From positions 1 to 62,238 of the forward strand of contig VGHK01000010.1 of NCBI GenBank assembly GCA_016868305.1: a DNA stretch of 62,238 nucleotides, written 5' to 3'. A program made the position numbers and the translations under genes. The notes beneath the pieces are model-generated. The model was not told where the DNA came from and made no database searches. It was given only the letters and a program-made list of their open reading frames with translations. This stretch comes from Betaproteobacteria bacterium (GTDB lineage Bacteria > Pseudomonadota > Gammaproteobacteria > Burkholderiales > Burkholderiaceae_A). Shown here piece by piece: positions 1 through 62,238 of this stretch (positions within the stretch are counted from its first letter, which is position 1; each line of letters starts with the position of its first letter).

Positions 1-958
1 ATCTTGCCGGCAGGGCGTCTTCCGCCCTAATTTGGACGGCGCTGGTCGCAGACACCCGCATAACCATGGTCGCAAGCTTATTTGCCCGCTCATAGCGCGC
101 ATGCTTGGATTCGCTCAGCGCTGAGCGATAACGATCGAGCGCGCTCTCCACCTCCCAGACATCGGCCTCAGCGAGACGCCCCTGGCGTGTGAGCGCCTGC
201 ACCTCAGACAATAGGCGCTCTCCGTTACGGACGCGCTCCTGTGCAGATGTCACACGTTGCTGCGCCACGACAAGGTCGAGATAGCCAAGAATTCCCTCGA
301 CCACCACACTGGACTCCACCTCGAGGCTTGAGGCCAATGCCCCTTTTGACTCGATTTCGGCAACCCGAATGCGGGCGTTTGTAACCATCGGGCCGAAGTC
401 TTTAAGCAGAGGCTGCCTTAGGCTAAAGCCTATGGTTCCACGATTGTTGTCTACACCCGGTGGGCGCGCATCATCGAGTTGATCTACGCTCGTAATAAAC
501 TGCGAAAGACTCGTCTTTAGCTCGAGCGTGGCGCCGCTCGGTAATAGCTGTGACGCCCCTACTGTGTAGTCATTGCCGTCGCGGGTATAGACCGACATAT
601 CGGGTTGATCGCGTGCCAGCATCTCCTCATAGGTACTCTTTTGTCGGGTGAGATTTCGTGTTGCGGCAAGAGTGGTTACCGTGTCGTAGGCGGCCCGCGC
701 CCTGGGAATTCCGGTAGCCGCGATCTCTTGTGCGGTGCGTTTCGATACGATCGACTGATTCTCACTGCGTAGCTGCGCGACAAATTGTTTAAGCGTTAAT
801 ACGTTTGCGCTGGCCGTCGACACCCCAGGGCTAGCAGACTGTGCGCGGACCGCGTCAGCAGTTGTCACCACCCACAGGCCTAGCGCAAAAGTGCCGATGC
901 AGAGACGCACAAGACTGCACATGGCTGTGAGCGATAGTGTTTTCGAAGGATACGACAT
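1..958 (-). CDS. TolC-family outer membrane efflux protein (3' end outside window)
   Basis: This is the first ~319 residues of a TolC-like outer membrane channel; the C-terminus lies beyond the window edge. The ATG at 958 is followed by a signal peptide (hydrophobic stretch at about residues 15-30 ending near VRAQS). Then come long helical segments rich in Q, E, A and R and beta-strand-like stretches (GNDYTVGASQLLPSG, GTIGFSLRQPLLKDFG), the pattern of the outer membrane factor repeat. Such proteins form the outer channel of tripartite pumps. It is divergent from a sensor kinase/response regulator pair across about 200 bases, which suggests that pair controls it (inference). Substrate unknown. 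Confidence 0.8.
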   Translation of the reverse strand, partial: MSYPSKTLSLTAMCSLVRLCIGTFALGLWVVTTADAVRAQSASPGVSTASANVLTLKQFVAQLRSENQSIVSKRTAQEIAATGIPRARAAYDTVTTLAATRNLTRQKSTYEEMLARDQPDMSVYTRDGNDYTVGASQLLPSGATLELKTSLSQFITSVDQLDDARPPGVDNNRGTIGFSLRQPLLKDFGPMVTNARIRVAEIESKGALASSLEVESSVVVEGILGYLDLVVAQQRVTSAQERVRNGERLLSEVQALTRQGRLAEADVWEVESALDRYRSALSESKHARYERANKLATMVMRVSATSAVQIRAEDALPAR

Positions 959-1160
959 ATCCAGATGCCCCGCCTAAATTACACTTAGTTTTTAAAGTGA
1001 ATTGCAAAAATTTATAGGCGCAAATTGCCTAGATAATGATATCGCAGTATCGATCATAATCCTACATCAGGTGGCCGACAGCTTCCGACAATTAGTAACT
1101 TTCTGCGACCCGATCCGACATCACGCCTGCCAAAAAAGCGCCACAATCCTTTGATGATGA
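959..1160. promoter_or_regulatory. Divergent intergenic region between efflux gene and two-component system
   Basis: An AT-rich non-coding stretch of about 200 bases between divergent genes. It holds a 17-base dyad, TAGGC-N7-GCCTA, at 1015-1031, and another GCCTA half at 972-976. These are candidate binding sites for the adjacent OmpR-type regulator (inference from position and symmetry only). No convincing coding sequence is seen. Confidence 0.4.
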
Positions 1161-1169
1161 TCCTTCGCT

Positions 1170-2234
1170 TTGGCTTGGGCAGGGTACATCGCATTTAAGG
1201 CTCAGGTTCCCGCTATTCGATTTTTTCTGTTGGGCTGGGGATTTCTCTGGTTTGGGGTGGCCGTCGCGGTACTCAGGGCCTTTGGTTTTATTCCAACCAC
1301 TGTGTTGACCTACTACGCTGTCCAGATCTCGTCGGGACTGGAGATGCTTTTTCTGGCCTTGGCGCTCATCGACCTGATTAACCAAGAACGGCAATCGCGC
1401 CTACAGGCGCAGGCCCGTGAAATCGACGCGAAGCGAATGTTAGTGGACACCTTGAAAAATGAAGAGCAACGGCTCGATAAGATTGTGCGAGAGCGTACGG
1501 TCGAGCTTGAATCGCGAGTCGCCAGCGAAAAGCAGACGTTAAATCAATACATACGATTCGGTGCGCTCATTAGCCACGAGTTTCGTAACCCACTCAATAT
1601 TATCGACAACCAGGTCACCCTGATTCGTAGACTGGCCAAGCCGTCTAAAGATACGCTGGAGCGACTCGAGGCAATCCAGAATGCAACGCAGCGACTCGCC
1701 ACGCTATTTAACCAATGGATTGAATCCGATCGGCTGCGGCATGCACTAGACCAGCAAGTGCATCTCGAGGAGGCCAACCTTGCGCAATGGATTCAAGCCC
1801 TACTGGAACAAAGGCTCGATCACCAGAAAGGGCACACGATAAAATGGCAATCCTCGTCCGCCACTATTTCTTGCTTGATCGATCCCTCACTTTTTGAAAC
1901 TGCAGTGCGTAACCTACTGGACAATGCCTGCAAGTATTCTCCTCCAGACAGTCAGATTCTCGTGACAACCTCTATCGACGCGCAATGGGCGCTCGTAAAC
2001 GTCTCTGACCAAGGGCCTGGAATTCCTAACGAAGAACGCGAGCGAGTCTTTGATGACTACTATCGTCGCACCGCCGATGCCTCTAAAGAATCGGGCATAG
2101 GCCTTGGGCTCGCGTTCGTAAAAAGAATCATGGACCTTCACCAAGGATTTGTGCGTATTCTCGATCAGCCTGGACCGGGGTCCCTGTTTCAGCTTGGGCT
2201 ACCTCTTCGCCCGCCGGTAGACCATGAGCACTAA
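1170..2234 (+). CDS. Sensor histidine kinase with truncated 7TMR-DISM membrane region
   Basis: Membrane histidine kinase, about 354 residues from a TTG at 1170; the frame is closed by a TGA at 1158-1160, so it cannot extend further. Residues ~1-70 look like the last part of a 7TMR-DISM seven-helix sensor, with two clear hydrophobic helices (about 16-42 and 48-68). A coiled linker (~70-125) follows, then the H-box SHEFRNP (His about 136), N-box LLDNACKYSP (~248), G1 DQGPGIP and G2 GIGLGLAF. Full 7TMR-DISM kinases carry an extracellular domain and seven helices, all missing here. The 3' end overlaps the response regulator by 11 bases. It may be a shortened working kinase or a 5'-decayed gene. 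Confidence 0.75.
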   Translation: MAWAGYIAFKAQVPAIRFFLLGWGFLWFGVAVAVLRAFGFIPTTVLTYYAVQISSGLEMLFLALALIDLINQERQSRLQAQAREIDAKRMLVDTLKNEEQRLDKIVRERTVELESRVASEKQTLNQYIRFGALISHEFRNPLNIIDNQVTLIRRLAKPSKDTLERLEAIQNATQRLATLFNQWIESDRLRHALDQQVHLEEANLAQWIQALLEQRLDHQKGHTIKWQSSSATISCLIDPSLFETAVRNLLDNACKYSPPDSQILVTTSIDAQWALVNVSDQGPGIPNEERERVFDDYYRRTADASKESGIGLGLAFVKRIMDLHQGFVRILDQPGPGSLFQLGLPLRPPVDHEH

Positions 2235-2958
2235 CACACTCTCAGTCGTCGCCCCTTCACCTCGAGTTCTCGTGGTCGAAGACGAGTCAGAAATTCTAGA
2301 GTCTATGGTTACCTTCATGAGTCTCGAAGGCATTCAGGCAACGGGCGTACCCACCCTCGCCGCCGCAGAGAGTTGGATTACGAACCACGGGGTGGACATC
2401 GTCGTACTTGACCTGGGCCTACCCGATGGTGATGGCCTGCAGTGGATAGACGACCACGATTACGCCCTCTCGGGAAAAGGCGTCATTATCTGCTCCGCAC
2501 TGGGGCGGACATCCGACCGTATTGCGGGTGCCCGCAGGGGCGCTGATCTTTATCTTGTAAAGCCGGTGGCGCTCGAAGAACTCTGCTTGGTAATTAAAAA
2601 TCTGATGAGCCGTCTGAGCGAAAAGGCAACCCGCTCAGGTGAGTGGGTGCTCAACAAGCTAAGCTGGACCCTTCAGGCGCCTAATGGCACCCAGGTGGAA
2701 CTAACCCGTAGCGAAATGGCACTCTTGACTGCGCTTGCCACAACCGATGGGCAGGCAGTGTCACGAGACGAGATCGTCAGGAATATTGGTCAACAGCCCG
2801 AAACCTACGACTGGCGTCGGATGGAGATCATGGCCCGAAGGCTTCGAAATAAAGTCTCCGAGGCCATGGGCTGTGAGCTACCTCTAAAGACTGTGCACCG
2901 CTTTGGCTACACCTTTGTCGATCACATTACAACCGTTACCGAACGTCGACATTCGTAA
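2224..2958 (+). CDS. OmpR/PhoB-type response regulator
   Basis: A 244-residue two-domain regulator. The receiver domain covers about residues 14-125, with the acidic pocket E19/D20, phosphoacceptor D63 in VVLDLGLPDG and the conserved lysine in LVKPVALEEL. The C-terminal winged helix (about 140-235) ends with the typical HRFGYTF turn. The start overlaps the upstream kinase gene by 11 bases, implying translational coupling and a cognate pair. Likely targets are its own operon and the divergent TolC-like gene (inference). Confidence 0.9.
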   Translation: MSTNTLSVVAPSPRVLVVEDESEILESMVTFMSLEGIQATGVPTLAAAESWITNHGVDIVVLDLGLPDGDGLQWIDDHDYALSGKGVIICSALGRTSDRIAGARRGADLYLVKPVALEELCLVIKNLMSRLSEKATRSGEWVLNKLSWTLQAPNGTQVELTRSEMALLTALATTDGQAVSRDEIVRNIGQQPETYDWRRMEIMARRLRNKVSEAMGCELPLKTVHRFGYTFVDHITTVTERRHS

Positions 2959-2998
2959 GGTTTGACGCAGCAAGGCCGAAAAAGAATCAAGCTGCTAC

Positions 2999-3793
2999 TT
3001 ACTGCAGCATATCTTTACGGCGCTTCTTGCCGGGGCCCGAAGCATCAGCGCCAGCATCTCCGTCTGCGGGCTGAGCACCTTCTGATGCGCCTGCGGGTTT
3101 CTTCAGTGATGCCAGCCGCTCAATCTGCGGCAACGAAAGCAGATGTGCGTAGATCGCAGGCAGGTACTTCTTCTCACGAAGCTCGAGAAACTTAGCATCC
3201 GAGAAGTTATTAAGCCGTTCTTCGTTCACCACATAACACCCAGTGATACTGCGAACCTCATTACCCGCGTTGACACGCATGTTTAGTGGTGTCAGAAGGT
3301 TATTCTGGACAAGGTATTTGCCCATCTCCTGGGTCATCATGTCCATCTGCTGCAGTTCGCCCAGATAACGCTTTACATTTTCGATCACTTGGGTGGGATT
3401 ACCCTCGGCATCAAAGAGTGCTGCACCGTCGGTATCACTCAAAAGATCACTGCCTTCATCGACACAAACCACATAGCGCTCGCCATCGGGCGCTTTGGTA
3501 AGTGCAAAGGGGTAGCGGCGAATGATCGCAGGAATATAGGAGGCAGACCAGTTGCCCTCTTGGTCGACAAACAGGTTTTCACCTGCTTCAAGGCCCATCA
3601 TTGCCACCGGACGAAACTCGTCGTTGTCCTTGTCTTCAAGAAAAACGATGGGGTAGATAGAACTTGCACGCGCAAACTCATGTATCGTGACGTAGGCCAC
3701 ATGGAACTTCGACGCGAATGCAAAACTTCCGGTAACGCGTACCTTTTTAGAACCGTGGCGTTCTCTGTTAACTGGAACGACTTGCTCAAACAT
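2999..3793 (-). CDS. SapC family protein
   Basis: A 264-residue protein of the SapC family, whose founder was described next to surface-layer genes in Campylobacter; the biochemical role is unknown. The ATG at 3793 is chosen because GGAG lies about eight bases upstream and family members begin similarly (MFEQVVPVNRERHG). The frame extends further upstream without an obvious start. Recognisable family stretches are IYPIVFLEDKDNDEFRPVAMMG and the YPF/DEGSDLL region. The C-terminal ~30 residues are a low-complexity Ala/Gly/Asp/Lys tail. Convergent with the response regulator gene. Confidence 0.8.
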   Translation of the reverse strand: MFEQVVPVNRERHGSKKVRVTGSFAFASKFHVAYVTIHEFARASSIYPIVFLEDKDNDEFRPVAMMGLEAGENLFVDQEGNWSASYIPAIIRRYPFALTKAPDGERYVVCVDEGSDLLSDTDGAALFDAEGNPTQVIENVKRYLGELQQMDMMTQEMGKYLVQNNLLTPLNMRVNAGNEVRSITGCYVVNEERLNNFSDAKFLELREKKYLPAIYAHLLSLPQIERLASLKKPAGASEGAQPADGDAGADASGPGKKRRKDMLQ

Positions 3794-3923
3794 ATACACT
3801 CTCCGAAACACATGTTGGAAAAAATTAATGAAAAAGATGGTACCGCAATCACCGTCGGCGCGTGCCCGGTTATCAACGCTGCACCGCAAAAATACGACGA
3901 ACTACGACATTATAAATGCGCTA

Positions 3924-4019
3924 ATCCCACCCCAGACCGATCGCACCACGAGTATCGATGACACCCGCATCGCCCGGGTGCGCCCGCTTCTCACCCCTGC
4001 ACTTCTGGAAGAAGAGCTT
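3924..4019 (+). pseudogene. 5' remnant of a DAHP synthase (aroG-type) gene
   Basis: The plus-strand frame here reads IPPQTDRTTSIDDTRIARV followed by RPLLTPALLEEEL. This closely resembles the start of class I DAHP synthases (pattern: DD-RI--I--L--P--L--E-P). Homology stops at about 4019, exactly where the photolyase gene ends on the other strand (stop 4031-4033). The rest of the ~350-residue enzyme is absent. No ordinary start codon is in frame near its beginning. I read it as a scar of a deletion or rearrangement that removed aroG. The evidence is sequence resemblance by eye only. Confidence 0.5.
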
Positions 4020-4030
4020 TGCCACCCGCA

Positions 4031-5722
4031 TCATTCTTCGGGGTGGAAAGGTATCCAATTACGTCGCCGCCGATGCGCCTGAGCCTGCGCGCGAATCTCT
4101 GCACGCGCCTCGGCCGTTAATCGTGACAGGTTTTTAATCTGCATCACCATCCGAGGGTTCTTGGCAAGCACCGTCTCATGCCGATCTAAAAAGTCCCAGT
4201 AGAGCGTCGTAAAAGGACAGGCCTTCGGGCCCAGGGACTCTGCGGGATTAAACCGACAGCCTTTGCAATAGTTGCTCATTCGGGCAATGTACTTGCCACT
4301 TGCCGCATAGGGCTTGCTGGCCATCACACCACCATCAGCATACTGGCTCATGCCCAAGGTGTTAGGAAGCTCCACCCATTCCACCGCATCCACATAGACG
4401 CTGAGATACCAGGCGTGTACCTCCTGAGGCCGCACACCCAACAAAAGACAGTAAAGCCCCGTCACCATAAGACGCTGAATATGATGGGCATAACCCGTCT
4501 GTAATGTCTGGCCGATGACCTGCGACAGGCAGCGCATCTCGGTCTGCCCTGTCCAAAAAAATTCGGGCAGTGGCAACTGCGCAGCCAGTGCATTGCGCGA
4601 GGCATACTCGGGCATCTGAGTCCAGTAGATACCGCGTACATATTCACGCCAGCCTAATACCTGTCGCACAAAACCCTCTACGGCCGCTAACGGCGCAGCG
4701 CCCTCTCGATAGGCAAGCACTGCGGCATCGACCACCTCTCGGGCTGATAAGAGCTTTAGGTTCAGACTTGAAGAAAGATGGGCATGATAGAGCCACGGTT
4801 CGTCGGTCCACATGGCGTCTTGGTACTGCCCAAAGAGGGGTAGTCGTTCCTGCACAAAACTCTGTAAACAGGTAAGGGCTTCTTCGCGGGTAACGGGCCA
4901 TCCAAAACCTTCAGACGAGGCCGACACCATGCCAGGATGGTCTTTGAAACGCTGATTCACCATGGCGATCACTTCCTCAGTAAGGGCATCCGGGGCAAAT
5001 CGAGTCGGCGCTGGCACGGGGCCAGGGCCATTCTTGCCAAAGCTGCCCCGGTTCTCGGCATCAAAGTTCCAAGCGCCGCCCTCAGGCGCGCCATCACGCA
5101 TGAGGATGTTCTCGCGGGACCTTAACTGGCGATACCAGTGCTCAAGCCGCAACTGCTTGCGTTCCCGTGCAAACGCTGAAAATGCCTGCACCGACGAAAA
5201 GAAATGACGGTCTTCACGAATATCCAAACGACAGCGGGTTTGTGCCACTGCTTCCTTAATGGCCGCATAGACACGCCAATCGCCTGGTGCAGTAAGGATA
5301 ACTGTCTGGGGCTGATAACGTGCTACTGCAGCCACTAAAACGTCTTGAAGACGGCCTGGGTTTTCGGGATGATCGATCGGCCAATAAGCAATCGGCCAGC
5401 CACGAGCCTGCAAGGCCTGCGCAAAATGCCGCATCGCCGACAAAAAAAGGGCAATGCGCTGCTTTGAAGACCAGACATGGCGAGACTCCTCGTCCACCTC
5501 GGCCATTAGCACAAGGTCTTCGGTGGGACGAAACCCATCAAACCCGGCAGCATCAAGGTCTAGCTGATCACCCAGTACGAAGACAATGTGACGCCTAGGC
5601 CCGGCAACCGGCGTTGCAGCAGCCTGTAAATAGAGTGCTTTAGAAGGTAAAGGCTTCACGGACCCATGGTAAGCAATTACTGGGGCATCTCGAAACCAGA
5701 CCTCCCTGAGGCCAGCGAACAT
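4031..5722 (-). CDS. Fe-S cryptochrome/photolyase (FeS-BCP, PhrB-like)
   Basis: A 563-residue member of the iron-sulfur bacterial cryptochrome/photolyase group, which repairs (6-4) UV photoproducts with FAD and a [4Fe-4S] cluster. The N-terminal alpha/beta domain begins at IVFVLGDQLD (~residue 46). The C-terminal helical FAD domain contains GYAHHIQRLM and MSQYADGGVMASKPY. Four cysteines match the cluster ligands: one in EMRCLSQ, two in YCKGC and one after a 12-residue spacer in KACPF. The ~45 residues before the conserved core are unusual and lack an obvious ribosome site, so a later start is possible. It lies 17 bases after pdxH on the same strand, probably co-transcribed. Confidence 0.85.
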   Translation of the reverse strand: MFAGLREVWFRDAPVIAYHGSVKPLPSKALYLQAAATPVAGPRRHIVFVLGDQLDLDAAGFDGFRPTEDLVLMAEVDEESRHVWSSKQRIALFLSAMRHFAQALQARGWPIAYWPIDHPENPGRLQDVLVAAVARYQPQTVILTAPGDWRVYAAIKEAVAQTRCRLDIREDRHFFSSVQAFSAFARERKQLRLEHWYRQLRSRENILMRDGAPEGGAWNFDAENRGSFGKNGPGPVPAPTRFAPDALTEEVIAMVNQRFKDHPGMVSASSEGFGWPVTREEALTCLQSFVQERLPLFGQYQDAMWTDEPWLYHAHLSSSLNLKLLSAREVVDAAVLAYREGAAPLAAVEGFVRQVLGWREYVRGIYWTQMPEYASRNALAAQLPLPEFFWTGQTEMRCLSQVIGQTLQTGYAHHIQRLMVTGLYCLLLGVRPQEVHAWYLSVYVDAVEWVELPNTLGMSQYADGGVMASKPYAASGKYIARMSNYCKGCRFNPAESLGPKACPFTTLYWDFLDRHETVLAKNPRMVMQIKNLSRLTAEARAEIRAQAQAHRRRRNWIPFHPEE

Positions 5723-5739
5723 GGCGGCCCAACGGGGAG

Positions 5740-6384
5740 CTAGGGCGCAAGCCGCTGTCGCCGCCAGCCAGAGGCCGCGTCAGGTGCCTTTGTGAAGACC
5801 AGGCGGTCGTGCAGCCGCGAAGGCCGCCCCTGCCAGAACTCAACCCGGTCCGGGGAGAGGCAGTAGCCACCCCAATGGGCAGGGCGGGCGGGGTCATCGC
5901 CGAGCTGCGCCTGGTAGCGTGTAAAAGCGTCGGCAAGCCACTGACGCGAGGCGATCACCTGGCTCTGCGGGGACGCCCAGGCACCAACGCGGCTCTGCAG
6001 GGGACGACTGCGATAATAGTCGTCGGAGGCTGACTCGGAAATCCGTGTCACGTGCCCCTCTATCCGAACCTGCCGCTCGAGCCCAGGCCAGAAGAACAAC
6101 AGGCTCGCCCAAGGATTAGCCGCCAGAGCCTGGCCCTTGGCAGAGGCATAGTTGGTAAAGAACACAAACCCTTGCTGGTCCAGGTCTTTGAGCAAGACCA
6201 CCCGACTGCTGGGACGCCCATTAGGCTGAAGGGTAGACAAAACCATCGCATTGGCGTCGTCGCCCGCCGTTCTCACCGCCTGATCAAACCAAAAAGCAAA
6301 CTGGTCTACAGGGTTATCACGCAGATCGGACTCATCAAGAGCCGCCTGGGTATACTCTTTACGAAGCTCAGAAATATCAGTCAT
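5740..6384 (-). CDS. pdxH: Pyridoxamine 5'-phosphate oxidase
   Basis: A 214-residue FMN enzyme that oxidises pyridoxine or pyridoxamine 5'-phosphate to pyridoxal 5'-phosphate. Length and motifs match PdxH. FMN/substrate contacts are in PSSRVVLLKDLDQQGFVFFTN and in the WASLLFFW-ERQVRIEG segment. The C-terminal substrate-binding region is EFWQGRPSRLHDR, and the protein ends in WRRQRLAP, the near-invariant RLAP tail. First gene of a likely pdxH-photolyase unit. Confidence 0.97.
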   Translation of the reverse strand: MTDISELRKEYTQAALDESDLRDNPVDQFAFWFDQAVRTAGDDANAMVLSTLQPNGRPSSRVVLLKDLDQQGFVFFTNYASAKGQALAANPWASLLFFWPGLERQVRIEGHVTRISESASDDYYRSRPLQSRVGAWASPQSQVIASRQWLADAFTRYQAQLGDDPARPAHWGGYCLSPDRVEFWQGRPSRLHDRLVFTKAPDAASGWRRQRLAP

Positions 6385-6470
6385 ATTCGGTTATCTTCAT
6401 GTTTATCGGTCTATTGTCGGTAAAAATCTACACTTTAGTACTTCGCACAAGCAGCTACCAATCGAACCCG

Positions 6471-6489
6471 ATTGATTATAGTTATCAAT
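6471..6489. promoter_or_regulatory. Dyad ATTGAT-N7-ATCAAT upstream of rubrerythrin
   Basis: A perfect 6-base inverted repeat with a 7-base spacer, within the 229-base gap between divergent pdxH and the rubrerythrin gene. The half sites look like FNR/Anr TTGAT/ATCAA halves, but the spacing is 7 rather than 4, so an FNR site is doubtful. It could bind a redox regulator of the rubrerythrin gene (inference). The rest of the gap holds only the rubrerythrin ribosome site (AAGGAG at about 6602-6607). Confidence 0.35.
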
Positions 6490-6613
6490 GAATTTGAAAT
6501 ACTCAATTGGACTAGTCTAAGCCGATGCCCCACACTCCGGCCCATGTCCAAAAAAGTCGTTTGTTCTGGACATATCGATTTTCTGATTTTCCATCAACCC
6601 AAAGGAGATAGTC

Positions 6614-7036
6614 ATGCCCCAACTGAAAGGAAGCAAGACCCACCAGCATCTTAAAGATGCTTTTGCTGGTGAAAGCCAGGCCAACCGTCGTTACCTCTAC
6701 TTCGCAAACAAGGCCGACGTAGAAGGCTACCCCGAAGTGGCCACGCTCTTCCGCTCAACCGCTGAGGGTGAAACCGGTCACGCCCATGGCCACCTTGACT
6801 ACCTGGCTCAGGTAGGCGATCCCGCCACTGATCTTCCAATCGGTGACTCTGCGTCCAACCTGAAATCTGCAGTAGCTGGCGAAACCCATGAGTACACCGA
6901 CATGTATCCAGGAATGGCCAAAGACGCTCGCAGCGAAGGCTTTGACGAGATCGCTGACTGGTTTGAAACGCTGGCCAAGGCCGAGCGGTCGCACGCCAAC
7001 AAGTTCCAAAAAGCACTCGACACGCTCAATGCCTAA
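6614..7036 (+). CDS. Rubrerythrin (ferritin-like diiron domain only)
   Basis: A 140-residue rubrerythrin made of the four-helix diiron domain only. The C-terminal rubredoxin domain of classical rubrerythrin is missing. Diiron ligand motifs are visible: E20 in [11 protein letters not shown], the [10 protein letters not shown] segment, AGETHEY, and [11 protein letters not shown] near the C-terminus. The family reduces hydrogen peroxide using electrons from a partner. A strong AAGGAG precedes the ATG. It is followed by an Fe-S oxidoreductase and a DUF3501 gene on the same strand, a recurring trio in proteobacteria. The Fe-S protein may supply the electrons that a rubredoxin domain would otherwise carry (inference). 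Confidence 0.92.
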
Positions 7037-7046
7037 TCGGCCTTGA

Positions 7047-7086
7047 ACTGCAGGGCCTTCGCGCACGTGCGTAAGGGCCCTGTGGT
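7047..7086 (+). promoter_or_regulatory. Near-perfect 40-base inverted repeat between rubrerythrin and Fe-S genes
   Basis: Dyad centred between 7066 and 7067 (core CGCACGTGCG). Arms of 20 bases pair nearly throughout, with one clear mismatch (7060/7073) and a few G-T wobbles; it includes AGGGCCTT opposite AAGGGCCCT. No T-run follows, so it is not a standard intrinsic terminator. It could be a processing site, a partial terminator or a protein-binding site that sets the ratio of rubrerythrin to the downstream proteins (inference). Confidence 0.6.
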
Positions 7087-7204
7087 GCAGGACAGTGTCT
7101 GCCTGGGGCTTCGCGGCCCCTCTCTCAACGACAGTTCGTTTCGGTTCGCGCCAGGGTTCGGATGCGCGCAAACCGCAAAGGAACATAAAAAGAACGAGGT
7201 ATCG

Positions 7205-8566
7205 ATGTCTGCTCGTGAAGGATCATTAGAAGCGCCCACCCGCCATCCGCTCGACTGGCAAAACCCTGCATTCTACGATGAGAAATCCTGCTTCGATGAA
7301 ATGGAACGCATCTTCGATATCTGCCACGGATGTCGTCGCTGCGTAAGCCTCTGCGGTTCATTTCCCACCTTATTCGACCTGGTGGATGAGGGCACTACCG
7401 GAGAAGTCGACGGGGTAGACAAGAAAGACTATTGGAAGGTGGTTGACCAGTGCTACCTCTGTGACGTCTGCTACCTCACCAAATGCCCGTATGTTCCGCC
7501 CCACCCTTGGAACCTTGACTTTCCGCACACCATGCTGCGGGCCAAGGCAATTCAGTTTAAGCAAGGAACGCCAACAAAGTTCCGCGATGTCACCTTGTCG
7601 AACACGGCCGCCAACGGAAAGCTCGCCTCAATTCCCATTGTCGTGCAAACGGTAAATGCCTTGTCTAAGAGCAAGGCCGCCCGGTCGCTGGGCGAAAAGG
7701 TAATCGGCGTGCACAAAGACGCCTGGGTACCCGAGTTCACCAGTAAGGTGTTCGAGAAGAAGGCCAAAAAGTCTGCCCCGCTGCCCGTGCGACACGGCGA
7801 ACGTTCCAAGGGCAAGGTGGCCATCTACACCACCTGTTATGTGAACTGGAACGAACCAGGCATCGGTCACGATCTCATCAAGGTGCTGCAACACAATGAG
7901 ATTCCTTACCTAGTGGTGGAAAAACAGGCCTGTTGCGGCATGCCCAAACTCGAGCTCGGGGACCTTGATTCTGTGGCCGACCTCGCCCGCCAAAACCTGC
8001 CCCAGCTTGCAGCGCTTGCCCGCGAGGGCTATGCCATCGTCACTCCGATTCCCTCTTGCACGCTCATGTTCAAGCAGGAGATTCCATTAATGTTCCCCAA
8101 TGATGCCGACGCCCAGGCCGTCAAGGCCGCGATGTGTGATCCCTTTGAGTACTTTCAGCTGCGCCACAAAGACGGGCTTCTCAAAACCGACTTCAAAGAA
8201 GGGCTGGGTAATGTCTCCTATCACATTGCCTGTCACCTGCGCGTACAAAACGTTGGGCAGAAGACCAGAGAGACCCTGGAAATGATCCCAAACACCGCGG
8301 TGAATACCGTTGAACGCTGTTCAGGCCATGCAGGCACCTGGGGGGTGAAAAAGGAATTTCACGAAATGGCCATGAAGATTGGTCGCCCAGTGTTTCGGCA
8401 GATGGCAGAGCATCCCAAGGCCAATAACGGCCAGGGCGGAGATCCCGACCATGTAGCCTCAGACTGTCAGCTGGCCGCGCACCATATCGAACAAGGCATG
8501 GCAGGTAAGGCCGATGGGAAGGTAGCCCACCCTTTGAGTCTGCTTGCCCAGGCCTATGGTCTCTAG
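7205..8566 (+). CDS. GlpC/HdrD-like (Fe-S)-binding oxidoreductase
   Basis: A 453-residue iron-sulfur protein. ATG 7205 is chosen because sequence upstream in frame is the hairpin-containing spacer. Two 4Fe-4S motifs are clear: C40, C43, C46 and C50 (CHGCRRCVSLC), and CYLCDVCYLTKCP about 65 residues later. The C-terminal half carries the cysteine-rich CCG-type domains of GlpC and heterodisulfide reductase: QACCGMPKLELGD and ERCSGHAGTWG. No flavin domain or membrane helix is seen. Its place between rubrerythrin and DUF3501 suggests a role as electron donor or regulator for peroxide reduction. The actual reaction is not established. Confidence 0.88.
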   Translation: MSAREGSLEAPTRHPLDWQNPAFYDEKSCFDEMERIFDICHGCRRCVSLCGSFPTLFDLVDEGTTGEVDGVDKKDYWKVVDQCYLCDVCYLTKCPYVPPHPWNLDFPHTMLRAKAIQFKQGTPTKFRDVTLSNTAANGKLASIPIVVQTVNALSKSKAARSLGEKVIGVHKDAWVPEFTSKVFEKKAKKSAPLPVRHGERSKGKVAIYTTCYVNWNEPGIGHDLIKVLQHNEIPYLVVEKQACCGMPKLELGDLDSVADLARQNLPQLAALAREGYAIVTPIPSCTLMFKQEIPLMFPNDADAQAVKAAMCDPFEYFQLRHKDGLLKTDFKEGLGNVSYHIACHLRVQNVGQKTRETLEMIPNTAVNTVERCSGHAGTWGVKKEFHEMAMKIGRPVFRQMAEHPKANNGQGGDPDHVASDCQLAAHHIEQGMAGKADGKVAHPLSLLAQAYGL

Positions 8567-8585
8567 AACCTGAGGCATTTTTTTT
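8552..8585 (+). terminator. Possible intrinsic terminator after the Fe-S protein gene
   Basis: GCCT and AGGC arms with an inner GGT/ACC pairing (2+2 internal loop) overlap the stop codon of the Fe-S gene and are followed by eight T residues. The stem is imperfect, so read-through to the DUF3501 gene 68 bases downstream is likely. Confidence 0.4.
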
Positions 8586-8652
8586 AGTCACAACTTTTTT
8601 TCTGTAACCCTAAAAAATCGAGAGAAAAACCGCTATGAATGGAGAAAGCACC

Positions 8653-9237
8653 ATGGGTCGTATCAGCCGCGAGTCGCTCTGGACACTAGAGCATTACGCA
8701 CGCATCCGAAACCAGTATCGCGCAGAGGTTATGGCGCACAAAAAGCTTCGCAGGCTGGAACTCGGCGACCATATCACCCTGTTCTTTGAAGACGAAAAGA
8801 CAATCCGTTACCAGGTGCAGGAGATGCTGCGCATCGAAAAAACCTTTGAAGAAGAGGGCATCCAAGACGAGCTTGATGCCTACAACCCGCTCATTCCCGA
8901 TGGCCGTAACTTCAAAGCCACTATGATGATCGAGTACCCCGATCCCGAGGTCCGTAAGGTTGAGCTTCGTAAGCTCCGGGGTGTCGAGTCCCGAGTCTGG
9001 GTTCAGGTGGAAGGCCGCGAGAAGGTCTGGGCAATCGCCGACGAAGACCTGATCCGCGAGAACGAAGAAAAAACATCCTCAGTGCATTTTCTTCGCTTCG
9101 AATTCGATGAGGACATGGCAGCAGCCTTGAAGTACGGGGTCGTGCTTGCCGTGGGCGTCGACCATGCTCACTATCGGGTAACTATGGACCCCGTTCCAGC
9201 AGACATACGGGCCGCCCTTGTCAAAGACCTCGCATAA
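8653..9237 (+). CDS. DUF3501 family protein
   Basis: A 194-residue cytosolic protein of unknown function, third gene of the rubrerythrin / Fe-S / DUF3501 trio. The ATG at 8653 is preferred over the one at 8635 because GGAG sits about nine bases before it and family members start with a similar ISRESLWTLEHYARIR segment. The middle is acidic and charged (LFFEDEKTIRYQVQEMLRIEKTFEEEGIQDELDAYNPLIPDG is typical of the family). No cofactor motif is recognised. Co-occurrence with rubrerythrin suggests a part in peroxide defence (inference). Confidence 0.88.
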   Translation: MGRISRESLWTLEHYARIRNQYRAEVMAHKKLRRLELGDHITLFFEDEKTIRYQVQEMLRIEKTFEEEGIQDELDAYNPLIPDGRNFKATMMIEYPDPEVRKVELRKLRGVESRVWVQVEGREKVWAIADEDLIRENEEKTSSVHFLRFEFDEDMAAALKYGVVLAVGVDHAHYRVTMDPVPADIRAALVKDLA

Positions 9238-9285
9238 CTGCAGGGCTGAAGTCCGTTCCTCTGAAGACGCGCTACACTGAAACTT

Positions 9286-9660
9286 ATGGCAACCGTAAAG
9301 GCAAAAAACGTTCTGGGAACAGAGTTGCAGCCCTGCAGCTTTGATCCTCTTACCGGGTTTTTTCGCGACGGCTGTTGCAATTCAAGCCAAGAAGACTTCG
9401 GAAGCCATACCGTCTGTGCCCAGATGACAGATGTCTTTCTGGCCTTCTCGATTCAAAAAGGCAACGACCTATCCACGCCTCGGCCTGAGTATCGATTTCC
9501 TGGCCTCAAGGCTGGTGATCGCTGGTGCGTCTGTGCGGGCCGCTGGCGTGAGGCTGCGGAGGCGGGCGTGGCGCCTCCCGTTGTCATGGAATCCACCCAC
9601 GAACGGGCGCTCGAGGTTATCGCGCTCGCCGATCTCGAATACCACGCCCTTCGCAGCTAA
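9286..9660 (+). CDS. DUF2237 family protein
   Basis: A 124-residue protein of the DUF2237 family (function unknown). The typical pattern is present: KNVLGTELQPCSFDPLTGFFRDGCC near the N-terminus, CAQMTDVFLAFSIQKGNDLSTPRPEYRFPGLK in the middle, and GDRWCVCAGRW with V-ESTHERALEV at the end. Conserved cysteines (CC, C-Q-T, WCVC) hint at metal binding or redox chemistry, but nothing is proven. A promoter-like TACACT lies shortly upstream. Confidence 0.88.
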   Translation: MATVKAKNVLGTELQPCSFDPLTGFFRDGCCNSSQEDFGSHTVCAQMTDVFLAFSIQKGNDLSTPRPEYRFPGLKAGDRWCVCAGRWREAAEAGVAPPVVMESTHERALEVIALADLEYHALRS

Positions 9661-9692
9661 ACCAATCGGCGCGGGGAATGGTCGACTCCCTG

Positions 9693-10265
9693 CTAGCGCA
9701 TCAGCGCCGTAAACGAAGACTCCGCCTTAATCACCTTAGGATTCACTACAAAGAGGCAATACCCCTGTGTGGGGTTACGCCGAAAATAATCCCGGTGGTA
9801 TTCCTCGGCCGGCCAGAACGTCTCCTGCACCTCTGCGGTCTTTCCCTGCCACTGGTCTGCAGAGACCTGCAAGAGCTCGGTAACGATCGGGGCGTCCCAG
9901 TGTCTGGTCTGCGTGAAATGGGCTATACGGCTGCGCACTAGGTCTGACTGTGCATCCGAGGTGGTAAAAATAATCGAACGGTACTGCGGGCCGACATCAT
10001 TGCCCTGGCGGTTCGGAGTGGTGGGGTCGTGGATGGTAAAGAAAACCTCAAGGAGATCACCACAGGTGACCTGGCTGCTGTCGAAATCCACCCGAACCAC
10101 TTCCGCATGGCCGGTTTTTTTCTCACAGACACTTGCGTAATCAGGCCGCGCCATCTGCCCGCCCATATAGCCGGACTGGACAAGGGCTACGCCCTTGATT
10201 CTCTGATACACGGCCTCAAGGCACCAGAAGCAACCACCACCCAGAAAAATCGTCTCAACCGCCAT
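9693..10265 (-). CDS. msrA: Peptide-methionine (S)-S-oxide reductase MsrA
   Basis: A 190-residue enzyme that repairs methionine-S-sulfoxide in proteins. The start at 10265 has AAGGAG 8 bases upstream; the frame runs open further but the protein core begins here. The catalytic cysteine is C12 in GGGCFWC. GYMGGQMARPDYASVC, KKTGHAEVVRVDFD and YRSIIF are standard MsrA blocks. Possible resolving cysteines are in CEKKTGH and GYCLF. It fits the surrounding set of oxidative-stress genes (rubrerythrin trio, rhodanese). Confidence 0.96.
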   Translation of the reverse strand: MAVETIFLGGGCFWCLEAVYQRIKGVALVQSGYMGGQMARPDYASVCEKKTGHAEVVRVDFDSSQVTCGDLLEVFFTIHDPTTPNRQGNDVGPQYRSIIFTTSDAQSDLVRSRIAHFTQTRHWDAPIVTELLQVSADQWQGKTAEVQETFWPAEEYHRDYFRRNPTQGYCLFVVNPKVIKAESSFTALMR

Positions 10266-10423
10266 ATTTGCTCTCCTTAGAATCACCTGCGCCAGACCAG
10301 CACACGGGGCTTTATTACCGCAAGTGGGAAGCATATGCCCAAAAGCGGCCGCACTTTGAACGCCATCGCCCTAGACTGCGCGCGAGTCACATACATTCCC
10401 ACTGAATCTCCCCGGAGTCCTGT

Positions 10424-11455
10424 ATGCAGTTTCTGAAACGAATCTTTCTTCGCCGCGCGACGGTTATGGCGCTGATGGTCTCAGCGACCACCTTCGGGGC
10501 GGCTCCCGAGGCATGGGCGAACAAACCCGAAACGCATGCACGCGCCTCCGGACCCCTGCCCGCAGCCATTGTGTCCGCGGCCGAACTGAAATCCCTGCTA
10601 GACCGCAGGGCAGTCACCGTACTCGATACCCGAGAGCTTCTTCAGGCAGATCAAAAAACCCCCAACTTTGAGGCGGGCCATATTCCCGGGGCTCTGCCCG
10701 CCCCATACTCGCGCTTTCGCGCCTCGCAGGACAACCCTGGGCAGCCACCGTCTGCCGAGCGACTCAGCGAGATTGCCAGCCAGCTCGGCATCCGCCCTGA
10801 AATGCCCATTGTGCTTACCGGCAGTGGATCAGACCCGACGGAATTTGGGGGCGTCGCTCGCGTCTACTGGAACCTCAAATTAGCGGGGTTTCAGCAACTG
10901 GCAATTCTTAATGGCGGCTTTGGTGCCTGGCTCGCCGCCGGCTACCCCGTGCAGACCGGTTCGGCCAGAATCGCCCCTCGACCGGTTCGCCTGAGCCAAG
11001 ATTCCGCTCTACTGGTAACCACCCAGAGCCTAAGCGCGTCACTGCAAAAAAGCGACAAGCCACTGCTCATCGATGCCCGCCCCGAGGACTTCTATCTCGG
11101 CGATACCCGGCATCCCGCTGCGGCCCGGTGGGGAACGCTGCCCGGCGCGAAACATATCGACAGTGAAGAGTGGTTTACCGCAAACACCGGGCGACTATTG
11201 CCGCGCGCCGAGCTTCAGAAGCTCGCCCAGGGCTTCGGAATCAATAGCCAGCAGCCGGTTGTTGCCTTCTGTAATACGGGGCACTGGGCCGCAACGCAAT
11301 GGTTTATCCTGTCCGAGGTGCTCGGCTTCAGTCAGGTAAAGTTATATCCTGATTCCATCGTGGCATGGAGCAGAGCTGTCCTGCCGATGGATAATCAGCC
11401 CTCCCGAGCGGTTGCGCTACTGCGTCAGACCCAGGGTAAAGGTATTCAAAACTAA
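10424..11455 (+). CDS. Periplasmic two-domain rhodanese (sulfurtransferase)
   Basis: A 343-residue exported sulfurtransferase with two rhodanese domains. A signal peptide covers about residues 1-32 (basic start, hydrophobic core, ends near AWANK). The first domain (about 48-180) has DTRELL and GHIPGALPAPY, but its active-site loop reads TGSGSDPTEF and lacks the cysteine, so it is structural. The second (about 195-325) keeps the catalytic cysteine in AFCNTGHWAATQW. Two-domain rhodaneses move sulfane sulfur, for example from thiosulfate. The next gene is a YeeE/YedE-type transporter, so a thiosulfate or sulfane-sulfur handling unit is likely (inference). Confidence 0.9.
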   Translation: MQFLKRIFLRRATVMALMVSATTFGAAPEAWANKPETHARASGPLPAAIVSAAELKSLLDRRAVTVLDTRELLQADQKTPNFEAGHIPGALPAPYSRFRASQDNPGQPPSAERLSEIASQLGIRPEMPIVLTGSGSDPTEFGGVARVYWNLKLAGFQQLAILNGGFGAWLAAGYPVQTGSARIAPRPVRLSQDSALLVTTQSLSASLQKSDKPLLIDARPEDFYLGDTRHPAAARWGTLPGAKHIDSEEWFTANTGRLLPRAELQKLAQGFGINSQQPVVAFCNTGHWAATQWFILSEVLGFSQVKLYPDSIVAWSRAVLPMDNQPSRAVALLRQTQGKGIQN

Positions 11456-11463
11456 GGTATGGT

Positions 11464-11486
11464 CCCGCTCCACAGGCGGGCTTTTT
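11464..11486 (+). terminator. Intrinsic terminator or attenuator between rhodanese and YeeE genes
   Basis: CCCGC-N7-GCGGG stem followed by CTTTTTT-like T-run, just after the rhodanese stop and only about 10 bases before the transporter ATG. Its position suggests partial termination of rhodanese transcripts. Confidence 0.55.
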
Positions 11487-11496
11487 GGTAGAAAAA

Positions 11497-12669
11497 ATGT
11501 CGGTATCGCAGTCGTCTCGTCTGGGCATTGTCTTCCTGGCGATAGCAGGGGTTGTCACGATTACCTTCCTTGCAGGTGTTCAGGCAGGGCTTCTGGTGCT
11601 CATCGGCATCGGATTCGGCCTAGCGCTGCAGGGCTTTGGTTTTGGGTTCACCGGCGGCTGGCGGCGCATGATTCAAGCGCGTGACCCCTCGGGCATGCTG
11701 GCCCAAATGGCCCTCATGGTCGTCGCCTCGGCCCTTGCCCTGCCCCTTCTAGCAGCATTTCCGGAAGAGCTCGTGGGAGCCGTAGCGCCAATTAGCTGGA
11801 GCTTAATTATTGGCGCTTTTGTCTTTGGTATCGCTATGCAGCTCGCCGATGGCTGCGGGTCAGGGTCTCTAAATAAGGCCGGCGCAGGCAACATCTATTC
11901 TTGGGCGGTCATGCCCAGCTTTATTTTCGGCAGCTTCGTTGGCGCATCCCACCAGCCCGCATGGCTTTCCCTTGGCGGCCCACTCGACGCGCTCGCACCG
12001 GATCCCTCTCTCGGCTTTTCCGTTAACCTGCTTCCGGCATTCGGGTCGACCGGGGCGATTCTGGTCAATGTACTCATCTGCGTAATGGTGGGCTTGGTTT
12101 TCTTCAAAATGCGCGCTGCTGCCACAGCCCATTCAGGAACCCCAGGGTCTGCCTCTGGGCTAGCTTCTACCGTCTGGAACATGCCATGGCTAAAGGCAGC
12201 GGCGGTCATTGGAATTCTCTATGCGATTCATCTGGCTGTGGCGGGGCAGCCTTGGGGCATTGTTTATGGCCTGGGGCTTTGGGGCGCCAAAATCGCAGCG
12301 GGACTCGGGGTCAACCTGGCCGATGACGCTTTTTGGGGAGTGGCCCCCCATGCTGCGCGTCTCACCGAGCCTGTACTCTGGGACATAACCTCGCTCACCA
12401 ATATCGGTCTGCTTTTTGGCACGATGGCAGCCTCCCGCTGGACGAACCCAGATTCGGCGAAGAATTTTCTTTCGGCGCGACAGTGGGTCATAGGCCTTGC
12501 CGCTGGTCTGGTGTTGGGCTACAGCGCGCGCTTGGCCTTTGGCTGCAATATTGGGGGCTTTCTTGGCGGCGTGGCCTCGGCAAGCCTGCATGGCTGGGTC
12601 TGGTTCGCTATGGCTTTCTTGGGCTCTATTTTTGGTGTCGCACTGCGCAAGCGCCTGGGGATGGGCTAG
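11497..12669 (+). CDS. YeeE/YedE (TsuA-like) sulfur-compound transporter
   Basis: A 390-residue multi-helix membrane protein of the YeeE/YedE family, whose characterised member TsuA imports thiosulfate. The ATG at 11497 is used rather than the in-frame TTG 12 bases upstream. About nine to ten hydrophobic segments are visible. The two hallmark cysteine motifs are present, AMQLADGCGSGSL and LAFGCNIGGFLGG, in the two pseudo-symmetric halves. An upstream periplasmic rhodanese and a downstream small membrane protein complete a probable sulfur module. Confidence 0.88.
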   Translation: MSVSQSSRLGIVFLAIAGVVTITFLAGVQAGLLVLIGIGFGLALQGFGFGFTGGWRRMIQARDPSGMLAQMALMVVASALALPLLAAFPEELVGAVAPISWSLIIGAFVFGIAMQLADGCGSGSLNKAGAGNIYSWAVMPSFIFGSFVGASHQPAWLSLGGPLDALAPDPSLGFSVNLLPAFGSTGAILVNVLICVMVGLVFFKMRAAATAHSGTPGSASGLASTVWNMPWLKAAAVIGILYAIHLAVAGQPWGIVYGLGLWGAKIAAGLGVNLADDAFWGVAPHAARLTEPVLWDITSLTNIGLLFGTMAASRWTNPDSAKNFLSARQWVIGLAAGLVLGYSARLAFGCNIGGFLGGVASASLHGWVWFAMAFLGSIFGVALRKRLGMG

Positions 12670-12670
12670 C

Positions 12671-12826
12671 ATGACGCGTCTCACGTCCATCCTGCTCTTC
12701 TGGGTAGTCTTTGTCGGCCTGCTGGTGCTCGACCAGTCCCGGTTCGATAAACCCCGTCCAGAGCCGCCTGCAGTCCTCATGGGCAGCGGCATTGCCGCCA
12801 GCGGTGGCCACTGCTCAGGCCGTTAG
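12671..12826 (+). CDS. Small 51-residue membrane protein
   Basis: ATG one base after the YeeE/YedE stop codon and running to TAG at 12824-12826. The protein has one transmembrane helix (about residues 5-20, LTSILLFWVVFVGLLVL), then a proline-rich segment and a Gly-rich tail GSGIAASGGHCSGR containing its only cysteine. I do not recognise a family. Tight spacing to the transporter suggests co-translation and a role as accessory subunit or sulfur-relay tail (inference). Confidence 0.6.
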   Translation: MTRLTSILLFWVVFVGLLVLDQSRFDKPRPEPPAVLMGSGIAASGGHCSGR

Positions 12827-12883
12827 GGCTTTGCAACAACGGTTTCCATCGCGCCAAAATCAAAGTCGTAAGACAATACAGCG

Positions 12884-13774
12884 ATGCCTATCCCTCGCCC
12901 CCAGTTGCACCGTCGAAATCCTGCCCCCCAGGTTGCCTCGCCTGCCCCGCCTCCCGCGCCTGGCTGCCTCTTCTGCGAAAAGGCCGGAGGCCGCCTGCTG
13001 CAGAACCATGAGTCGTTCCGAATCATTGCAGCCGACGATCACGAATTACCCGGGGTGGCCAGGGTGGTCTGGAATCACCACGTACAAGAAATCTCGGACT
13101 TAGAGGAAACCGACCGCAGCCTTCTGATGCAGGCCATCTACGAGGCCGAACTTCAGATTCGCACCCTCATGCGCCCGCACAAGGTCAACGTGGCAAGCCT
13201 TGGTAACCAGGTTCCGCATCTGCATCTGCACCTCATTCCCCGGTGGCGTACAGACCCGTGGTGGCCTCAGAGTGCATGGTCGGAAAGGCCGGCACTTCTC
13301 TGGCGTGGTATCAGCGCCACTGGCTTTGCTGAGGAGACGGCAGACCCGACCGAGGAACCAGCGCTTTTTGCTGTTGGCGACTGGAAACAGCTAAAAGACA
13401 TGGCCAGCCCAGTGCGCCAGAAGGTCTTCGTACAAGAGCAAGGAGTACCTCAGGAAGAAGAATGGGATGAACAAGACAGGATCTGCAGGCATGCCGTAGT
13501 GCGCGCCGGAGACCATCCTGTCGCCACCGGACGCCTGCTGCCAGACGGTCGTATTGGGCGCATGGCCGTGTTGCCAGAATTTCGTCGTCGGGGACTCGGG
13601 CGCGTTATTCTCCGCAGCCTCATCGATGAGGCTGCGGCACGCGGAATCGAAGGGGTTTTTCTGCATGCCCAGACGCATGCCCTTGGTTTTTATGAAAAAG
13701 AAGGGTTTTATGCCGAAGGCGAGGAGTTTTTCGAGTGTGAGATTCCCCATCGAAAAATGCTTCGATCGGGCTGA
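12884..13774 (+). CDS. HIT-domain / GNAT N-acetyltransferase fusion protein
   Basis: A 296-residue two-domain protein. Residues ~28-140 form a HIT domain (starts CLFCEKAGGRLL, ends with the catalytic histidine triad HLHLHLIPRW preceded by NQVPH). Residues ~160-296 form a GNAT acetyltransferase of the ElaA/YjcF type, with RQKVFVQEQGVPQEEEWDEQD and the acetyl-CoA loop MAVLPEFRRRGLGRVIL. HIT proteins hydrolyse or transfer nucleotides; GNATs acetylate amines. The joined substrate is unknown. The first ~25 residues are a proline-rich tail whose start is uncertain. Confidence 0.85.
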   Translation: MPIPRPQLHRRNPAPQVASPAPPPAPGCLFCEKAGGRLLQNHESFRIIAADDHELPGVARVVWNHHVQEISDLEETDRSLLMQAIYEAELQIRTLMRPHKVNVASLGNQVPHLHLHLIPRWRTDPWWPQSAWSERPALLWRGISATGFAEETADPTEEPALFAVGDWKQLKDMASPVRQKVFVQEQGVPQEEEWDEQDRICRHAVVRAGDHPVATGRLLPDGRIGRMAVLPEFRRRGLGRVILRSLIDEAAARGIEGVFLHAQTHALGFYEKEGFYAEGEEFFECEIPHRKMLRSG

Positions 13775-13781
13775 TGCCTTT

Positions 13782-16700
13782 TCATAAGCCAGCCGCCGCA
13801 TCGCCAGGGTAGACCAGCGCAACCTCTGCATCCCCTACCGCCTCTCGAATCTCCGAAAGACGCTCATCTGAGGGAATCACGCGCCAGTTCTCTCCCAGAA
13901 TCAGCTCGCAGGCCTCACGCTTGCCCACAAGGTGGAGAAAGATCGGACATCCCAGTAAACCCGCTTGCGCTGTTGCGCTGGGTGTCTGTGATCCAGAGCG
14001 CGTGTTGCCTGCTCTAAGGGCTTGGGCTAGCCGGTCGACGGCATCTTTTGCCTCTAGAGGAATCGTCAGCCGAACCCCCTTGGCATGCCGCATACGCGCC
14101 TCTGCGAGTGTCAGCACCTCGGTCGCGGCACCACGCAGGCCTCCGGAGTAATCGTCATTTTCCACACGGGCCTGCACCAGAAGCGGCTCGTCTACGCGCA
14201 GAACATGACGCCGGCTGTCATAGAGCTCGTTAAACACCGTTACCTCCAGCCGAGCGGATCCGTCGTCGATCACCACCACCCGCATCATGCCCCGACGGGT
14301 CATCTGGGCCCTGCTGTCCACAATGACTCCCGCCATCCAGATCGGATCGCGGCTAGGCTGCAACCGCGCCAACGGCGTTGCCGCCCAGCGCCGCATTTCA
14401 TCCCGAACATCATCAAAGAGGCTCGCCGAGAAACAAAAACCAAGCGCCGACTTTTCCTCTAGCAGCATCTGGCGAAGGGAAAAAGGAGATGCCTGCGGCA
14501 GGTTCACAGCGGACAAAGCCGCCTCTGAACCTCCCCCCGAACTGTCGAAGAGCCCACCCTGGTGAGCGCTGGCCTGCGCATCTTCGGCGGCCTGCAGGGC
14601 AATGCCAATACCCCCCAGCCACCACGATCGACCGCGAGCGCCCTCGGGATTGATCATGTCAAAGGCCCCCGCCTTCACCAATGCCTCTATGGCCTTTTTA
14701 TTGACGGCACGCCGATCAACACGGCTGCAGAAATCAAAGAGGTCGTGAAAAAGTCCTTCGGCCCGGGCCCTGACGATTGCGGCAACCGCCGACTCGCCCA
14801 CGCCCCGAATTGCCCCCAGCCCATACCGAATGGCCTTGCGACCTGCCTCTGGCTCAAACCGATAGACGGACTGATTGATATCTGCTGGCAGAACGGTAAT
14901 GCCGTTGGCCTTTGCATCCGACACCAGAAAGGCCACCTTGTCGGTGTCGTCCATATCACCCGACAGAGTAGCGGCAATAAACTCCGCAGGGTAATGGGCC
15001 TTCAGCCATGCGGTCTGATAGGTAATCACGGCATAGGCTGCCGTATGGCTTTTGTTAAAACCGTACTCGGCAAACTTCTCCATGAGGTCGAAGAGCTGCG
15101 TGGCCAAGGCTTCGCTATGGCCTTTTTTCTGAGCACCCTCTAAAAATATGCTGCGCTGCTGGGCCATCTCTTCAGGCTTTTTCTTGCCCATCGCCCGGCG
15201 TAGAAGATCCGCACCCCCCAGAGAGTAGCCCGCAATAATCTGGGCAATCTGCATCACCTGCTCCTGATAGACGATCACGCCATAGGTAGGCGCAAGACAG
15301 TCTTTAAGATCAGGGTGAAAGTAGTCAATCTTCTGCTGGCCCCGCTTACGCAGAATGAAGTCATCGACCATGCCGGAATTCAAGGGCCCGGGGCGGTACA
15401 GGGCAAGCATGGCAATGATGTCTTCAAACTGGTCTGGGGCAAGCTTCACCAGATACCGACGCATGCCCTGCGATTCCACCTGAAATATCCCGGTGGTGTT
15501 GGCCTCTTTGAGCACCTGGTAGGCCAAGGAATCGTCAAACCCATTGAGCTCAGCAAGGGTAAGGGGGCCCGCCTGGTGAAGAGCCCCCTGGGCGTCTGCA
15601 GCGGCCGGGCGAAACGGCAGCTTTTCCGGGTAGAGCCGGTTAATCGTGTCTACCGCCGCCTGAATGATGGTGAGGTTTTTCAGCCCCAGAAAATCAAACT
15701 TCACAAGCCCTGCGGCCTCAACATCGTCCTTGTCGTACATGCTGACCACACCCTCGTCGCCCGACGCGCCTGGGGCCTGGTACAAGGGGCAGAAATCAGT
15801 AAGACGCCCGGGCGCAATGAGCACGCCACCCGCATGCATCCCAACATTGCGCACAAGGTCCTCGAGCGGCCCAGCAACGGCAAGCAGTTCGCGCACCTCG
15901 TCCTCTTTCTTTTCGCGCTCTGCGAGGATGGGCTCTTTTTCTCGTGCCTCTTGCAGCGACAACGGCTTGTTCTGCACCACTGGAATAAGCTTGGAGAGCT
16001 GGTCACAAAAGTTATACGGCAGATCGAGCACCCGCCCCGCATCCCGAATCACCGCCCGAGAGGCCATCGTGCCAAAGGTTACGATCTGACTGACCGCCTG
16101 ACTGCCATACCGACTGCGAACATAGTCGATTACCTTGTGCCGCTTCTCCTGACAGAAGTCGATATCAAAGTCGGGCATGCTCACCCGCTCGGGATTTAGG
16201 AATCTTTCAAAGAGAAGCGCATAGGGAAGCGGGTCGAGATCGGTAATCCCGAGGCTATAGGCCACCAAGGAGCCCGCCCCAGAGCCACGACCCGGGCCCA
16301 CCGGAACCCCATGGGATTTCGCCCAGTTAATGAAGTCGGCCACAATCAAAAAATATCCGGGGAACCCCATCTGGATAATCGTGTCGCATTCCAAGGCCAG
16401 TCGGGCCTCATACTCAGGCGCCTTCTGAGCCCGAACCACAGGGTCAGAAAACCGCTCGATCAGTCGCTGTTGCAGCCCTTGTTCGCTTGCCTGCCGCAGA
16501 AAGCTATCGAGTGACGTGCCCTGGGGAATTGGAAAGTCGGGCAGCTGGGGCGTTCCTAACTGCAGCGTGAGGCTGCAACGCTCTGCAATATGCACCGTGT
16601 TTGCCAGGGCGGCCGGAATATCCGCAAAAAGCGCCTCCATCTCCTGCTGCGACTTCAGATACTGCTGGGCCGTGAAGTCACGCAGTCGCCGAGGGTCTGC

Positions 16701-17405
16701 CAGGGTCTCGCCCCGTGCAATACACACCTTGGCCTCATGCGACCGAAAATCTTCGGCATTGAGGAACTGAATGGGGTGGGTGGCCACCACTGGAATATCG
16801 GCGCGCACTGCCAAATCAACGGTCTGGCGAACGAGCAGTTCATCGTCATCAAACCCTGCCCGATGCACCTCGAGATAGAAGCGATCCCCAAAAACAGACT
16901 GGTAACGCTGCGCCCACTGCGCCGCCTGTTCCGCCGCCTGTGCGGAACGCCGCATCAGCAGCTGGCCGATGAGGCCAAACCGGCCTCCGGACAGGCAGAT
17001 CAGTCCGTCGTGAAGTCTATCGTTCGACCCGGCATGTTCCGAGGCCTCCGAGAACCATGCAAACGCCATTTCTCCTCGATCTTTCTGGGCATTGGTCAGC
17101 CAGGCACGACTAATGAGAGTGCAGAGATTGCGATAGCCCTTGAGGTTCTGTGCGAGAAGCAAAATGCGACTGGTTGGGTCACGCGGATCTTCAGGCGCTA
17201 CCCAGGCATCCACGCCCAGAAGCGGCTTTACACCCTGGGCGCGGGCCGCCTTGTAGAACTTGATAAAACCAAAGGTGTTGCCAAGGTCGGTGATCGCCAG
17301 GGCCGGCTGGCCATCTTGTGCGGCTAGATGTACGGCGCCCTCAAGGCGCGTTATGCCATCGACCATGGAGTACTCTGAGTGCAGGCGCAGGTGAACGAAC
17401 GGCAT
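13782..17405 (-). CDS. dnaE: DNA polymerase III subunit alpha
   Basis: Replicative polymerase catalytic subunit, about 1207 residues from the ATG at 17405 (MPFVHLRLHSEYSMVDG, the usual family start). In-frame ATGs at 17414 and 17432 are alternatives, the latter with a weak AAGG. The PHP domain is N-terminal. The polymerase core contains GPGRGSGAGSLVAYSLGITDLDP, the catalytic aspartates in PDFDIDFC and KFDFLGLK, and YQEQVMQIAQIIAGYSLGGADLLRRAMGKKK. An OB-fold (WMAGVIVDSRAQMTRRG) and tau-binding tail follow. Essential. It lies 70 bases downstream of tRNA-Leu on the same strand and converges with the HIT-GNAT gene. Confidence 0.97.
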   Translation of the reverse strand: MPFVHLRLHSEYSMVDGITRLEGAVHLAAQDGQPALAITDLGNTFGFIKFYKAARAQGVKPLLGVDAWVAPEDPRDPTSRILLLAQNLKGYRNLCTLISRAWLTNAQKDRGEMAFAWFSEASEHAGSNDRLHDGLICLSGGRFGLIGQLLMRRSAQAAEQAAQWAQRYQSVFGDRFYLEVHRAGFDDDELLVRQTVDLAVRADIPVVATHPIQFLNAEDFRSHEAKVCIARGETLADPRRLRDFTAQQYLKSQQEMEALFADIPAALANTVHIAERCSLTLQLGTPQLPDFPIPQGTSLDSFLRQASEQGLQQRLIERFSDPVVRAQKAPEYEARLALECDTIIQMGFPGYFLIVADFINWAKSHGVPVGPGRGSGAGSLVAYSLGITDLDPLPYALLFERFLNPERVSMPDFDIDFCQEKRHKVIDYVRSRYGSQAVSQIVTFGTMASRAVIRDAGRVLDLPYNFCDQLSKLIPVVQNKPLSLQEAREKEPILAEREKKEDEVRELLAVAGPLEDLVRNVGMHAGGVLIAPGRLTDFCPLYQAPGASGDEGVVSMYDKDDVEAAGLVKFDFLGLKNLTIIQAAVDTINRLYPEKLPFRPAAADAQGALHQAGPLTLAELNGFDDSLAYQVLKEANTTGIFQVESQGMRRYLVKLAPDQFEDIIAMLALYRPGPLNSGMVDDFILRKRGQQKIDYFHPDLKDCLAPTYGVIVYQEQVMQIAQIIAGYSLGGADLLRRAMGKKKPEEMAQQRSIFLEGAQKKGHSEALATQLFDLMEKFAEYGFNKSHTAAYAVITYQTAWLKAHYPAEFIAATLSGDMDDTDKVAFLVSDAKANGITVLPADINQSVYRFEPEAGRKAIRYGLGAIRGVGESAVAAIVRARAEGLFHDLFDFCSRVDRRAVNKKAIEALVKAGAFDMINPEGARGRSWWLGGIGIALQAAEDAQASAHQGGLFDSSGGGSEAALSAVNLPQASPFSLRQMLLEEKSALGFCFSASLFDDVRDEMRRWAATPLARLQPSRDPIWMAGVIVDSRAQMTRRGMMRVVVIDDGSARLEVTVFNELYDSRRHVLRVDEPLLVQARVENDDYSGGLRGAATEVLTLAEARMRHAKGVRLTIPLEAKDAVDRLAQALRAGNTRSGSQTPSATAQAGLLGCPIFLHLVGKREACELILGENWRVIPSDERLSEIREAVGDAEVALVYPGDAAAGL

Positions 17406-17475
17406 AACCGTCATTCTCGCACTGATTCTCATTCGCGCCTTTTGGTTACCTGCCCGTAACCGAACCTTACGCTGT

Positions 17476-17562
17476 TGGTGCCGGAGGCGGGACTCGAACC
17501 CGCACACCCTCGCGGGCGCCGGATTTTGAGTCCGGTGCGTCTACCAATTCCACCACTCCGGC
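17476..17562 (-). tRNA. tRNA-Leu (anticodon CAA)
   Basis: An 87-base class II tRNA including an encoded CCA (TGG at 17476-17478 on the plus strand). The 5' acceptor strand GCCGGAG pairs with CTCCGGC. The D-arm contains GGTGGAATTGGTAGACGC, typical of leucine tRNA. The anticodon stem CCGGA/TCCGG carries a loop CTCAAAA giving anticodon CAA (reads UUG). A long variable arm (CGCCCGCGAGGGTG) and the T-arm GGGTTCGAGTCCC are intact. Confidence 0.97.
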
Positions 17563-17592
17563 AGCAATACGCGACACTGAGTAAACGAGTCT

Positions 17593-17598
17593 AGTATA
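17593..17598 (-). promoter_or_regulatory. -10 element of the tRNA-Leu promoter
   Basis: On the minus strand TATACT lies about 31 bases before the tRNA 5' end. The best -35 (TTGCAG) has a short 15-base spacing and overlaps the first codons of the divergent ABC ATPase gene. The two genes therefore share promoter space. Confidence 0.4.
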
Positions 17599-17604
17599 GC
17601 GCCC

Positions 17605-18294
17605 ATGTTAGAGCTGCAAGGAATCACTCTCTGGCGCACCGATTCTCCGGTTTTTCAAGGCCTGAGCCTGAGACTCACCGGACATCGGGTTGGCCTGATC
17701 GGGGCCAATGGTGCGGGCAAGAGCTCCTTACTGCGCCTGTTGCAAGGGCTACTGACGCCCGAATCAGGCGCTATCGTCTTTACCCCTAAGGGCTACACGC
17801 CCGCCCCTGCCCCTGAGGGCCGCAACCCCCGGGTACCCCGCTGTGGCCTGGTGTTTCAAAACCCTGACCACCAGATTCTCTTTCCAACGGTAATAGAAGA
17901 GCTCTGTTTCGGTCAGCTGCAGCGCGGTACGGACAAGCAAACAGCCGAACAAAACGTGCGCAAGCTTGCCCAAAATTATGGATCGTCAGACTTACTGGAG
18001 CTTGCGACCCATGCCCTGTCTGAGGGGCAAAAGCAGCGGCTCTGCATCCTGTCTGTGCTGGCAGACGGCCCTGAACTGCTGCTGCTCGATGAGCCATTTG
18101 CAAGCCTCGACCGTAAGGCAACCGCGCAGATGCTTGCCATGGTCTCAGCCATTGACCAGCCCCTGATCATGGCAAGCCACATGCTTGACCTGTTTCAAGA
18201 CTTTGACGAGCTTGTATGGATGGATAGGGGCACTGTACGCCTACAGGGCTCGCCTGCCGATGTCATCGCTGCCTACCTAGCAGACAAAGACTAG
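17605..18294 (+). CDS. ECF transporter ATP-binding (A) component, BioM/CbiO-like
   Basis: A 229-residue ABC ATPase with Walker A GANGAGKS (33-40), Q-loop [20 protein letters not shown] typical of energy-coupling factor ATPases, signature LSEGQKQR (Gly to Glu variant of LSGGQ) and Walker B LLLLDEP. Length and motifs are closest to BioM. The matching T-component gene lies 1.2 kb downstream on the same strand, beyond the oppositely oriented queA. Its 3' end overlaps the queA 3' end by four bases. No substrate-binding S component is in the window, so the vitamin or metal carried cannot be told. Confidence 0.88.
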
Positions 18295-19415
18295 GTCGGT
18301 CGCAGCCCCGCAGCAGGCGCCTGTTCAGCGATACGGCCCGCCAGAAACATGGCATCACCATAACTAAAAAAGCGATACCGCTGGGCAATCGCATGGGCAT
18401 AGGCGCCACGGATCGTCTCATAGCCCGCAAAGGCGCTCACGAGCATGAGCAGGGTGGACCTGGGCAGGTGAAAGTTGGTAAGCAGCGCATCCACGAGGCG
18501 GAAACGATAGCCTGGAGTAATAAACAGATCGGTCTCCCACTGACCGTACAAGGCATGGCCAGAGGCCTCACGGGCAGCGGCCGACTCCAGCGTGCGCAGA
18601 CTGGTCGTGCCGACCGCAACCACGCGCCCGCCCAGACCCCGGGTGTCGGCGATGGCCTGGGCCGTGGCTTGAGGAAGACTGCACCATTCCCAATGCATCT
18701 TGTGGGCCGATAGGTCATCGGACCGCACGGGGGCAAACGTACCGCTGCCCACGTGGAGGGTAACCGTTGCACGTCTGACTCCCTTGGCATCAAGAGCGTC
18801 TAAAAAGGCTTCATCAAAATGAAGTCCTGCCGTGGGCGCTGCCACCGAGCCCGCATGCTCTGCATAGACGGTCTGGTAGCGCTTAAGATCTTCTGCATTG
18901 GGCCTATGATCGATGTAGGGCGGAAGCGGGAGTTCACCATAGGCTTCCAGATAGTCCAGTACCGCGCCTGCAAAACAGAGTTCCACCCGATCCGCTGCCC
19001 CAGGAACCGGGCCCTTGAACAACACACGGTCAGACAACCCAGCTGCCTGCCCCTGGCTGCGGTCACCCCCTTCTCGTACCTCAAGGCGCAGGTCCGTTCC
19101 CGGAGTAGGCTTTTTACTTGCGCGCATCAAGGCCGTGGCGGTCTTATCTGAGGTGATACGCTCTATGAGAAACTCAACCTGCCCCCCCGTTGGCTTTCGG
19201 GCGAAAAGTCGCGCTGGAATTACCTTGGAATCGTTAAATATCAAAAGATCGTCCGGCAGCAAAATACCAAGCAGATCGGTGAACACCCGATCCTCCCAGC
19301 GGCCCTGGCCCAACACGTGCAGGAGCCGACTCTCAGATCGTCTGGCTGCGGGGCGCTGGGCCACGAGGTCATTCGGTAGAACAAAATCAAAGTCTGAAAG
19401 TCGGTATTGCGGCAC
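18291..19415 (-). CDS. queA: tRNA preQ1(34) S-adenosylmethionine ribosyltransferase-isomerase
   Basis: A 374-residue queuosine-synthesis enzyme that transfers the ribosyl part of S-adenosylmethionine to preQ1 in tRNA, giving epoxyqueuosine. GTG at 19415 is chosen because the conserved start ([19 protein letters not shown]) follows directly and GAG lies about seven bases before it; the frame extends to 19520 but that would overlap the ECF T gene. Motifs seen: [38 protein letters not shown] and [21 protein letters not shown]. tgt, the preceding enzyme of the pathway, is close by on the same strand. Confidence 0.95.
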
Positions 19416-19481
19416 GGTGGTCTCAAGAAGGCTATGGCCAAAGCCTGGCGCAGTGGTGAACCGGCAGATTGTGGCACGCGC

Positions 19482-21324
<1,843 letters not shown>

Positions 21325-21393
21325 TTATATATACTTAGCGGCTTACCTGTAGTACACCGGTAACTACCCCCCTCTGTTCTAAGGAGTGCATTT

Positions 21394-21723
21394 GTGCTGA
21401 TTTCCCCCGCATACGCCCAGGCCGCAGGAGGCCAGGATTCGCTCATTGGTTTTCTTCCCCTGATCCTGATGTTTGTGGTCTTGTACCTACTCATGATCCG
21501 CCCCCAGATGAAGCGCGCCAAGGAGCATAAGCTTCTTGTAGAAGGCCTGCAAAAAGGTGATGAGATCATCACCGCCGCAGGCATGGTCGGAAAAGTAACC
21601 GACGTCGACGAGGCTTATATAACTGTGGAAGTGGGCCAAGGCGACAAGCCAGTGCAAGTCGTAATGCAGCGTCAGGCAGTGCAGACCTTACTGCCCAAAG
21701 GTACTATCAAGACCATCAGCTAA
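21394..21723 (+). CDS. yajC: Preprotein translocase subunit YajC
   Basis: A 109-residue single-pass membrane protein of the SecDF-YajC complex. The GTG start at 21394 is supported by AAGGAG eight bases upstream. One transmembrane helix (about 18-37) ends in the signature MIRPQMKRAKEHK, and the cytosolic part has GDEIITAAGMVGKV. The order tgt-yajC-secD-secF is the common proteobacterial one, except that tgt here is divergent. Confidence 0.96.
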   Translation: MLISPAYAQAAGGQDSLIGFLPLILMFVVLYLLMIRPQMKRAKEHKLLVEGLQKGDEIITAAGMVGKVTDVDEAYITVEVGQGDKPVQVVMQRQAVQTLLPKGTIKTIS

Positions 21724-21733
21724 GACTGCCCGA

Positions 21734-23578
21734 ATGAACCGTGTCGCCTGGTGGCGGTTGGCACTCATGGCCCTTGCCCTGGGCTTTGGTCTGCTCTATA
21801 CCCTGCCCAATTTTTTCGGAGAGCAGCCTGCCGTTCAGGTCTCGACTGCCAAGGCTACGCTGAAGGTCGAGGCAGCCGTAATACCTTTGGTGGAAAGGTC
21901 GCTCAGCGAGGCAGGCCTGGTACATCAGGGCATATCGTTTGACGCAGCGCCTACGGGAAATACGGTCCGTGCCAGGTTCTCTGACACTGACGATCAGCTT
22001 CGTGCGCGTGAGGTGATTGAGGCCACCCTTAACAAAGATCGCAGCGATTATGTGGTGGCGCTAAACCTGGTCTCTGCAACCCCGTCCTGGCTCACCCAGA
22101 TTAACGCGCTGCCTATGTATCTGGGGCTCGACCTACGTGGCGGAGTGCACTTCATGCTGCAGGTGGATATGGCCGCTGCGCTTTCGAAGCGGCTCGATGC
22201 CTTGCAGGGCGATGCACGTACCTTGCTGCGCGAAAAACGGGTGCGGCACTCCGGAATCTCCCGTGGCCGAGACAGTATTGAGGTGCGCTTTGCCGCCGAA
22301 GACCAAAGAGCGGCTGCCCGTCTTGCACTCACCGAGCAGCTCCCGGAGCTTGAATGGCAAGAAGTCTCACTAGGAGATACCCTGGGATTAATCGGGCGAT
22401 TCAAGCCAGCAACCGCCACCCGAATTCAAGAGTTTGCCCTCAAGCAAAACATCACCACCCTCAGCAACCGTATTAACGAACTCGGGGTGGCAGAACCGAT
22501 TGTCCAGCAGCAAGGCGCAGACCGCATCGTGGTGCAACTGCCAGGAGTCCAAGATACGGCAAAGGCCAAGGACATTCTTGGGCGCACAGCAACCCTCGAG
22601 ATCCGTATGGTCGAAGATGGAATAGAGGCAGCCCAGGCACTTACCGAAGGCAGGGTTCCCGCAGGGTTTGATCTCTATACCGAGCGCGGAGGCGCGCCGC
22701 TTTTGCTGCGAAAAGACGTAATTCTTACCGGAAGCAACCTTACCGATGCCCAGGCGGGATTTGACTCTCAGAACCCGCTGGAGCCCGCTGTCCACCTTAC
22801 TCTTGATGCCAAAGGGGCACGCATATTCCGCGAAATTACCCGCGAGAATATCGGCAAGCGTATGGCCATTTTGCTCATCGAAAAGGGCCAAGGCGAGGTG
22901 ATCACCGCACCGGTGATTCGCAGCGAGATTCCTGGTGGTCGGGTACAGATCTCCGGTCGTATGACAACAGTAGAAGCCGCTGACACAGCACTGCTGCTGC
23001 GTGCAGGCTCTCTGGCCGCGCCTATGGAGATTATCGAAGAACGCCTGATCGGTCCTAGCCTGGGTGCAGACAATATCGCGCAGGGGTTTAGTGCTACCAC
23101 CTGGGGCTTTGTCGCAATCGCGGTGTTTATGGCGGTGTACTACAGTCTCTTTGGCGTGATCTCTGTGCTGGCCCTGTGCCTGAACCTGCTGCTTCTCTTT
23201 TCTTTGCTGTCCATTTTGCAGGCAACACTCACCCTGCCGGGCATTGCTGCGGTAGCGCTCACTCTTGGCATGGCAATCGATGCCAACGTGCTGATTAACG
23301 AACGGGTGCGAGAAGAAATCCGCGCTGGCGCGGTCCCGCAGGTGGCCATTGCTACCGGATACGACAAGGCCTGGGCGACCATTCTCGATTCGAACATCAC
23401 TACCCTTATCGCTGGGGTTGCACTGCTTGCCTTCGGGTCGGGGCCGGTTCGTGGGTTTGCAGTGGTGCATGTGCTGGGAATTCTCACCAGTATGTTCTCA
23501 GCAGTCTTTTTCAGTCGCGGCCTGGTCAACCTTTGGTACGGAAGCCGCAAGCGTCTTGGTCGATTGGCAATCGGATAG
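21734..23578 (+). CDS. secD: Protein translocase subunit SecD
   Basis: A 614-residue RND-type membrane protein that uses the proton gradient to help release exported proteins. An N-terminal helix, a large periplasmic P1 domain starting with LGLDLRGGVHFMLQVD, and five C-terminal helices are present. LGMAIDANVLINERVREE carries the conserved Asp of helix 4 for proton conduction. It starts 10 bases after yajC, in one operon with secF. Confidence 0.97.
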   Translation: MNRVAWWRLALMALALGFGLLYTLPNFFGEQPAVQVSTAKATLKVEAAVIPLVERSLSEAGLVHQGISFDAAPTGNTVRARFSDTDDQLRAREVIEATLNKDRSDYVVALNLVSATPSWLTQINALPMYLGLDLRGGVHFMLQVDMAAALSKRLDALQGDARTLLREKRVRHSGISRGRDSIEVRFAAEDQRAAARLALTEQLPELEWQEVSLGDTLGLIGRFKPATATRIQEFALKQNITTLSNRINELGVAEPIVQQQGADRIVVQLPGVQDTAKAKDILGRTATLEIRMVEDGIEAAQALTEGRVPAGFDLYTERGGAPLLLRKDVILTGSNLTDAQAGFDSQNPLEPAVHLTLDAKGARIFREITRENIGKRMAILLIEKGQGEVITAPVIRSEIPGGRVQISGRMTTVEAADTALLLRAGSLAAPMEIIEERLIGPSLGADNIAQGFSATTWGFVAIAVFMAVYYSLFGVISVLALCLNLLLLFSLLSILQATLTLPGIAAVALTLGMAIDANVLINERVREEIRAGAVPQVAIATGYDKAWATILDSNITTLIAGVALLAFGSGPVRGFAVVHVLGILTSMFSAVFFSRGLVNLWYGSRKRLGRLAIG

Positions 23579-23583
23579 CCATT

Positions 23584-24519
23584 ATGGAATTTTTTCGTCT
23601 CGAAAAAACGATCCGTTTTATGCGGCATGCCAAGCTGCTCAACGCCATCTCTGGCCTGTTATTTATTGCGGCAGTTGCCTGCATCCTCTGGCGTGGGCTT
23701 GCCTTTTCAATCGAGTTCACCGGCGGCACGGTTATGGAGGTCTCTTATGCCCAGACCGCCCCGCTGCAAAAAGTACGCGAGACGGTGCAGGCCATGGGAT
23801 ACGCCGATGCCCAGGTACAAAATTTCGGCAGCGCCCGCGACCTTCTCATTCGGCTTCCCCTTAAAGGAGAAGCGAGCAATGACCAGGCCCAGGAGGTTTT
23901 TCGAGCAATCGCGGGTATCGATCCGAATGCGGCGCCTGAGCTCAGGCGGGTGGAGTTTGTTGGCCCACAGGTCGGGGCGGAGCTCGCCACCGACGGCCTG
24001 ATTGCCCTGATCTTTGTAATCCTGGGAATCATGATCTACCTGGCAGCGCGATTCGAATGGAAGTTTGCAATCGCCGCCATCGTAGCCAACCTGCACGATG
24101 TAGTGATCATCCTTGGGTTCTTTGCTGCCTTCCAGTGGGAGTTCTCTCTCTCAGTCTTGGCAGCCACCTTGGCCGTACTCGGCTACTCGGTTAACGAGTC
24201 GGTTGTAGTAGCCGACCGAATTCGAGAAAACTTCAAGCGCATGCGCAAGGCAAGCGTTGAAGAAGTGATTGACAACGCCATTACCCGCACCATGAGCAGA
24301 ACAATCATTACCCATGGCACCACCGAGACCATGGTTCTTGCCATGTTGATATTCGGCGGACCCGCGCTACATTACTTTGCCCTGGCACTCACCATCGGCA
24401 TTGTCTTTGGTATTTACAGCTCGATCTTTGTCATGGCTGCCATCACGATGTGGCTGGGAATCAAGCGGGAGGATCTGGTAAAGCCGGTCAAGCCCAAAGA
24501 CGAAGTGATTGCCCCATAG
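23584..24519 (+). CDS. secF: Protein translocase subunit SecF
   Basis: A 311-residue partner of SecD. ATG at 23584 (MEFFRLEKTIRFMRH) is five bases after the secD stop. Family motifs are IEFTGGTVMEVSY in the periplasmic domain, GYSVNESVVVADRIREN in helix 4, and TRTMSRTIITHGTT. It ends 12 bases before ureF, so the urease accessory genes are probably on the same transcript. Confidence 0.97.
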   Translation: MEFFRLEKTIRFMRHAKLLNAISGLLFIAAVACILWRGLAFSIEFTGGTVMEVSYAQTAPLQKVRETVQAMGYADAQVQNFGSARDLLIRLPLKGEASNDQAQEVFRAIAGIDPNAAPELRRVEFVGPQVGAELATDGLIALIFVILGIMIYLAARFEWKFAIAAIVANLHDVVIILGFFAAFQWEFSLSVLAATLAVLGYSVNESVVVADRIRENFKRMRKASVEEVIDNAITRTMSRTIITHGTTETMVLAMLIFGGPALHYFALALTIGIVFGIYSSIFVMAAITMWLGIKREDLVKPVKPKDEVIAP

Positions 24520-24531
24520 AGCCCCTAAACA

Positions 24532-25239
24532 GTGGCCTCTCGAGCGTCCCGCAGCACCCCTGGCCTTCAGTTTCTCCTCCGAATCACCTCCCCCACGATG
24601 CCCCTGGGCGGCTTTAGCTACTCGGGGGGCCTTGAATCTGCAGTTGAAAAGGGGCTCGTAGAAAACGAAGACGATGCGGCGCAATGGATCGAAGATGGGC
24701 TATGCGGAGTCTTATCTGTCTGTGAGGGCCCTCTCTGGCTGCTTCTCTACCAGGCTATAAAAGAGCGAGATGCTGCCCAGGCGACCCAGTGGAATCATTG
24801 GTACTGGGCAAGCCGCGACACTCGCGAGATGCGCCAGGAGACCCAGCAAATGGGCTGGTCATTGCGACAGGTAGCCATGAACCAGTCTTGGGGAAATCCC
24901 GATCTGCAAGGGCTGCGCGACCAGCTCGTTCCGGAAACCTACCTCGCCATGCATGCCTATGCCTCGGTGGTGCATGGCGTGAAGGCCCAAGACGGCCTGT
25001 TAGCCTTTTTCTACGCCTGGGCCGACAATCAGACGCTGGCTGCGATTAAAACCGTACCCCTGGGGCAGTCCGCAGGCCAAAGGCTCTTGGCCAAAACAGG
25101 CGACTGGATCGAGAAGGCAGTTGCCAAATCCCAAGAATGCATTGCCCAGCAGCCCCCGACGGTTCAGACTTCAGCGGTACAGCTCAGCATTCTGAGCAGC
25201 CAGCATGAGCACCAGTATTCACGGCTATTCCGATCCTAG
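24532..25239 (+). CDS. ureF: Urease accessory protein UreF
   Basis: A 235-residue all-helical chaperone that works with UreD and UreG to insert nickel into urease. The frame starts with GTG at 24532. Family blocks: [39 protein letters not shown], and [45 protein letters not shown]. It is unusual in being 12 bases behind secF and 3 to 8 kb from the structural urease genes, which lie on the opposite strand. Confidence 0.93.
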
Positions 25240-25262
25240 TTTCTGCAGACAAAGGAGCTGCG

Positions 25263-25880
25263 ATGCGCACCAAACCCTTCCCCCCCCTGCGTGTCGGTGT
25301 AGGGGGCCCCGTGGGCTCAGGAAAGACCACCCTACTGGAAGTCTTGTGCAAGGCCATGCGCGACCGTCACGACCTCGTGGCTATCACAAACGACATCTAC
25401 ACCAAAGAAGACCAGCGTCTGCTTACCCTATCGGGTGCCCTTCCGCCTGAACGAATCCTTGGGGTCGAGACCGGGGGATGCCCCCACACGGCCATTCGGG
25501 AAGATGCATCCATCAATCTTGAGGCGGTTGACCGCATGCTGCAGCGGTTTCCGGAGGCCGATATCGTCTTTATCGAATCCGGAGGCGACAACCTGGCCGC
25601 CACATTCAGCCCAGAGCTTTCTGATTTCACCATCTATGTCATTGACGTTGCAGGGGGAGAGAAGATTCCGCGTAAGGGGGGGCCAGGAATCACCCGGTCT
25701 GACCTACTTGTGATCAACAAGACCGATCTTGCGCCAATGGTGGGGGCAAACCTGGAAGTGATGGCCCAAGACACCGCCCGCATGCGGCCGGATAGGCCTT
25801 GGGTGATGTGCAACCTAAAGACAGGTTTGGGTCTTGACAGGGTTGTCCAGGAAATTGAGGCCCAGCTTTTTACGCAGTAG
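25263..25880 (+). CDS. ureG: Urease accessory GTPase UreG
   Basis: A 205-residue SIMIBI GTPase that delivers nickel to urease. P-loop [10 protein letters not shown] (14-23), switch region [13 protein letters not shown], nickel-binding CPH motif in [20 protein letters not shown] Walker B region and the NKTD guanine-specificity motif are all present. AAGGAG lies upstream of the ATG. Pairs with ureF and converges with the FRG-domain gene. Confidence 0.97.
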
Positions 25881-25896
25881 GCTCGCAGACAGCCCA

Positions 25897-26718
25897 CTAC
25901 GCCATTGGGTTTTGCCCGCCTTCGGTGGACTTGGCAAGATACTCCTGCACCAGGCTCTCCCAGACCACCTCAAGCTCATAGGCACTCGAGATCGCCAGCC
26001 CCTCCAGGTCTGGAAATAAGGTGGCATAGGTAATATTCATGCGATATAAAGCTTGCATCGCCTGGCTGCGAATGGTTAACGGAAGCACATACTTCACAAG
26101 AAGGTCAGACCCATGGTCATAGCTCTCTAGAAGCGCTCCCAAGGTCTTTTGAATCTGCCCCGGCATGACAAAAAGCCCCGACTGAGAGACAAGCCTTCGA
26201 TCCATCTCGGATGGCTCCCCTACCCAGACCACGGGGTTGGTGTTTCTCAGGAAATAGCGCTCGTAGTTTCCCTGAATACGTGGATCGATAACCTCCCGGG
26301 TAAGTCCGGGATCAAAAGAGGGGGCTGCAGACCAGAGCTGCGGGGTGTTAAGGGCATACACCGCCGACTCGTCCAGCGCATTCTCTAAGGCAAAAAAAGC
26401 GGCCACATAGGGAGACTTTGTGAAATCCAATAGCCGCGTCGGAGCACCATGGTGCTGCATCAGCGCAAGGCAACGCAGGTCATCAGACAGCCCTATGCTA
26501 TCGCTGAGGTAATTGTGCGCCTTGCGCCGAAAGACCCTGAGCGCCCGCGACTCGCGTAATGGCCACAACACGGGATCGGGGCAGTAGGCAGTAAAACGCC
26601 GGGCAATGGCCGTTACAAGAGGCCATTGGGCCGAAACCTCACCCCGAAAGGCCCAGCCGCTTAAGGCGTCTGTCTTTTCTACAAAATCATCCCAACTGGG
26701 AACCTGAACAACACGCAT
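25897..26718 (-). CDS. FRG domain-containing protein
   Basis: A 273-residue protein with an FRG domain: WAFRGE near residue 22, and MQHHGAPTRLLDFTKSPYVAAFFALE in the middle. Function of the domain is unknown; FRG proteins are often found in variable islands. No membrane segment. The start at 26718 has AAGG upstream. The gene sits in the middle of the urease locus between ureG and a LysR gene, and has no evident link to urease, so I suspect insertion by transfer (inference). Confidence 0.8.
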   Translation of the reverse strand: MRVVQVPSWDDFVEKTDALSGWAFRGEVSAQWPLVTAIARRFTAYCPDPVLWPLRESRALRVFRRKAHNYLSDSIGLSDDLRCLALMQHHGAPTRLLDFTKSPYVAAFFALENALDESAVYALNTPQLWSAAPSFDPGLTREVIDPRIQGNYERYFLRNTNPVVWVGEPSEMDRRLVSQSGLFVMPGQIQKTLGALLESYDHGSDLLVKYVLPLTIRSQAMQALYRMNITYATLFPDLEGLAISSAYELEVVWESLVQEYLAKSTEGGQNPMA

Positions 26719-26823
26719 AAAGGCCTTTAGCTCTTAGAAACCACGGGTGTGCAGTACGCCACGATCTTAACCCAGGCGCAGCCAACCCCGCGTTTGGGCC
26801 CAAGGCCGAAGACCGTATTTCTA

Positions 26824-26829
26824 TATACT
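26824..26829 (+). promoter_or_regulatory. Possible -10 box of the LysR gene
   Basis: TATACT about 50 bases before the LysR ATG, in the 161-base divergent gap between the FRG and LysR genes. No good -35 is seen, consistent with an activator-dependent or weak promoter. Confidence 0.3.
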
Positions 26830-26879
26830 CAATCGTCCTTTTGGTACCCCGGTGATCGACTCCTCTTCTTCTTGCTGCC

Positions 26880-27815
26880 ATGCTGCAACCCAATGTTCTT
26901 CGATACTTTGCAGAAGTCGCCCGAACCGGGTCTCTCAGAGTCACTGCTGATCAGCAGCAAATAGCACCAAGTGCCTTAAGCCGACAGATAAACCAGCTTG
27001 AGAAGTTTCTGGACACAAAGCTGTTTATCCGTTCAACCAAGGGGATGCAGCTCACCGAAATCGGCCGAGAGTTACTCAGCTTTGTCGAGGAGAACAACCG
27101 CAATATCGACGCGCTAGTGCAGCGTATCGAGGATATCGACCATCTAAGAAGAGCCTCTGTGCGTATCGCCTCTGTCGAAGGTACGACCATTAGCTTCCTG
27201 CCTGCAGTGATGGCCCGATTCTCTCGTGGATTCCCGGGTATCCGTTATGAAGTGGTTGTCAGCAACACACATGACGTTGCCGACCGGGTTGCTGCAGGCG
27301 ACAGCGAAATCGGAATCGCGTTTAACTGCCCGTCAAGGGATGACCTGATCCTGCGGGCCCGAATTCCGCAGCCTCTGCATCTCATCGGCAGAAGCGACAA
27401 TCCTGCCCTTAGGCGAAGAAGTATTAGCCTCGCAGAGATGGCAAGCCTGAAACTTGCACTGCCTACCCGTCAGTTCAGTATTCGGCGCATCATTGAGCAG
27501 TCGTTGCGAACAACCAATCTCGTGGGGACGATTGCCCTGGAGACTAATTCTCTAATGCTGATACGACAGGTGATCACCCAGACCGATCTACTCACCTGCA
27601 TGCCTGAATTCGTCTTCGAAAATGAGGTTAGGAGCAATGTTGTATCCACGTGCGCGGTTGAGGATAGGCTAGCGCAGGCGGTCACCCTTGATGTAGTAAC
27701 GCGTCACGGCCATACCCTGTCTGGAGAGGCAAGGCGGTTTTTGAGTATTCTTCTTGAGGCCGCCAAGGAAAAAACCCAGACTCAACTTAGCCACGCGCAG
27801 CATTTGGTCTTGTAG
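26880..27815 (+). CDS. LysR-family transcriptional regulator
   Basis: A 311-residue LysR regulator. The N-terminal winged helix-turn-helix (about 4-62) contains LRYFAEVARTGSL and APSALSRQINQLEKFLDTKLFIRSTKGM. The effector-binding domain follows from about residue 90. The ligand cannot be inferred. It lies between the FRG gene (divergent) and ureE (convergent), so control of urease or of nearby genes is possible but unproven. Confidence 0.92.
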   Translation: MLQPNVLRYFAEVARTGSLRVTADQQQIAPSALSRQINQLEKFLDTKLFIRSTKGMQLTEIGRELLSFVEENNRNIDALVQRIEDIDHLRRASVRIASVEGTTISFLPAVMARFSRGFPGIRYEVVVSNTHDVADRVAAGDSEIGIAFNCPSRDDLILRARIPQPLHLIGRSDNPALRRRSISLAEMASLKLALPTRQFSIRRIIEQSLRTTNLVGTIALETNSLMLIRQVITQTDLLTCMPEFVFENEVRSNVVSTCAVEDRLAQAVTLDVVTRHGHTLSGEARRFLSILLEAAKEKTQTQLSHAQHLVL

Positions 27816-27880
27816 CGCACAGACACCAACCCAGGCCTCGATTCTCGGTTATCTGGTGCAGGCTTGGCGCCTTCAGCTAG

Positions 27881-28384
27881 CTAGCCTGGGCCTCGAGAGG
27901 CAAACACCGCCTGTGCAAGGGCATAATCCTCCGGAAAGGTTGCCTCATGACCATGCTGGTGGCCCCCTCCATAGGCTCCCCATTCGGGCTCAAAAGCAGA
28001 TACTACTGTCACAGGATGCACGCCCAACTGACGAAGCATCTCGGCGAGCACCGGATCGGCCCGAAACTGCAGATACCCTTCGGTAATTTCTATGCGCACA
28101 TGGCGGTTACCCAAATGATAAGCGCAACGCATCAGGGCAAAGGCACGGTCCTCTACCCGCAGTAGTTCCTCATCTGCAGCAACCACCTCTACCAAACGGC
28201 CCAGGGTATCAACCAACAGACTGCCCCCCCGGAGAACGCCCCCTCGGGCAACCAAGACACCCACCTCTTCACCGGTCGTCATTAGCCGTGACTTGAACCG
28301 GCTCTTGCTCCGGGTCTCAAAGTCGAGGTTCAGGCAGTCAAAGGGCGGTTCATCCGTCGCCGGAGCAAGGCCAAACACCTGCAT
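27881..28384 (-). CDS. ureE: Urease accessory protein UreE
   Basis: A 167-residue nickel metallochaperone. The N-terminal peptide-binding domain has TRSKSRFK and the C-terminal domain starts with YHLGNRHV. The nickel-binding His-rich tail is short (GGGHQHGHE). It follows ureC with a 17-base gap; the ATG at 28384 is preceded by GAGG. Confidence 0.93.
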   Translation of the reverse strand: MQVFGLAPATDEPPFDCLNLDFETRSKSRFKSRLMTTGEEVGVLVARGGVLRGGSLLVDTLGRLVEVVAADEELLRVEDRAFALMRCAYHLGNRHVRIEITEGYLQFRADPVLAEMLRQLGVHPVTVVSAFEPEWGAYGGGHQHGHEATFPEDYALAQAVFASRGPG

Positions 28385-28401
28385 CTACCTCAGTGCCCTA
28401 C

Positions 28402-30102
28402 CTAAAAAAGAAAATACCGCTGGGCCATGGGCAGAACATGCGCAGGCTCACACTGCAGAAGAACACCATCGGCAATAACCTGATAGGTCTGAGGATCGAC
28501 CGAAATATCGGGCTGCCAGTCGTTGTGCACCATGTCAGACTTCTGAATGCGGCGGCAGTTTTCTACCGCCAGACAGGGCTTTTTAAGGCCGAGCGCGGCA
28601 AGTTCGTCGGAGGCCAGTGCCGCCTGCGATACAAAGGTAACCGATGTCTGCAAGCCCCCGGCGAAAGACCCAAACATAGGCCGATAATGCACCGGCTGCG
28701 GTGTAGGAATCGAGGCATTGGCATCACCCATGAGACCCCAGGCGATCATCCCGCTTTTGAGCACGAGGCTTGGCTTGACGCCAAAGTGAGACGGCCGCCA
28801 GAGCACCAGATCGGCAAGCTTGCCTTTTTCAATCGAACCGACATGCTGGGCAATACCATGGCTAATGGCTGGATTGATGGTGTATTTCGCCACATAGCGT
28901 TTCACGCGGGCATTGTCTGCGTAGGAGGGATCACCCTGAAGGCTCCCTCGCTGAACCCGCATCTTGTGCGCCGTCTGCCAGGTGCGTAGGATCACCTCGC
29001 CCACCCGCCCCATAGCCTGCGAATCGGAAGACATCATGGAGAAGGCCCCGAGGTCGTGCAAGATATCCTCGGCGGCAATGGTCTCTCGACGAATACGGCT
29101 CTCAGCAAAGGCAATATCCTCGGCAATGCTCGCATCAAGATGATGGCAGACCATCAGCATGTCAAGATGCTCATCGATCGTATTAATCGTATAGGGCATC
29201 GTGGGGTTGGTAGACGACGGCAAGACATTGGGCAGGCCGGCTGCCTTAATAATGTCGGGGGCATGACCACCCCCAGCGCCTTCGGTGTGATACGTGTGAA
29301 TCGTTCGCCCCTTAAAGGCCGCTATTGTGTCTTCCACAAAGCCTGACTCATTAAGCGTATCGGTGTGAATGGCCACCTGAATATCCATCTGTTCGGCCAC
29401 ACTCAGGGCGCAGTCGATCGCGGCCGGGGTGGTGCCCCAGTCTTCGTGAAGCTTTAACCCCATCGCTCCGGCGCGGATCTGCTCTTGAAGCGGTTCGGGT
29501 TGGCTCGCGTTACCTTTGCCCAGGAAACCGAGATTCATCGGAAAGGCCTCGGCGGCCGCAAGCATGCTGCGGATATGCCAAGGCCCAGGCGTACAGGTGG
29601 TAGCAAAGGTTCCGGTAGCTGGCCCGGTGCCTCCTCCAATCATGGTGGTCACGCCACTAGATATTGCCTCTTCAATCTGCTGCGGACAGATAAAGTGAAT
29701 ATGCGAGTCGATGCCACCAGCAGTAAGGATCATGCCCTCGCCGGCAATAATTTCGGTGCCGGGGCCGATAACAAGGGTGACACCTGGCTGAATATCAGGG
29801 TTGCCTGCCTTGCCGACGCCGGCGATACGCCCATTTTTAATACCGATATCGGCCTTGACGATGCCCCAGTGGTCAACAATTAGGGCATTGGTAATCACCG
29901 TATCCATACTGTCTTTGCTTAACCGCTGGCTCTGGCCCATGCCATCGCGAATAACCTTACCGCCGCCAAACTTAACCTCTTCACCGTAGATGGTGAAGTC
30001 TTTCTCGACCGTGATCCAAAGTTCCGTATCTGCAAGACGCACGCGATCGCCCACGGTAGGGCCAAACATCTCAGCGTACGCCCGTCGGGATATTCGAGTC
30101 AT
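28402..30102 (-). CDS. ureC: Urease subunit alpha
   Basis: The 566-residue catalytic subunit of nickel urease (urea to ammonia and carbamate). Nickel ligands and active-site blocks are clear: [12 protein letters not shown], the carbamylated lysine in [38 protein letters not shown], and the flap [25 protein letters not shown] with the catalytic His. The C-terminus ends YFLF. The ATG is two bases after the ureB stop. Confidence 0.98.
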
Positions 30103-30104
30103 GG

Positions 30105-30410
30105 TTAGAGCGCCCCCATTACTTTGGCATTGAAACCAAAAACCTTGCGTGCGCCAGCAAGCGCCACAAGGGTCACGGTTCTCTTTTGGCCAGGCTCAAA
30201 CCGCACGGCAGTCCCTGAGGCAATGTGTAGCCGATATCCGCGCGCCTGAGCCCGGTCAAACGACAGCGCCGAATTCACCTCAAAAAAATGAAAATGCGAG
30301 CCGACCTGTACCGGACGATCGCCGGTATTGAGCACTGCTAACGTGATCGTGGGGCGATCAACGTTTATCGCAATATCGCCATCCTGCACTGCGACTTCGC
30401 CCGGGATCAT
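30105..30410 (-). CDS. ureB: Urease subunit beta
   Basis: A 101-residue structural subunit. The ATG at 30410 ([13 protein letters not shown]) is used, because the family starts here; the frame upstream overlaps the preceding membrane gene. [37 protein letters not shown] and GFNAKVMG are diagnostic. Starts within the ATGA overlap with the stop of the upstream gene. Confidence 0.97.
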
Positions 30411-30655
30411 GGCTGGTCCTTGGGTTCGTTGTGCCGTTGTCGGCCCAGAGCCTTCAGGGTCAGGCGAAAGCCAACAGCCAGAACTCCCAGAAACATCAGC
30501 GCCATCAGTAAATGATCCCATCCTGCCAGTGGCTGCATAAAGGCCGAGACCAGGTCGAGCACATGCCCCTCGTGGGCCAACGCTGGGAACGGCGTAAGAA
30601 ATAGAAGCAATATGGCTAAGCGGAAAAAACCGATTACTGATAGAGGCGGCATCAT
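30407..30655 (-). CDS. Shortened HupE/UreJ-like membrane protein
   Basis: An 82-residue protein starting at ATG 30655 with AGGAG six bases before it. A signal-type helix (about 8-27, ending PALAHEGH) is followed by [21 protein letters not shown], the first motif of HupE/UreJ nickel permeases. Full-length members have about 190 residues and six helices; here only one mature helix remains before a charged tail ([11 protein letters not shown]). The gene is intact, well spaced and coupled to ureB by a 4-base overlap, so it may be a genuine short form. Confidence 0.7.
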
Positions 30656-30759
30656 AGAAAGCTCCTTGCGAAGTGGCGCAGGCAATACAGGCAGAACAGC
30701 AACAACCACAGCGATATACCGAGACCCGGTCTTAAAAACACCAGCACACCCACATCCCA

Positions 30760-31062
30760 CTATGGGATCGGCTGGTGCACCGTTACAAGCTTGGTTCCAT
30801 CGGGAAAGGTTGCCTCAACCTGGATATCCGGCAGCATCTCGGCAACTCCCTCCATAACATCGGCACGCGAGAGCACCTTGGTGCCCTCTGTCATTAACTC
30901 AGCTACCGTCTTACCATCGCGTGCCCCTTCGAGTATGGCAGCCGAAATAAGGGCGGTTGCCTCTGGCAGATTGAGCTTCAGCCCTCGCGCCTTTCGACGC
31001 TCCGCGAGCAGCGAAGCGGTGAAGATAAGCAGCTTGTCTTTTTCTCTAGGGGAGAGATCCAT
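30760..31062 (-). CDS. ureA: Urease subunit gamma
   Basis: A 100-residue structural subunit. [38 protein letters not shown] and [22 protein letters not shown] are diagnostic. AGGGTGA precedes the ATG. It lies upstream of the short membrane gene and ureB in the urease operon. Confidence 0.97.
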
Positions 31063-31247
31063 GAGTCACCCTATGGTTAGTCCACATCATTTCTCGCAGG
31101 CACTACCGCTCAGGCGAGGTTTTCAGCCAGGTGAAATTATGGACGTGTTCTGATCAGGAGACCAGACTGCAATGAACATCTCGAACGCCCAATTTCGGTG
31201 CAAACCAATGCGCAGGCAAGGGCTTCGCCAGAAGTCGCCGTATCGCC
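31063..31247 (-). other. 185-base spacer between ureD and ureA
   Basis: Unusually long for a urease operon. I see no open reading frame with a ribosome site and no strong hairpin; nitrogen-control sites (sigma-54 type GG/GC pair) were looked for and not found. It may hold a second promoter for ureABCE. Confidence 0.4.
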
Positions 31248-32096
31248 CTAGGTCGCCCAAATGCGTAGGGGCTCGGCTGTCCTCCCGACGGCCCAAGGGC
31301 GAAGTAACGCCCAGGCTTGTATCAGAGCGCTACGGGCTACTTCCGTCTCCGAGGCAAGCACGCGAAAGACCACCAACCCCGAGGGCAGCTGGGTGAAGCC
31401 TGACCGCAGGGCCGACGAAAAGCTTGCCAACCGGGCGCAAGAATCTTGATCCGATTCAGACAGTGGCTGTCCAGAATATGCCCATAGGGTGCCATGCACA
31501 GGAAATCCTCCGGTTCCCTGGATAGCAGGCCGGTGGTGCACATTCTCTGGGGAGAACGCCGCGAGCTCTTTCCAGTCAAGACAAGTGTCGATAGTCACCG
31601 ATGCATCTACCCGCACCCACGCCGAACGCCATACGTGGCCTGTACTTTGTAATGACTGTTGCTGCCCAAACTGCATGACCTCCCATCCAAGAAACCGGGC
31701 AGCGGGGGCTAGCCGTATTTCCGTTATTAGCCGCGCCTGACATTCATCGAAAAAAATGTTCTCGCTCGGTAGCCACTCAAGGCAGCCATCATCCTCAACG
31801 GTGATGTGTACCTGCTGCTCTGCGTACTGGCCATTTGCCTTATACCAACGCGCTGCGCCGGGAGTGGTAAGGAGAGCATGGGCGCCAGGCTTGACTTGAG
31901 ACGCAATCGAGATCAAATCCCCTCCCGCGATTCCCGAAGGGGGATGCAGAATAAATGCATGGGCGATCGACGGGCCCTCAGGGTAGAGAATTTTCTGAAG
32001 GGCCATGGGTCCTCCGCTCTGCCGGTGGCCCAAAACGGTAGCGCCAGGGTAAGGCGCTTCGAAGACAGTGGAGAGCTCTGCCTTCCAAACAGGCAT
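31248..32096 (-). CDS. ureD: Urease accessory protein UreD
   Basis: A 282-residue scaffold for urease maturation with UreF and UreG. Typical blocks: LHPPSGIAGGDLISI, LLTTPGAARWYKA, LEWLPSENIFFDEC and LGWEVMQFG. It overlaps the stop codon of the TRAP large permease by one base, so the urease genes may be transcribed from the aromatic/TRAP unit upstream. Confidence 0.93.
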   Translation of the reverse strand: MPVWKAELSTVFEAPYPGATVLGHRQSGGPMALQKILYPEGPSIAHAFILHPPSGIAGGDLISIASQVKPGAHALLTTPGAARWYKANGQYAEQQVHITVEDDGCLEWLPSENIFFDECQARLITEIRLAPAARFLGWEVMQFGQQQSLQSTGHVWRSAWVRVDASVTIDTCLDWKELAAFSPENVHHRPAIQGTGGFPVHGTLWAYSGQPLSESDQDSCARLASFSSALRSGFTQLPSGLVVFRVLASETEVARSALIQAWALLRPWAVGRTAEPLRIWAT

Positions 32097-33421
32097 TAGT
32101 TCGGGAAGATCTTTAAGGCTATGAGAGCAATCCCAGGAACGAAGACCAACAAGATAATTCTTAGAATGTCAGATGCCACGAAGGGAATGACATACTTAAA
32201 TATCTCAGTCATTGGCACATTTCGAGCCATACTGCTGATAATAAAGACATTCATGCCCACTGGTGGGGTAATCAGCCCAATCTCAACCACCATCAGTGCC
32301 AAAATTCCAAACCAGATTGCCTTTGACTCCGGATCCAGCCCCCAGAGGTCAATTCCCATAATCACAGGGAAGAAAATAGGAATGGTTAAAAGAATCATAG
32401 ACAGGCTGTCCATAACACAGCCGAGAATCAGGTAAATAACAATAATCACAAAAAGCACTGCAAGCGGTTCCAGATTAAGGCTCACGACCCACTTCGCAAG
32501 TTCGGTATTCATCCCCGTTAGGGCTAGGAACACATTCAGGATATCGGCGCCCAGCAGAATGAGAAAGATCATGCCGGTGGCAGTGGCCGCACCGTAGATA
32601 CAGTCAAGAAAACCGCGTCCTTTGAGCCCACCGGTCTTCCAGGCAACAAAGGCAGTGGCCAGCGCGCCTATCGAAGCAGCCTCTGTGGGGGTGAAGATCC
32701 CGCTGTAAATACCGCCAATGACCGCCAAGAAAATAAGCAAGACCGGCCAGGTATCGATAAATGCACGAAACCGCTCCCCCCAGGCCATGCGCTCCCCGGC
32801 CGGGGCATCGCTTGGGCTAATCCGGGCAATAATCGCAATGACCAACATATAGCCTATCGCAGCAAGAATCCCCGGTATGAAGGCCGCCAGGAACATACGC
32901 CCGACATTCTGTTCGGTCATGATCGCGTAAATAACAATTGGAATGGATGGCGGAATCAAAATTCCCAGAGTGCCCCCGACAGAGATTACGGCTGCCGAAA
33001 ATCGCTCAGAGTAGTTGTGGGCTTTGAGCTCGGGTAAAGCCACCTGACCCATAGTGGCAGCCGTTGCCAAAGATGATCCACATATCGCACCAAATCCGGC
33101 ACAGGCTGCCACCGCACCCATGGCCATTCCACCCCGAAAGTGGCCAACAAGGGCGTTGCCTGCCCGAAACAAAGACCTTGATAGCCCCCCATGGGTTGCA
33201 AACTGCCCCATCAGCAGAAAGAGCGGAACGACGGAAAGGTCGTAGATCGAGTAGCGGGCGTAGGCGGCTGTTTTAAAGTAATTGAGCAGCGGGGCGGAAC
33301 CAGCCACATAGATATACCCAACGGAGCCGGCCAAAAGCATCGCGACCCCGATATGAATCCGCAGGGCAAGGCCCATCAACAAGGCGGCCAGCATTACTGC
33401 GCCCCATTCCAGACCCGTCAT
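32096..33421 (-). CDS. TRAP transporter large permease (DctM)
   Basis: A 441-residue membrane protein with about 12 helices, the ion-coupled subunit of a TRAP carboxylate transporter. ATG 33421 is used, overlapping the stop codon of the small permease by 4 bases. LLMGQFATHGGLSRSLF, AAVISVGGTLGILIPPSIPIVIYAIMT and IGLITPPVGMNVFIIS are family signatures. Directly upstream of ureD on the same strand. Confidence 0.95.
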   Translation of the reverse strand: MTGLEWGAVMLAALLMGLALRIHIGVAMLLAGSVGYIYVAGSAPLLNYFKTAAYARYSIYDLSVVPLFLLMGQFATHGGLSRSLFRAGNALVGHFRGGMAMGAVAACAGFGAICGSSLATAATMGQVALPELKAHNYSERFSAAVISVGGTLGILIPPSIPIVIYAIMTEQNVGRMFLAAFIPGILAAIGYMLVIAIIARISPSDAPAGERMAWGERFRAFIDTWPVLLIFLAVIGGIYSGIFTPTEAASIGALATAFVAWKTGGLKGRGFLDCIYGAATATGMIFLILLGADILNVFLALTGMNTELAKWVVSLNLEPLAVLFVIIVIYLILGCVMDSLSMILLTIPIFFPVIMGIDLWGLDPESKAIWFGILALMVVEIGLITPPVGMNVFIISSMARNVPMTEIFKYVIPFVASDILRIILLVFVPGIALIALKIFPN

Positions 33422-33939
33422 CGCGCACCCCGATAGATACGCACCACAGTGATGTAAGCCGCCACAATGCTCAAAAGCCCAAAAGAGGGCACCATGGGAG
33501 CATAGCCCCACCAGGTAGGAAGGCCCAAGAGCATAGAGGAGTCAAAGTTTTTCTTCAGGTCGACCATGCCAATGGCCAGGCGCCAGCACATAACCGCCCC
33601 CACAATCGACATGAGCACACCGGCAATACTATCGAGAAACAAGACGATCGAAGGCCGGGCTTTGGCAGTGAAAAAGTCTACGATCACGTGTCCATTGGCC
33701 CAGTGGGCATAGGGTAGCGCCATGCTCACCGACACCGCGCACATCATTTGAACCATCTCGTAGTCGCCTAGGATGGGCTTGGTAAAGACTGCCCTACCGA
33801 CAATACTGGCTAGCGACATACCTGCCATGCAAAGCAACACTATGCCCGAGGCAATGGCAAAGAGCTTACAGAGCGATGCCAGGGTCTTGCCCAGCATATC
33901 GTCTGCGACAAACTCAGAAACAGTGGCTGGCTCGCTCAC
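33418..33939 (-). CDS. TRAP transporter small permease (DctQ)
   Basis: A 173-residue, four-helix small TRAP subunit. Family elements: MSLASIVGRAVFTKPILGDYEMVQM and ALPYAHWANGHVIVDFFT. It lies 69 bases after the solute-binding protein gene and overlaps the large permease start. Confidence 0.92.
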   Translation of the reverse strand: MSEPATVSEFVADDMLGKTLASLCKLFAIASGIVLLCMAGMSLASIVGRAVFTKPILGDYEMVQMMCAVSVSMALPYAHWANGHVIVDFFTAKARPSIVLFLDSIAGVLMSIVGAVMCWRLAIGMVDLKKNFDSSMLLGLPTWWGYAPMVPSFGLLSIVAAYITVVRIYRGAR

Positions 33940-34008
33940 GTGCTATGAAAAATAAGAACCGCTTGAAAAAAGAGAGGGCCAGAAAAGCACCCTCTCTTGC
34001 CTCGTAGA

Positions 34009-35037
34009 CTACTTGGTGTACTGCTTTACCAGCTCACGTGCAGAGGAAACAAGAGCCTTGCCATCAAAGCCTCGCTTATCCATATCGGCCGTGAACTCAG
34101 CATACAAAGGCTCAATCGCCTTACGCCATCTATCAAGTTCCGCGCGGGGAATCTGGTTAATGGTGTATCCAGCAGTCTTCACAAATGCCTCACGACCGGG
34201 AACATCATTGCCCTCTTGGGTGGCTCCTAGAAAGGCAGAGAACTCACGCCCCGAGTTTTTATCAACCACCGCCTTTAGGTCTGCGGGCAGCGAGTCGTAT
34301 TTCGCCTTATTCATCGGAACCAGGAACACCGTCGTGTAGAGTGCCTCCACGCTGCGATCAGGCTCTGCGACGAACTTAGTCAGTTCGTGCACCCGTAGGC
34401 CAGGAGCCACTTCGTAGGGTATAACGGCGCCATCAATCACCCCTTTGGACAATGCCTCAGGAACCTGCGGTACCGGCATTCCTACTGGCGAAGCACCAAG
34501 CAAGCCCAGCATTCTGTTGGTTAGCCGCGTGGGCGCCCGCAGCTTCATACCCTTGAAGTCGTTGAGGCTTGTAATCGGCTTGTCTTTGGTAAAGATATTT
34601 CCCGGGCCATGCACATGAATTGCCAAGAGCTTGACGTCTTTAAACTCGTCTTGCGCATGCTTCTGAACGAAGTCCCATGCAGCCCGGCTGGTGGCGGCCG
34701 CATTGGTCATCATAAAGGGTAGCTCGAAGATCTCAGACCGCGGGAACCGACCGGCAGAATAACCGGCTACCGTCCAGACCACATCGGCAACCCCGTCTTT
34801 AGCCTGGTCGAACAGCTGCGGTGGTGCTCCGCCGAGCTGCATTGCAGGAAAGATCTGGCAGTTCAAGCGCTTATTTGAGTCTCGCTCGATATTGGCACAC
34901 CAGTCGCCAAGCATTTTGGTGTGCTGAATCGTCTGAGGGCCTAGAAAGTGATGCACCTTAAGGGTGATGGTCTGTGCCTGCACACTGGCGCCTGCAATTG
35001 CCAGCCCCGCTGCGATGGCAGCTAGTTTTAATCTCAT
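34009..35037 (-). CDS. TRAP transporter solute-binding protein (DctP)
   Basis: A 342-residue periplasmic binding protein. ATG 35037 has a strong GAGGAGA seven bases upstream; a signal peptide follows (LAAIAAGLAIAGASVQAQT). The conserved arginine that binds a carboxylate is in GMKLRAPTRLTNRML. Other family blocks are GVADVVWTVAGYSAGRFPR and ALSKGVIDGAV. The adjacent pobA suggests the cargo may be 4-hydroxybenzoate or a related aromatic acid (inference). Confidence 0.93.
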   Translation of the reverse strand: MRLKLAAIAAGLAIAGASVQAQTITLKVHHFLGPQTIQHTKMLGDWCANIERDSNKRLNCQIFPAMQLGGAPPQLFDQAKDGVADVVWTVAGYSAGRFPRSEIFELPFMMTNAAATSRAAWDFVQKHAQDEFKDVKLLAIHVHGPGNIFTKDKPITSLNDFKGMKLRAPTRLTNRMLGLLGASPVGMPVPQVPEALSKGVIDGAVIPYEVAPGLRVHELTKFVAEPDRSVEALYTTVFLVPMNKAKYDSLPADLKAVVDKNSGREFSAFLGATQEGNDVPGREAFVKTAGYTINQIPRAELDRWRKAIEPLYAEFTADMDKRGFDGKALVSSARELVKQYTK

Positions 35038-35165
35038 AAAACGTCTCCTCGTTGTGTAAAAATGCGCACTAGAAAGCATAGACGCTAATCGACGTCCATA
35101 CCAGTTTTAAGGGCCCATGTTCTGGTTTCCTCTAATACCCTACCCTGCACCCACTATAAAAAGTT

Positions 35166-36356
35166 TTAGTCAAAAATACCCAGATACGCCTCGGCCAAGG
35201 CCGTTTGTAGGGCATGCGAGCTGGCAAGGGTGTTGAACTCTGCGGCCTGAATGCGCCGGTCAAACAGGGTCTGGCCATCAAACTTATGCAGCAGGCTCGT
35301 CATCCACCAGGAAAACCGTTCCGCCTTCCAGATGCGCGCTAGTGCCAGCTCTGAATACCCATTTAGGCGGTCTTCCGACCCTTTTGTGTAGAAGGTGATT
35401 AGCGCCTCGGACAATACCCGAATATCGGCCACTGCCAGGTTCAGTCCCTTAGCCCCGGTGGGCGGTACGATATGCCCCGCATCCCCGGCCAGAAATAACC
35501 GACCAAACTGCAGAGGTTCGGCAACAAAGCTGCGCAATGGCGCAATGCTTTTTTCAAGCGATGGGCCGGTAGACAAGGCCGAAGCTCGGTCAGGCCCAAG
35601 CCTTCGGGCAAGCTCTGCCCAGAAACGGTCGTCTGACCAGTTTTCTACCCGATCTTCAAGGCTGCACTGCAGGTAGTACCGACTCCGTGTCGGCGAGCGC
35701 ATGCTGCAGAGATAGAAGCCGTCTGCATGGTTGGCATAAATCAGTTCGTGAGACACGGGCGGCACATCAGCAAGCAGGCCCAGCCAGCCAAAGGGATAGG
35801 TGCGCTCTATTTCGTGCAGCCTTCCGGTGGCCTTTGCGGCAGCCCGACAAACCCCATGATAGCCATCGCAGCCAATCACAAAGTCTGCATGGAGTTGATG
35901 AGACACGCCGTCCAGACTGTAGGAAACACTCGGGGTGGCGGACTCGAAGTCATGAATTGCAACCGACGACGCCTCATATACCGTAGGGGCACCCGAGGCC
36001 TTGCGGGCCTGCATCAGGTCACGGGTTACTTCTGTTTGGCCATAGACCATCACCGAGCGGCCCGTTAGGCCTTTGAGGTCAATGCGCAGCGGGGGAGTAT
36101 CTTCGTAGATAAGCGAAAAGCCATCATGGGGCAGGCCCTCAGCCTGCATGCGGGTGCCAAGCCCAATCTCGTTTAGAAAAGAGACGGTCGCGTCCTCAAG
36201 CACCCCAGCCCGTATACGGGCGGCAACATGGTCTGCCGATTGCCTTTCAATAACCACGGTATCGATACCCGCCAGACCCAGTACATGGCCTAGCAGAAGC
36301 CCGGAAGGACCGGCCCCCACAATAGCCACTTGGGTAGAACGCGAAGTCTGCATCAA
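35166..36356 (-). CDS. pobA: 4-hydroxybenzoate 3-monooxygenase
   Basis: A 396-residue FAD hydroxylase converting 4-hydroxybenzoate to protocatechuate with NADPH and oxygen. The dinucleotide fold GAGPSG is at 14-19, the RIRAGVLE segment and the second FAD motif GDAGHIVPPTGAKGLNLA (usual GDAAH has Ala to Gly) are present. The final product enters the pca genes located upstream on the same strand. A start one codon later (MQTSR) is possible. Confidence 0.95.
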   Translation of the reverse strand: MMQTSRSTQVAIVGAGPSGLLLGHVLGLAGIDTVVIERQSADHVAARIRAGVLEDATVSFLNEIGLGTRMQAEGLPHDGFSLIYEDTPPLRIDLKGLTGRSVMVYGQTEVTRDLMQARKASGAPTVYEASSVAIHDFESATPSVSYSLDGVSHQLHADFVIGCDGYHGVCRAAAKATGRLHEIERTYPFGWLGLLADVPPVSHELIYANHADGFYLCSMRSPTRSRYYLQCSLEDRVENWSDDRFWAELARRLGPDRASALSTGPSLEKSIAPLRSFVAEPLQFGRLFLAGDAGHIVPPTGAKGLNLAVADIRVLSEALITFYTKGSEDRLNGYSELALARIWKAERFSWWMTSLLHKFDGQTLFDRRIQAAEFNTLASSHALQTALAEAYLGIFD

Positions 36357-36389
36357 CAGGCTAGGCCGATCACAACAGGCGAGAAAACA

Positions 36390-37679
36390 CTAGGTTGAAC
36401 CAATGACTGCACGACAGCTCCCCAGACCAATACGTGTCGCGGATGCATTCTGACAAAAGCCGGTAATCTCTATCGCATCGCCGTCTTCAATAAACCGCCG
36501 AGTCTCACCGGACGGCAGGGTTAATGCCTCTTTTCCGCCCCGGGTAAGCTCCAACAACGACCCCGCCTCACTACTGTCAGGACCACTCATAGTACCCGAA
36601 CCAAGCAGATCGCCCGACCGCATCAGGCAGCCATTACTGGAATGATGCGTAATCAACTGCGCCATAGTCCAGAAAGAATACTTCAGGTTTGTCTTTGCTA
36701 GCACATGCGGCGACAGATTGCGGGCCCGCATCTCTGCTGACTGGATGCTGATCTGCAGATGCAGGTCGATACCGCCAGCCTGCTGGTTTTCCGGATCTGT
36801 TAAGTAGGGCAACGGCGCTGGGTCATCCACCGGGCGGGTATAGGGCACGCGAAAGGGCGCAAGGGCCTCCCGCGTGACAATCCAAGGCGACAGGGTGGTG
36901 GCAAAGTTCTTCGACAGAAAAGGCCCCAGAGGCTGATATTCCCAAGACTGAATATCCCGGGCGGACCAGTCATTTAAAAGGCACAGACCAAAAAAATGGT
37001 CTTCGGCCTCCGCGATCGGAATGGGAACGCCAGGAGCATTTCCTGCCCCCAGAAAAAAACCCACCTCAAGCTCAAAATCCAGCTTCTGACAAGGACCAAA
37101 CACCGGTGGACCCTCCGCGGGCTTGATCTGCCCAGACGGCCGGGGAATGTCACCGCCTGAGACCTGCAGGGTAGAGCTGCGGCCGTGGTAGCCGATAGGC
37201 ACCCACTTGTAATTCGGGAGCAGCGGATTGTCCGGTCGAAAAAGACTGCCCACTGACGTAGCGTGATGGATCGAAGTATAAAAATCCGTGTAGTCCCCAA
37301 CCGTGCAGGGCATCACCATACGCGCCTGAGACTGCGGCACCAGGCAGCCCTGAACACGGGCTGCATCGCCTTGGCCATTTTTAGACAAGATGGCCGTAAG
37401 GCGCGCGCGCACCTGCTGATGGTATTTCTTGTGCAAGGCCATGAAGGCATTTAAGTCACCGGCTGCCAACGGTGCAAAGGCTGCCGACTCGTCGGCCGGG
37501 ATTGGTATCGCCCGAACAAGGGCACCAAGGTCGAGAATCTGATCGCCGATTGCAACGCCGAGTCGCGGATCCGCCTGGTCTAAGCCCGTTGGCATAAAGC
37601 GGCCAAAGGGCAGGTTTTCAATCGGAAACTCCGACTCAGGATGATTAGCCGAGGCCACCCAGCTGCCACGGGTCTTCAT
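36390..37679 (-). CDS. fahA: Fumarylacetoacetase
   Basis: A 429-residue FAH-family hydrolase that splits fumarylacetoacetate to fumarate and acetoacetate in tyrosine/homogentisate breakdown. The catalytic histidine is in CTVGDYTDFYTSIHHATSVG. Substrate and metal sites are in PIGYHGRSSTLQVSGG, LDFELEVGFFLG and LCLLNDWSARDIQSWEYQPLGPFLSKNF. It overlaps the VOC gene start-side by four bases. Homogentisate dioxygenase and maleylacetoacetate isomerase genes are not in the window, so its substrate in this cluster may differ. Confidence 0.93.
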   Translation of the reverse strand: MKTRGSWVASANHPESEFPIENLPFGRFMPTGLDQADPRLGVAIGDQILDLGALVRAIPIPADESAAFAPLAAGDLNAFMALHKKYHQQVRARLTAILSKNGQGDAARVQGCLVPQSQARMVMPCTVGDYTDFYTSIHHATSVGSLFRPDNPLLPNYKWVPIGYHGRSSTLQVSGGDIPRPSGQIKPAEGPPVFGPCQKLDFELEVGFFLGAGNAPGVPIPIAEAEDHFFGLCLLNDWSARDIQSWEYQPLGPFLSKNFATTLSPWIVTREALAPFRVPYTRPVDDPAPLPYLTDPENQQAGGIDLHLQISIQSAEMRARNLSPHVLAKTNLKYSFWTMAQLITHHSSNGCLMRSGDLLGSGTMSGPDSSEAGSLLELTRGGKEALTLPSGETRRFIEDGDAIEITGFCQNASATRIGLGSCRAVIGST

Positions 37680-38215
37680 GCGTTTGCCATGGTTCCGTCA
37701 TGCATCCATCGGGCATGGGCAGGCGCCTTTTTGGTCTGCGCCCATTCGTTGAGCATGTCCCACTTCACCGTGTCGAGCATGCGCATCATCTCTGGCGTGC
37801 CAGTATCTACGGCAAGCTCGAGCCGATGCCCATTGGGATCGAAAAAATAAATCGACTTGAATATGGTGTGATCTGTAGGCCCAACAACTGCAATGCCGTC
37901 TGCCTCTAGCCGCGCCTTTGTCTGTAACAAGGTGTCGATCGAATCGACTTTCATTGCCAGATGCTGCACCCAATCGGGCGTATTGGTATCGCGGCCCATA
38001 GGAGGACTATTGGGTAGTTCAAAAAAGGCAAGAATGTTGCCTTCGCCCATGTCGAGAAACACATGCATATAGGGATCTGGCGCCTTGGTGGAGGGTACCT
38101 GGTCTTCGGCAATCGCCAACACAAACTTCATATTCAGATACTTCTCATACCACTGGACAGTCTGCTTGGCATCAATACAGCGATAGGCAACATGGTGCAG
38201 GCGTTGTATCTTCAT
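37676..38215 (-). CDS. VOC-superfamily protein (glyoxalase/dioxygenase-like)
   Basis: A 179-residue vicinal-oxygen-chelate protein from ATG 38215 (AAGGAGA upstream). Metal ligand candidates are the histidine in LHHVAYR, the one in WVQHLAMKV, and the glutamate in HRLELAV, the usual VOC arrangement. Such proteins may be isomerases, lyases or ring-cleavage dioxygenases. Position between the FAD hydroxylase/DUF2783 genes and fumarylacetoacetase suggests it acts on an aromatic-ring intermediate, but this is inference. Confidence 0.85.
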   Translation of the reverse strand: MKIQRLHHVAYRCIDAKQTVQWYEKYLNMKFVLAIAEDQVPSTKAPDPYMHVFLDMGEGNILAFFELPNSPPMGRDTNTPDWVQHLAMKVDSIDTLLQTKARLEADGIAVVGPTDHTIFKSIYFFDPNGHRLELAVDTGTPEMMRMLDTVKWDMLNEWAQTKKAPAHARWMHDGTMANA

Positions 38216-38225
38216 CGTGTTCTCC

Positions 38226-38507
38226 TTATACGTCTGGCAGTGCCGCAGCATTAATCGCCTGCCTAAGCACGGGAAGGCTGCCAATATGATTAGCAAGAAT
38301 GAGCACCAGGCGGGCGTTGAAGGCATGACTCTCTGTTTCAGAGAGATTGGCATGGGCTGCGATCAGCGCCTCATAAAAATCGTCACCCGCGCTGTAGCCA
38401 TAAAAATAGGTCTTCTGCGGGTTAGAAAAATGGCTCTCGGTAATAAGCTCTGCTTGTTGCACGGCATCCTTGCCTTCCATCATCATCGTGTCTCGGTTGG
38501 TTGTCAT
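38226..38507 (-). CDS. DUF2783 domain-containing protein
   Basis: A 93-residue cytosolic protein. The DUF2783 core is DDFYEALIAAHANLSETES followed by NARLVLILANHIGSLPVL. No catalytic motif. Start is uncertain: ATG at 38507 lacks a good ribosome site and internal ATG codons at residues 8-10 are possible. It sits 6 bases after the FAD hydroxylase and 10 before the VOC gene, strongly suggesting it acts with that enzyme. Confidence 0.8.
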   Translation of the reverse strand: MTTNRDTMMMEGKDAVQQAELITESHFSNPQKTYFYGYSAGDDFYEALIAAHANLSETESHAFNARLVLILANHIGSLPVLRQAINAAALPDV

Positions 38508-38513
38508 GGTGCG

Positions 38514-40313
38514 TTAGTGCGAAAGATGCCCCAGCGCCCGCCGGTATGCCGCCGCGATATCAGACTGACTGGGCCTGCGCCAACGGGCTGCCACATGCTG
38601 GTCTGGACGCATAAGATAGACAGAACCCGGCTTAAGATCGTATCTTTCGGCAAGACATTTCTTGCAATCGAGAATGTGATTCACGAACGACGCTCCGGCA
38701 TGGTCTGCTACGGCGGTAGGGGCAAATGACGCGGCACCGCGGGCTTTTTCACCCTCAACTAACCCAAGGTCATGCACCACTAGTACGCGCAGGTCGATAA
38801 CGCCGGCCGCGTTTAAAGATTCGGCCCAGGCGGTAATGTCTTCGAGCACCTTCTGCGCATCCGGCTCCTGGCTCGCAGCAGCCATTACGACAAAGCTTCC
38901 ACCCAGGTAACGAAGCAGCCAGTCTGAGGATGACGAATCTGTTTGTGGGTTTTGCCCGCGGTCGTTTGACGCCGCCGAAAAATTGAATCGCTCAACAGGT
39001 GCATCGTCTGCAGGTGCACCGGGAATCATTCGGCCGGCAAAAACATCGCCGGCCCGATCGGGGGTATTCAGTGGCGATTGCGCATGAAACGTTGGCACGG
39101 AGAGCCTTCCGGAGTTCACTAGGCCGCGCGCGAAACCGAGATTGTGAGCGAGCTGCAAAACAGAGTCTCGAAAAAGTCGGCTAACGGGTGACTTTGGGGT
39201 AATGAAATCGGTTGACCGCGTGGAGTTGAGAATGTTTTCATCCGCCGCCTCGGTACGCTCTGCATCATAAGTATCTAATAAAGCCTGCGGGGCTTTACCC
39301 GAAAGAACCGCCGCAAGCTTCCAGCCCAGGTTATCAATATCCTGAATTCCCGAGTTTGCGCCCCGCGCCCCAAAGGGCGATACCTGATGGGCCGCATCCC
39401 CCATAAAGATCACTTGGCCATGGCGAAACTGGGCCATGCGCCGACACTGAAAGGTGTAGACACTCACCCATTCAAGCTCAAACGCATGGTCTGGGCCGAG
39501 CATTGCCTGAATGCGAGGGATTACCTTTTCGGGTTTTTTCTCTTCCTCAGGATCGACATTCCAGCCCAACTGAAAGTCGATGCGCCAGACATTATCAGCC
39601 TCGCGATGCAGCAGCACCGACTGATTCGGATGAAACGGCGGGTCGAACCAGAACCAGCGCTCAGCAGGGAAGTCTGCCTTCATGACCACATCGGCAATCA
39701 GAAACCGGTCCCGAAAGACTCGGCCCTCGATATCGAGCCCCAGCATGCGACGGACCGGAGATCGGGCACCATCGGCGACCAGCAGCCAGTCGCAGGAAAC
39801 ATGGTAGCTGCCATCAGGGGTCTGCACCTCTATCTGCGCGCAAGCCTCGTCTCTTGCCACAACGACCACCTTGTTCTGCCATCGAATCTCAAGGCATGAG
39901 AGCGCCCGGGCGCGCGTAAGCAAGTATTCCTCCAGGTAGTACTGCTGCAGATTCACCATTCCCGGAAACTGATGGTCGGGCTGGGGAAGAAGGTCAAAGC
40001 GATAGACCTCGTGTTCAGCCAAAAAGGTACGCCCCACGTTCCAGGAAACCCCCTTGCTGCAGACGGGGCCCGCTGCACCTAGGCGGTCGAGAATCTCAAG
40101 GGTGCGCTTGGCGTAGCACAGGCCACGAGATCCTACCGATACCGTATTGTCATCATCAAGAAGCAACACTGGTATGTTGCGCTGGGCCAAGTCTATGGCG
40201 CACGACAACCCCACCGGCCCGGCGCCTACCACCACTACCGGCCGATGGATGGTCTGGCCAATTTCGGCAGCCCCCGAGTTCTCAAACTTAGGATAGGTGT
40301 AGGTGGAAAGCAT
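38514..40313 (-). CDS. FAD-dependent aromatic-ring hydroxylase (MhpA-like)
   Basis: A 599-residue flavoprotein monooxygenase. ATG 40313 is favoured; a start at 40358 would overlap the MBL gene. The FAD fold is VVVVGAGPVGLSCAIDLAQRN, the second motif FMGDAAHQVSPFGARGANSGIQD, and a DG motif is in LVADGARSPVRRMLGL. The C-terminal thioredoxin-like domain of phenol-type hydroxylases is present (from about 470). Similar proteins hydroxylate 3-hydroxyphenylpropionate or other phenols. The substrate here is not known. Confidence 0.88.
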   Translation of the reverse strand: MLSTYTYPKFENSGAAEIGQTIHRPVVVVGAGPVGLSCAIDLAQRNIPVLLLDDDNTVSVGSRGLCYAKRTLEILDRLGAAGPVCSKGVSWNVGRTFLAEHEVYRFDLLPQPDHQFPGMVNLQQYYLEEYLLTRARALSCLEIRWQNKVVVVARDEACAQIEVQTPDGSYHVSCDWLLVADGARSPVRRMLGLDIEGRVFRDRFLIADVVMKADFPAERWFWFDPPFHPNQSVLLHREADNVWRIDFQLGWNVDPEEEKKPEKVIPRIQAMLGPDHAFELEWVSVYTFQCRRMAQFRHGQVIFMGDAAHQVSPFGARGANSGIQDIDNLGWKLAAVLSGKAPQALLDTYDAERTEAADENILNSTRSTDFITPKSPVSRLFRDSVLQLAHNLGFARGLVNSGRLSVPTFHAQSPLNTPDRAGDVFAGRMIPGAPADDAPVERFNFSAASNDRGQNPQTDSSSSDWLLRYLGGSFVVMAAASQEPDAQKVLEDITAWAESLNAAGVIDLRVLVVHDLGLVEGEKARGAASFAPTAVADHAGASFVNHILDCKKCLAERYDLKPGSVYLMRPDQHVAARWRRPSQSDIAAAYRRALGHLSH

Positions 40314-40333
40314 GATGAAGAAATCTTTACTAC

Positions 40334-41299
40334 TTAATCTTCTTGCAGGGCGTGCCACATTTCCTGGTCGCGCTGCGCCGTCCAGATGCGTGGATGGCTA
40401 ATGCCCTTTGCCTCATCTACGGCCCGCGTGACATCAAAGGGCAGGCAGTGTTCATAGATAAAGACCTGGGCAAACTTCGGATCCATCGACTGTCGAATAT
40501 GCTTCATGGCACCCTTGAGATCGAGCCCTTTGGCCACCGCCTCTTGGGCGCCTTTATAGAGCGTGGAAACAAAGTCTTCGGTGTAGGCAAGACCCTTGGC
40601 CACTTCTTGCGGATTCATAAGCGCGGGGCCGCGACCAGGAACCAGCTTTTCTGCCTGCATGGCACGGAGGTTTCGTAAGGTTTGTGGCCACTCGGCCAAA
40701 TGAGCATCTCCGGTATAGCAGGCGGCATCGGCCTCCACCAGATCGCCTGAGAACAAGACCTTATCTTTGGGTAGCCAGGCGACGGTGTCCCCTTTGGTGT
40801 GACCAGCGCCGAGTTGCATGATCTGTACCTCCAGCCCGCCCATAAAAAGCGTCATACGCCTCTGAAAGGTGAGGGTTGGCCAGGTGAGCCCTGGCACTGA
40901 CTCTACCGCCTGGAACAAACGGGGAAACCGCGCGATCTCTGAGTCCATGTCTTGCTGGCCGCGCTCAGCGATCAGGTCGTAGGTGTCTTGGCTTGCAATG
41001 ATCTGCTGCAGCCCATGCTGCTTAAAGCCTGAGGCACCCAGTACGCGAACCGCATGGTAGTGGGTAAGCAACACGTACTTAATGGGTTTATCGGTGATCC
41101 TGCGAATCTCAGCGACCACCTTCTGGGCCATCACCGGCGTTGCAGTGGCATCGATGATCATTACGCTGTCATCGCCAACGATAACTCCAGTATTGGGATC
41201 TCCCTCGGCGGTAAAGGCCCAGGCATGTTCGGAGAGCTGTACGAAGCTTGTCTGCTTCTCTTCAAGGTCTGCCTGCGAGGCGAATTTCTTTTCGGTCAT
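40334..41299 (-). CDS. MBL-fold hydrolase with incomplete metal site
   Basis: A 321-residue metallo-beta-lactamase-fold protein. The usual HxHxDH motif is HYHAVR here (THYHAVRVLGAS), lacking the Asp and last His. Later ligands GAGHTKGDTVAW (His) and FSGDLVE (Asp) are kept. The last His motif (PGHG) reads PGRGPAL. At most one metal site seems complete. It is directly upstream of the FAD hydroxylase and presumably serves the same route. Confidence 0.82.
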   Translation of the reverse strand: MTEKKFASQADLEEKQTSFVQLSEHAWAFTAEGDPNTGVIVGDDSVMIIDATATPVMAQKVVAEIRRITDKPIKYVLLTHYHAVRVLGASGFKQHGLQQIIASQDTYDLIAERGQQDMDSEIARFPRLFQAVESVPGLTWPTLTFQRRMTLFMGGLEVQIMQLGAGHTKGDTVAWLPKDKVLFSGDLVEADAACYTGDAHLAEWPQTLRNLRAMQAEKLVPGRGPALMNPQEVAKGLAYTEDFVSTLYKGAQEAVAKGLDLKGAMKHIRQSMDPKFAQVFIYEHCLPFDVTRAVDEAKGISHPRIWTAQRDQEMWHALQED

Positions 41300-41384
41300 T
41301 GCGAATTACGCTCCTTCTACAGTCACTAGAGTTACGACTTGCCATCCTTTGCCCGGGGCACTCGGTTGCATTATGCGTGACAAC

Positions 41385-42749
41385 CTAGCCCATGCGGTCA
41401 TAGGCATCCAATACCCGATCAACAAAGTCTGTACTAACGCCAAGATAGGCAAGCGGCGACAACCAGGCAGCGAACTGCTCGGGCGTCGCAAGACGAGAAG
41501 CCTCGGCGTCTTGAAGCAAAGCCTCTTCAAGGGTCTGGCCCTGGTCCGTCGCCTGTCGGCTTAGCCTTTCCAAAAGCGCATGCGCGGCTATCTTACCAAT
41601 CTGGGGCGCCAGACCAAAGGCTACCGACTCTGCCATAACCAGGCCCTGACTTAGATCAACATTGGCGCGCATGGTCTGCGACCGAACCTCAAGCCCCGCC
41701 AAGAGCGCCACAGACTGCTGCAACGCACTCTCGGTACCCTGCAAAATCTCTGGCATCGCCTGCCACTCCGCCTGCCAACCGCCCAAAGCACGTTCGTGCT
41801 CCTGCGGCAAGGCCGATGCAAGAACGCCTAGTAGCCCGGGCAGAAATGTAGCCTGCGTAAGGATGGCTGCGCAGTGCACGGGATTGCGCTTGTGCGGCAT
41901 CGTTGACGACCCCCCTTTGCCAGGCGCTGCGCCCTCCCGCAATTCAGCGACCTCGGTCTGGGCCATGAGCGACACATCCTTGGCAATTTTGCCTAACGAC
42001 CCCGTCAGACCCACCAGCACTGAGGCCAGGGAAAAAACACGGTCACGATGCCCAAACCATGGCAAGTTAGGTTCATTCAGACCGAGAATCTGGGCCAAGA
42101 GACGCGAGACCTTCGTACCGTCCTTTCCCAGGCTCGCAAGGCTTCCTGTGGCGCCGCCAAACTGCAAGACTCGCGTCTCTTCACGCACAGCCTCGAGTCG
42201 CTGCGCATGACGCATCAGCGCATCGAGCCAGCCAGCAGCCTTAAGGCCAAAGGGTATTGGAAGGGCATGCTGCATCCAGGTACGGCCGATCATCGGCGTG
42301 TCGCGATGGGCCCGGGCCAGCGATGCGACATGCTGCATAAGGACTCTTAACAAGCCTTCACACCGAATAAGGTCTTGCTGCCAGACCAGAACCGCTGCAG
42401 TGTCTAGAATGTCCTGGCTGGTGGCTCCAAAGTGCACATGTTTCGCAGCCTCGGCATCCGCCTGCGCCACCTGGGCAGTTAGTTTTTTTACGAACGGAAT
42501 CGCGATGTTGCCGGCAAGAAGGCTGTCTGTCTCTAGCTGATCAGGGTCTAAACAAGCCGGCTGCTGGGAAAGCGCCTCGCACACCTGCGGGATTATCTCG
42601 GCACTCTTGGGCGCAATCAGCCCAAGCTGCCCCTGGGCCCGCGCAAGCGCTGCCTCCACAGACAGCATTTGTCGAAGAAGCCTATGGGCATAGGGCTCAC
42701 CACCGAAGGATTCACTATGTCTTTCGGGAAGAATGGATGTATTGACCAT
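41385..42749 (-). CDS. pcaB: 3-carboxy-cis,cis-muconate cycloisomerase
   Basis: A 454-residue fumarase/aspartase-family enzyme that lactonises 3-carboxy-cis,cis-muconate. The family signature GSSTMPHKRNPVHC, the substrate block HFGATSQDILDTA and RTWMQHALPIPFGLKAAGW are clear. It follows pcaJ with an 18-base gap in the pca operon. Confidence 0.94.
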   Translation of the reverse strand: MVNTSILPERHSESFGGEPYAHRLLRQMLSVEAALARAQGQLGLIAPKSAEIIPQVCEALSQQPACLDPDQLETDSLLAGNIAIPFVKKLTAQVAQADAEAAKHVHFGATSQDILDTAAVLVWQQDLIRCEGLLRVLMQHVASLARAHRDTPMIGRTWMQHALPIPFGLKAAGWLDALMRHAQRLEAVREETRVLQFGGATGSLASLGKDGTKVSRLLAQILGLNEPNLPWFGHRDRVFSLASVLVGLTGSLGKIAKDVSLMAQTEVAELREGAAPGKGGSSTMPHKRNPVHCAAILTQATFLPGLLGVLASALPQEHERALGGWQAEWQAMPEILQGTESALQQSVALLAGLEVRSQTMRANVDLSQGLVMAESVAFGLAPQIGKIAAHALLERLSRQATDQGQTLEEALLQDAEASRLATPEQFAAWLSPLAYLGVSTDFVDRVLDAYDRMG

Positions 42750-42767
42750 TGCAAAGGATGGTCGCTG

Positions 42768-43409
42768 CTAGGCAGCGCGCAACGGCACCGGCAAGAGCGC
42801 CTGTAGCTGCGCAAGGCTGTTGCCGTAACCGTCGAGCAGACCAAGCCCTTCTGGGCCGACCGCAAACACGCCATGGTCCGTGTAGACCCGGCTCACACAG
42901 CCCACACCCGTCAGGGGATAGTCACAATGCGCCACCAGCTTACTCTGACCCTGCTTGGTAAGCAGGTCCATCATCACAAAGACCTGCTTTGCCCCGATGG
43001 CAAGATCCATAGCCCCGCCAACGGCAGGAATCGCATCAGGTTCCCCGGTATGCCAATTGGCAAGGTCTCCCTGCACAGAGACCTGAAAGGCGCCCAGTAC
43101 GCAGATATCCAAGTGACCGCCCCGCATCATGCCAAATGAATCAGCGTGGTGGAAGAAACAACCCCCCGCACGCAGTGTTACTGGCTGCTTTCCCGCATTG
43201 ATAAGGTCTGGGTCTTCTTCGCCAGGGGCAGGTGCGGGGCCCATGCCCAGCACACCATTCTCGCTGTGCAGTAGAACCTCACGGTCGGCCTCGAGATAAT
43301 TCGCCACCAACGTGGGCAGCCCAATTCCTAGGTTGACCACCGCCCCTTCAGGAATATCTGCTGCCACCCGGACGGCGATGTCTGCGCGATCACGACGCAT
43401 CAGAGCCAT
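42768..43409 (-). CDS. pcaJ: 3-oxoadipate CoA-transferase subunit B
   Basis: A 213-residue family I CoA-transferase beta chain. The catalytic glutamate is in LHSENGVLGMGPAP. NLGIGLPTLVANYL and QSKLVAHCDYPLTGVGCVSRVYTDHGVF are typical. It acts with PcaI to activate 3-oxoadipate using succinyl-CoA. It is 3 bases after pcaI. Confidence 0.94.
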   Translation of the reverse strand: MALMRRDRADIAVRVAADIPEGAVVNLGIGLPTLVANYLEADREVLLHSENGVLGMGPAPAPGEEDPDLINAGKQPVTLRAGGCFFHHADSFGMMRGGHLDICVLGAFQVSVQGDLANWHTGEPDAIPAVGGAMDLAIGAKQVFVMMDLLTKQGQSKLVAHCDYPLTGVGCVSRVYTDHGVFAVGPEGLGLLDGYGNSLAQLQALLPVPLRAA

Positions 43410-43412
43410 GGC

Positions 43413-44072
43413 CTAGACCTGCACCAGTCGTTGTACATAGATGCCTGGGGTAACCACGGTCTCTGGGTCGAGGTCGCCAAGTCCCACGCATTCCGATACC
43501 TGGGCCACAGCAATACGGGCAGCCGCCGCCATAATCGGCCCGAAGTTGCGCGCGGTTTTGCGATAGACCAAATTGCCCCAGCGATCTCCTTTGAGTGCCT
43601 TTATCAACGCAAAGTCTGCCGCCAGTGGCAGCTCAAAGACATAGTGCCGGCCATTAATCTCGCGGGTCTCTTTCCCCTCGGCCAGCGCGGTGCCGTATCC
43701 GGTAGGGGTATAAAACCCGCCAATACCGGCGCCTGCCGCCCGTATACGTTCGGCGAGGTTTCCCTGGGGCACCAATTCCAGAACAATCTCGCCTGCGCGA
43801 TACAAGGCGTCAAAGTGATGGGAATCGTGCTGGCGTGGAAACGAGCAGATAATCTTGCGCACGCGTCGGGCCTTGAGCAACGCTGCCAGCCCTGTTTCGC
43901 CATTACCCGCATTATTGTTAATGATCGTAAGATCACGTGCGCCTTGATCAATCAGGCCATCGATCAGTTCCGACGGCATACCCGCATTACCAAAACCCCC
44001 AATCATCACGGTGGCCCCATCGGGCAGGTCGTGCAGGGCCTCGGCGGCCGTGGCAAAAATTTTGTTAATCAC
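43413..44072 (-). CDS. pcaI: 3-oxoadipate CoA-transferase subunit A
   Basis: A 219-residue family I CoA-transferase alpha chain. GGFGNAGMPSELIDGLIDQGARDLTIINNNAGNGETGLAALL and GIGGFYTPTGYGTALAEGKE are diagnostic blocks. Its start overlaps the end of the pcaL gene by four bases. Confidence 0.94.
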   Translation of the reverse strand: MINKIFATAAEALHDLPDGATVMIGGFGNAGMPSELIDGLIDQGARDLTIINNNAGNGETGLAALLKARRVRKIICSFPRQHDSHHFDALYRAGEIVLELVPQGNLAERIRAAGAGIGGFYTPTGYGTALAEGKETREINGRHYVFELPLAADFALIKALKGDRWGNLVYRKTARNFGPIMAAAARIAVAQVSECVGLGDLDPETVVTPGIYVQRLVQV

Positions 44073-45229
44073 CCCGATTTCCCAGTGGCTGCGTCTTCTT
44101 CTGCCCAGATCTTCTGGGCAAGGTTCATGGCGTGATTGCCCGCCGGCACGCCGGCATACACGGCTGCCTGCAGAATAAATTCGCGTATCTCGTCTCGCGT
44201 GACACCATTGCTCTTACTGGCGCGCAGATGTAAGACGAATTCCGCCTCTCGATTACCCGCCAGGGTAAGCGCCAATACCAGAAGCGAACGGTCGCGGCGC
44301 GACAGACCAGGCCGGGTCCAGACCTGGCCCCAGGCAGCCTCAGTAATAAAGTCTTGAAAGGCAAGCAGATCAGCAGGCGCGTCTTTACGTTTCGCATCGA
44401 CATAGGCGTCTCCTAACACCAGTCGACGTACCAACATACCCGCTTCGCGCAGTGCCGCCTGGCTTACCTGCCCCGGTGCGCAGTGTTCCAGAACCAAGCG
44501 AGCAAACTCGCCTGGTTGTTCGATGTTACTAATATGGGCGGCCTTGAGAATCGTGAGGCGGGCACCGGGAATTGTCGAGGCAAGATACTCAGAGTCCGAC
44601 ACGGGTGTGGTCAGGTCTTCCTCCCCGGCAATCACCAGTGTAGGCGCCTTGATGGCATGTATGGCCTCTCTGAGATCTGCCTGGGCCAGCGACTCACAGG
44701 CCATGACATAGCCCTGTGGATTCGCCCCGTCTAAGATTTCTGCCATGGCCCGCACACGTGCGGGATGGGCCTGGGCAAACCCGGCCGTAAACCAACGAGA
44801 GATCAGCGCGGGAATCAGCGAGGCAACCCCTGCACTGCGCACCGCCTGGACCCTATCTCCCCAGACCTGGGCAGAGCCCACCTTGGCGCCTGTGTTGGCA
44901 AGAACCAGTCCCAACACCCGATTGGGTTCCTTAAGGGCAATCGACTGGGCCACCACTCCACCCAAAGACAGGCCACAAAAATATGCCTGTGCGACACCTT
45001 TGGCATTTAGGGTTTCTAAAACCGCATCGGCCATGGCCTCCAGACCAGTTACGGGAGCCAGAGGCGAGGCACCATGGCCGGGAAGGTCAAGACGTAGCAC
45101 ACGAAACTGCTGCTCAAATGCGGGCATTTGCACATCCCAAAGCCGATGGCTTGCGCCCAAGGAATGCATAAGCACCAGCCAGTTGCCGGTGTCACGTCCT
45201 GAAATCTGTGCGAAAAGCGTCTGCGCCAT
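44069..45229 (-). CDS. pcaL: 3-oxoadipate enol-lactonase / 4-carboxymuconolactone decarboxylase fusion
   Basis: A 386-residue fusion. Residues ~1-255 are an alpha/beta hydrolase (PcaD), with the nucleophile serine in FCGLSLGGVVAQ and the late His in KAAHISNIEQP. Residues ~260-386 are a carboxymuconolactone decarboxylase (PcaC), with GDAYVDAKRKDAPADLLAFQDFITE and HLRASKSNGVTRDEIREFILQAAVYAGVPAG. The fusion carries out two successive steps (decarboxylation and lactone hydrolysis). Such PcaL fusions are known in other bacteria. Confidence 0.93.
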   Translation of the reverse strand: MAQTLFAQISGRDTGNWLVLMHSLGASHRLWDVQMPAFEQQFRVLRLDLPGHGASPLAPVTGLEAMADAVLETLNAKGVAQAYFCGLSLGGVVAQSIALKEPNRVLGLVLANTGAKVGSAQVWGDRVQAVRSAGVASLIPALISRWFTAGFAQAHPARVRAMAEILDGANPQGYVMACESLAQADLREAIHAIKAPTLVIAGEEDLTTPVSDSEYLASTIPGARLTILKAAHISNIEQPGEFARLVLEHCAPGQVSQAALREAGMLVRRLVLGDAYVDAKRKDAPADLLAFQDFITEAAWGQVWTRPGLSRRDRSLLVLALTLAGNREAEFVLHLRASKSNGVTRDEIREFILQAAVYAGVPAGNHAMNLAQKIWAEEDAATGKSG

Positions 45230-45267
45230 AACGAATATAAGAGAAGTGTAAGTTGTAAACGGAACCC

Positions 45268-45882
45268 CTAAAGATCGAAGAAGACTGTCTCCTTGGGCCC
45301 CTGCATATGAATGTCAAACCGCCATGCATGCGATCCTCGTGACGAGTCTCTGCGGGCCAGCAAGGTCGATCTTCGGTCTTCGGGCACCGCCCGAAATACC
45401 GGATCGTTCACGAGTAAATCAGACTCGTCCTCAAAATAGGCCCGCGTAAAGCAGTGGGTCAGGAGCCCGCGCATAAACACAGTAAGGTGCAGACAGCTTG
45501 CGGCCTGGCCAGGCGCCCTGCCCGGGCGAATCGTCTGAAAGGCATACAGGCCATTGGCCAGCGTACCAGTGCCAGATCGACCAAACCCTCTAAACACAGG
45601 GTCTAGGGCCCGGCCGGTATCGCGGCCCTGGGCATCGCACTGACTCAGCTCAATGAGGGCATCGGTGATCGGCTGCCCTTGTCCATCAAAGACCTGGCCC
45701 ATCAGCAGCAGAGGCTCGCCTGGGCAGTCTGGGCTCGTTAGCGTTGGCCCAAAGAGATCTGGCAGGTCGAACCCATACTGTGCTGGCGACAGGCCATAGG
45801 CAAAGTACGGCCCAACAGTCTGTGACGGTGTCTGACCGAGACTCTGCCCGGGGTTCAGACCCCTCGCAATACGGTTACTCAT
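45268..45882 (-). CDS. pcaG: Protocatechuate 3,4-dioxygenase alpha subunit
   Basis: A 204-residue subunit from ATG 45882, overlapping the pcaH stop region by eight bases. QTPSQTVGPYFAYGL at the N-terminus and FDIHMQGPKETVFFDL at the C-terminus are typical of PcaG. It lacks the Fe ligands, which sit in PcaH. Confidence 0.94.
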   Translation of the reverse strand: MSNRIARGLNPGQSLGQTPSQTVGPYFAYGLSPAQYGFDLPDLFGPTLTSPDCPGEPLLLMGQVFDGQGQPITDALIELSQCDAQGRDTGRALDPVFRGFGRSGTGTLANGLYAFQTIRPGRAPGQAASCLHLTVFMRGLLTHCFTRAYFEDESDLLVNDPVFRAVPEDRRSTLLARRDSSRGSHAWRFDIHMQGPKETVFFDL

Positions 45883-46579
45883 CGCCCTTACCCCGCAGCA
45901 CAATGTCAAAGTAGTAGCCCAGGGCAAATCCCTCACGCGTCTCTTCTAGCGCGAAGTCCGCCACCAGCCTGTTGCGTGCTTTTTCTGGAACCTCTAAATA
46001 AATGGGGTCGTAAGCCAATAAGGGGTCGCCGGGAAAGTACATCTGGGTCACCAGACGGCAGGGCATCGCCTGGCCAAAGAGCGAGAAATGCAAGTGTTGT
46101 GGCCGCCAGGCATTGGGATGATTGCCCCAGGGATACGCCCCGGGCTTAATAGTGAAAAACTCATAGCGGCCATGGGCATCAGTAAGACAACGGCCCGCCC
46201 CCAAAAAATTAGGGTCTAACGGCGCGTCATGCTGGTCTACCGTATGCACATAGCGGCCGGCGGCATTAGCCTGCCAGAGCTCGACAAGGGTATGGGCCAG
46301 TGGGCGACCTTGCGTGTCCAGTACGCGGCCGACAACACGAATCCGCTCTCCAAGAGGCTCTCCATTGCGTCGGGCATTGCGGGTGAGATCGCGGTCGATG
46401 TCTCGAAGCCCGTCGAGCCCAAACACGGGCACCGATGGCTCACCAAGTCTGCTAGGCACGACCACCAGTGGCTTCTGCGGTCCCCGGGTAAGGGTCGATT
46501 TATAACCGGGAGCCTGATAAGGAGGGTGAGACTGCCAGTCTCGCGAGATCAGGGCAGTTGGCGCAGAAAGGTTTGTCAT
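45875..46579 (-). CDS. pcaH: Protocatechuate 3,4-dioxygenase beta subunit
   Basis: A 234-residue iron-bearing subunit of the intradiol dioxygenase that opens protocatechuate. Iron ligands are visible: tyrosines in AGRYVH and GAYPWG, and two histidines in RPQHLHFSLFG. ELWQANAAGRY and VGRVLDTQGRPLAHTLVE are standard. First gene of the pca run; divergent from aroQ. Confidence 0.96.
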   Translation of the reverse strand: MTNLSAPTALISRDWQSHPPYQAPGYKSTLTRGPQKPLVVVPSRLGEPSVPVFGLDGLRDIDRDLTRNARRNGEPLGERIRVVGRVLDTQGRPLAHTLVELWQANAAGRYVHTVDQHDAPLDPNFLGAGRCLTDAHGRYEFFTIKPGAYPWGNHPNAWRPQHLHFSLFGQAMPCRLVTQMYFPGDPLLAYDPIYLEVPEKARNRLVADFALEETREGFALGYYFDIVLRGKGDE

Positions 46580-46618
46580 AGTGGGCTATCGCAAAAAAAG
46601 TCAGTGCGTACAATACAC

Positions 46619-46647
46619 ACCATACCCCCAAAAAACTTCAGGATCAA
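46619..46647 (-). promoter_or_regulatory. Likely promoter of the pca operon
   Basis: On the minus strand TTGATC (46647-46642), a 17-base spacer and TATGGT (46624-46619). Transcription would begin about 30 bases before the pcaH ATG. It lies in the 75-base gap shared with aroQ. No pca regulator gene is adjacent. Confidence 0.4.
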
Positions 46648-46654
46648 AAGCATC

Positions 46655-47107
46655 ATGACGCAGATTCTCGTGCTACATGGCATCAACCTCAACATGTTTG
46701 GCAAGCGAGACCCATCGGTCTACGGTACTGCCAGCCTGAAAGATATCGATGCCGCCTTGCAAAAACGCGCTGCAGAGTTGCGGGTTAGCCTCAGCTGTTT
46801 TCAGACCAACCACGAAGGCGAGATGGTCGAGCGCATTCATAAGGCATTCGAAGACGGCACCCATGCCATCGTAATCAACGCAGGCGCATGGACCCACTAC
46901 AGCTACGGCATTCGCGATGCCCTGGCCATTCTCAAGTGCCCGGTAATCGAAGTGCACATGTCCAACATCCATGCGCGCGAGTCCTTTCGGCATCAGTCGG
47001 TATTCTCAGACCTGGTGCAAGGGCAGATCTCCGGCTTGGGCCTCGACAGCTACCTCGCAGGGCTCAATGCGGCGGTTGAGATATTAGATAAGCGCTCGAT
47101 AACTTAA
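46655..47107 (+). CDS. aroQ: Type II 3-dehydroquinate dehydratase
   Basis: A 150-residue enzyme that dehydrates 3-dehydroquinate to 3-dehydroshikimate. ATG 46655 is chosen from the family start (ILVLHGINLNMFGKRDPSVYG). The active-site blocks are INAGAWTHYSYGIRDAL (usual NPGA has Pro to Ala) and EVHMSNIHARESFRH. Divergent from pcaHG, so besides aromatic biosynthesis it could act in quinate catabolism feeding protocatechuate (inference). Confidence 0.93.
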   Translation: MTQILVLHGINLNMFGKRDPSVYGTASLKDIDAALQKRAAELRVSLSCFQTNHEGEMVERIHKAFEDGTHAIVINAGAWTHYSYGIRDALAILKCPVIEVHMSNIHARESFRHQSVFSDLVQGQISGLGLDSYLAGLNAAVEILDKRSIT

Positions 47108-47134
47108 CGGCGAACGAGCCCAGGTTGTGAACAA

Positions 47135-47431
47135 CTAACCGGCATACCCCTCAACCATCACCAAATAGCCCGTAGCGTTATCCAGCCGCCCCTGCAGAAT
47201 GGCCTGATAGGCAGCTGACTGATACCAGCCCTGCGCAGAGGCCATGTCTGGAAACTCGATCACCACGTTTCTCGGGCCGGTGGGCTGGCCGTCCATCACC
47301 TTAGGGTCTCCCCCGCGTACGAGAAAACGCCCACCAAACGGCGCTAGGGTGGGGGGCACCTCACGACTGTAGGCAAGGTAGCCCTCGGGGTTCTTCACAT
47401 TTAACTGACCGATGGCATAGGCTTTGGTCAT
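47135..47431 (-). CDS. DUF1330 family protein
   Basis: A 98-residue ferredoxin-like fold protein of the DUF1330 family, function unknown. ATG 47431 follows AGGAGA. Family blocks: GYLAYSREVPPTLAPFGGRFLVRGG and VVIEFPDMASAQGWYQSAAYQ. Confidence 0.9.
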   Translation of the reverse strand: MTKAYAIGQLNVKNPEGYLAYSREVPPTLAPFGGRFLVRGGDPKVMDGQPTGPRNVVIEFPDMASAQGWYQSAAYQAILQGRLDNATGYLVMVEGYAG

Positions 47432-47590
47432 TCTGGTCTCCTGGGGTTGAGTGGGTTGAATGTCGTTCAGCGCAGACACGCGACACCCGTCACCTTACTC
47501 CCTTCGTCGGGCATATGGCCAATGGTGCCGCGGCGTCGAGGCGTGCAGCCTTACGGCCTTCCCTACTCCCATGAAAGGCCCGTTCCCGCT

Positions 47591-48313
47591 ATGACAGAAG
47601 CATCACTCGGTTTCACCAGTACTGCACAGCCCTCGCCGCCTCGCCCCCGCACCTGGGCCCCGCAGCAAGACCTTCCTATTGAAGGCCCCCGTGAGAAGCT
47701 CCTTGCAAGGGGGGTGGCCAGCCTCAGTGACGCCGAGCTGCTGGCCGTACTGCTTCAGACCGGCACCCGCGAGCTGCACTGCCTCGACCTTGCCCACCTG
47801 CTGATTGCAGAGCTTGGCGGCCTCACCGCCGTGCTCTCGGCCCCCCTTACCCAGCTTGGGCTGCAGCCGGGTATAGGCGCAGCGAAGTACGCCCTGCTAC
47901 AGGCTGCAGGAGAACTCGGCCGTCGAGCCGCCAACGCCCAGCTCCCGGTGGGCCAGCCACTTCCTAGTCCGTTAGCGCTTGCTCCTTGGCTACGCAGCCA
48001 TCTGTCTGGGCGTCCACACGAAGTGTTCGGGGCAGCCTTTCTTGACCGCAGGGTACGTCTGATTCGCATCGAAGAGCTCTTTCGTGGAAGCCTGTCAGAG
48101 ACGAGCGTCTACCCCAGAGAGATTGTGTCCCGGGCCTTACAGCTCAACGCTAGCCGACTGGTGATCTTTCATAACCATCCCTCTGGGGTGGCCGAGCCCA
48201 GCCAGGCCGACCGACTGCTCACGGGGCGCCTACGGCAGTTGCTGCAGCAGCTCGAAATCGACCTCTGGGCACACCTTTTGGTCGCAGGAGACAGCGTTTC
48301 AGAGGTCAGTTGA
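47591..48313 (+). CDS. radC: RadC family JAB-domain protein
   Basis: A 240-residue RadC protein; ATG 47591 (MTEASLGF). Helix-hairpin-helix-like segment ALLQTGTRE to GIGAAKYA precedes the JAB metalloprotease-like domain with FHNHPSGVAEPSQAD. The cellular role is unclear; earlier links to recombination repair in E. coli have been withdrawn. The frame extends 144 bases upstream without family similarity. Its stop codon lies inside the rpmB promoter. Confidence 0.93.
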   Translation: MTEASLGFTSTAQPSPPRPRTWAPQQDLPIEGPREKLLARGVASLSDAELLAVLLQTGTRELHCLDLAHLLIAELGGLTAVLSAPLTQLGLQPGIGAAKYALLQAAGELGRRAANAQLPVGQPLPSPLALAPWLRSHLSGRPHEVFGAAFLDRRVRLIRIEELFRGSLSETSVYPREIVSRALQLNASRLVIFHNHPSGVAEPSQADRLLTGRLRQLLQQLEIDLWAHLLVAGDSVSEVS

Positions 48314-48338
48314 CCTCATCCTCTCGTCCGAATATACT
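48310..48338 (+). promoter_or_regulatory. Sigma-70 promoter of rpmB-rpmG
   Basis: TTGACC at 48310-48315, an exact 17-base spacer, and TATACT at 48333-48338. The -35 overlaps the radC stop codon (TGA 48311-48313). It would give a leader of about 120 bases before rpmB. Confidence 0.75.
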
Positions 48339-48378
48339 TCGAGGTCTTTGCCTGCATGGGGTAGCCGTTGCAGTGCGC

Positions 48379-48432
48379 GCCCTGGCGATTTGGTTTGATT
48401 TCTTTGGGTTTTATCGCTGTATCGCCCAGGGC
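48379..48432 (+). promoter_or_regulatory. Leader hairpin of rpmB
   Basis: GCCCTGGCGAT (48379-48389) pairs with ATCGCCCAGGGC (48421-48432) with a single bulged C, around a 31-base U-rich loop. It ends about 30 bases before the rpmB ATG and does not cover the ribosome site (AAGGAAT). A ribosomal-protein leader or transcript stabiliser is possible. Confidence 0.5.
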
Positions 48433-48463
48433 ATATTTCAGAGTCATTTTTAAGGAATGCATC

Positions 48464-48697
48464 ATGGCCCGCGTCTGCCAAGTCACTGGCAAGAAACCAA
48501 TGGTGGGAAATAATGTTTCTCACGCTAATAACAAGACCAAGCGGCGTTTTCTGCCCAATCTTCAGTACCGTAAGTTTTGGGTGGAAAGCGAGCGTCGTTG
48601 GGTGCGTCTTCGCGTGTCTACCGCTGCCGTGCGTACTATTACCAAAAACGGCATCGAGTCGGTGCTTGCCGACCTCCGCGCACGTGGCCAGGCCTAG
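48464..48697 (+). CDS. rpmB: 50S ribosomal protein L28
   Basis: A 77-residue ribosomal protein. ATG 48464 with AAGGAA nine bases upstream. [20 protein letters not shown] and [11 protein letters not shown] are diagnostic of L28. Co-transcribed with rpmG 26 bases downstream. Confidence 0.98.
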
Positions 48698-48723
48698 CGC
48701 ACAGTAAGAATCGAGAGTTCACC

Positions 48724-48891
48724 ATGGCAAAATCAGGTCGCGAAAAAATTAAGCTAGAGTCTTCGGCAGGTACCGGACACTTTTACACCACCACCAAAAA
48801 TAAAAAAACCACGCCAGAGAAAATCGAAATTAAAAAATTTGACCCCCGGGCCCGTAAACACGTGATGTATAAAGAAACCAAGATTAAATAG
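48724..48891 (+). CDS. rpmG: 50S ribosomal protein L33
   Basis: A 55-residue ribosomal protein of the cysteine-free (zinc-independent) form. [20 protein letters not shown] and [19 protein letters not shown] are diagnostic. Followed by a strong terminator. Confidence 0.98.
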
Positions 48892-48928
48892 AGTTCTTCG
48901 CTTCGGCTTTACCCCTCGAAAGCAAGAG

Positions 48929-48965
48929 AAAACCCCCAGTCAAAAGCCGGGGGTTTTGTTTTTTT
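48929..48965 (+). terminator. Intrinsic terminator after rpmG, possibly bidirectional
   Basis: AAAACCCCC at 48929-48937 pairs with GGGGGTTTT at 48949-48957, followed by GTTTTTTT. On the minus strand the stem is followed by TTTTCTCTT, so it may also stop transcripts from the SDR gene that ends at 48964. Confidence 0.9.
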
Positions 48966-49740
48966 ATTTGCCAGACATGCGAATCGCGCCGTCGATACGA
49001 ATGACCTCACCATTGAGATAGTCGTTTTCAACAATATCGGCAACGAGCCGGGCAAACTCAGAGGGCCGTCCCATGCGCACAGGAAACGGCACAGACTTAT
49101 TCAGGCTGTCCTGCACCTCTTGCGGCATGGCCAAAAGCATAGGGGTGGCCATAATCCCCGGGGCTACCGTCATTACCCGAATACGATGTCTCGCAAGCTC
49201 CCGGGCAATGGGCAGAGTCATCGATACCACTGCACCCTTGGAAGCAGCATAGGCAGCCTGACCTACCTGGCCTTCAAAGGCAGCCACCGACGCGGTATTA
49301 ACGATTACACCAGCAACCGCAGGCGGGTCAGCTTGACGCTGATCGGTCTGCACAATGGCCTGGGCAGCAAGGCGCAGCATATTAAAACTGCCAATCAGGT
49401 TAATGGAAACCACCTTTTGAAAAGACTCTAGACGATGCGGGCCATCGCGGCCGAGTATCTTTTCAGCCGGCGCCACGCCGGCACAGTTAACAAGCCCGTG
49501 AAGACCGCCAAAATGCTGCACCGCAGCCGATACCGCTGCCTGGGCGCTCTGGGCGTCGCAGACATCGGTTTTTACAAAAAAAGCTGCCTCCCCAAGCCCC
49601 TGAGCAATCTGTTCCCCCGCATCTGCCGCAAGGTCGGCCAGCACCACCTTAGCGCCGCGGCGCACCAAATCGCTGGCTACCTCAGCCCCCAAACCCGAGG
49701 CCGCCCCTGTAACGATAAACACATGGTCTTGAATCTGCAT
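48964..49740 (-). CDS. Short-chain dehydrogenase (3-hydroxyacyl-CoA dehydrogenase type II-like)
   Basis: A 258-residue NAD-dependent SDR from ATG 49740. The cofactor motif is TGAASGLG, the NAG-type motif VNCAGVAP, and the catalytic serine, tyrosine and lysine are in NTASVAAF and AYAASKGAV. Overall pattern resembles 3-hydroxy-2-methylbutyryl-CoA dehydrogenase (HSD17B10 type) of isoleucine breakdown. Divergent from the MerR/thiolase operon through a shared operator, which supports a role in branched-chain acyl-CoA oxidation. Confidence 0.88.
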   Translation of the reverse strand: MQIQDHVFIVTGAASGLGAEVASDLVRRGAKVVLADLAADAGEQIAQGLGEAAFFVKTDVCDAQSAQAAVSAAVQHFGGLHGLVNCAGVAPAEKILGRDGPHRLESFQKVVSINLIGSFNMLRLAAQAIVQTDQRQADPPAVAGVIVNTASVAAFEGQVGQAAYAASKGAVVSMTLPIARELARHRIRVMTVAPGIMATPMLLAMPQEVQDSLNKSVPFPVRMGRPSEFARLVADIVENDYLNGEVIRIDGAIRMSGK

Positions 49741-49755
49741 AGCCTTGACTTTAGG

Positions 49756-49775
49756 TGACGCTAACGTTAACGTCA
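49756..49775. promoter_or_regulatory. LiuR-like palindromic operator
   Basis: TGACGCTAACGTTAACGTCA, a 20-base palindrome with a single mismatch, in the 41-base gap between the divergent SDR and MerR genes. MerR-family LiuR regulators bind similar TAACGTTA-cored palindromes in front of branched-chain acid genes in proteobacteria. Confidence 0.65.
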
Positions 49776-49781
49776 ACCGGT

Positions 49782-50198
49782 ATGGTACGAACCGCTCCCA
49801 CCGGCACCGCGCCCACCGGCACTGCGGGCTATAGCATCCGAGAACTTGCCCAAGAGCTCTCCATATCCACCCGCTCTATTCGGTTGTACGAAGACAAAGG
49901 GCTCATACGTCCCTCTAGGCGTGGCAGTGGCAAAGTACGTGTCTTTAGCAATGCCGAGCGAACCAGGCTACTGCTCACGCTGCGCGGCAAGCGGCTGGGG
50001 TTTTCATTGGCAGAGATTAAATCTATCCTAGACCTTTACGAGGGTCCTGGAGGGGGTAAGGCACAGATGGAAAAGTTTCTCAGTACCCTGGTGGCCCATC
50101 GAGAAGAACTGGAGGCCAAGCTACACGATATTCAGGCGCAACTCCAGGAAATTGCGGTGCACGAACGGCAGTGCAAAAAACTCTTGAGAAAACTATGA
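49782..50198 (+). CDS. MerR-family regulator (LiuR-like)
   Basis: A 138-residue regulator. The start at ATG 49782 is preferred, as a GTG at 49755 would place the operator inside the gene; no ribosome site is seen, so the message may be leaderless. The helix-turn-helix is YSIRELAQELSISTRSIRLYEDKGLI followed by a winged segment; the C-terminal dimerisation coiled coil has QMEKFLSTLVAHREELEAKL. First gene of the thiolase/dehydrogenase/lyase operon, so it likely represses it until a branched acyl-CoA intermediate builds up. Confidence 0.88.
   Translation: MVRTAPTGTAPTGTAGYSIRELAQELSISTRSIRLYEDKGLIRPSRRGSGKVRVFSNAERTRLLLTLRGKRLGFSLAEIKSILDLYEGPGGGKAQMEKFLSTLVAHREELEAKLHDIQAQLQEIAVHERQCKKLLRKL
49791..49820 (+). 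repeat. Two 15-base tandem repeats in the MerR gene
   Basis: Two adjacent copies, 14 of 15 bases identical, encode TAPTG-TAPTG in the N-terminal tail before the DNA-binding domain. Confidence 0.7.
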
Positions 50199-51388
50199 AA
50201 CCAATCCTCTCTGACCCGATTGTCTTTTTGTCCGCGACCCGAACGCCCATGGGGAACCTTCAAGGAGACCTCTCTAGCCTTACGGCCCATCAACTCGGTG
50301 CTACTGCAATTCGCGGCGCGATTACCCAGGCGGGTATTGCTCCCCAGGCCGTGGAAGAACTGGTATTTGGCTGCGTCTTGCCTGCAGGGCAGGGTCAGGC
50401 CCCCGCCCGTCAGGCCGCCCTCGGGGCGGGGCTGGCATTGTCTGCTGGCTGCACCACCATTAATAAAATGTGCGGTTCTGGCATGCGTGCCGTTATGACA
50501 GCCCACGACGGGCTGGCCGTTGGTGCGGCCGAAGTAATGGTTGCTGGGGGCATGGAGAGCATGAGCCAGGCCCCCTATCTGGTAATGAAGGGCCGAGGGG
50601 GCTACCGCTTGGGTCATGCCACGCTGTACGACCACATGATGCTTGATGGCCTGGAAGACGCCTACGAAAAAGGCCGGTCCATGGGCACCTTTGGTGAAGA
50701 CTGCGCGCGCACCTATGGCTTTACCCGAGCTATGCAAGACGACTTTGCTATTGCCTCTGTGCAGCGCGCCCAGAAGGCCACCGCATCGGGGCACTTTGCC
50801 CATGAGATTACCCCGGTGGAAATCCAGAGCCGCAAAGGTACGGTCGTGGTATCCACCGATGAAGGGCCTCGCAGCATTAAGGTAGAAAAGATTCCTGAGC
50901 TCAAGCCCGCCTTTTCCAAAGACGGTACGGTGACGGCTGCCTCTTCCTCATCCATTAGCGATGGTGCCGCCGCCCTCGTCATGACGCGACTTTCTGTAGC
51001 CGAGCGGCTTGGGCTGGAGCCCCTTGCAAAAATGGTGGGCCACAGCACTTACGCCGCCGCACCGCCCGACTTTCCCACCGCGCCCATCGGCGCTATACAG
51101 CGGCTACTTTCCGCGAATAACTGGGCGGTGGCCGACGTTGACCTCTGGGAGGTCAATGAGGCATTCGCGGTGGTGGCAATGTCTGCGATGAAAGACCTGG
51201 GTATTGGCCATGACCAGATGAATATCCATGGCGGGGCCTGTGCCTTGGGCCACCCCATTGGTGCCTCCGGTGCCCGAATACTGGTCACGCTGCTGCATGC
51301 CCTCAGACACAGCGGCGCAAAACGGGGGCTTGCCAGCCTGTGCATCGGCGGTGGCGAGGCCACGGCTGTCGGTATTGAAATGTTCTAA
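50195..51388 (+). CDS. Acetyl-CoA C-acyltransferase (thiolase)
   Basis: A 397-residue thiolase. ATG 50195 overlaps the MerR stop. The acylated cysteine is in NKMCGSGMRAV, the histidine in GGACALGHPIGASGARI and the second cysteine in SLCIGGGEATAVGIE. Likely cleaves 2-methylacetoacetyl-CoA or acetoacetyl-CoA in branched amino acid breakdown (inference from neighbours). Confidence 0.93.
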   Translation: MKPILSDPIVFLSATRTPMGNLQGDLSSLTAHQLGATAIRGAITQAGIAPQAVEELVFGCVLPAGQGQAPARQAALGAGLALSAGCTTINKMCGSGMRAVMTAHDGLAVGAAEVMVAGGMESMSQAPYLVMKGRGGYRLGHATLYDHMMLDGLEDAYEKGRSMGTFGEDCARTYGFTRAMQDDFAIASVQRAQKATASGHFAHEITPVEIQSRKGTVVVSTDEGPRSIKVEKIPELKPAFSKDGTVTAASSSSISDGAAALVMTRLSVAERLGLEPLAKMVGHSTYAAAPPDFPTAPIGAIQRLLSANNWAVADVDLWEVNEAFAVVAMSAMKDLGIGHDQMNIHGGACALGHPIGASGARILVTLLHALRHSGAKRGLASLCIGGGEATAVGIEMF

Positions 51389-51392
51389 GCCC

Positions 51393-52541
51393 ATGGTACT
51401 TACACCAGAGCAGGTCATGATCCGTGATGCAGTACGCGACTTTTGTACTGCAGAAATCGCTCCCAAAGCAGCCCAATGGGATGCCGAACACACATTTCCC
51501 AAAGAGATACACCAGCAGCTCGGTGCGCTGGGATGTTATGGCGTCATGGTGCCCGAGGCCCATGGCGGCGCTGGTCTGGATGCGGTAAGTCTATCCCTGA
51601 TCATCGAAGAAATTGCGGCGGCCGATGGCGGCACCAGCACCGCTATTTCGGTGAACAACTGCCCGGTCTGCAGTATTCTGCAGTCGTTTGGTACCGAGGA
51701 ACAAAAAAAAGAGTTTCTTGTGCCCTTGGCCCAAGGCACATGGCTGGGCGCCTTCTGTCTCACAGAGCCTCAGGCAGGATCTAACGCAGCAGAGATTCGT
51801 TGTACCGCGCGTCGTGAGGGTGACGATTACATTATCAACGGGGTAAAGCAGTTCATCACCAGCGGCAAAAATGGCCAAGTGGCAATCGTGATTGCTGTGA
51901 CCAACGACGGCCCGCCCAATCGGCGTATGTCTGCCTTTATTGTGCCAACCGACACACCGGGATATCTTGTGGCCCGACTCGAAGAGAAGATCGGGCAGCA
52001 TTCCAGCGATACCGCCCAGATTATTTTTGAAGACTGTCGTATCCCGGCGCGGTTTCGCATTGGCGAGGAAGGGCAAGGCTACAAGATCGCGCTATCGGGG
52101 CTCGAAGGCGGCCGCATAGGAATTGCATCGCAGTCGGTCGGCATGGCCCGGGGTGCCTATGCCTCTGCCTTAGCCTACGCCCAAGAACGGCAGTCTTTTG
52201 GTAAGCCCATATTTGACCACCAGGCGGTTCAGTTTCGCCTTGCCGACATGGCCACACAGCTTGAGGCGGCCCGGCAGCTTATCTGGCATGCGGCAAGCCT
52301 CAAGGATGCAGGCTTACCCTGCATGAAGGAGGCGGCCATGGCCAAGCTCTTTGCAAGCGAGATCTCAGAGCGTGTCTGCTCCGAGGCCATTCAGGTGCTC
52401 GGCGGATACGGGGTGGTACGAGACTTTCCAGTCGAACGGTTTTATCGCGATGTGCGCGTCTGTCAGATCTACGAAGGTACGAGCGATATTCAAAAAATCA
52501 TCATTGCTCGGGCCATTCGCAACAGCCATTCTGGACAGTAA
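51393..52541 (+). CDS. Acyl-CoA dehydrogenase (short/branched chain)
   Basis: A 382-residue FAD dehydrogenase from ATG 51393, four bases after the thiolase stop. Motifs: AFCLTEPQAGSNAAEIRCTA, VKQFITSGK, QSFGKPIFDHQAVQF, IQVLGGYGVVRDFPVERFYRDVRVCQIYEGTSDIQ, the latter including the catalytic glutamate. Candidate substrates are isovaleryl- or 2-methylbutyryl-CoA; which one cannot be settled from sequence. Confidence 0.92.
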   Translation: MVLTPEQVMIRDAVRDFCTAEIAPKAAQWDAEHTFPKEIHQQLGALGCYGVMVPEAHGGAGLDAVSLSLIIEEIAAADGGTSTAISVNNCPVCSILQSFGTEEQKKEFLVPLAQGTWLGAFCLTEPQAGSNAAEIRCTARREGDDYIINGVKQFITSGKNGQVAIVIAVTNDGPPNRRMSAFIVPTDTPGYLVARLEEKIGQHSSDTAQIIFEDCRIPARFRIGEEGQGYKIALSGLEGGRIGIASQSVGMARGAYASALAYAQERQSFGKPIFDHQAVQFRLADMATQLEAARQLIWHAASLKDAGLPCMKEAAMAKLFASEISERVCSEAIQVLGGYGVVRDFPVERFYRDVRVCQIYEGTSDIQKIIIARAIRNSHSGQ

Positions 52542-52553
52542 AAGTAACCCCCC

Positions 52554-53474
52554 ATGCAGACACGCGTAAAAGTTGTCGAAGTAAGCCCCCGAGACGGTCT
52601 TCAAAACGAAAAGGCCGAGGTCTCGACCCAGACCAAGGTGACACTGATCGAGATGCTGGCCAAGGCAGGCATTCCCAATGTTGAAGCGGCATCTTTTGTC
52701 TCACCCAAATGGGTTCCACAGATGCGTGATGGGGCAGATGTCATGCGCGATATCAAACGGCACCCCCACACCTGGTACTCTGCGCTAACCCCCAACTTGA
52801 AGGGATACGAGGCCGCGGTTCAGGCGCAGGCAGACGAAGTGGTGATCTTTGGTGCTGCCTCTGAGACCTTTTCTCAGAAGAATATCAACTGCAGCATTGC
52901 AGAGTCGTTAGAGCGGTTTCGTCCTGTTGCAGAAGCCGCGCATCGCGACAGAATCGCCCTACGCGGCAGTATCTCTTGCTGCCTTGGTTGCCCCTACGAG
53001 GGATCTATTACGCCTGACCAGGTGGTGTCTGTGGTCGACCGTATGATCGACCTCGGATGTCATGAGATTGATATTGCTGACACCATCGGCGTGGGAACAC
53101 CTGAGAAGACCAAGCGGGTCTACGAGGCAATTGCGTCACGGTATGCTCTAAGCCAGTTTAGTGGGCATTTTCATGACACCTACGGACAGGCAATCGCCAA
53201 TGTCTACGCCGCACTTGAGGTGGGGGTTGCGATATTTCATGGCTCGGTTGCCGGACTCGGTGGCTGCCCGTATGCCAAAGGTGCTACGGGTAATGTGGCC
53301 ACCGAAGACCTTGTCTATCTTCTGCACGGGCTTAGGATCGACACCGGAATAGACTTCGATGCCCTATGCGCGGCAGGCGCGTTTATCTCAGAAGCCTTAG
53401 GAAAGAGAAACCAGGCCAAAGCAGGGCCAGCCTGGTTGTCACAGAAGAGCACCGCGACCAACAGCTACTTATAG
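52554..53474 (+). CDS. mvaB: Hydroxymethylglutaryl-CoA lyase
   Basis: A 306-residue TIM-barrel lyase that splits HMG-CoA to acetyl-CoA and acetoacetate, the last step of leucine breakdown. VSPRDGLQNE near the start, SGHFHDTYGQA with metal histidines, and the catalytic cysteine in GGCPYAKGATGN are present. Last gene of the LiuR-type operon; its 3' end overlaps that of the opposing ligase gene by 10 bases. Confidence 0.95.
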   Translation: MQTRVKVVEVSPRDGLQNEKAEVSTQTKVTLIEMLAKAGIPNVEAASFVSPKWVPQMRDGADVMRDIKRHPHTWYSALTPNLKGYEAAVQAQADEVVIFGAASETFSQKNINCSIAESLERFRPVAEAAHRDRIALRGSISCCLGCPYEGSITPDQVVSVVDRMIDLGCHEIDIADTIGVGTPEKTKRVYEAIASRYALSQFSGHFHDTYGQAIANVYAALEVGVAIFHGSVAGLGGCPYAKGATGNVATEDLVYLLHGLRIDTGIDFDALCAAGAFISEALGKRNQAKAGPAWLSQKSTATNSYL

Positions 53475-54721
53475 TCGCGGCTGTCCTCAATAAGCTTTCC
53501 GTCATCGGGAATTGAAGACGGCGCAACAAAAGCAACCTCTCCCCGTAAACGAGTGATATCGCGCACCGCCTGTGCAATCTGCGCCTTCAAGGCCTCGCCC
53601 TGAGAAATACCGTCGTTTAGGCTGCAACGCAGGGTCATCACGTCATCGCCCAGCTTGCCCGAAAGCACAAGCCGGCACTTACCGATTTCCGGATTTCGCT
53701 TGGCAATAGCTGCTACCAGCCCCGGGTGCACAAACATGCCGCGAACCTTGGTGGTCTGATCGGCCCGTCCCAGCCATCCCTTGATACGTAGATTGGTCCG
53801 CCCACAGGCAGAAGGCTGCACGAGAGACTGGGGGTCAATGGCAGAGAGGTCTCCGGTGGCAAAACGAATCATGGGATAGTCTTTGCCGAAATGGGTTACG
53901 ACTACTTCGCCGGTTTCGCCAAGGGGCATAGGCTGCGTTCCGCCGGGCTCGACAATCTCGAGAATAACCTCTTCATCAATGATCATGCCCTGGCTGGGGT
54001 CAGCGCCTTCGTAGGCTATCATGCCCAGATCGGCGGTAGCGTAGACAGAACGTATCGACTGTAAACCGCGATCAGCAAACCAACTGCGCATCGAGGGGGT
54101 GAGCGCCTCACCCGAGACAGCCGCCTTGGAGAGGCTGTTTACTGTATAGCCGAGCTCATCTGCTTTTTCGAGAATAAGTTTAAGAAAACTGGGTGTACCC
54201 ACATAGCCCACGGGAGAGAGTTGCGCCATAGCCTGGGCCTGCAACTCGGTCTGACCAACGCCAGCGGGCAAGACCCAGCAGCCAAGGGCATGAAGCCCCC
54301 CCTCCATAATCCAGGCGCCAGGGGACAGGTGATACGAAAAACTGTTGTGTACCAAATCGCCTGCGACAAAGCCCGCAGCCCGCAATGCCCGCGCTGTGCG
54401 AAAAACATCGACGGCCATTCCCTGGGGTTCGTATATCGGGCCAGGGGACTGAAAAATACGGCGCAGAGCTGTTGGCGGTACTGCAAGCATTCCCCCCAAA
54501 GGAGGGTGAGCGGACTGCTGAGATGAAAGATCAGCCTTTCGCGTAACTGGGATATTGGCTAAGTCTTCTAGCCGGGCCAGACCAGACGCTGGAACAGAAG
54601 CAAGTGTCTGGCGGTAATAAGAGGTGCTTGCCTTGGCATGCTGCAAGGCCTGGTTTAACCAATTGAGCAGGTCGGCCTGTCTCTGTGCCGAACTTCGAGA
54701 CTCTAGGCCGTCGGGCTGCAT
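53465..54721 (-). CDS. PaaK-like acyl-CoA ligase (AMP-forming)
   Basis: A 418-residue adenylate-forming enzyme of the phenylacetate-CoA ligase type. SYHLSPGAWIMEGGLHALGC, GTPSFLKLIL and GETGEVVVTHFGKDYPMIRFATGDLSA match the family, and the C-terminal subdomain starts at RIKGWLGRADQTTKVRGMFVHPG. Last gene of the Liv-type transporter cluster (9-base gap to livF), so it probably activates the imported acid. Aromatic versus aliphatic substrate unknown. Confidence 0.87.
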   Translation of the reverse strand: MQPDGLESRSSAQRQADLLNWLNQALQHAKASTSYYRQTLASVPASGLARLEDLANIPVTRKADLSSQQSAHPPLGGMLAVPPTALRRIFQSPGPIYEPQGMAVDVFRTARALRAAGFVAGDLVHNSFSYHLSPGAWIMEGGLHALGCWVLPAGVGQTELQAQAMAQLSPVGYVGTPSFLKLILEKADELGYTVNSLSKAAVSGEALTPSMRSWFADRGLQSIRSVYATADLGMIAYEGADPSQGMIIDEEVILEIVEPGGTQPMPLGETGEVVVTHFGKDYPMIRFATGDLSAIDPQSLVQPSACGRTNLRIKGWLGRADQTTKVRGMFVHPGLVAAIAKRNPEIGKCRLVLSGKLGDDVMTLRCSLNDGISQGEALKAQIAQAVRDITRLRGEVAFVAPSSIPDDGKLIEDSRDYK

Positions 54722-54729
54722 GACGTTCC

Positions 54730-55545
54730 TTAGGCTAGCCAGCGCTTACGGCGACGATAGGACTTCACTTCCTTAAACGAACTTCTGTCGGAACCGGAGG
54801 AGACTCCTAGATAAAACTCTTTCACATCCTCGTTGTTTCTCAGGTCTTCCGCAGAACCATCGAGAACCACGCGACCGCTCTCAAGAATATAACCGTACTG
54901 AGCAAAACGTAAGGCCACCATGGTGTTCTGTTCGGCCAGCAGAAAACTAACGCCTTCGCGAGCATTGAGGTCTTGAACAATATGAAAGACCTCTTCAACA
55001 ATCTGCGGCGCAAGACCCATAGAAGGCTCATCGAGCAGAATCGTATCGGGCTGTGCCATGATTGCGCGCCCAATGGCGCACATTTGTTGCTCTCCGCCGG
55101 AGGTATAGGCCGCCTGCGTGTTTTTGCGGTCTTTTAACCGGGGAAAGTAGCTGTACACCTTTTCCAACATCGCCAGCATCTCGCCTCGACCTGATTTGCG
55201 GGTGTAGGCGCCAGTCATTAAATTTTCTTCGATCGTAAGGTGGGCAAAGCAGTGTCGACCCTCCATGACCTGTACGACCCCTCGCTGCACGAGGTCGGCC
55301 GGGGTTAACGCATCGACACGCTCGCCTTTGAACTCGATAGAACCCTTCGTGACCTCGCCACGCTCTCCTTTGAGCAGATTCGAGATAGCCCGAAGGGTGG
55401 TTGTCTTTCCGGCACCATTGCCCCCAAGGAGGGCAACGATGCCCCCCCTAGGAACAGACAACGAGACCCCTTTCAACACCAAGATGACATGGTTATAGAT
55501 AACCTCAATGCCGTTTACAGAAAGAACTGGGGACGCCGTATTCAT
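54730..55545 (-). CDS. livF: Branched-chain-type ABC transporter ATP-binding protein (LivF)
   Basis: A 271-residue ABC ATPase. Walker A LLGGNGAGKTTT, signature YTSGGEQQMCAIGRA and Walker B ILLDEPSMGL are present. It has a longer C-terminal tail than usual LivF (ending SYRRRKRWLA, highly basic). Pairs with LivG in the same cluster. Confidence 0.92.
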   Translation of the reverse strand: MNTASPVLSVNGIEVIYNHVILVLKGVSLSVPRGGIVALLGGNGAGKTTTLRAISNLLKGERGEVTKGSIEFKGERVDALTPADLVQRGVVQVMEGRHCFAHLTIEENLMTGAYTRKSGRGEMLAMLEKVYSYFPRLKDRKNTQAAYTSGGEQQMCAIGRAIMAQPDTILLDEPSMGLAPQIVEEVFHIVQDLNAREGVSFLLAEQNTMVALRFAQYGYILESGRVVLDGSAEDLRNNEDVKEFYLGVSSGSDRSSFKEVKSYRRRKRWLA

Positions 55546-55569
55546 GGGTACCTAAGCTTACGCGAGAGT

Positions 55570-56907
55570 CTAATTATTGCAGTCTGATGCAGGACGCCGG
55601 GCCAATTTTTTCTCGGACGCGTAGCGGTCTGCAGAGGCCTTGACCATGGGATTAATGATCGACATATCAGACTCTATCCAGTCTGAAGACCAGTTAAACC
55701 TCGAGCCATCCCAGGTATGGATGCGTGCGAATGCAGAACCCATATGGTCATCGCAGGAGGTTTTAATCGGACTAACAATACCGGTGAAGCCAATCTGACC
55801 GAGCCGACCGCGGCCGATATCAAGGTTCTCATACCCCCAACGTGCCTGCTCTCCGGTCATAACCTTACCCTTACCAAAGCGCTCTTGGGCTCGAAATACG
55901 CCTTCGACCGACAACATAGCCCCTACAACACCGCGCATGTAGAGAACATCACCCACCTCTTCGCGCGGGCCGGTACCCTGACCCTTGGCGTGGACCTGTG
56001 CAAGGATTTCTTTAACCACATCGGAGTCTCTGGATGACCCATGCTGCATCATGACTGCATTGTAGCCCCTGGCCGCAGGTCCAAGATCCTTGAGGTCAGG
56101 CTCAGCGCCAGACCACCAGGTGCCAATCAACTTGCTCGCCGGATACCCCACCGCAAGGGCCTCACGAATAGCCGTAGGCGTCATGATTCCCCAGGTCTGG
56201 AGAATGACGTAGTCAGGACGTTCTTGCCGCACCCGCAACCAGATGGACTTCTGCTCGACACCAGGGGCAGGAATAGGCAGCATTAGCGGAGTGAACCCAT
56301 GCCGCTTAGCCCGCTCTTCAACAATGGGCAGAAGCTCTCGACCGAAGGGGCTATCGTGATACCCGATTCCGATTTTCTTGCCCTTGAGCTTACCCCAGCC
56401 ACCTTCAAGGTTAGCAATATGGCGAAGGACTGCATCACCGGCCACCCAATAGTGCCCGATGAGGGGGAAGTTCCACTTAAATACGCCGCCATCAGCAGAG
56501 TCGCTACGCCCATAGCCGGAAGTGATAAGGGAGATCTTGTCCGCTGCTACCTTTTCGGTCAATGCAAAAGTAATGCCGGTAGAAAGCGGATGAATCACGG
56601 TAGCCCCGCCATGTCTACCCTTAAGGCGCTCATAACATTCCACACCTCGGTCTGTTGCATAGGCAGTCTCGCACTCCTCTACGAGAGTCATTACGCCATT
56701 AATACCACCGCGGGCGTTGACCAGTTTCATGTAGTCCCAGTAGCCGTTGGCAAAGGGGGTTGCATTTGGTGCCACAGGCCCGGTTCGCCCGGTAAGGCTA
56801 GGGAAAAACTGAACCTTTTGCTGTGCGACCGCCACAGTTTGTATGGCAGACCCTGCCAAGGTTAGCGCAGCAAGCGCCACCGACAGCCCTATATTTCGAA
56901 ATTGCAT
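55570..56907 (-). CDS. Liv-type ABC transporter substrate-binding protein
   Basis: A 445-residue exported protein of the periplasmic ligand-binding family. ATG 56907 follows AAGGAGA; the signal peptide is about 1-28 (ends VAVAQQ). The family pattern RTGPVAPNATPFANGYWDYMKLVNARGGING and YATDRGVECYERLK is seen. A central substrate domain follows. In this cluster the cargo is probably an organic acid activated by the adjacent ligases rather than an amino acid. Confidence 0.9.
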   Translation of the reverse strand: MQFRNIGLSVALAALTLAGSAIQTVAVAQQKVQFFPSLTGRTGPVAPNATPFANGYWDYMKLVNARGGINGVMTLVEECETAYATDRGVECYERLKGRHGGATVIHPLSTGITFALTEKVAADKISLITSGYGRSDSADGGVFKWNFPLIGHYWVAGDAVLRHIANLEGGWGKLKGKKIGIGYHDSPFGRELLPIVEERAKRHGFTPLMLPIPAPGVEQKSIWLRVRQERPDYVILQTWGIMTPTAIREALAVGYPASKLIGTWWSGAEPDLKDLGPAARGYNAVMMQHGSSRDSDVVKEILAQVHAKGQGTGPREEVGDVLYMRGVVGAMLSVEGVFRAQERFGKGKVMTGEQARWGYENLDIGRGRLGQIGFTGIVSPIKTSCDDHMGSAFARIHTWDGSRFNWSSDWIESDMSIINPMVKASADRYASEKKLARRPASDCNN

Positions 56908-57000
56908 TGTGATGTCTCCTTTTGATTAAACAAACGACTCTAACGCTACAACAAACCCTATGCCCTGTCGAGACCTGCTTCCTGACTTTAAGTCATGACC

Positions 57001-58077
57001 CTAATGTGGGAAAGGCCAGAGCCTGAGCTTTTGCTTTGCAATGCCCCAAAGCCTCGCTAGGCCATGAGGCTCAACGATAAGAAACCAGACAATCAGTGCC
57101 CCAAAGACCATAAACTCTGCATGGGAGACCATGGCCGTCGAGACCGAAACGCCCACCAGACCACCAACAAACGGCAAAAACTGATTAAGAAAAATCGGCA
57201 AAATAACAATGAATGCAGCCCCGAAGATACTGCCCAGAATCGAGCCCATTCCCCCGATAATGACAATAAACAGCAACTGAAAGGACCGATCAATAGAGAA
57301 AGCCAAAGGCTCCCAGGCGCCAAGGTGTATAAATCCCCAGAGGCCGCCGGCCACACCAACGATAAAAGAACTGACGGCAAACGCACTGAGCTTTGCGTAA
57401 ACGGGCCGAATACCAATTACCGCAGCAGCAACATCCATATCGCGAATCGCCATCCACTGTCGCCCGATGGCCCCGCGTACCAGGTTTTTCGCCAGAAGCC
57501 CAAACACAACCAAAAAACCAAGACAGAATAGGTATTTGTCAGTCGGTGTGTTGATTGACCAGCCCAGAACCTCAAGGCCTCCAACAGCCACAGAGCCCGA
57601 GGTGCTGTCATTGGTAAACCACTTAATGCGGGCGAAGGCCCAGTCGCAGAAAAACTGGGCTGCAAGAGTCGCTACCGCAAGGTAAAGCCCTTTGACACGA
57701 AGACTGGGTATGCCAAAAACCACTCCCACCACGGTTGCAAAAACGCCCCCGATCAGAATCGCGGCAATAAGGGGCATCCCATCGATACGGACAAAGGCGT
57801 TATAGGCCAGGTAAGCCCCTACAGCCATAAACGCCCCTGACCCCAAAGAGATCTGCCCACAATAGCCCACCAGGATGTTCACGCCGATGGCTGCCAAAGA
57901 CAGAATCAGAAATGGAACGAGGATGGCCTTGAGCACATAGTCATCAAAAACGTAGGGCGCCACCGTAAAGGCCAGCAGGATAAAGCCGATAACAAACCAT
58001 CGATCCTGAGCGATCGGAAAGATCTGCTTGTCGTCGCGATAGTTGGTTTTGAACTGACCGTTTTCTCTGTAGATCAT
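57001..58077 (-). CDS. livM: Branched-chain-type ABC transporter permease (LivM)
   Basis: A 358-residue permease with about ten helices. LVGYCGQISLGSGAFMAVGAYLAYN and FVIGVAGGLWGF are family motifs, and the EAA-like coupling region GIRPVYAKLSAFAVSSF is in the cytosolic loop. It lies 12 bases after livH. Confidence 0.92.
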   Translation of the reverse strand: MIYRENGQFKTNYRDDKQIFPIAQDRWFVIGFILLAFTVAPYVFDDYVLKAILVPFLILSLAAIGVNILVGYCGQISLGSGAFMAVGAYLAYNAFVRIDGMPLIAAILIGGVFATVVGVVFGIPSLRVKGLYLAVATLAAQFFCDWAFARIKWFTNDSTSGSVAVGGLEVLGWSINTPTDKYLFCLGFLVVFGLLAKNLVRGAIGRQWMAIRDMDVAAAVIGIRPVYAKLSAFAVSSFIVGVAGGLWGFIHLGAWEPLAFSIDRSFQLLFIVIIGGMGSILGSIFGAAFIVILPIFLNQFLPFVGGLVGVSVSTAMVSHAEFMVFGALIVWFLIVEPHGLARLWGIAKQKLRLWPFPH

Positions 58078-58089
58078 GGCCTTTGCATC

Positions 58090-59019
58090 CTAGACACGGT
58101 CAATGATTTTTTCACCAAATAGCCCCTGTGGTCGCACCAGAAGGACAAATAAGGCAAGAACATAGGAAAACCAGATCTCGATTCCGCCGCCAAGGGCCGG
58201 ACCGAGATAGACCTCAGAGAGCTTTTCCCCTACACCAATAATAAGCCCGCCGATAATCGCTCCCGGCACCGAGGTAAGGCCACCGATGATGATTACGGGT
58301 AAGGCCTTGAGGGCCACAAGGGTAAGCGAGAACTGCACACCAATTTTGGAACCCCAGATAACTCCTGCAACAAGGGCGGTAATGCCAGCCACGAACCAGA
58401 CAATAACCCACATACGATTGAGTGGAATACCGATCGACTGGGCTGCCTGGTGGTCATCGGCGACCGCCCGTAGCGCTCGTCCCGTACCGGTCTTCTGAAA
58501 AAACAGGGTGAGCACGGCGACTAGCGCAGCGGCTACGAGGGCCGAATAAAAGTCTTCCTTACTTACTAGGAGCCCTCCCGGGAAGACATTCTCAAAAATA
58601 AAAACAGGGTCTTTGGGCATTCCAACATCAATGCGGTAGACCGAACTACCAAATAACGTCTGACCGAAGCCATCAAGGAAATAAGTAATCCCAAGGGTGG
58701 CCATGAGAAGGGTTACCCCCTCCTGATTCACCAGATGACGAAGCACATAGCGCTCGACCAGCCAGGCAAAGGCCAGCATGATTGCTGCAGAGATCGCGAA
58801 AGCAAGTAGATTGCCCAGGATCTTATTCTCAAACCCCAGCCAGAGCGGAAGCCACTCAGAGAAACGGGCCATGGACAAAGCGGCAAATAGCACCATTGCG
58901 CCCTGGGCGAAATTGAAAACACCCGAGGCCTTAAAGATTAAAACGAATCCCAAGGCGACCAAGGAATACAACACGCCAGCCATGAGCCCGCCGAAGACCG
59001 TTTCAATAAAAAACCCCAT
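58090..59019 (-). CDS. livH: Branched-chain-type ABC transporter permease (LivH)
   Basis: A 309-residue permease with about eight helices. GLMAGVLYSLVALGFVLIFKASGVFNFAQGAM and ADDHQAAQSIGIPLNRMW are family signatures. It follows livG with a 22-base gap. Confidence 0.93.
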   Translation of the reverse strand: MGFFIETVFGGLMAGVLYSLVALGFVLIFKASGVFNFAQGAMVLFAALSMARFSEWLPLWLGFENKILGNLLAFAISAAIMLAFAWLVERYVLRHLVNQEGVTLLMATLGITYFLDGFGQTLFGSSVYRIDVGMPKDPVFIFENVFPGGLLVSKEDFYSALVAAALVAVLTLFFQKTGTGRALRAVADDHQAAQSIGIPLNRMWVIVWFVAGITALVAGVIWGSKIGVQFSLTLVALKALPVIIIGGLTSVPGAIIGGLIIGVGEKLSEVYLGPALGGGIEIWFSYVLALFVLLVRPQGLFGEKIIDRV

Positions 59020-59041
59020 GTCGGTACGCCCCCTTTATTCC

Positions 59042-59821
59042 CTAGTGCTCAGTGCCGAGATAGGCGTTGATGACATCGGGGTTGGCGCGGACGACATCGG
59101 GAATGTCATCACCGATTTTTTTGCCGTAGTCCAGAACCACCACCCTGCTCGAGATATCCATCACCACGCTCATGTCATGTTCAATCAGGACAATCGTTGT
59201 TCCAAACTCATCGTTGACGTCGAGCACAAACCGACACATGTCTTGTTTCTCTTCAACATTCATACCGGCCATCGGTTCATCGAGCAACAAGATCTTGGGT
59301 TCCATGGCCAGGGCCCGGCCAAGGTCTACCCGCTTTTGCAGCCCGTAGGGCAGCGTGCCTACAGCAGTGTTGCGATACTGCTGTATCCCCAAAAAATCGA
59401 TAATATTTTCCACAAAGGTGCGATGCCTAATTTCTTCTTGTTCTGCAGGGCCAATGCGAAGCGCCTGCAGAAACATATTCGATTTCATCTTGAGGCTACG
59501 ACCGGTCATGATGTTATCAAGAACCGACATCCCCTTAAACAAGGCCAAATGCTGAAAGGTACGAGCGATCCCAAGGCTTGCCATTTTGTGGGGGTTCACA
59601 TCCGAAAGCACCTGGCCCTCAAAAACAATCTGCCCTTCCTGCGGCTTATAGGCGCCATTAATGCAGTTGAGCATTGAGCTCTTGCCAGCCCCGTTTGGGC
59701 CAATAATGGCGCGGATTTCCTTTCGGCGTACATCAAACGAAACGTTGGACAGCGCCTGAATGCCACCAAAAGAGAGGCTAATGCCCTTGACCTCGAGAAT
59801 CGGATCGTCGGTCTGGGTCAT
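59042..59821 (-). CDS. livG: Branched-chain-type ABC transporter ATP-binding protein (LivG)
   Basis: A 259-residue ABC ATPase. Walker A IGPNGAGKSSMLNC, a signature-like LPYGLQKRVDLGRALA, and Walker B ILLLDEPMAGMN are seen, with the LivG-type late switch LIEHDMSVVMDIS. The start overlaps the ligase stop by four bases. Confidence 0.93.
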   Translation of the reverse strand: MTQTDDPILEVKGISLSFGGIQALSNVSFDVRRKEIRAIIGPNGAGKSSMLNCINGAYKPQEGQIVFEGQVLSDVNPHKMASLGIARTFQHLALFKGMSVLDNIMTGRSLKMKSNMFLQALRIGPAEQEEIRHRTFVENIIDFLGIQQYRNTAVGTLPYGLQKRVDLGRALAMEPKILLLDEPMAGMNVEEKQDMCRFVLDVNDEFGTTIVLIEHDMSVVMDISSRVVVLDYGKKIGDDIPDVVRANPDVINAYLGTEH

Positions 59822-61767
59822 GCTGCTGCCTCCTTCTGAAGCGCAAACGTGGGCACGTCGAGTACCTTCAGGGTGGCAGACACCCGCCCAATACGCCCGT
59901 CTTCAAACCGAACGTCTGTCTCAATGAACTGCTCGGAGAGCCCACCGTAGATTGCCTGGATCAGGGGTTTGTACTTCTCCTCGACAAACCCGCGTCGTAC
60001 CTTACGGGTGCGGGTAAGCTCGTCGTCATCCGGATCGAGCTCTTTATGCAGAACAAGGAATCGAGAGATCTGGGCATGACCCAGCATCTTTTCGCCAGAG
60101 AGCTCTCGATTCATTTTCTCGATACAGTCAGAGACCAGCTTGGAGACGGCCGGGTTACCAGCAAGGTCGATGTAGCCGCTATACGGAATGTTACGACGCT
60201 CTGCCCAGTTACCTACCGCTTCGAAATCAATGTTAATGAATGCCCCGATAAAGTCGCGATCGGCACCGAATACAACGGCCTCTTTGATATAACTGAAAAA
60301 CTTCAGTTTGTTCTCTATATATTTCGGTGCGAACACCTTGCCTGATGCCATCTTGGAGACATCCTTGGCACGGTCAATAATCCGAAGATGGCCGTCATTA
60401 TCCAAAACCCCGGCGTCTCCGGTATGAAAATAGCCCTCTGAGTCAATGGCCTCTGCCGTAGCATCGGGGCGCTTGTAGTACTCCTTGAGCAGGGACACGC
60501 CACGAACCAGCACCTCGCTGTTCTCGCCGATCTTTATCTCCATGCCAGGAGATGGCGAGCCCACGGAGTCGTACTTTACCTGGCCATCGCGCTGGATACA
60601 GGCATAGGCACAGCTTTCTGTCTGGCCATAGAGCTGCTTGAGGTTGACGCCAATAGACCGGTAGAACTTAAACAGGTCAGGGCCAATTGCCTCGCCAGCG
60701 GTATAGGCCACGCGGATACGTGACATGCCAAGCGTATTACGAAGAGGGCCAAAGACAAAGAGCCGGCCCAATGCGTACAACAGCCGGTCGGTCATTCCAA
60801 CGGGGTGTCCGTCGAGTAGGTCGGCACCACACCGGGCCGCAACACCCATAAAATAGTCGTACATGGACTTCTTTATGCGCCCCGCATCTTCCATGCGAAT
60901 AGTGACCGAGGTAAGCAGGCCCTCGTAGACTCGCGGCGGGGCAAAATAGTAGGTGGGGCCAATTTCTTTCATGTCGGCACTCACCGTGTCACGAGATTCG
61001 GGGCAGTTCACGGTAAAGCCAGAGGCCATGCACTGGGCCATAGAGAACAGAAAATCTCCCACCCAGGCCATGGGAAGGTAGGCCATCATATCGTCTTGGT
61101 CGTTGAGGCTATCGACCTCACAGGCACCCCGCCCCGCCCCCAGCATAGACGCATGGGTCTGACAGACGCCCTTAGGACGTCCGGTGGTTCCCGATGTGTA
61201 GAGAATGACGCAGACATCGGTGCTCTGCCCCTTGGCAACCTCGGCATCAAAAAACTCCGGGTGGGCAGCATTGTACTGACTGCCCAGTTCCATGAGTTCT
61301 TCAATAGGCTTGAGGTGCCCGTGGTCGTAATTGCGCAGGCCACGCGGATCGAGATAAAAAACATTGTGCAGGTTCGCTAGCTGATCACTTACCTCTAGGA
61401 GCTTATCGACCTGTTCCTGGTCTTCTGCAAAGGCAAACTGTACTTCGGCATCCTGCAGCACATAGACCATCTCCGCAGCAACGGCATCCTGATACAAAGG
61501 CACTGCCACCCCTCCAAGCGACTGGGCAGCGAGCATTGCCTGGTATAAGTGGGGGCGATTATCCCCAACGATGCCCAGGCTCATGCCGCGCTGGAACCCC
61601 AGGCTCGCAAGGCCACAGGCGATCTTACGAACGTTGTCTGCCGCCTGCTTCCAGGTATCGGTCTGCCAGATCCCCAGGTACTTCTCCCGGTAGGCAGGAC
61701 GCTCTGGCCTCTGCTGGGCATGCTGCAGCAGGACACGCGGGAAGGTGGTTTCGGTTGTTGTCGGCAT
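59818..61767 (-). CDS. Long-chain-type acyl-CoA synthetase (AMP-forming)
   Basis: A 649-residue adenylate-forming ligase. The phosphate loop is ILYTSGTTGRPKGVCQTH, and core motifs YFAPPRVYEGLL, YGQTESCAY and GYFHTGDAGVLDNDGHLRIIDRAKD are clear. Length matches the long-chain (Faa/FadD15) type. It is upstream of and coupled to livG, suggesting import and activation are linked. Confidence 0.92.
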   Translation of the reverse strand: MPTTTETTFPRVLLQHAQQRPERPAYREKYLGIWQTDTWKQAADNVRKIACGLASLGFQRGMSLGIVGDNRPHLYQAMLAAQSLGGVAVPLYQDAVAAEMVYVLQDAEVQFAFAEDQEQVDKLLEVSDQLANLHNVFYLDPRGLRNYDHGHLKPIEELMELGSQYNAAHPEFFDAEVAKGQSTDVCVILYTSGTTGRPKGVCQTHASMLGAGRGACEVDSLNDQDDMMAYLPMAWVGDFLFSMAQCMASGFTVNCPESRDTVSADMKEIGPTYYFAPPRVYEGLLTSVTIRMEDAGRIKKSMYDYFMGVAARCGADLLDGHPVGMTDRLLYALGRLFVFGPLRNTLGMSRIRVAYTAGEAIGPDLFKFYRSIGVNLKQLYGQTESCAYACIQRDGQVKYDSVGSPSPGMEIKIGENSEVLVRGVSLLKEYYKRPDATAEAIDSEGYFHTGDAGVLDNDGHLRIIDRAKDVSKMASGKVFAPKYIENKLKFFSYIKEAVVFGADRDFIGAFINIDFEAVGNWAERRNIPYSGYIDLAGNPAVSKLVSDCIEKMNRELSGEKMLGHAQISRFLVLHKELDPDDDELTRTRKVRRGFVEEKYKPLIQAIYGGLSEQFIETDVRFEDGRIGRVSATLKVLDVPTFALQKEAAA

Positions 61768-61812
61768 ACGTTAATTCGGGTTGTCTAATAAAAGCCTACG
61801 GTCTTTTCACTG

Positions 61813-62238
61813 CTACATGTTTCGTCGGTACTGCCCGCCCACAGAGAATAACGCGTCGGTGATCTGACCGAGAGAGCAGCAACGGACAGCGTGCATGAGC
61901 TCGGCAAATACATTTCCCCCTTCAATAACGGTCTTGCGAAGGGCCTCAAGTGCAGCAGGGGCCTGCGAGGCATTCCGGGCATGGAAATCGGCAAGCCTCT
62001 GAAGCTGGCTGCGTTTTTCGTCCTCGGTAGACCGCGCAAGAACAATGTCTTCAAGGGGCTGGTTGCCCCCTGGCTTTAAGAAGCTGTTCACCCCGATGAT
62101 GGGTAGTTCGCCCGTATGCTTGAGATGCTCATAATGCATCGACTCATCCTGAATCTTTCCGCGCTGATAGCCGGTCTCCATGGCTCCCAACACCCCACCA
62201 CGGTCAGAGATACGATCGAACTCTTTTAGCACCGCCTC
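61813..62238 (-). CDS. IcmF-type fused acyl-CoA mutase, C-terminal end (5' part outside window)
   Basis: The last 141 residues of a B12-dependent acyl-CoA mutase. EFDRISDRGGVLGAMETGYQRGKIQDESM, HYEHLKHTGELPIIGVNSFLKP and the ending VGGQYRRNM match the catalytic-domain C-terminus of fused isobutyryl-CoA mutase. Its family interconverts isobutyryl- and butyryl-CoA or isovaleryl- and pivalyl-CoA. Upstream of the ligase/Liv cluster with a 45-base gap, so probably one operon for branched acids. Confidence 0.88.
   Translation of the reverse strand, partial: EAVLKEFDRISDRGGVLGAMETGYQRGKIQDESMHYEHLKHTGELPIIGVNSFLKPGGNQPLEDIVLARSTEDEKRSQLQRLADFHARNASQAPAALEALRKTVIEGGNVFAELMHAVRCCSLGQITDALFSVGGQYRRNM

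Follow-up and report, generated by a model that had tools for sequence, protein, structure and literature searches.

Five closely packed genes in a 62,238-nucleotide stretch of DNA from a Betaproteobacteria bacterium (contig VGHK01000010.1; hereafter the window, meaning this whole stretch) raise the question of which aromatic compound they degrade and which of their products opens the ring. The first-pass annotation had suggested that they might take a phenol through hydroxylation, ring opening by a VOC protein and hydrolysis by a fumarylacetoacetase (FAH). Our analyses support this sequence of steps well. The same annotation had regarded the path as not yet assigned; we find instead a variant of the homogentisate pathway, in which the hydroxylase and the DUF2783 protein fit MhaAB and the VOC protein is homologous to a homogentisate 1,2-dioxygenase already deposited in the PDB (9U42). 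Very probably, the five genes form an operon for homogentisate breakdown in which a non-cupin enzyme cleaves the ring and an MhaAB-like pair supplies the homogentisate.

The gene cluster and the proposed route

All five are real genes, lying on the minus strand between positions 41299 and 36390, with transcription in the order MBL, FAD hydroxylase, DUF2783, VOC and FAH. The features, with one neighbour on each side, are as follows.

41385 to 42749, minus strand: pcaB, 3-carboxymuconate cycloisomerase, neighbour (TIGR02426, 367 bits, cut-off 356)
40334 to 41299, minus strand: MBL-fold hydrolase with a degenerate metal site, HYHAVR and PGRG (PF00753, 57.7 bits)
38514 to 40358, minus strand: FAD hydroxylase, MhaA-like, resembling the large component of 3-hydroxyphenylacetate 6-hydroxylase (NF006002, 778 bits; PF01494)
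38226 to 38507, minus strand: DUF2783 protein, MhaB-like small hydroxylase partner (PF10932, 82.5 bits)
37676 to 38215, minus strand: predicted VOC-type homogentisate 1,2-dioxygenase (9U42 match, complementarity to hmgA, invariant residues)
36390 to 37679, minus strand: fumarylacetoacetase, fahA/hmgB (TIGR01266, 507 bits, above the equivalog cut-off of 375)
35166 to 36356, minus strand: pobA, 4-hydroxybenzoate 3-monooxygenase, neighbour (TIGR02360, 587 bits, cut-off 539)

The close packing was as annotated, but of the several overlaps reported only that between the VOC and FAH genes (4 bases) was found, the other joints being gaps of about 6-20 bases when the likely starts are used. Specifically, the hydroxylase open reading frame (40358-38514) likely starts at an ATG at about 40313, and the VOC frame as listed (225 aa) begins 5' of the probable start, homologues matching a 179-aa form. 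The cluster is part of a longer series of genes on one strand: upstream lie protocatechuate dioxygenase genes, pcaDC, pcaIJ and pcaB, and downstream lie pobA and genes for a TRAP transporter, suggesting that this stretch handles several hydroxyaromatics. A scan found 4 promoters against 8.9 expected and 21 terminators against 17.1 expected. Because the same gene set recurs in other genomes, its assembly here is more than chance.

The genome of the window (2.26 Mb, 97 contigs, 97.45% complete) contains the isomerase and the hydrolase of the homogentisate pathway, and cupin HmgA gave no match anywhere in this assembly with either the TIGR01015 or the PF20510 profile. A single copy of hppD lies on another contig than the cluster (C27:26148-27176), and the cell can therefore form homogentisate from 4-hydroxyphenylpyruvate. 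Likewise on another contig (C6:21312-21947) is maiA, the only one of seven matches above the cut-off (216 versus 171 bits), with 41% identity to an Enterobacter maiA, a peptidase S15 gene preceding it and a DctM gene further down. The first-pass statement that a maleylacetoacetate isomerase is lacking thus holds for the cluster and not for the genome; its companion, that a homogentisate dioxygenase is lacking, holds for cupin HmgA throughout the assembly, but the VOC gene most likely encodes that very enzyme. Its authors had expected their proposal to fall if hmgA and maiA were both found elsewhere, and of the two only maiA was.

We propose that the MhaA-like flavoprotein, together with the DUF2783 protein, would hydroxylate a hydroxyphenylacetate, most likely 3-hydroxyphenylacetate (3-HPA) at C6, to give homogentisate. 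The 179-aa VOC enzyme would open the homogentisate ring to form maleylacetoacetate, which MaiA, encoded elsewhere, would convert to fumarylacetoacetate; from the latter, the cluster's own FAH would release fumarate and acetoacetate. Homogentisate derived from tyrosine through HPPD would presumably share the same VOC and FAH enzymes.

The hydroxylase pair and its substrate

The hydroxylase retains the motifs GAGPVG, DG and GD, and it shares 63% identity with the hydroxylase of locus L157 and 62% with that of L158, both in the same family, and 55% with the copy at a third locus (L122), which adjoins hmgA and a DUF2783 gene, the latter detected as a tblastn match of 53%. In five annotated plasmid clusters, DUF2783 directly follows the hydroxylase gene. 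In Pseudomonas putida U, MhaA is described as a 566-aa flavoprotein and MhaB as a 60-aa coupling protein, which together convert 3-HPA to homogentisate, and homologues in strain LB400, 47% and 35% identical, adjoin hmgA1B1C1 (PMC3053370). The hydroxylase (about 600 aa) and the DUF2783 protein (93 aa) of the window are both longer than these. Nevertheless, the MhaAB type of arrangement is present, with an FAD hydroxylase, a small partner and homogentisate-cleaving genes alongside. Gene order and genomic company thus lead us to infer that the two proteins correspond to MhaA and MhaB, which are known here by description.

Our count of neighbouring dioxygenase genes covered 38 hydroxylase genes of the main clade (770 bits or more) from a sample of 250 genomes of the order. 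A VOC gene or a classical hmgA was located near 23 of the 38: within 6 kb, 12 had VOC, 11 had classical hmgA (two of them from one genome, G028), none had both and 15 had neither. Coordinates place a divergent hmgA no more than about 1 kb away from six of these 15, so that nine of the 38 lack all three dioxygenase types alongside. A tree of 66 hydroxylase frames, computed without the window's own copy and with open reading frames below 480 aa or 400 bits left out, requires nine changes when all five partner labels are considered, 'none' being one of them, and four for the VOC label alone, suggesting that partners were exchanged on more than one occasion. A separate deep clade comprises 11 hydroxylases adjoining VOC, of which 10 were without a DUF2783 match; the exception, L018, is a long branch of unsure placement.

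As to the substrate, we infer 3-HPA rather than 4-HPA. An MhaAB-like pair feeding the same pathway might instead act on 4-HPA, by 1-hydroxylation with a shift of the side chain, or on 2-HPA, and we consider this possible, if somewhat unlikely. In Cupriavidus JMP134, all three HPA isomers are described as feeding homogentisate (PMC8449657), and 1-hydroxylation of 4-HPA has been reported from other bacteria (PMC3053370). However, the MhaAB of P. putida, in the account given in PMC10983741, accepts 3-HPA and not 4-HPA, and a 2-HPA hydroxylase described in PMC8449657 is a P450. Hydroxylation of 3-HPA remains our preferred first step.

A VOC gene in place of hmgA

The best match to the VOC protein in the PDB, by sequence (239 bits, residues 3-175 of 179) as well as by structure, was 9U42. 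The structure comparison (VIA) gave a Z score of 18.1, with 165 residues aligned, an rmsd of 2.4 and 59% identity, versus a Z score of 15.4 and 20% identity for the runner-up, and Foldseek gave a TM score of 0.80 by query; the model used was built from a 52-row alignment (pLDDT 77.5), a single-sequence fold (pLDDT 43) having been set aside. The entry, released 2025-07-23 and known to us from the sequence match and its title, is named 'Crystal Structure of Homogentisate 1,2-Dioxygenase from Acinetobacter in Complex with Zn ion'. Public records label such genes only 'VOC family protein', no paper in the open-licence literature searched could be linked to 9U42 or to a homogentisate dioxygenase of the VOC type, and a term search of the text of the GapMind paper (PMC9007349) did not find 'homogentisate'. 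Residues H8, H85 and E133 were invariant in all 52 rows of the alignment and were likewise kept in nine of nine sequences that included two distant VOC members. We take these to be the usual metal positions of the VOC fold, and a metal is thus probably bound by His8, His85 and Glu133.

Gene neighbourhoods led to the dioxygenase assignment independently of the title of 9U42. We inspected 80 VOC loci, the best 80 of 584 relatives, discarding any tblastn match that a better one overlapped. Of these best 80, 46 contained an FAD hydroxylase within 9 kb of VOC, 30 DUF2783, 27 MBL, 31 a short-type FAH, 28 a long-type FAH, 21 maiA and six hppD. Only one had hmgA (L089, where VOC and hmgA lie within one cluster), also after a divergent hmgA query was added; such absences are soft, because in 37 of the 80 loci (counted by hand) the sequence extends less than 9 kb from VOC on one side or both. 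In the order sample, 9 of the 29 genomes with a close VOC have it within 6 kb of hppD. We also found the operons hppD-VOC-FAH-maiA (L153), hppD-FAH-VOC-maiA (L152) and hppD-VOC-FAH (L154), an Ideonella plasmid with hppD-VOC-fahA, and an A. baumannii plasmid with fahA-maiA-VOC and hppD nearby.

The distribution among genomes pointed in the same direction. A close VOC (290 bits or more) was present in 29 of the 250 genomes of the order sample, hmgA of either type, classical (TIGR01015) or divergent (PF20510), in 60 and hppD in 68. Close VOC genes were found in 19 of the 24 genomes with hppD and without hmgA, versus 5 of 44 with both, 2 of 16 with hmgA and without hppD, and 3 of 166 with neither; hmgA thus also occurs in 7 of the 29 close-VOC genomes. 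The Fisher test (19/24 versus 10/226) gave p = 4.6e-17, a value that is too small because the genomes are related by descent. An initial count with TIGR01015 had left 16 hppD-bearing genomes without hmgA or a close VOC. Seven of these were inspected around hppD (L109-L115) and all seven carry a divergent hmgA that TIGR01015 misses; the count was therefore redone with PF20510, which revealed such a gene in 11 of the 16. Taken together, the sequence, the structure model and the distribution among genomes establish the gene identities, the homology of the VOC protein to the deposited dioxygenase and its standing in for hmgA, and they make homogentisate 1,2-dioxygenase the most likely identity of the protein.

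The remaining 5 of the 24 genomes have only a distant VOC, 46-55% identical to that of Neorhizobium and, in two of the five, near an FAD hydroxylase of its own. Distant VOC genes occur in 9 of the 250 genomes, four of which have hmgA, and in the stretches inspected they did not adjoin hppD or FAH, which speaks against more than one VOC subfamily doing the same job. In a class-level sample of 223 genomes (220 of them outside the order), counted by hand, VOC was present in four of the six genomes with hppD and without hmgA (G264, G370, G374 and G397) and in one further genome (G380), and no genome had both VOC and hmgA. The G370 match was counted by the search as containing two stops, yet an open 179-aa frame spans it. 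The other two genomes of the six, G303 and G337, have neither VOC nor hmgA, which likewise counts against several subfamilies.

VOC folds are known to catalyse isomerisations, and maiA is absent from the cluster in the window and from the Sphaerotilus stretch shown, so one might assign to the VOC protein a glutathione-free isomerisation of maleylacetoacetate and leave ring opening to another enzyme. We regard this as very improbable: several VOC operons contain maiA, and VOC is thus not needed as an isomerase. Moreover, among the best 80 loci maiA accompanies VOC far more often than hmgA does (21 versus 1), the distribution of VOC complements that of hmgA, and the title of 9U42 names a dioxygenase. 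A gentisate route, in which the hydroxylase would make gentisate (a compound listed in the first-pass annotation), VOC would open its ring and FAH would cleave fumarylpyruvate, is chemically parallel but still less probable, as the window's own genome gave no match to gentisate 1,2-dioxygenase (TIGR02272), the FAH is a fumarylacetoacetase equivalog and VOC keeps company with hppD, the maker of homogentisate.

The MBL gene, related systems and implications

Of the 27 loci with MBL among the best 80, 26 also have the FAD hydroxylase, suggesting that MBL follows the hydroxylase more than VOC. The dinuclear metal site of the metallo-beta-lactamase superfamily consists of an HxHxDH motif and a last His ligand; in the MBL protein, HYHAVR and GRG replace these while the PF00753 fold is kept. 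We take Val and Arg to stand at the Asp and His positions of HxHxDH, and Arg at that of the last His ligand. In an alignment of 49 sequences (48 frames of more than 250 bits and 260 aa from the loci, plus that of the window), R85 and R223 were present in all 49 rows and V84 in 48, with one unread; the HxH pair was kept in 48 of 48 readable rows and a later His and Asp in 49 of 49. These substitutions suggest that the protein has lost the residues of one metal site and may hold one metal. Our guess is that it frees hydroxyphenylacetate from an ester or thioester.

Four known systems or groups of systems resemble the cluster. Acinetobacter 9U42 is, like the VOC protein of the window, a single-module protein of about 180 aa (59% identity over 165 aligned residues), and in Acinetobacter its relatives are neighbours of fahA and maiA, with hppD nearby on one plasmid, whereas the VOC gene of the window adjoins an MhaAB-like hydroxylase and not hppD or maiA. 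The mhaAB-hmgABC systems of P. putida U and Paraburkholderia xenovorans LB400 share the large FAD hydroxylase and small partner, and in LB400, as here, the mhaAB homologues adjoin homogentisate-cleaving genes (as described in PMC3053370); the window differs in having VOC in place of hmgA, an added MBL gene and an unlinked maiA. Plasmids of Gemmobacter, Sinorhizobium, Dinoroseobacter and Roseomonas carry MBL, hydroxylase and DUF2783 with a fumarylacetoacetase-type gene, as in the window, but these four alphaproteobacterial plasmids have cupin HmgA and no VOC, and maiA is linked in all of them except the Dinoroseobacter stretch. Finally, the Sphaerotilus sulfidivorans plasmid has MBL-FAD-DUF2783-VOC-fahA in the order seen in the window, except that a tripartite tricarboxylate transporter binding-protein gene lies between DUF2783 and VOC.

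Because the enzyme type is already represented in the protein structure bank, our result is a useful gene assignment and not a new pathway, and the chemistry itself is already known. In the open-licence literature we found neither an MhaAB-like hydroxylase paired with a VOC dioxygenase nor a wide replacement of hmgA by VOC. The DUF2783 protein gains a likely role as the small partner of the hydroxylase, and the loci offer a test set in which two unrelated dioxygenases have been exchanged behind one hydroxylase lineage. Among the 68 hppD-bearing genomes of the order sample, 24 are without either type of hmgA, and in 19 of these the VOC-type gene would close the pathway. A broader reading, that in Proteobacteria VOC enzymes form a major alternative to HmgA that has gone largely unrecognised, with more than one VOC subfamily doing the job, is doubtful; if true, members of the VOC superfamily would repeatedly have been recruited to cleave para-hydroquinones, and this would cover every 'missing hmgA' of the order sample.

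Features of the window

Minus strand, 40334-41299: MBL protein, with one metal site retained and substitutions at the ligand positions of the second.
Minus strand, 38514-40358: FAD hydroxylase, with stretches in the C-terminal region that the protein of L122 (a locus with a hydroxylase gene beside DUF2783 and hmgA) lacks.
45268-46579: two protocatechuate 3,4-dioxygenase-like ORFs, mutually overlapping as listed.

The second metal site of the MBL protein has Val/Arg and Arg at the expected ligand positions, and these residues were kept across 49 aligned sequences, except that one Val position was unread. Alignment of the window hydroxylase against the L122 protein placed its extra stretches at residues ~455-470 and ~533-550. 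The downstream member of the protocatechuate 3,4-dioxygenase-like pair gave a weak match (45.7 bits).

Neighbours of the VOC gene in other genomes

The VOC gene was also found beside a second FAD hydroxylase clade, deeply separate from the first, at loci L018, L034, L038, L043, L045, L056, L064, L067, L077, L081 and L090; no match to DUF2783 was found at ten of these second-clade loci, all except L018. In L017, on a conjugative Enterobacter plasmid, transposase genes lie on both sides of a segment carrying the VOC, MFS transporter, FAH and maiA genes.

Divergent HmgA and distant VOC proteins

A short divergent HmgA, sharing 23-27% with classical HmgA, adjoins hppD or the hydroxylase at loci L109-L115, L124 and L125; in profile searches, these proteins were missed by TIGR01015 but detected by PF20510. 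Loci L127-L134 carry a VOC subfamily of distant type, 46-55% identical to a Neorhizobium VOC. Among the 250 sampled genomes of the order, all five that have hppD but lack both hmgA and the close VOC contain the distant type, which four hmgA-bearing genomes also carry, and in L130 and L131 an FAD hydroxylase is located close to it.
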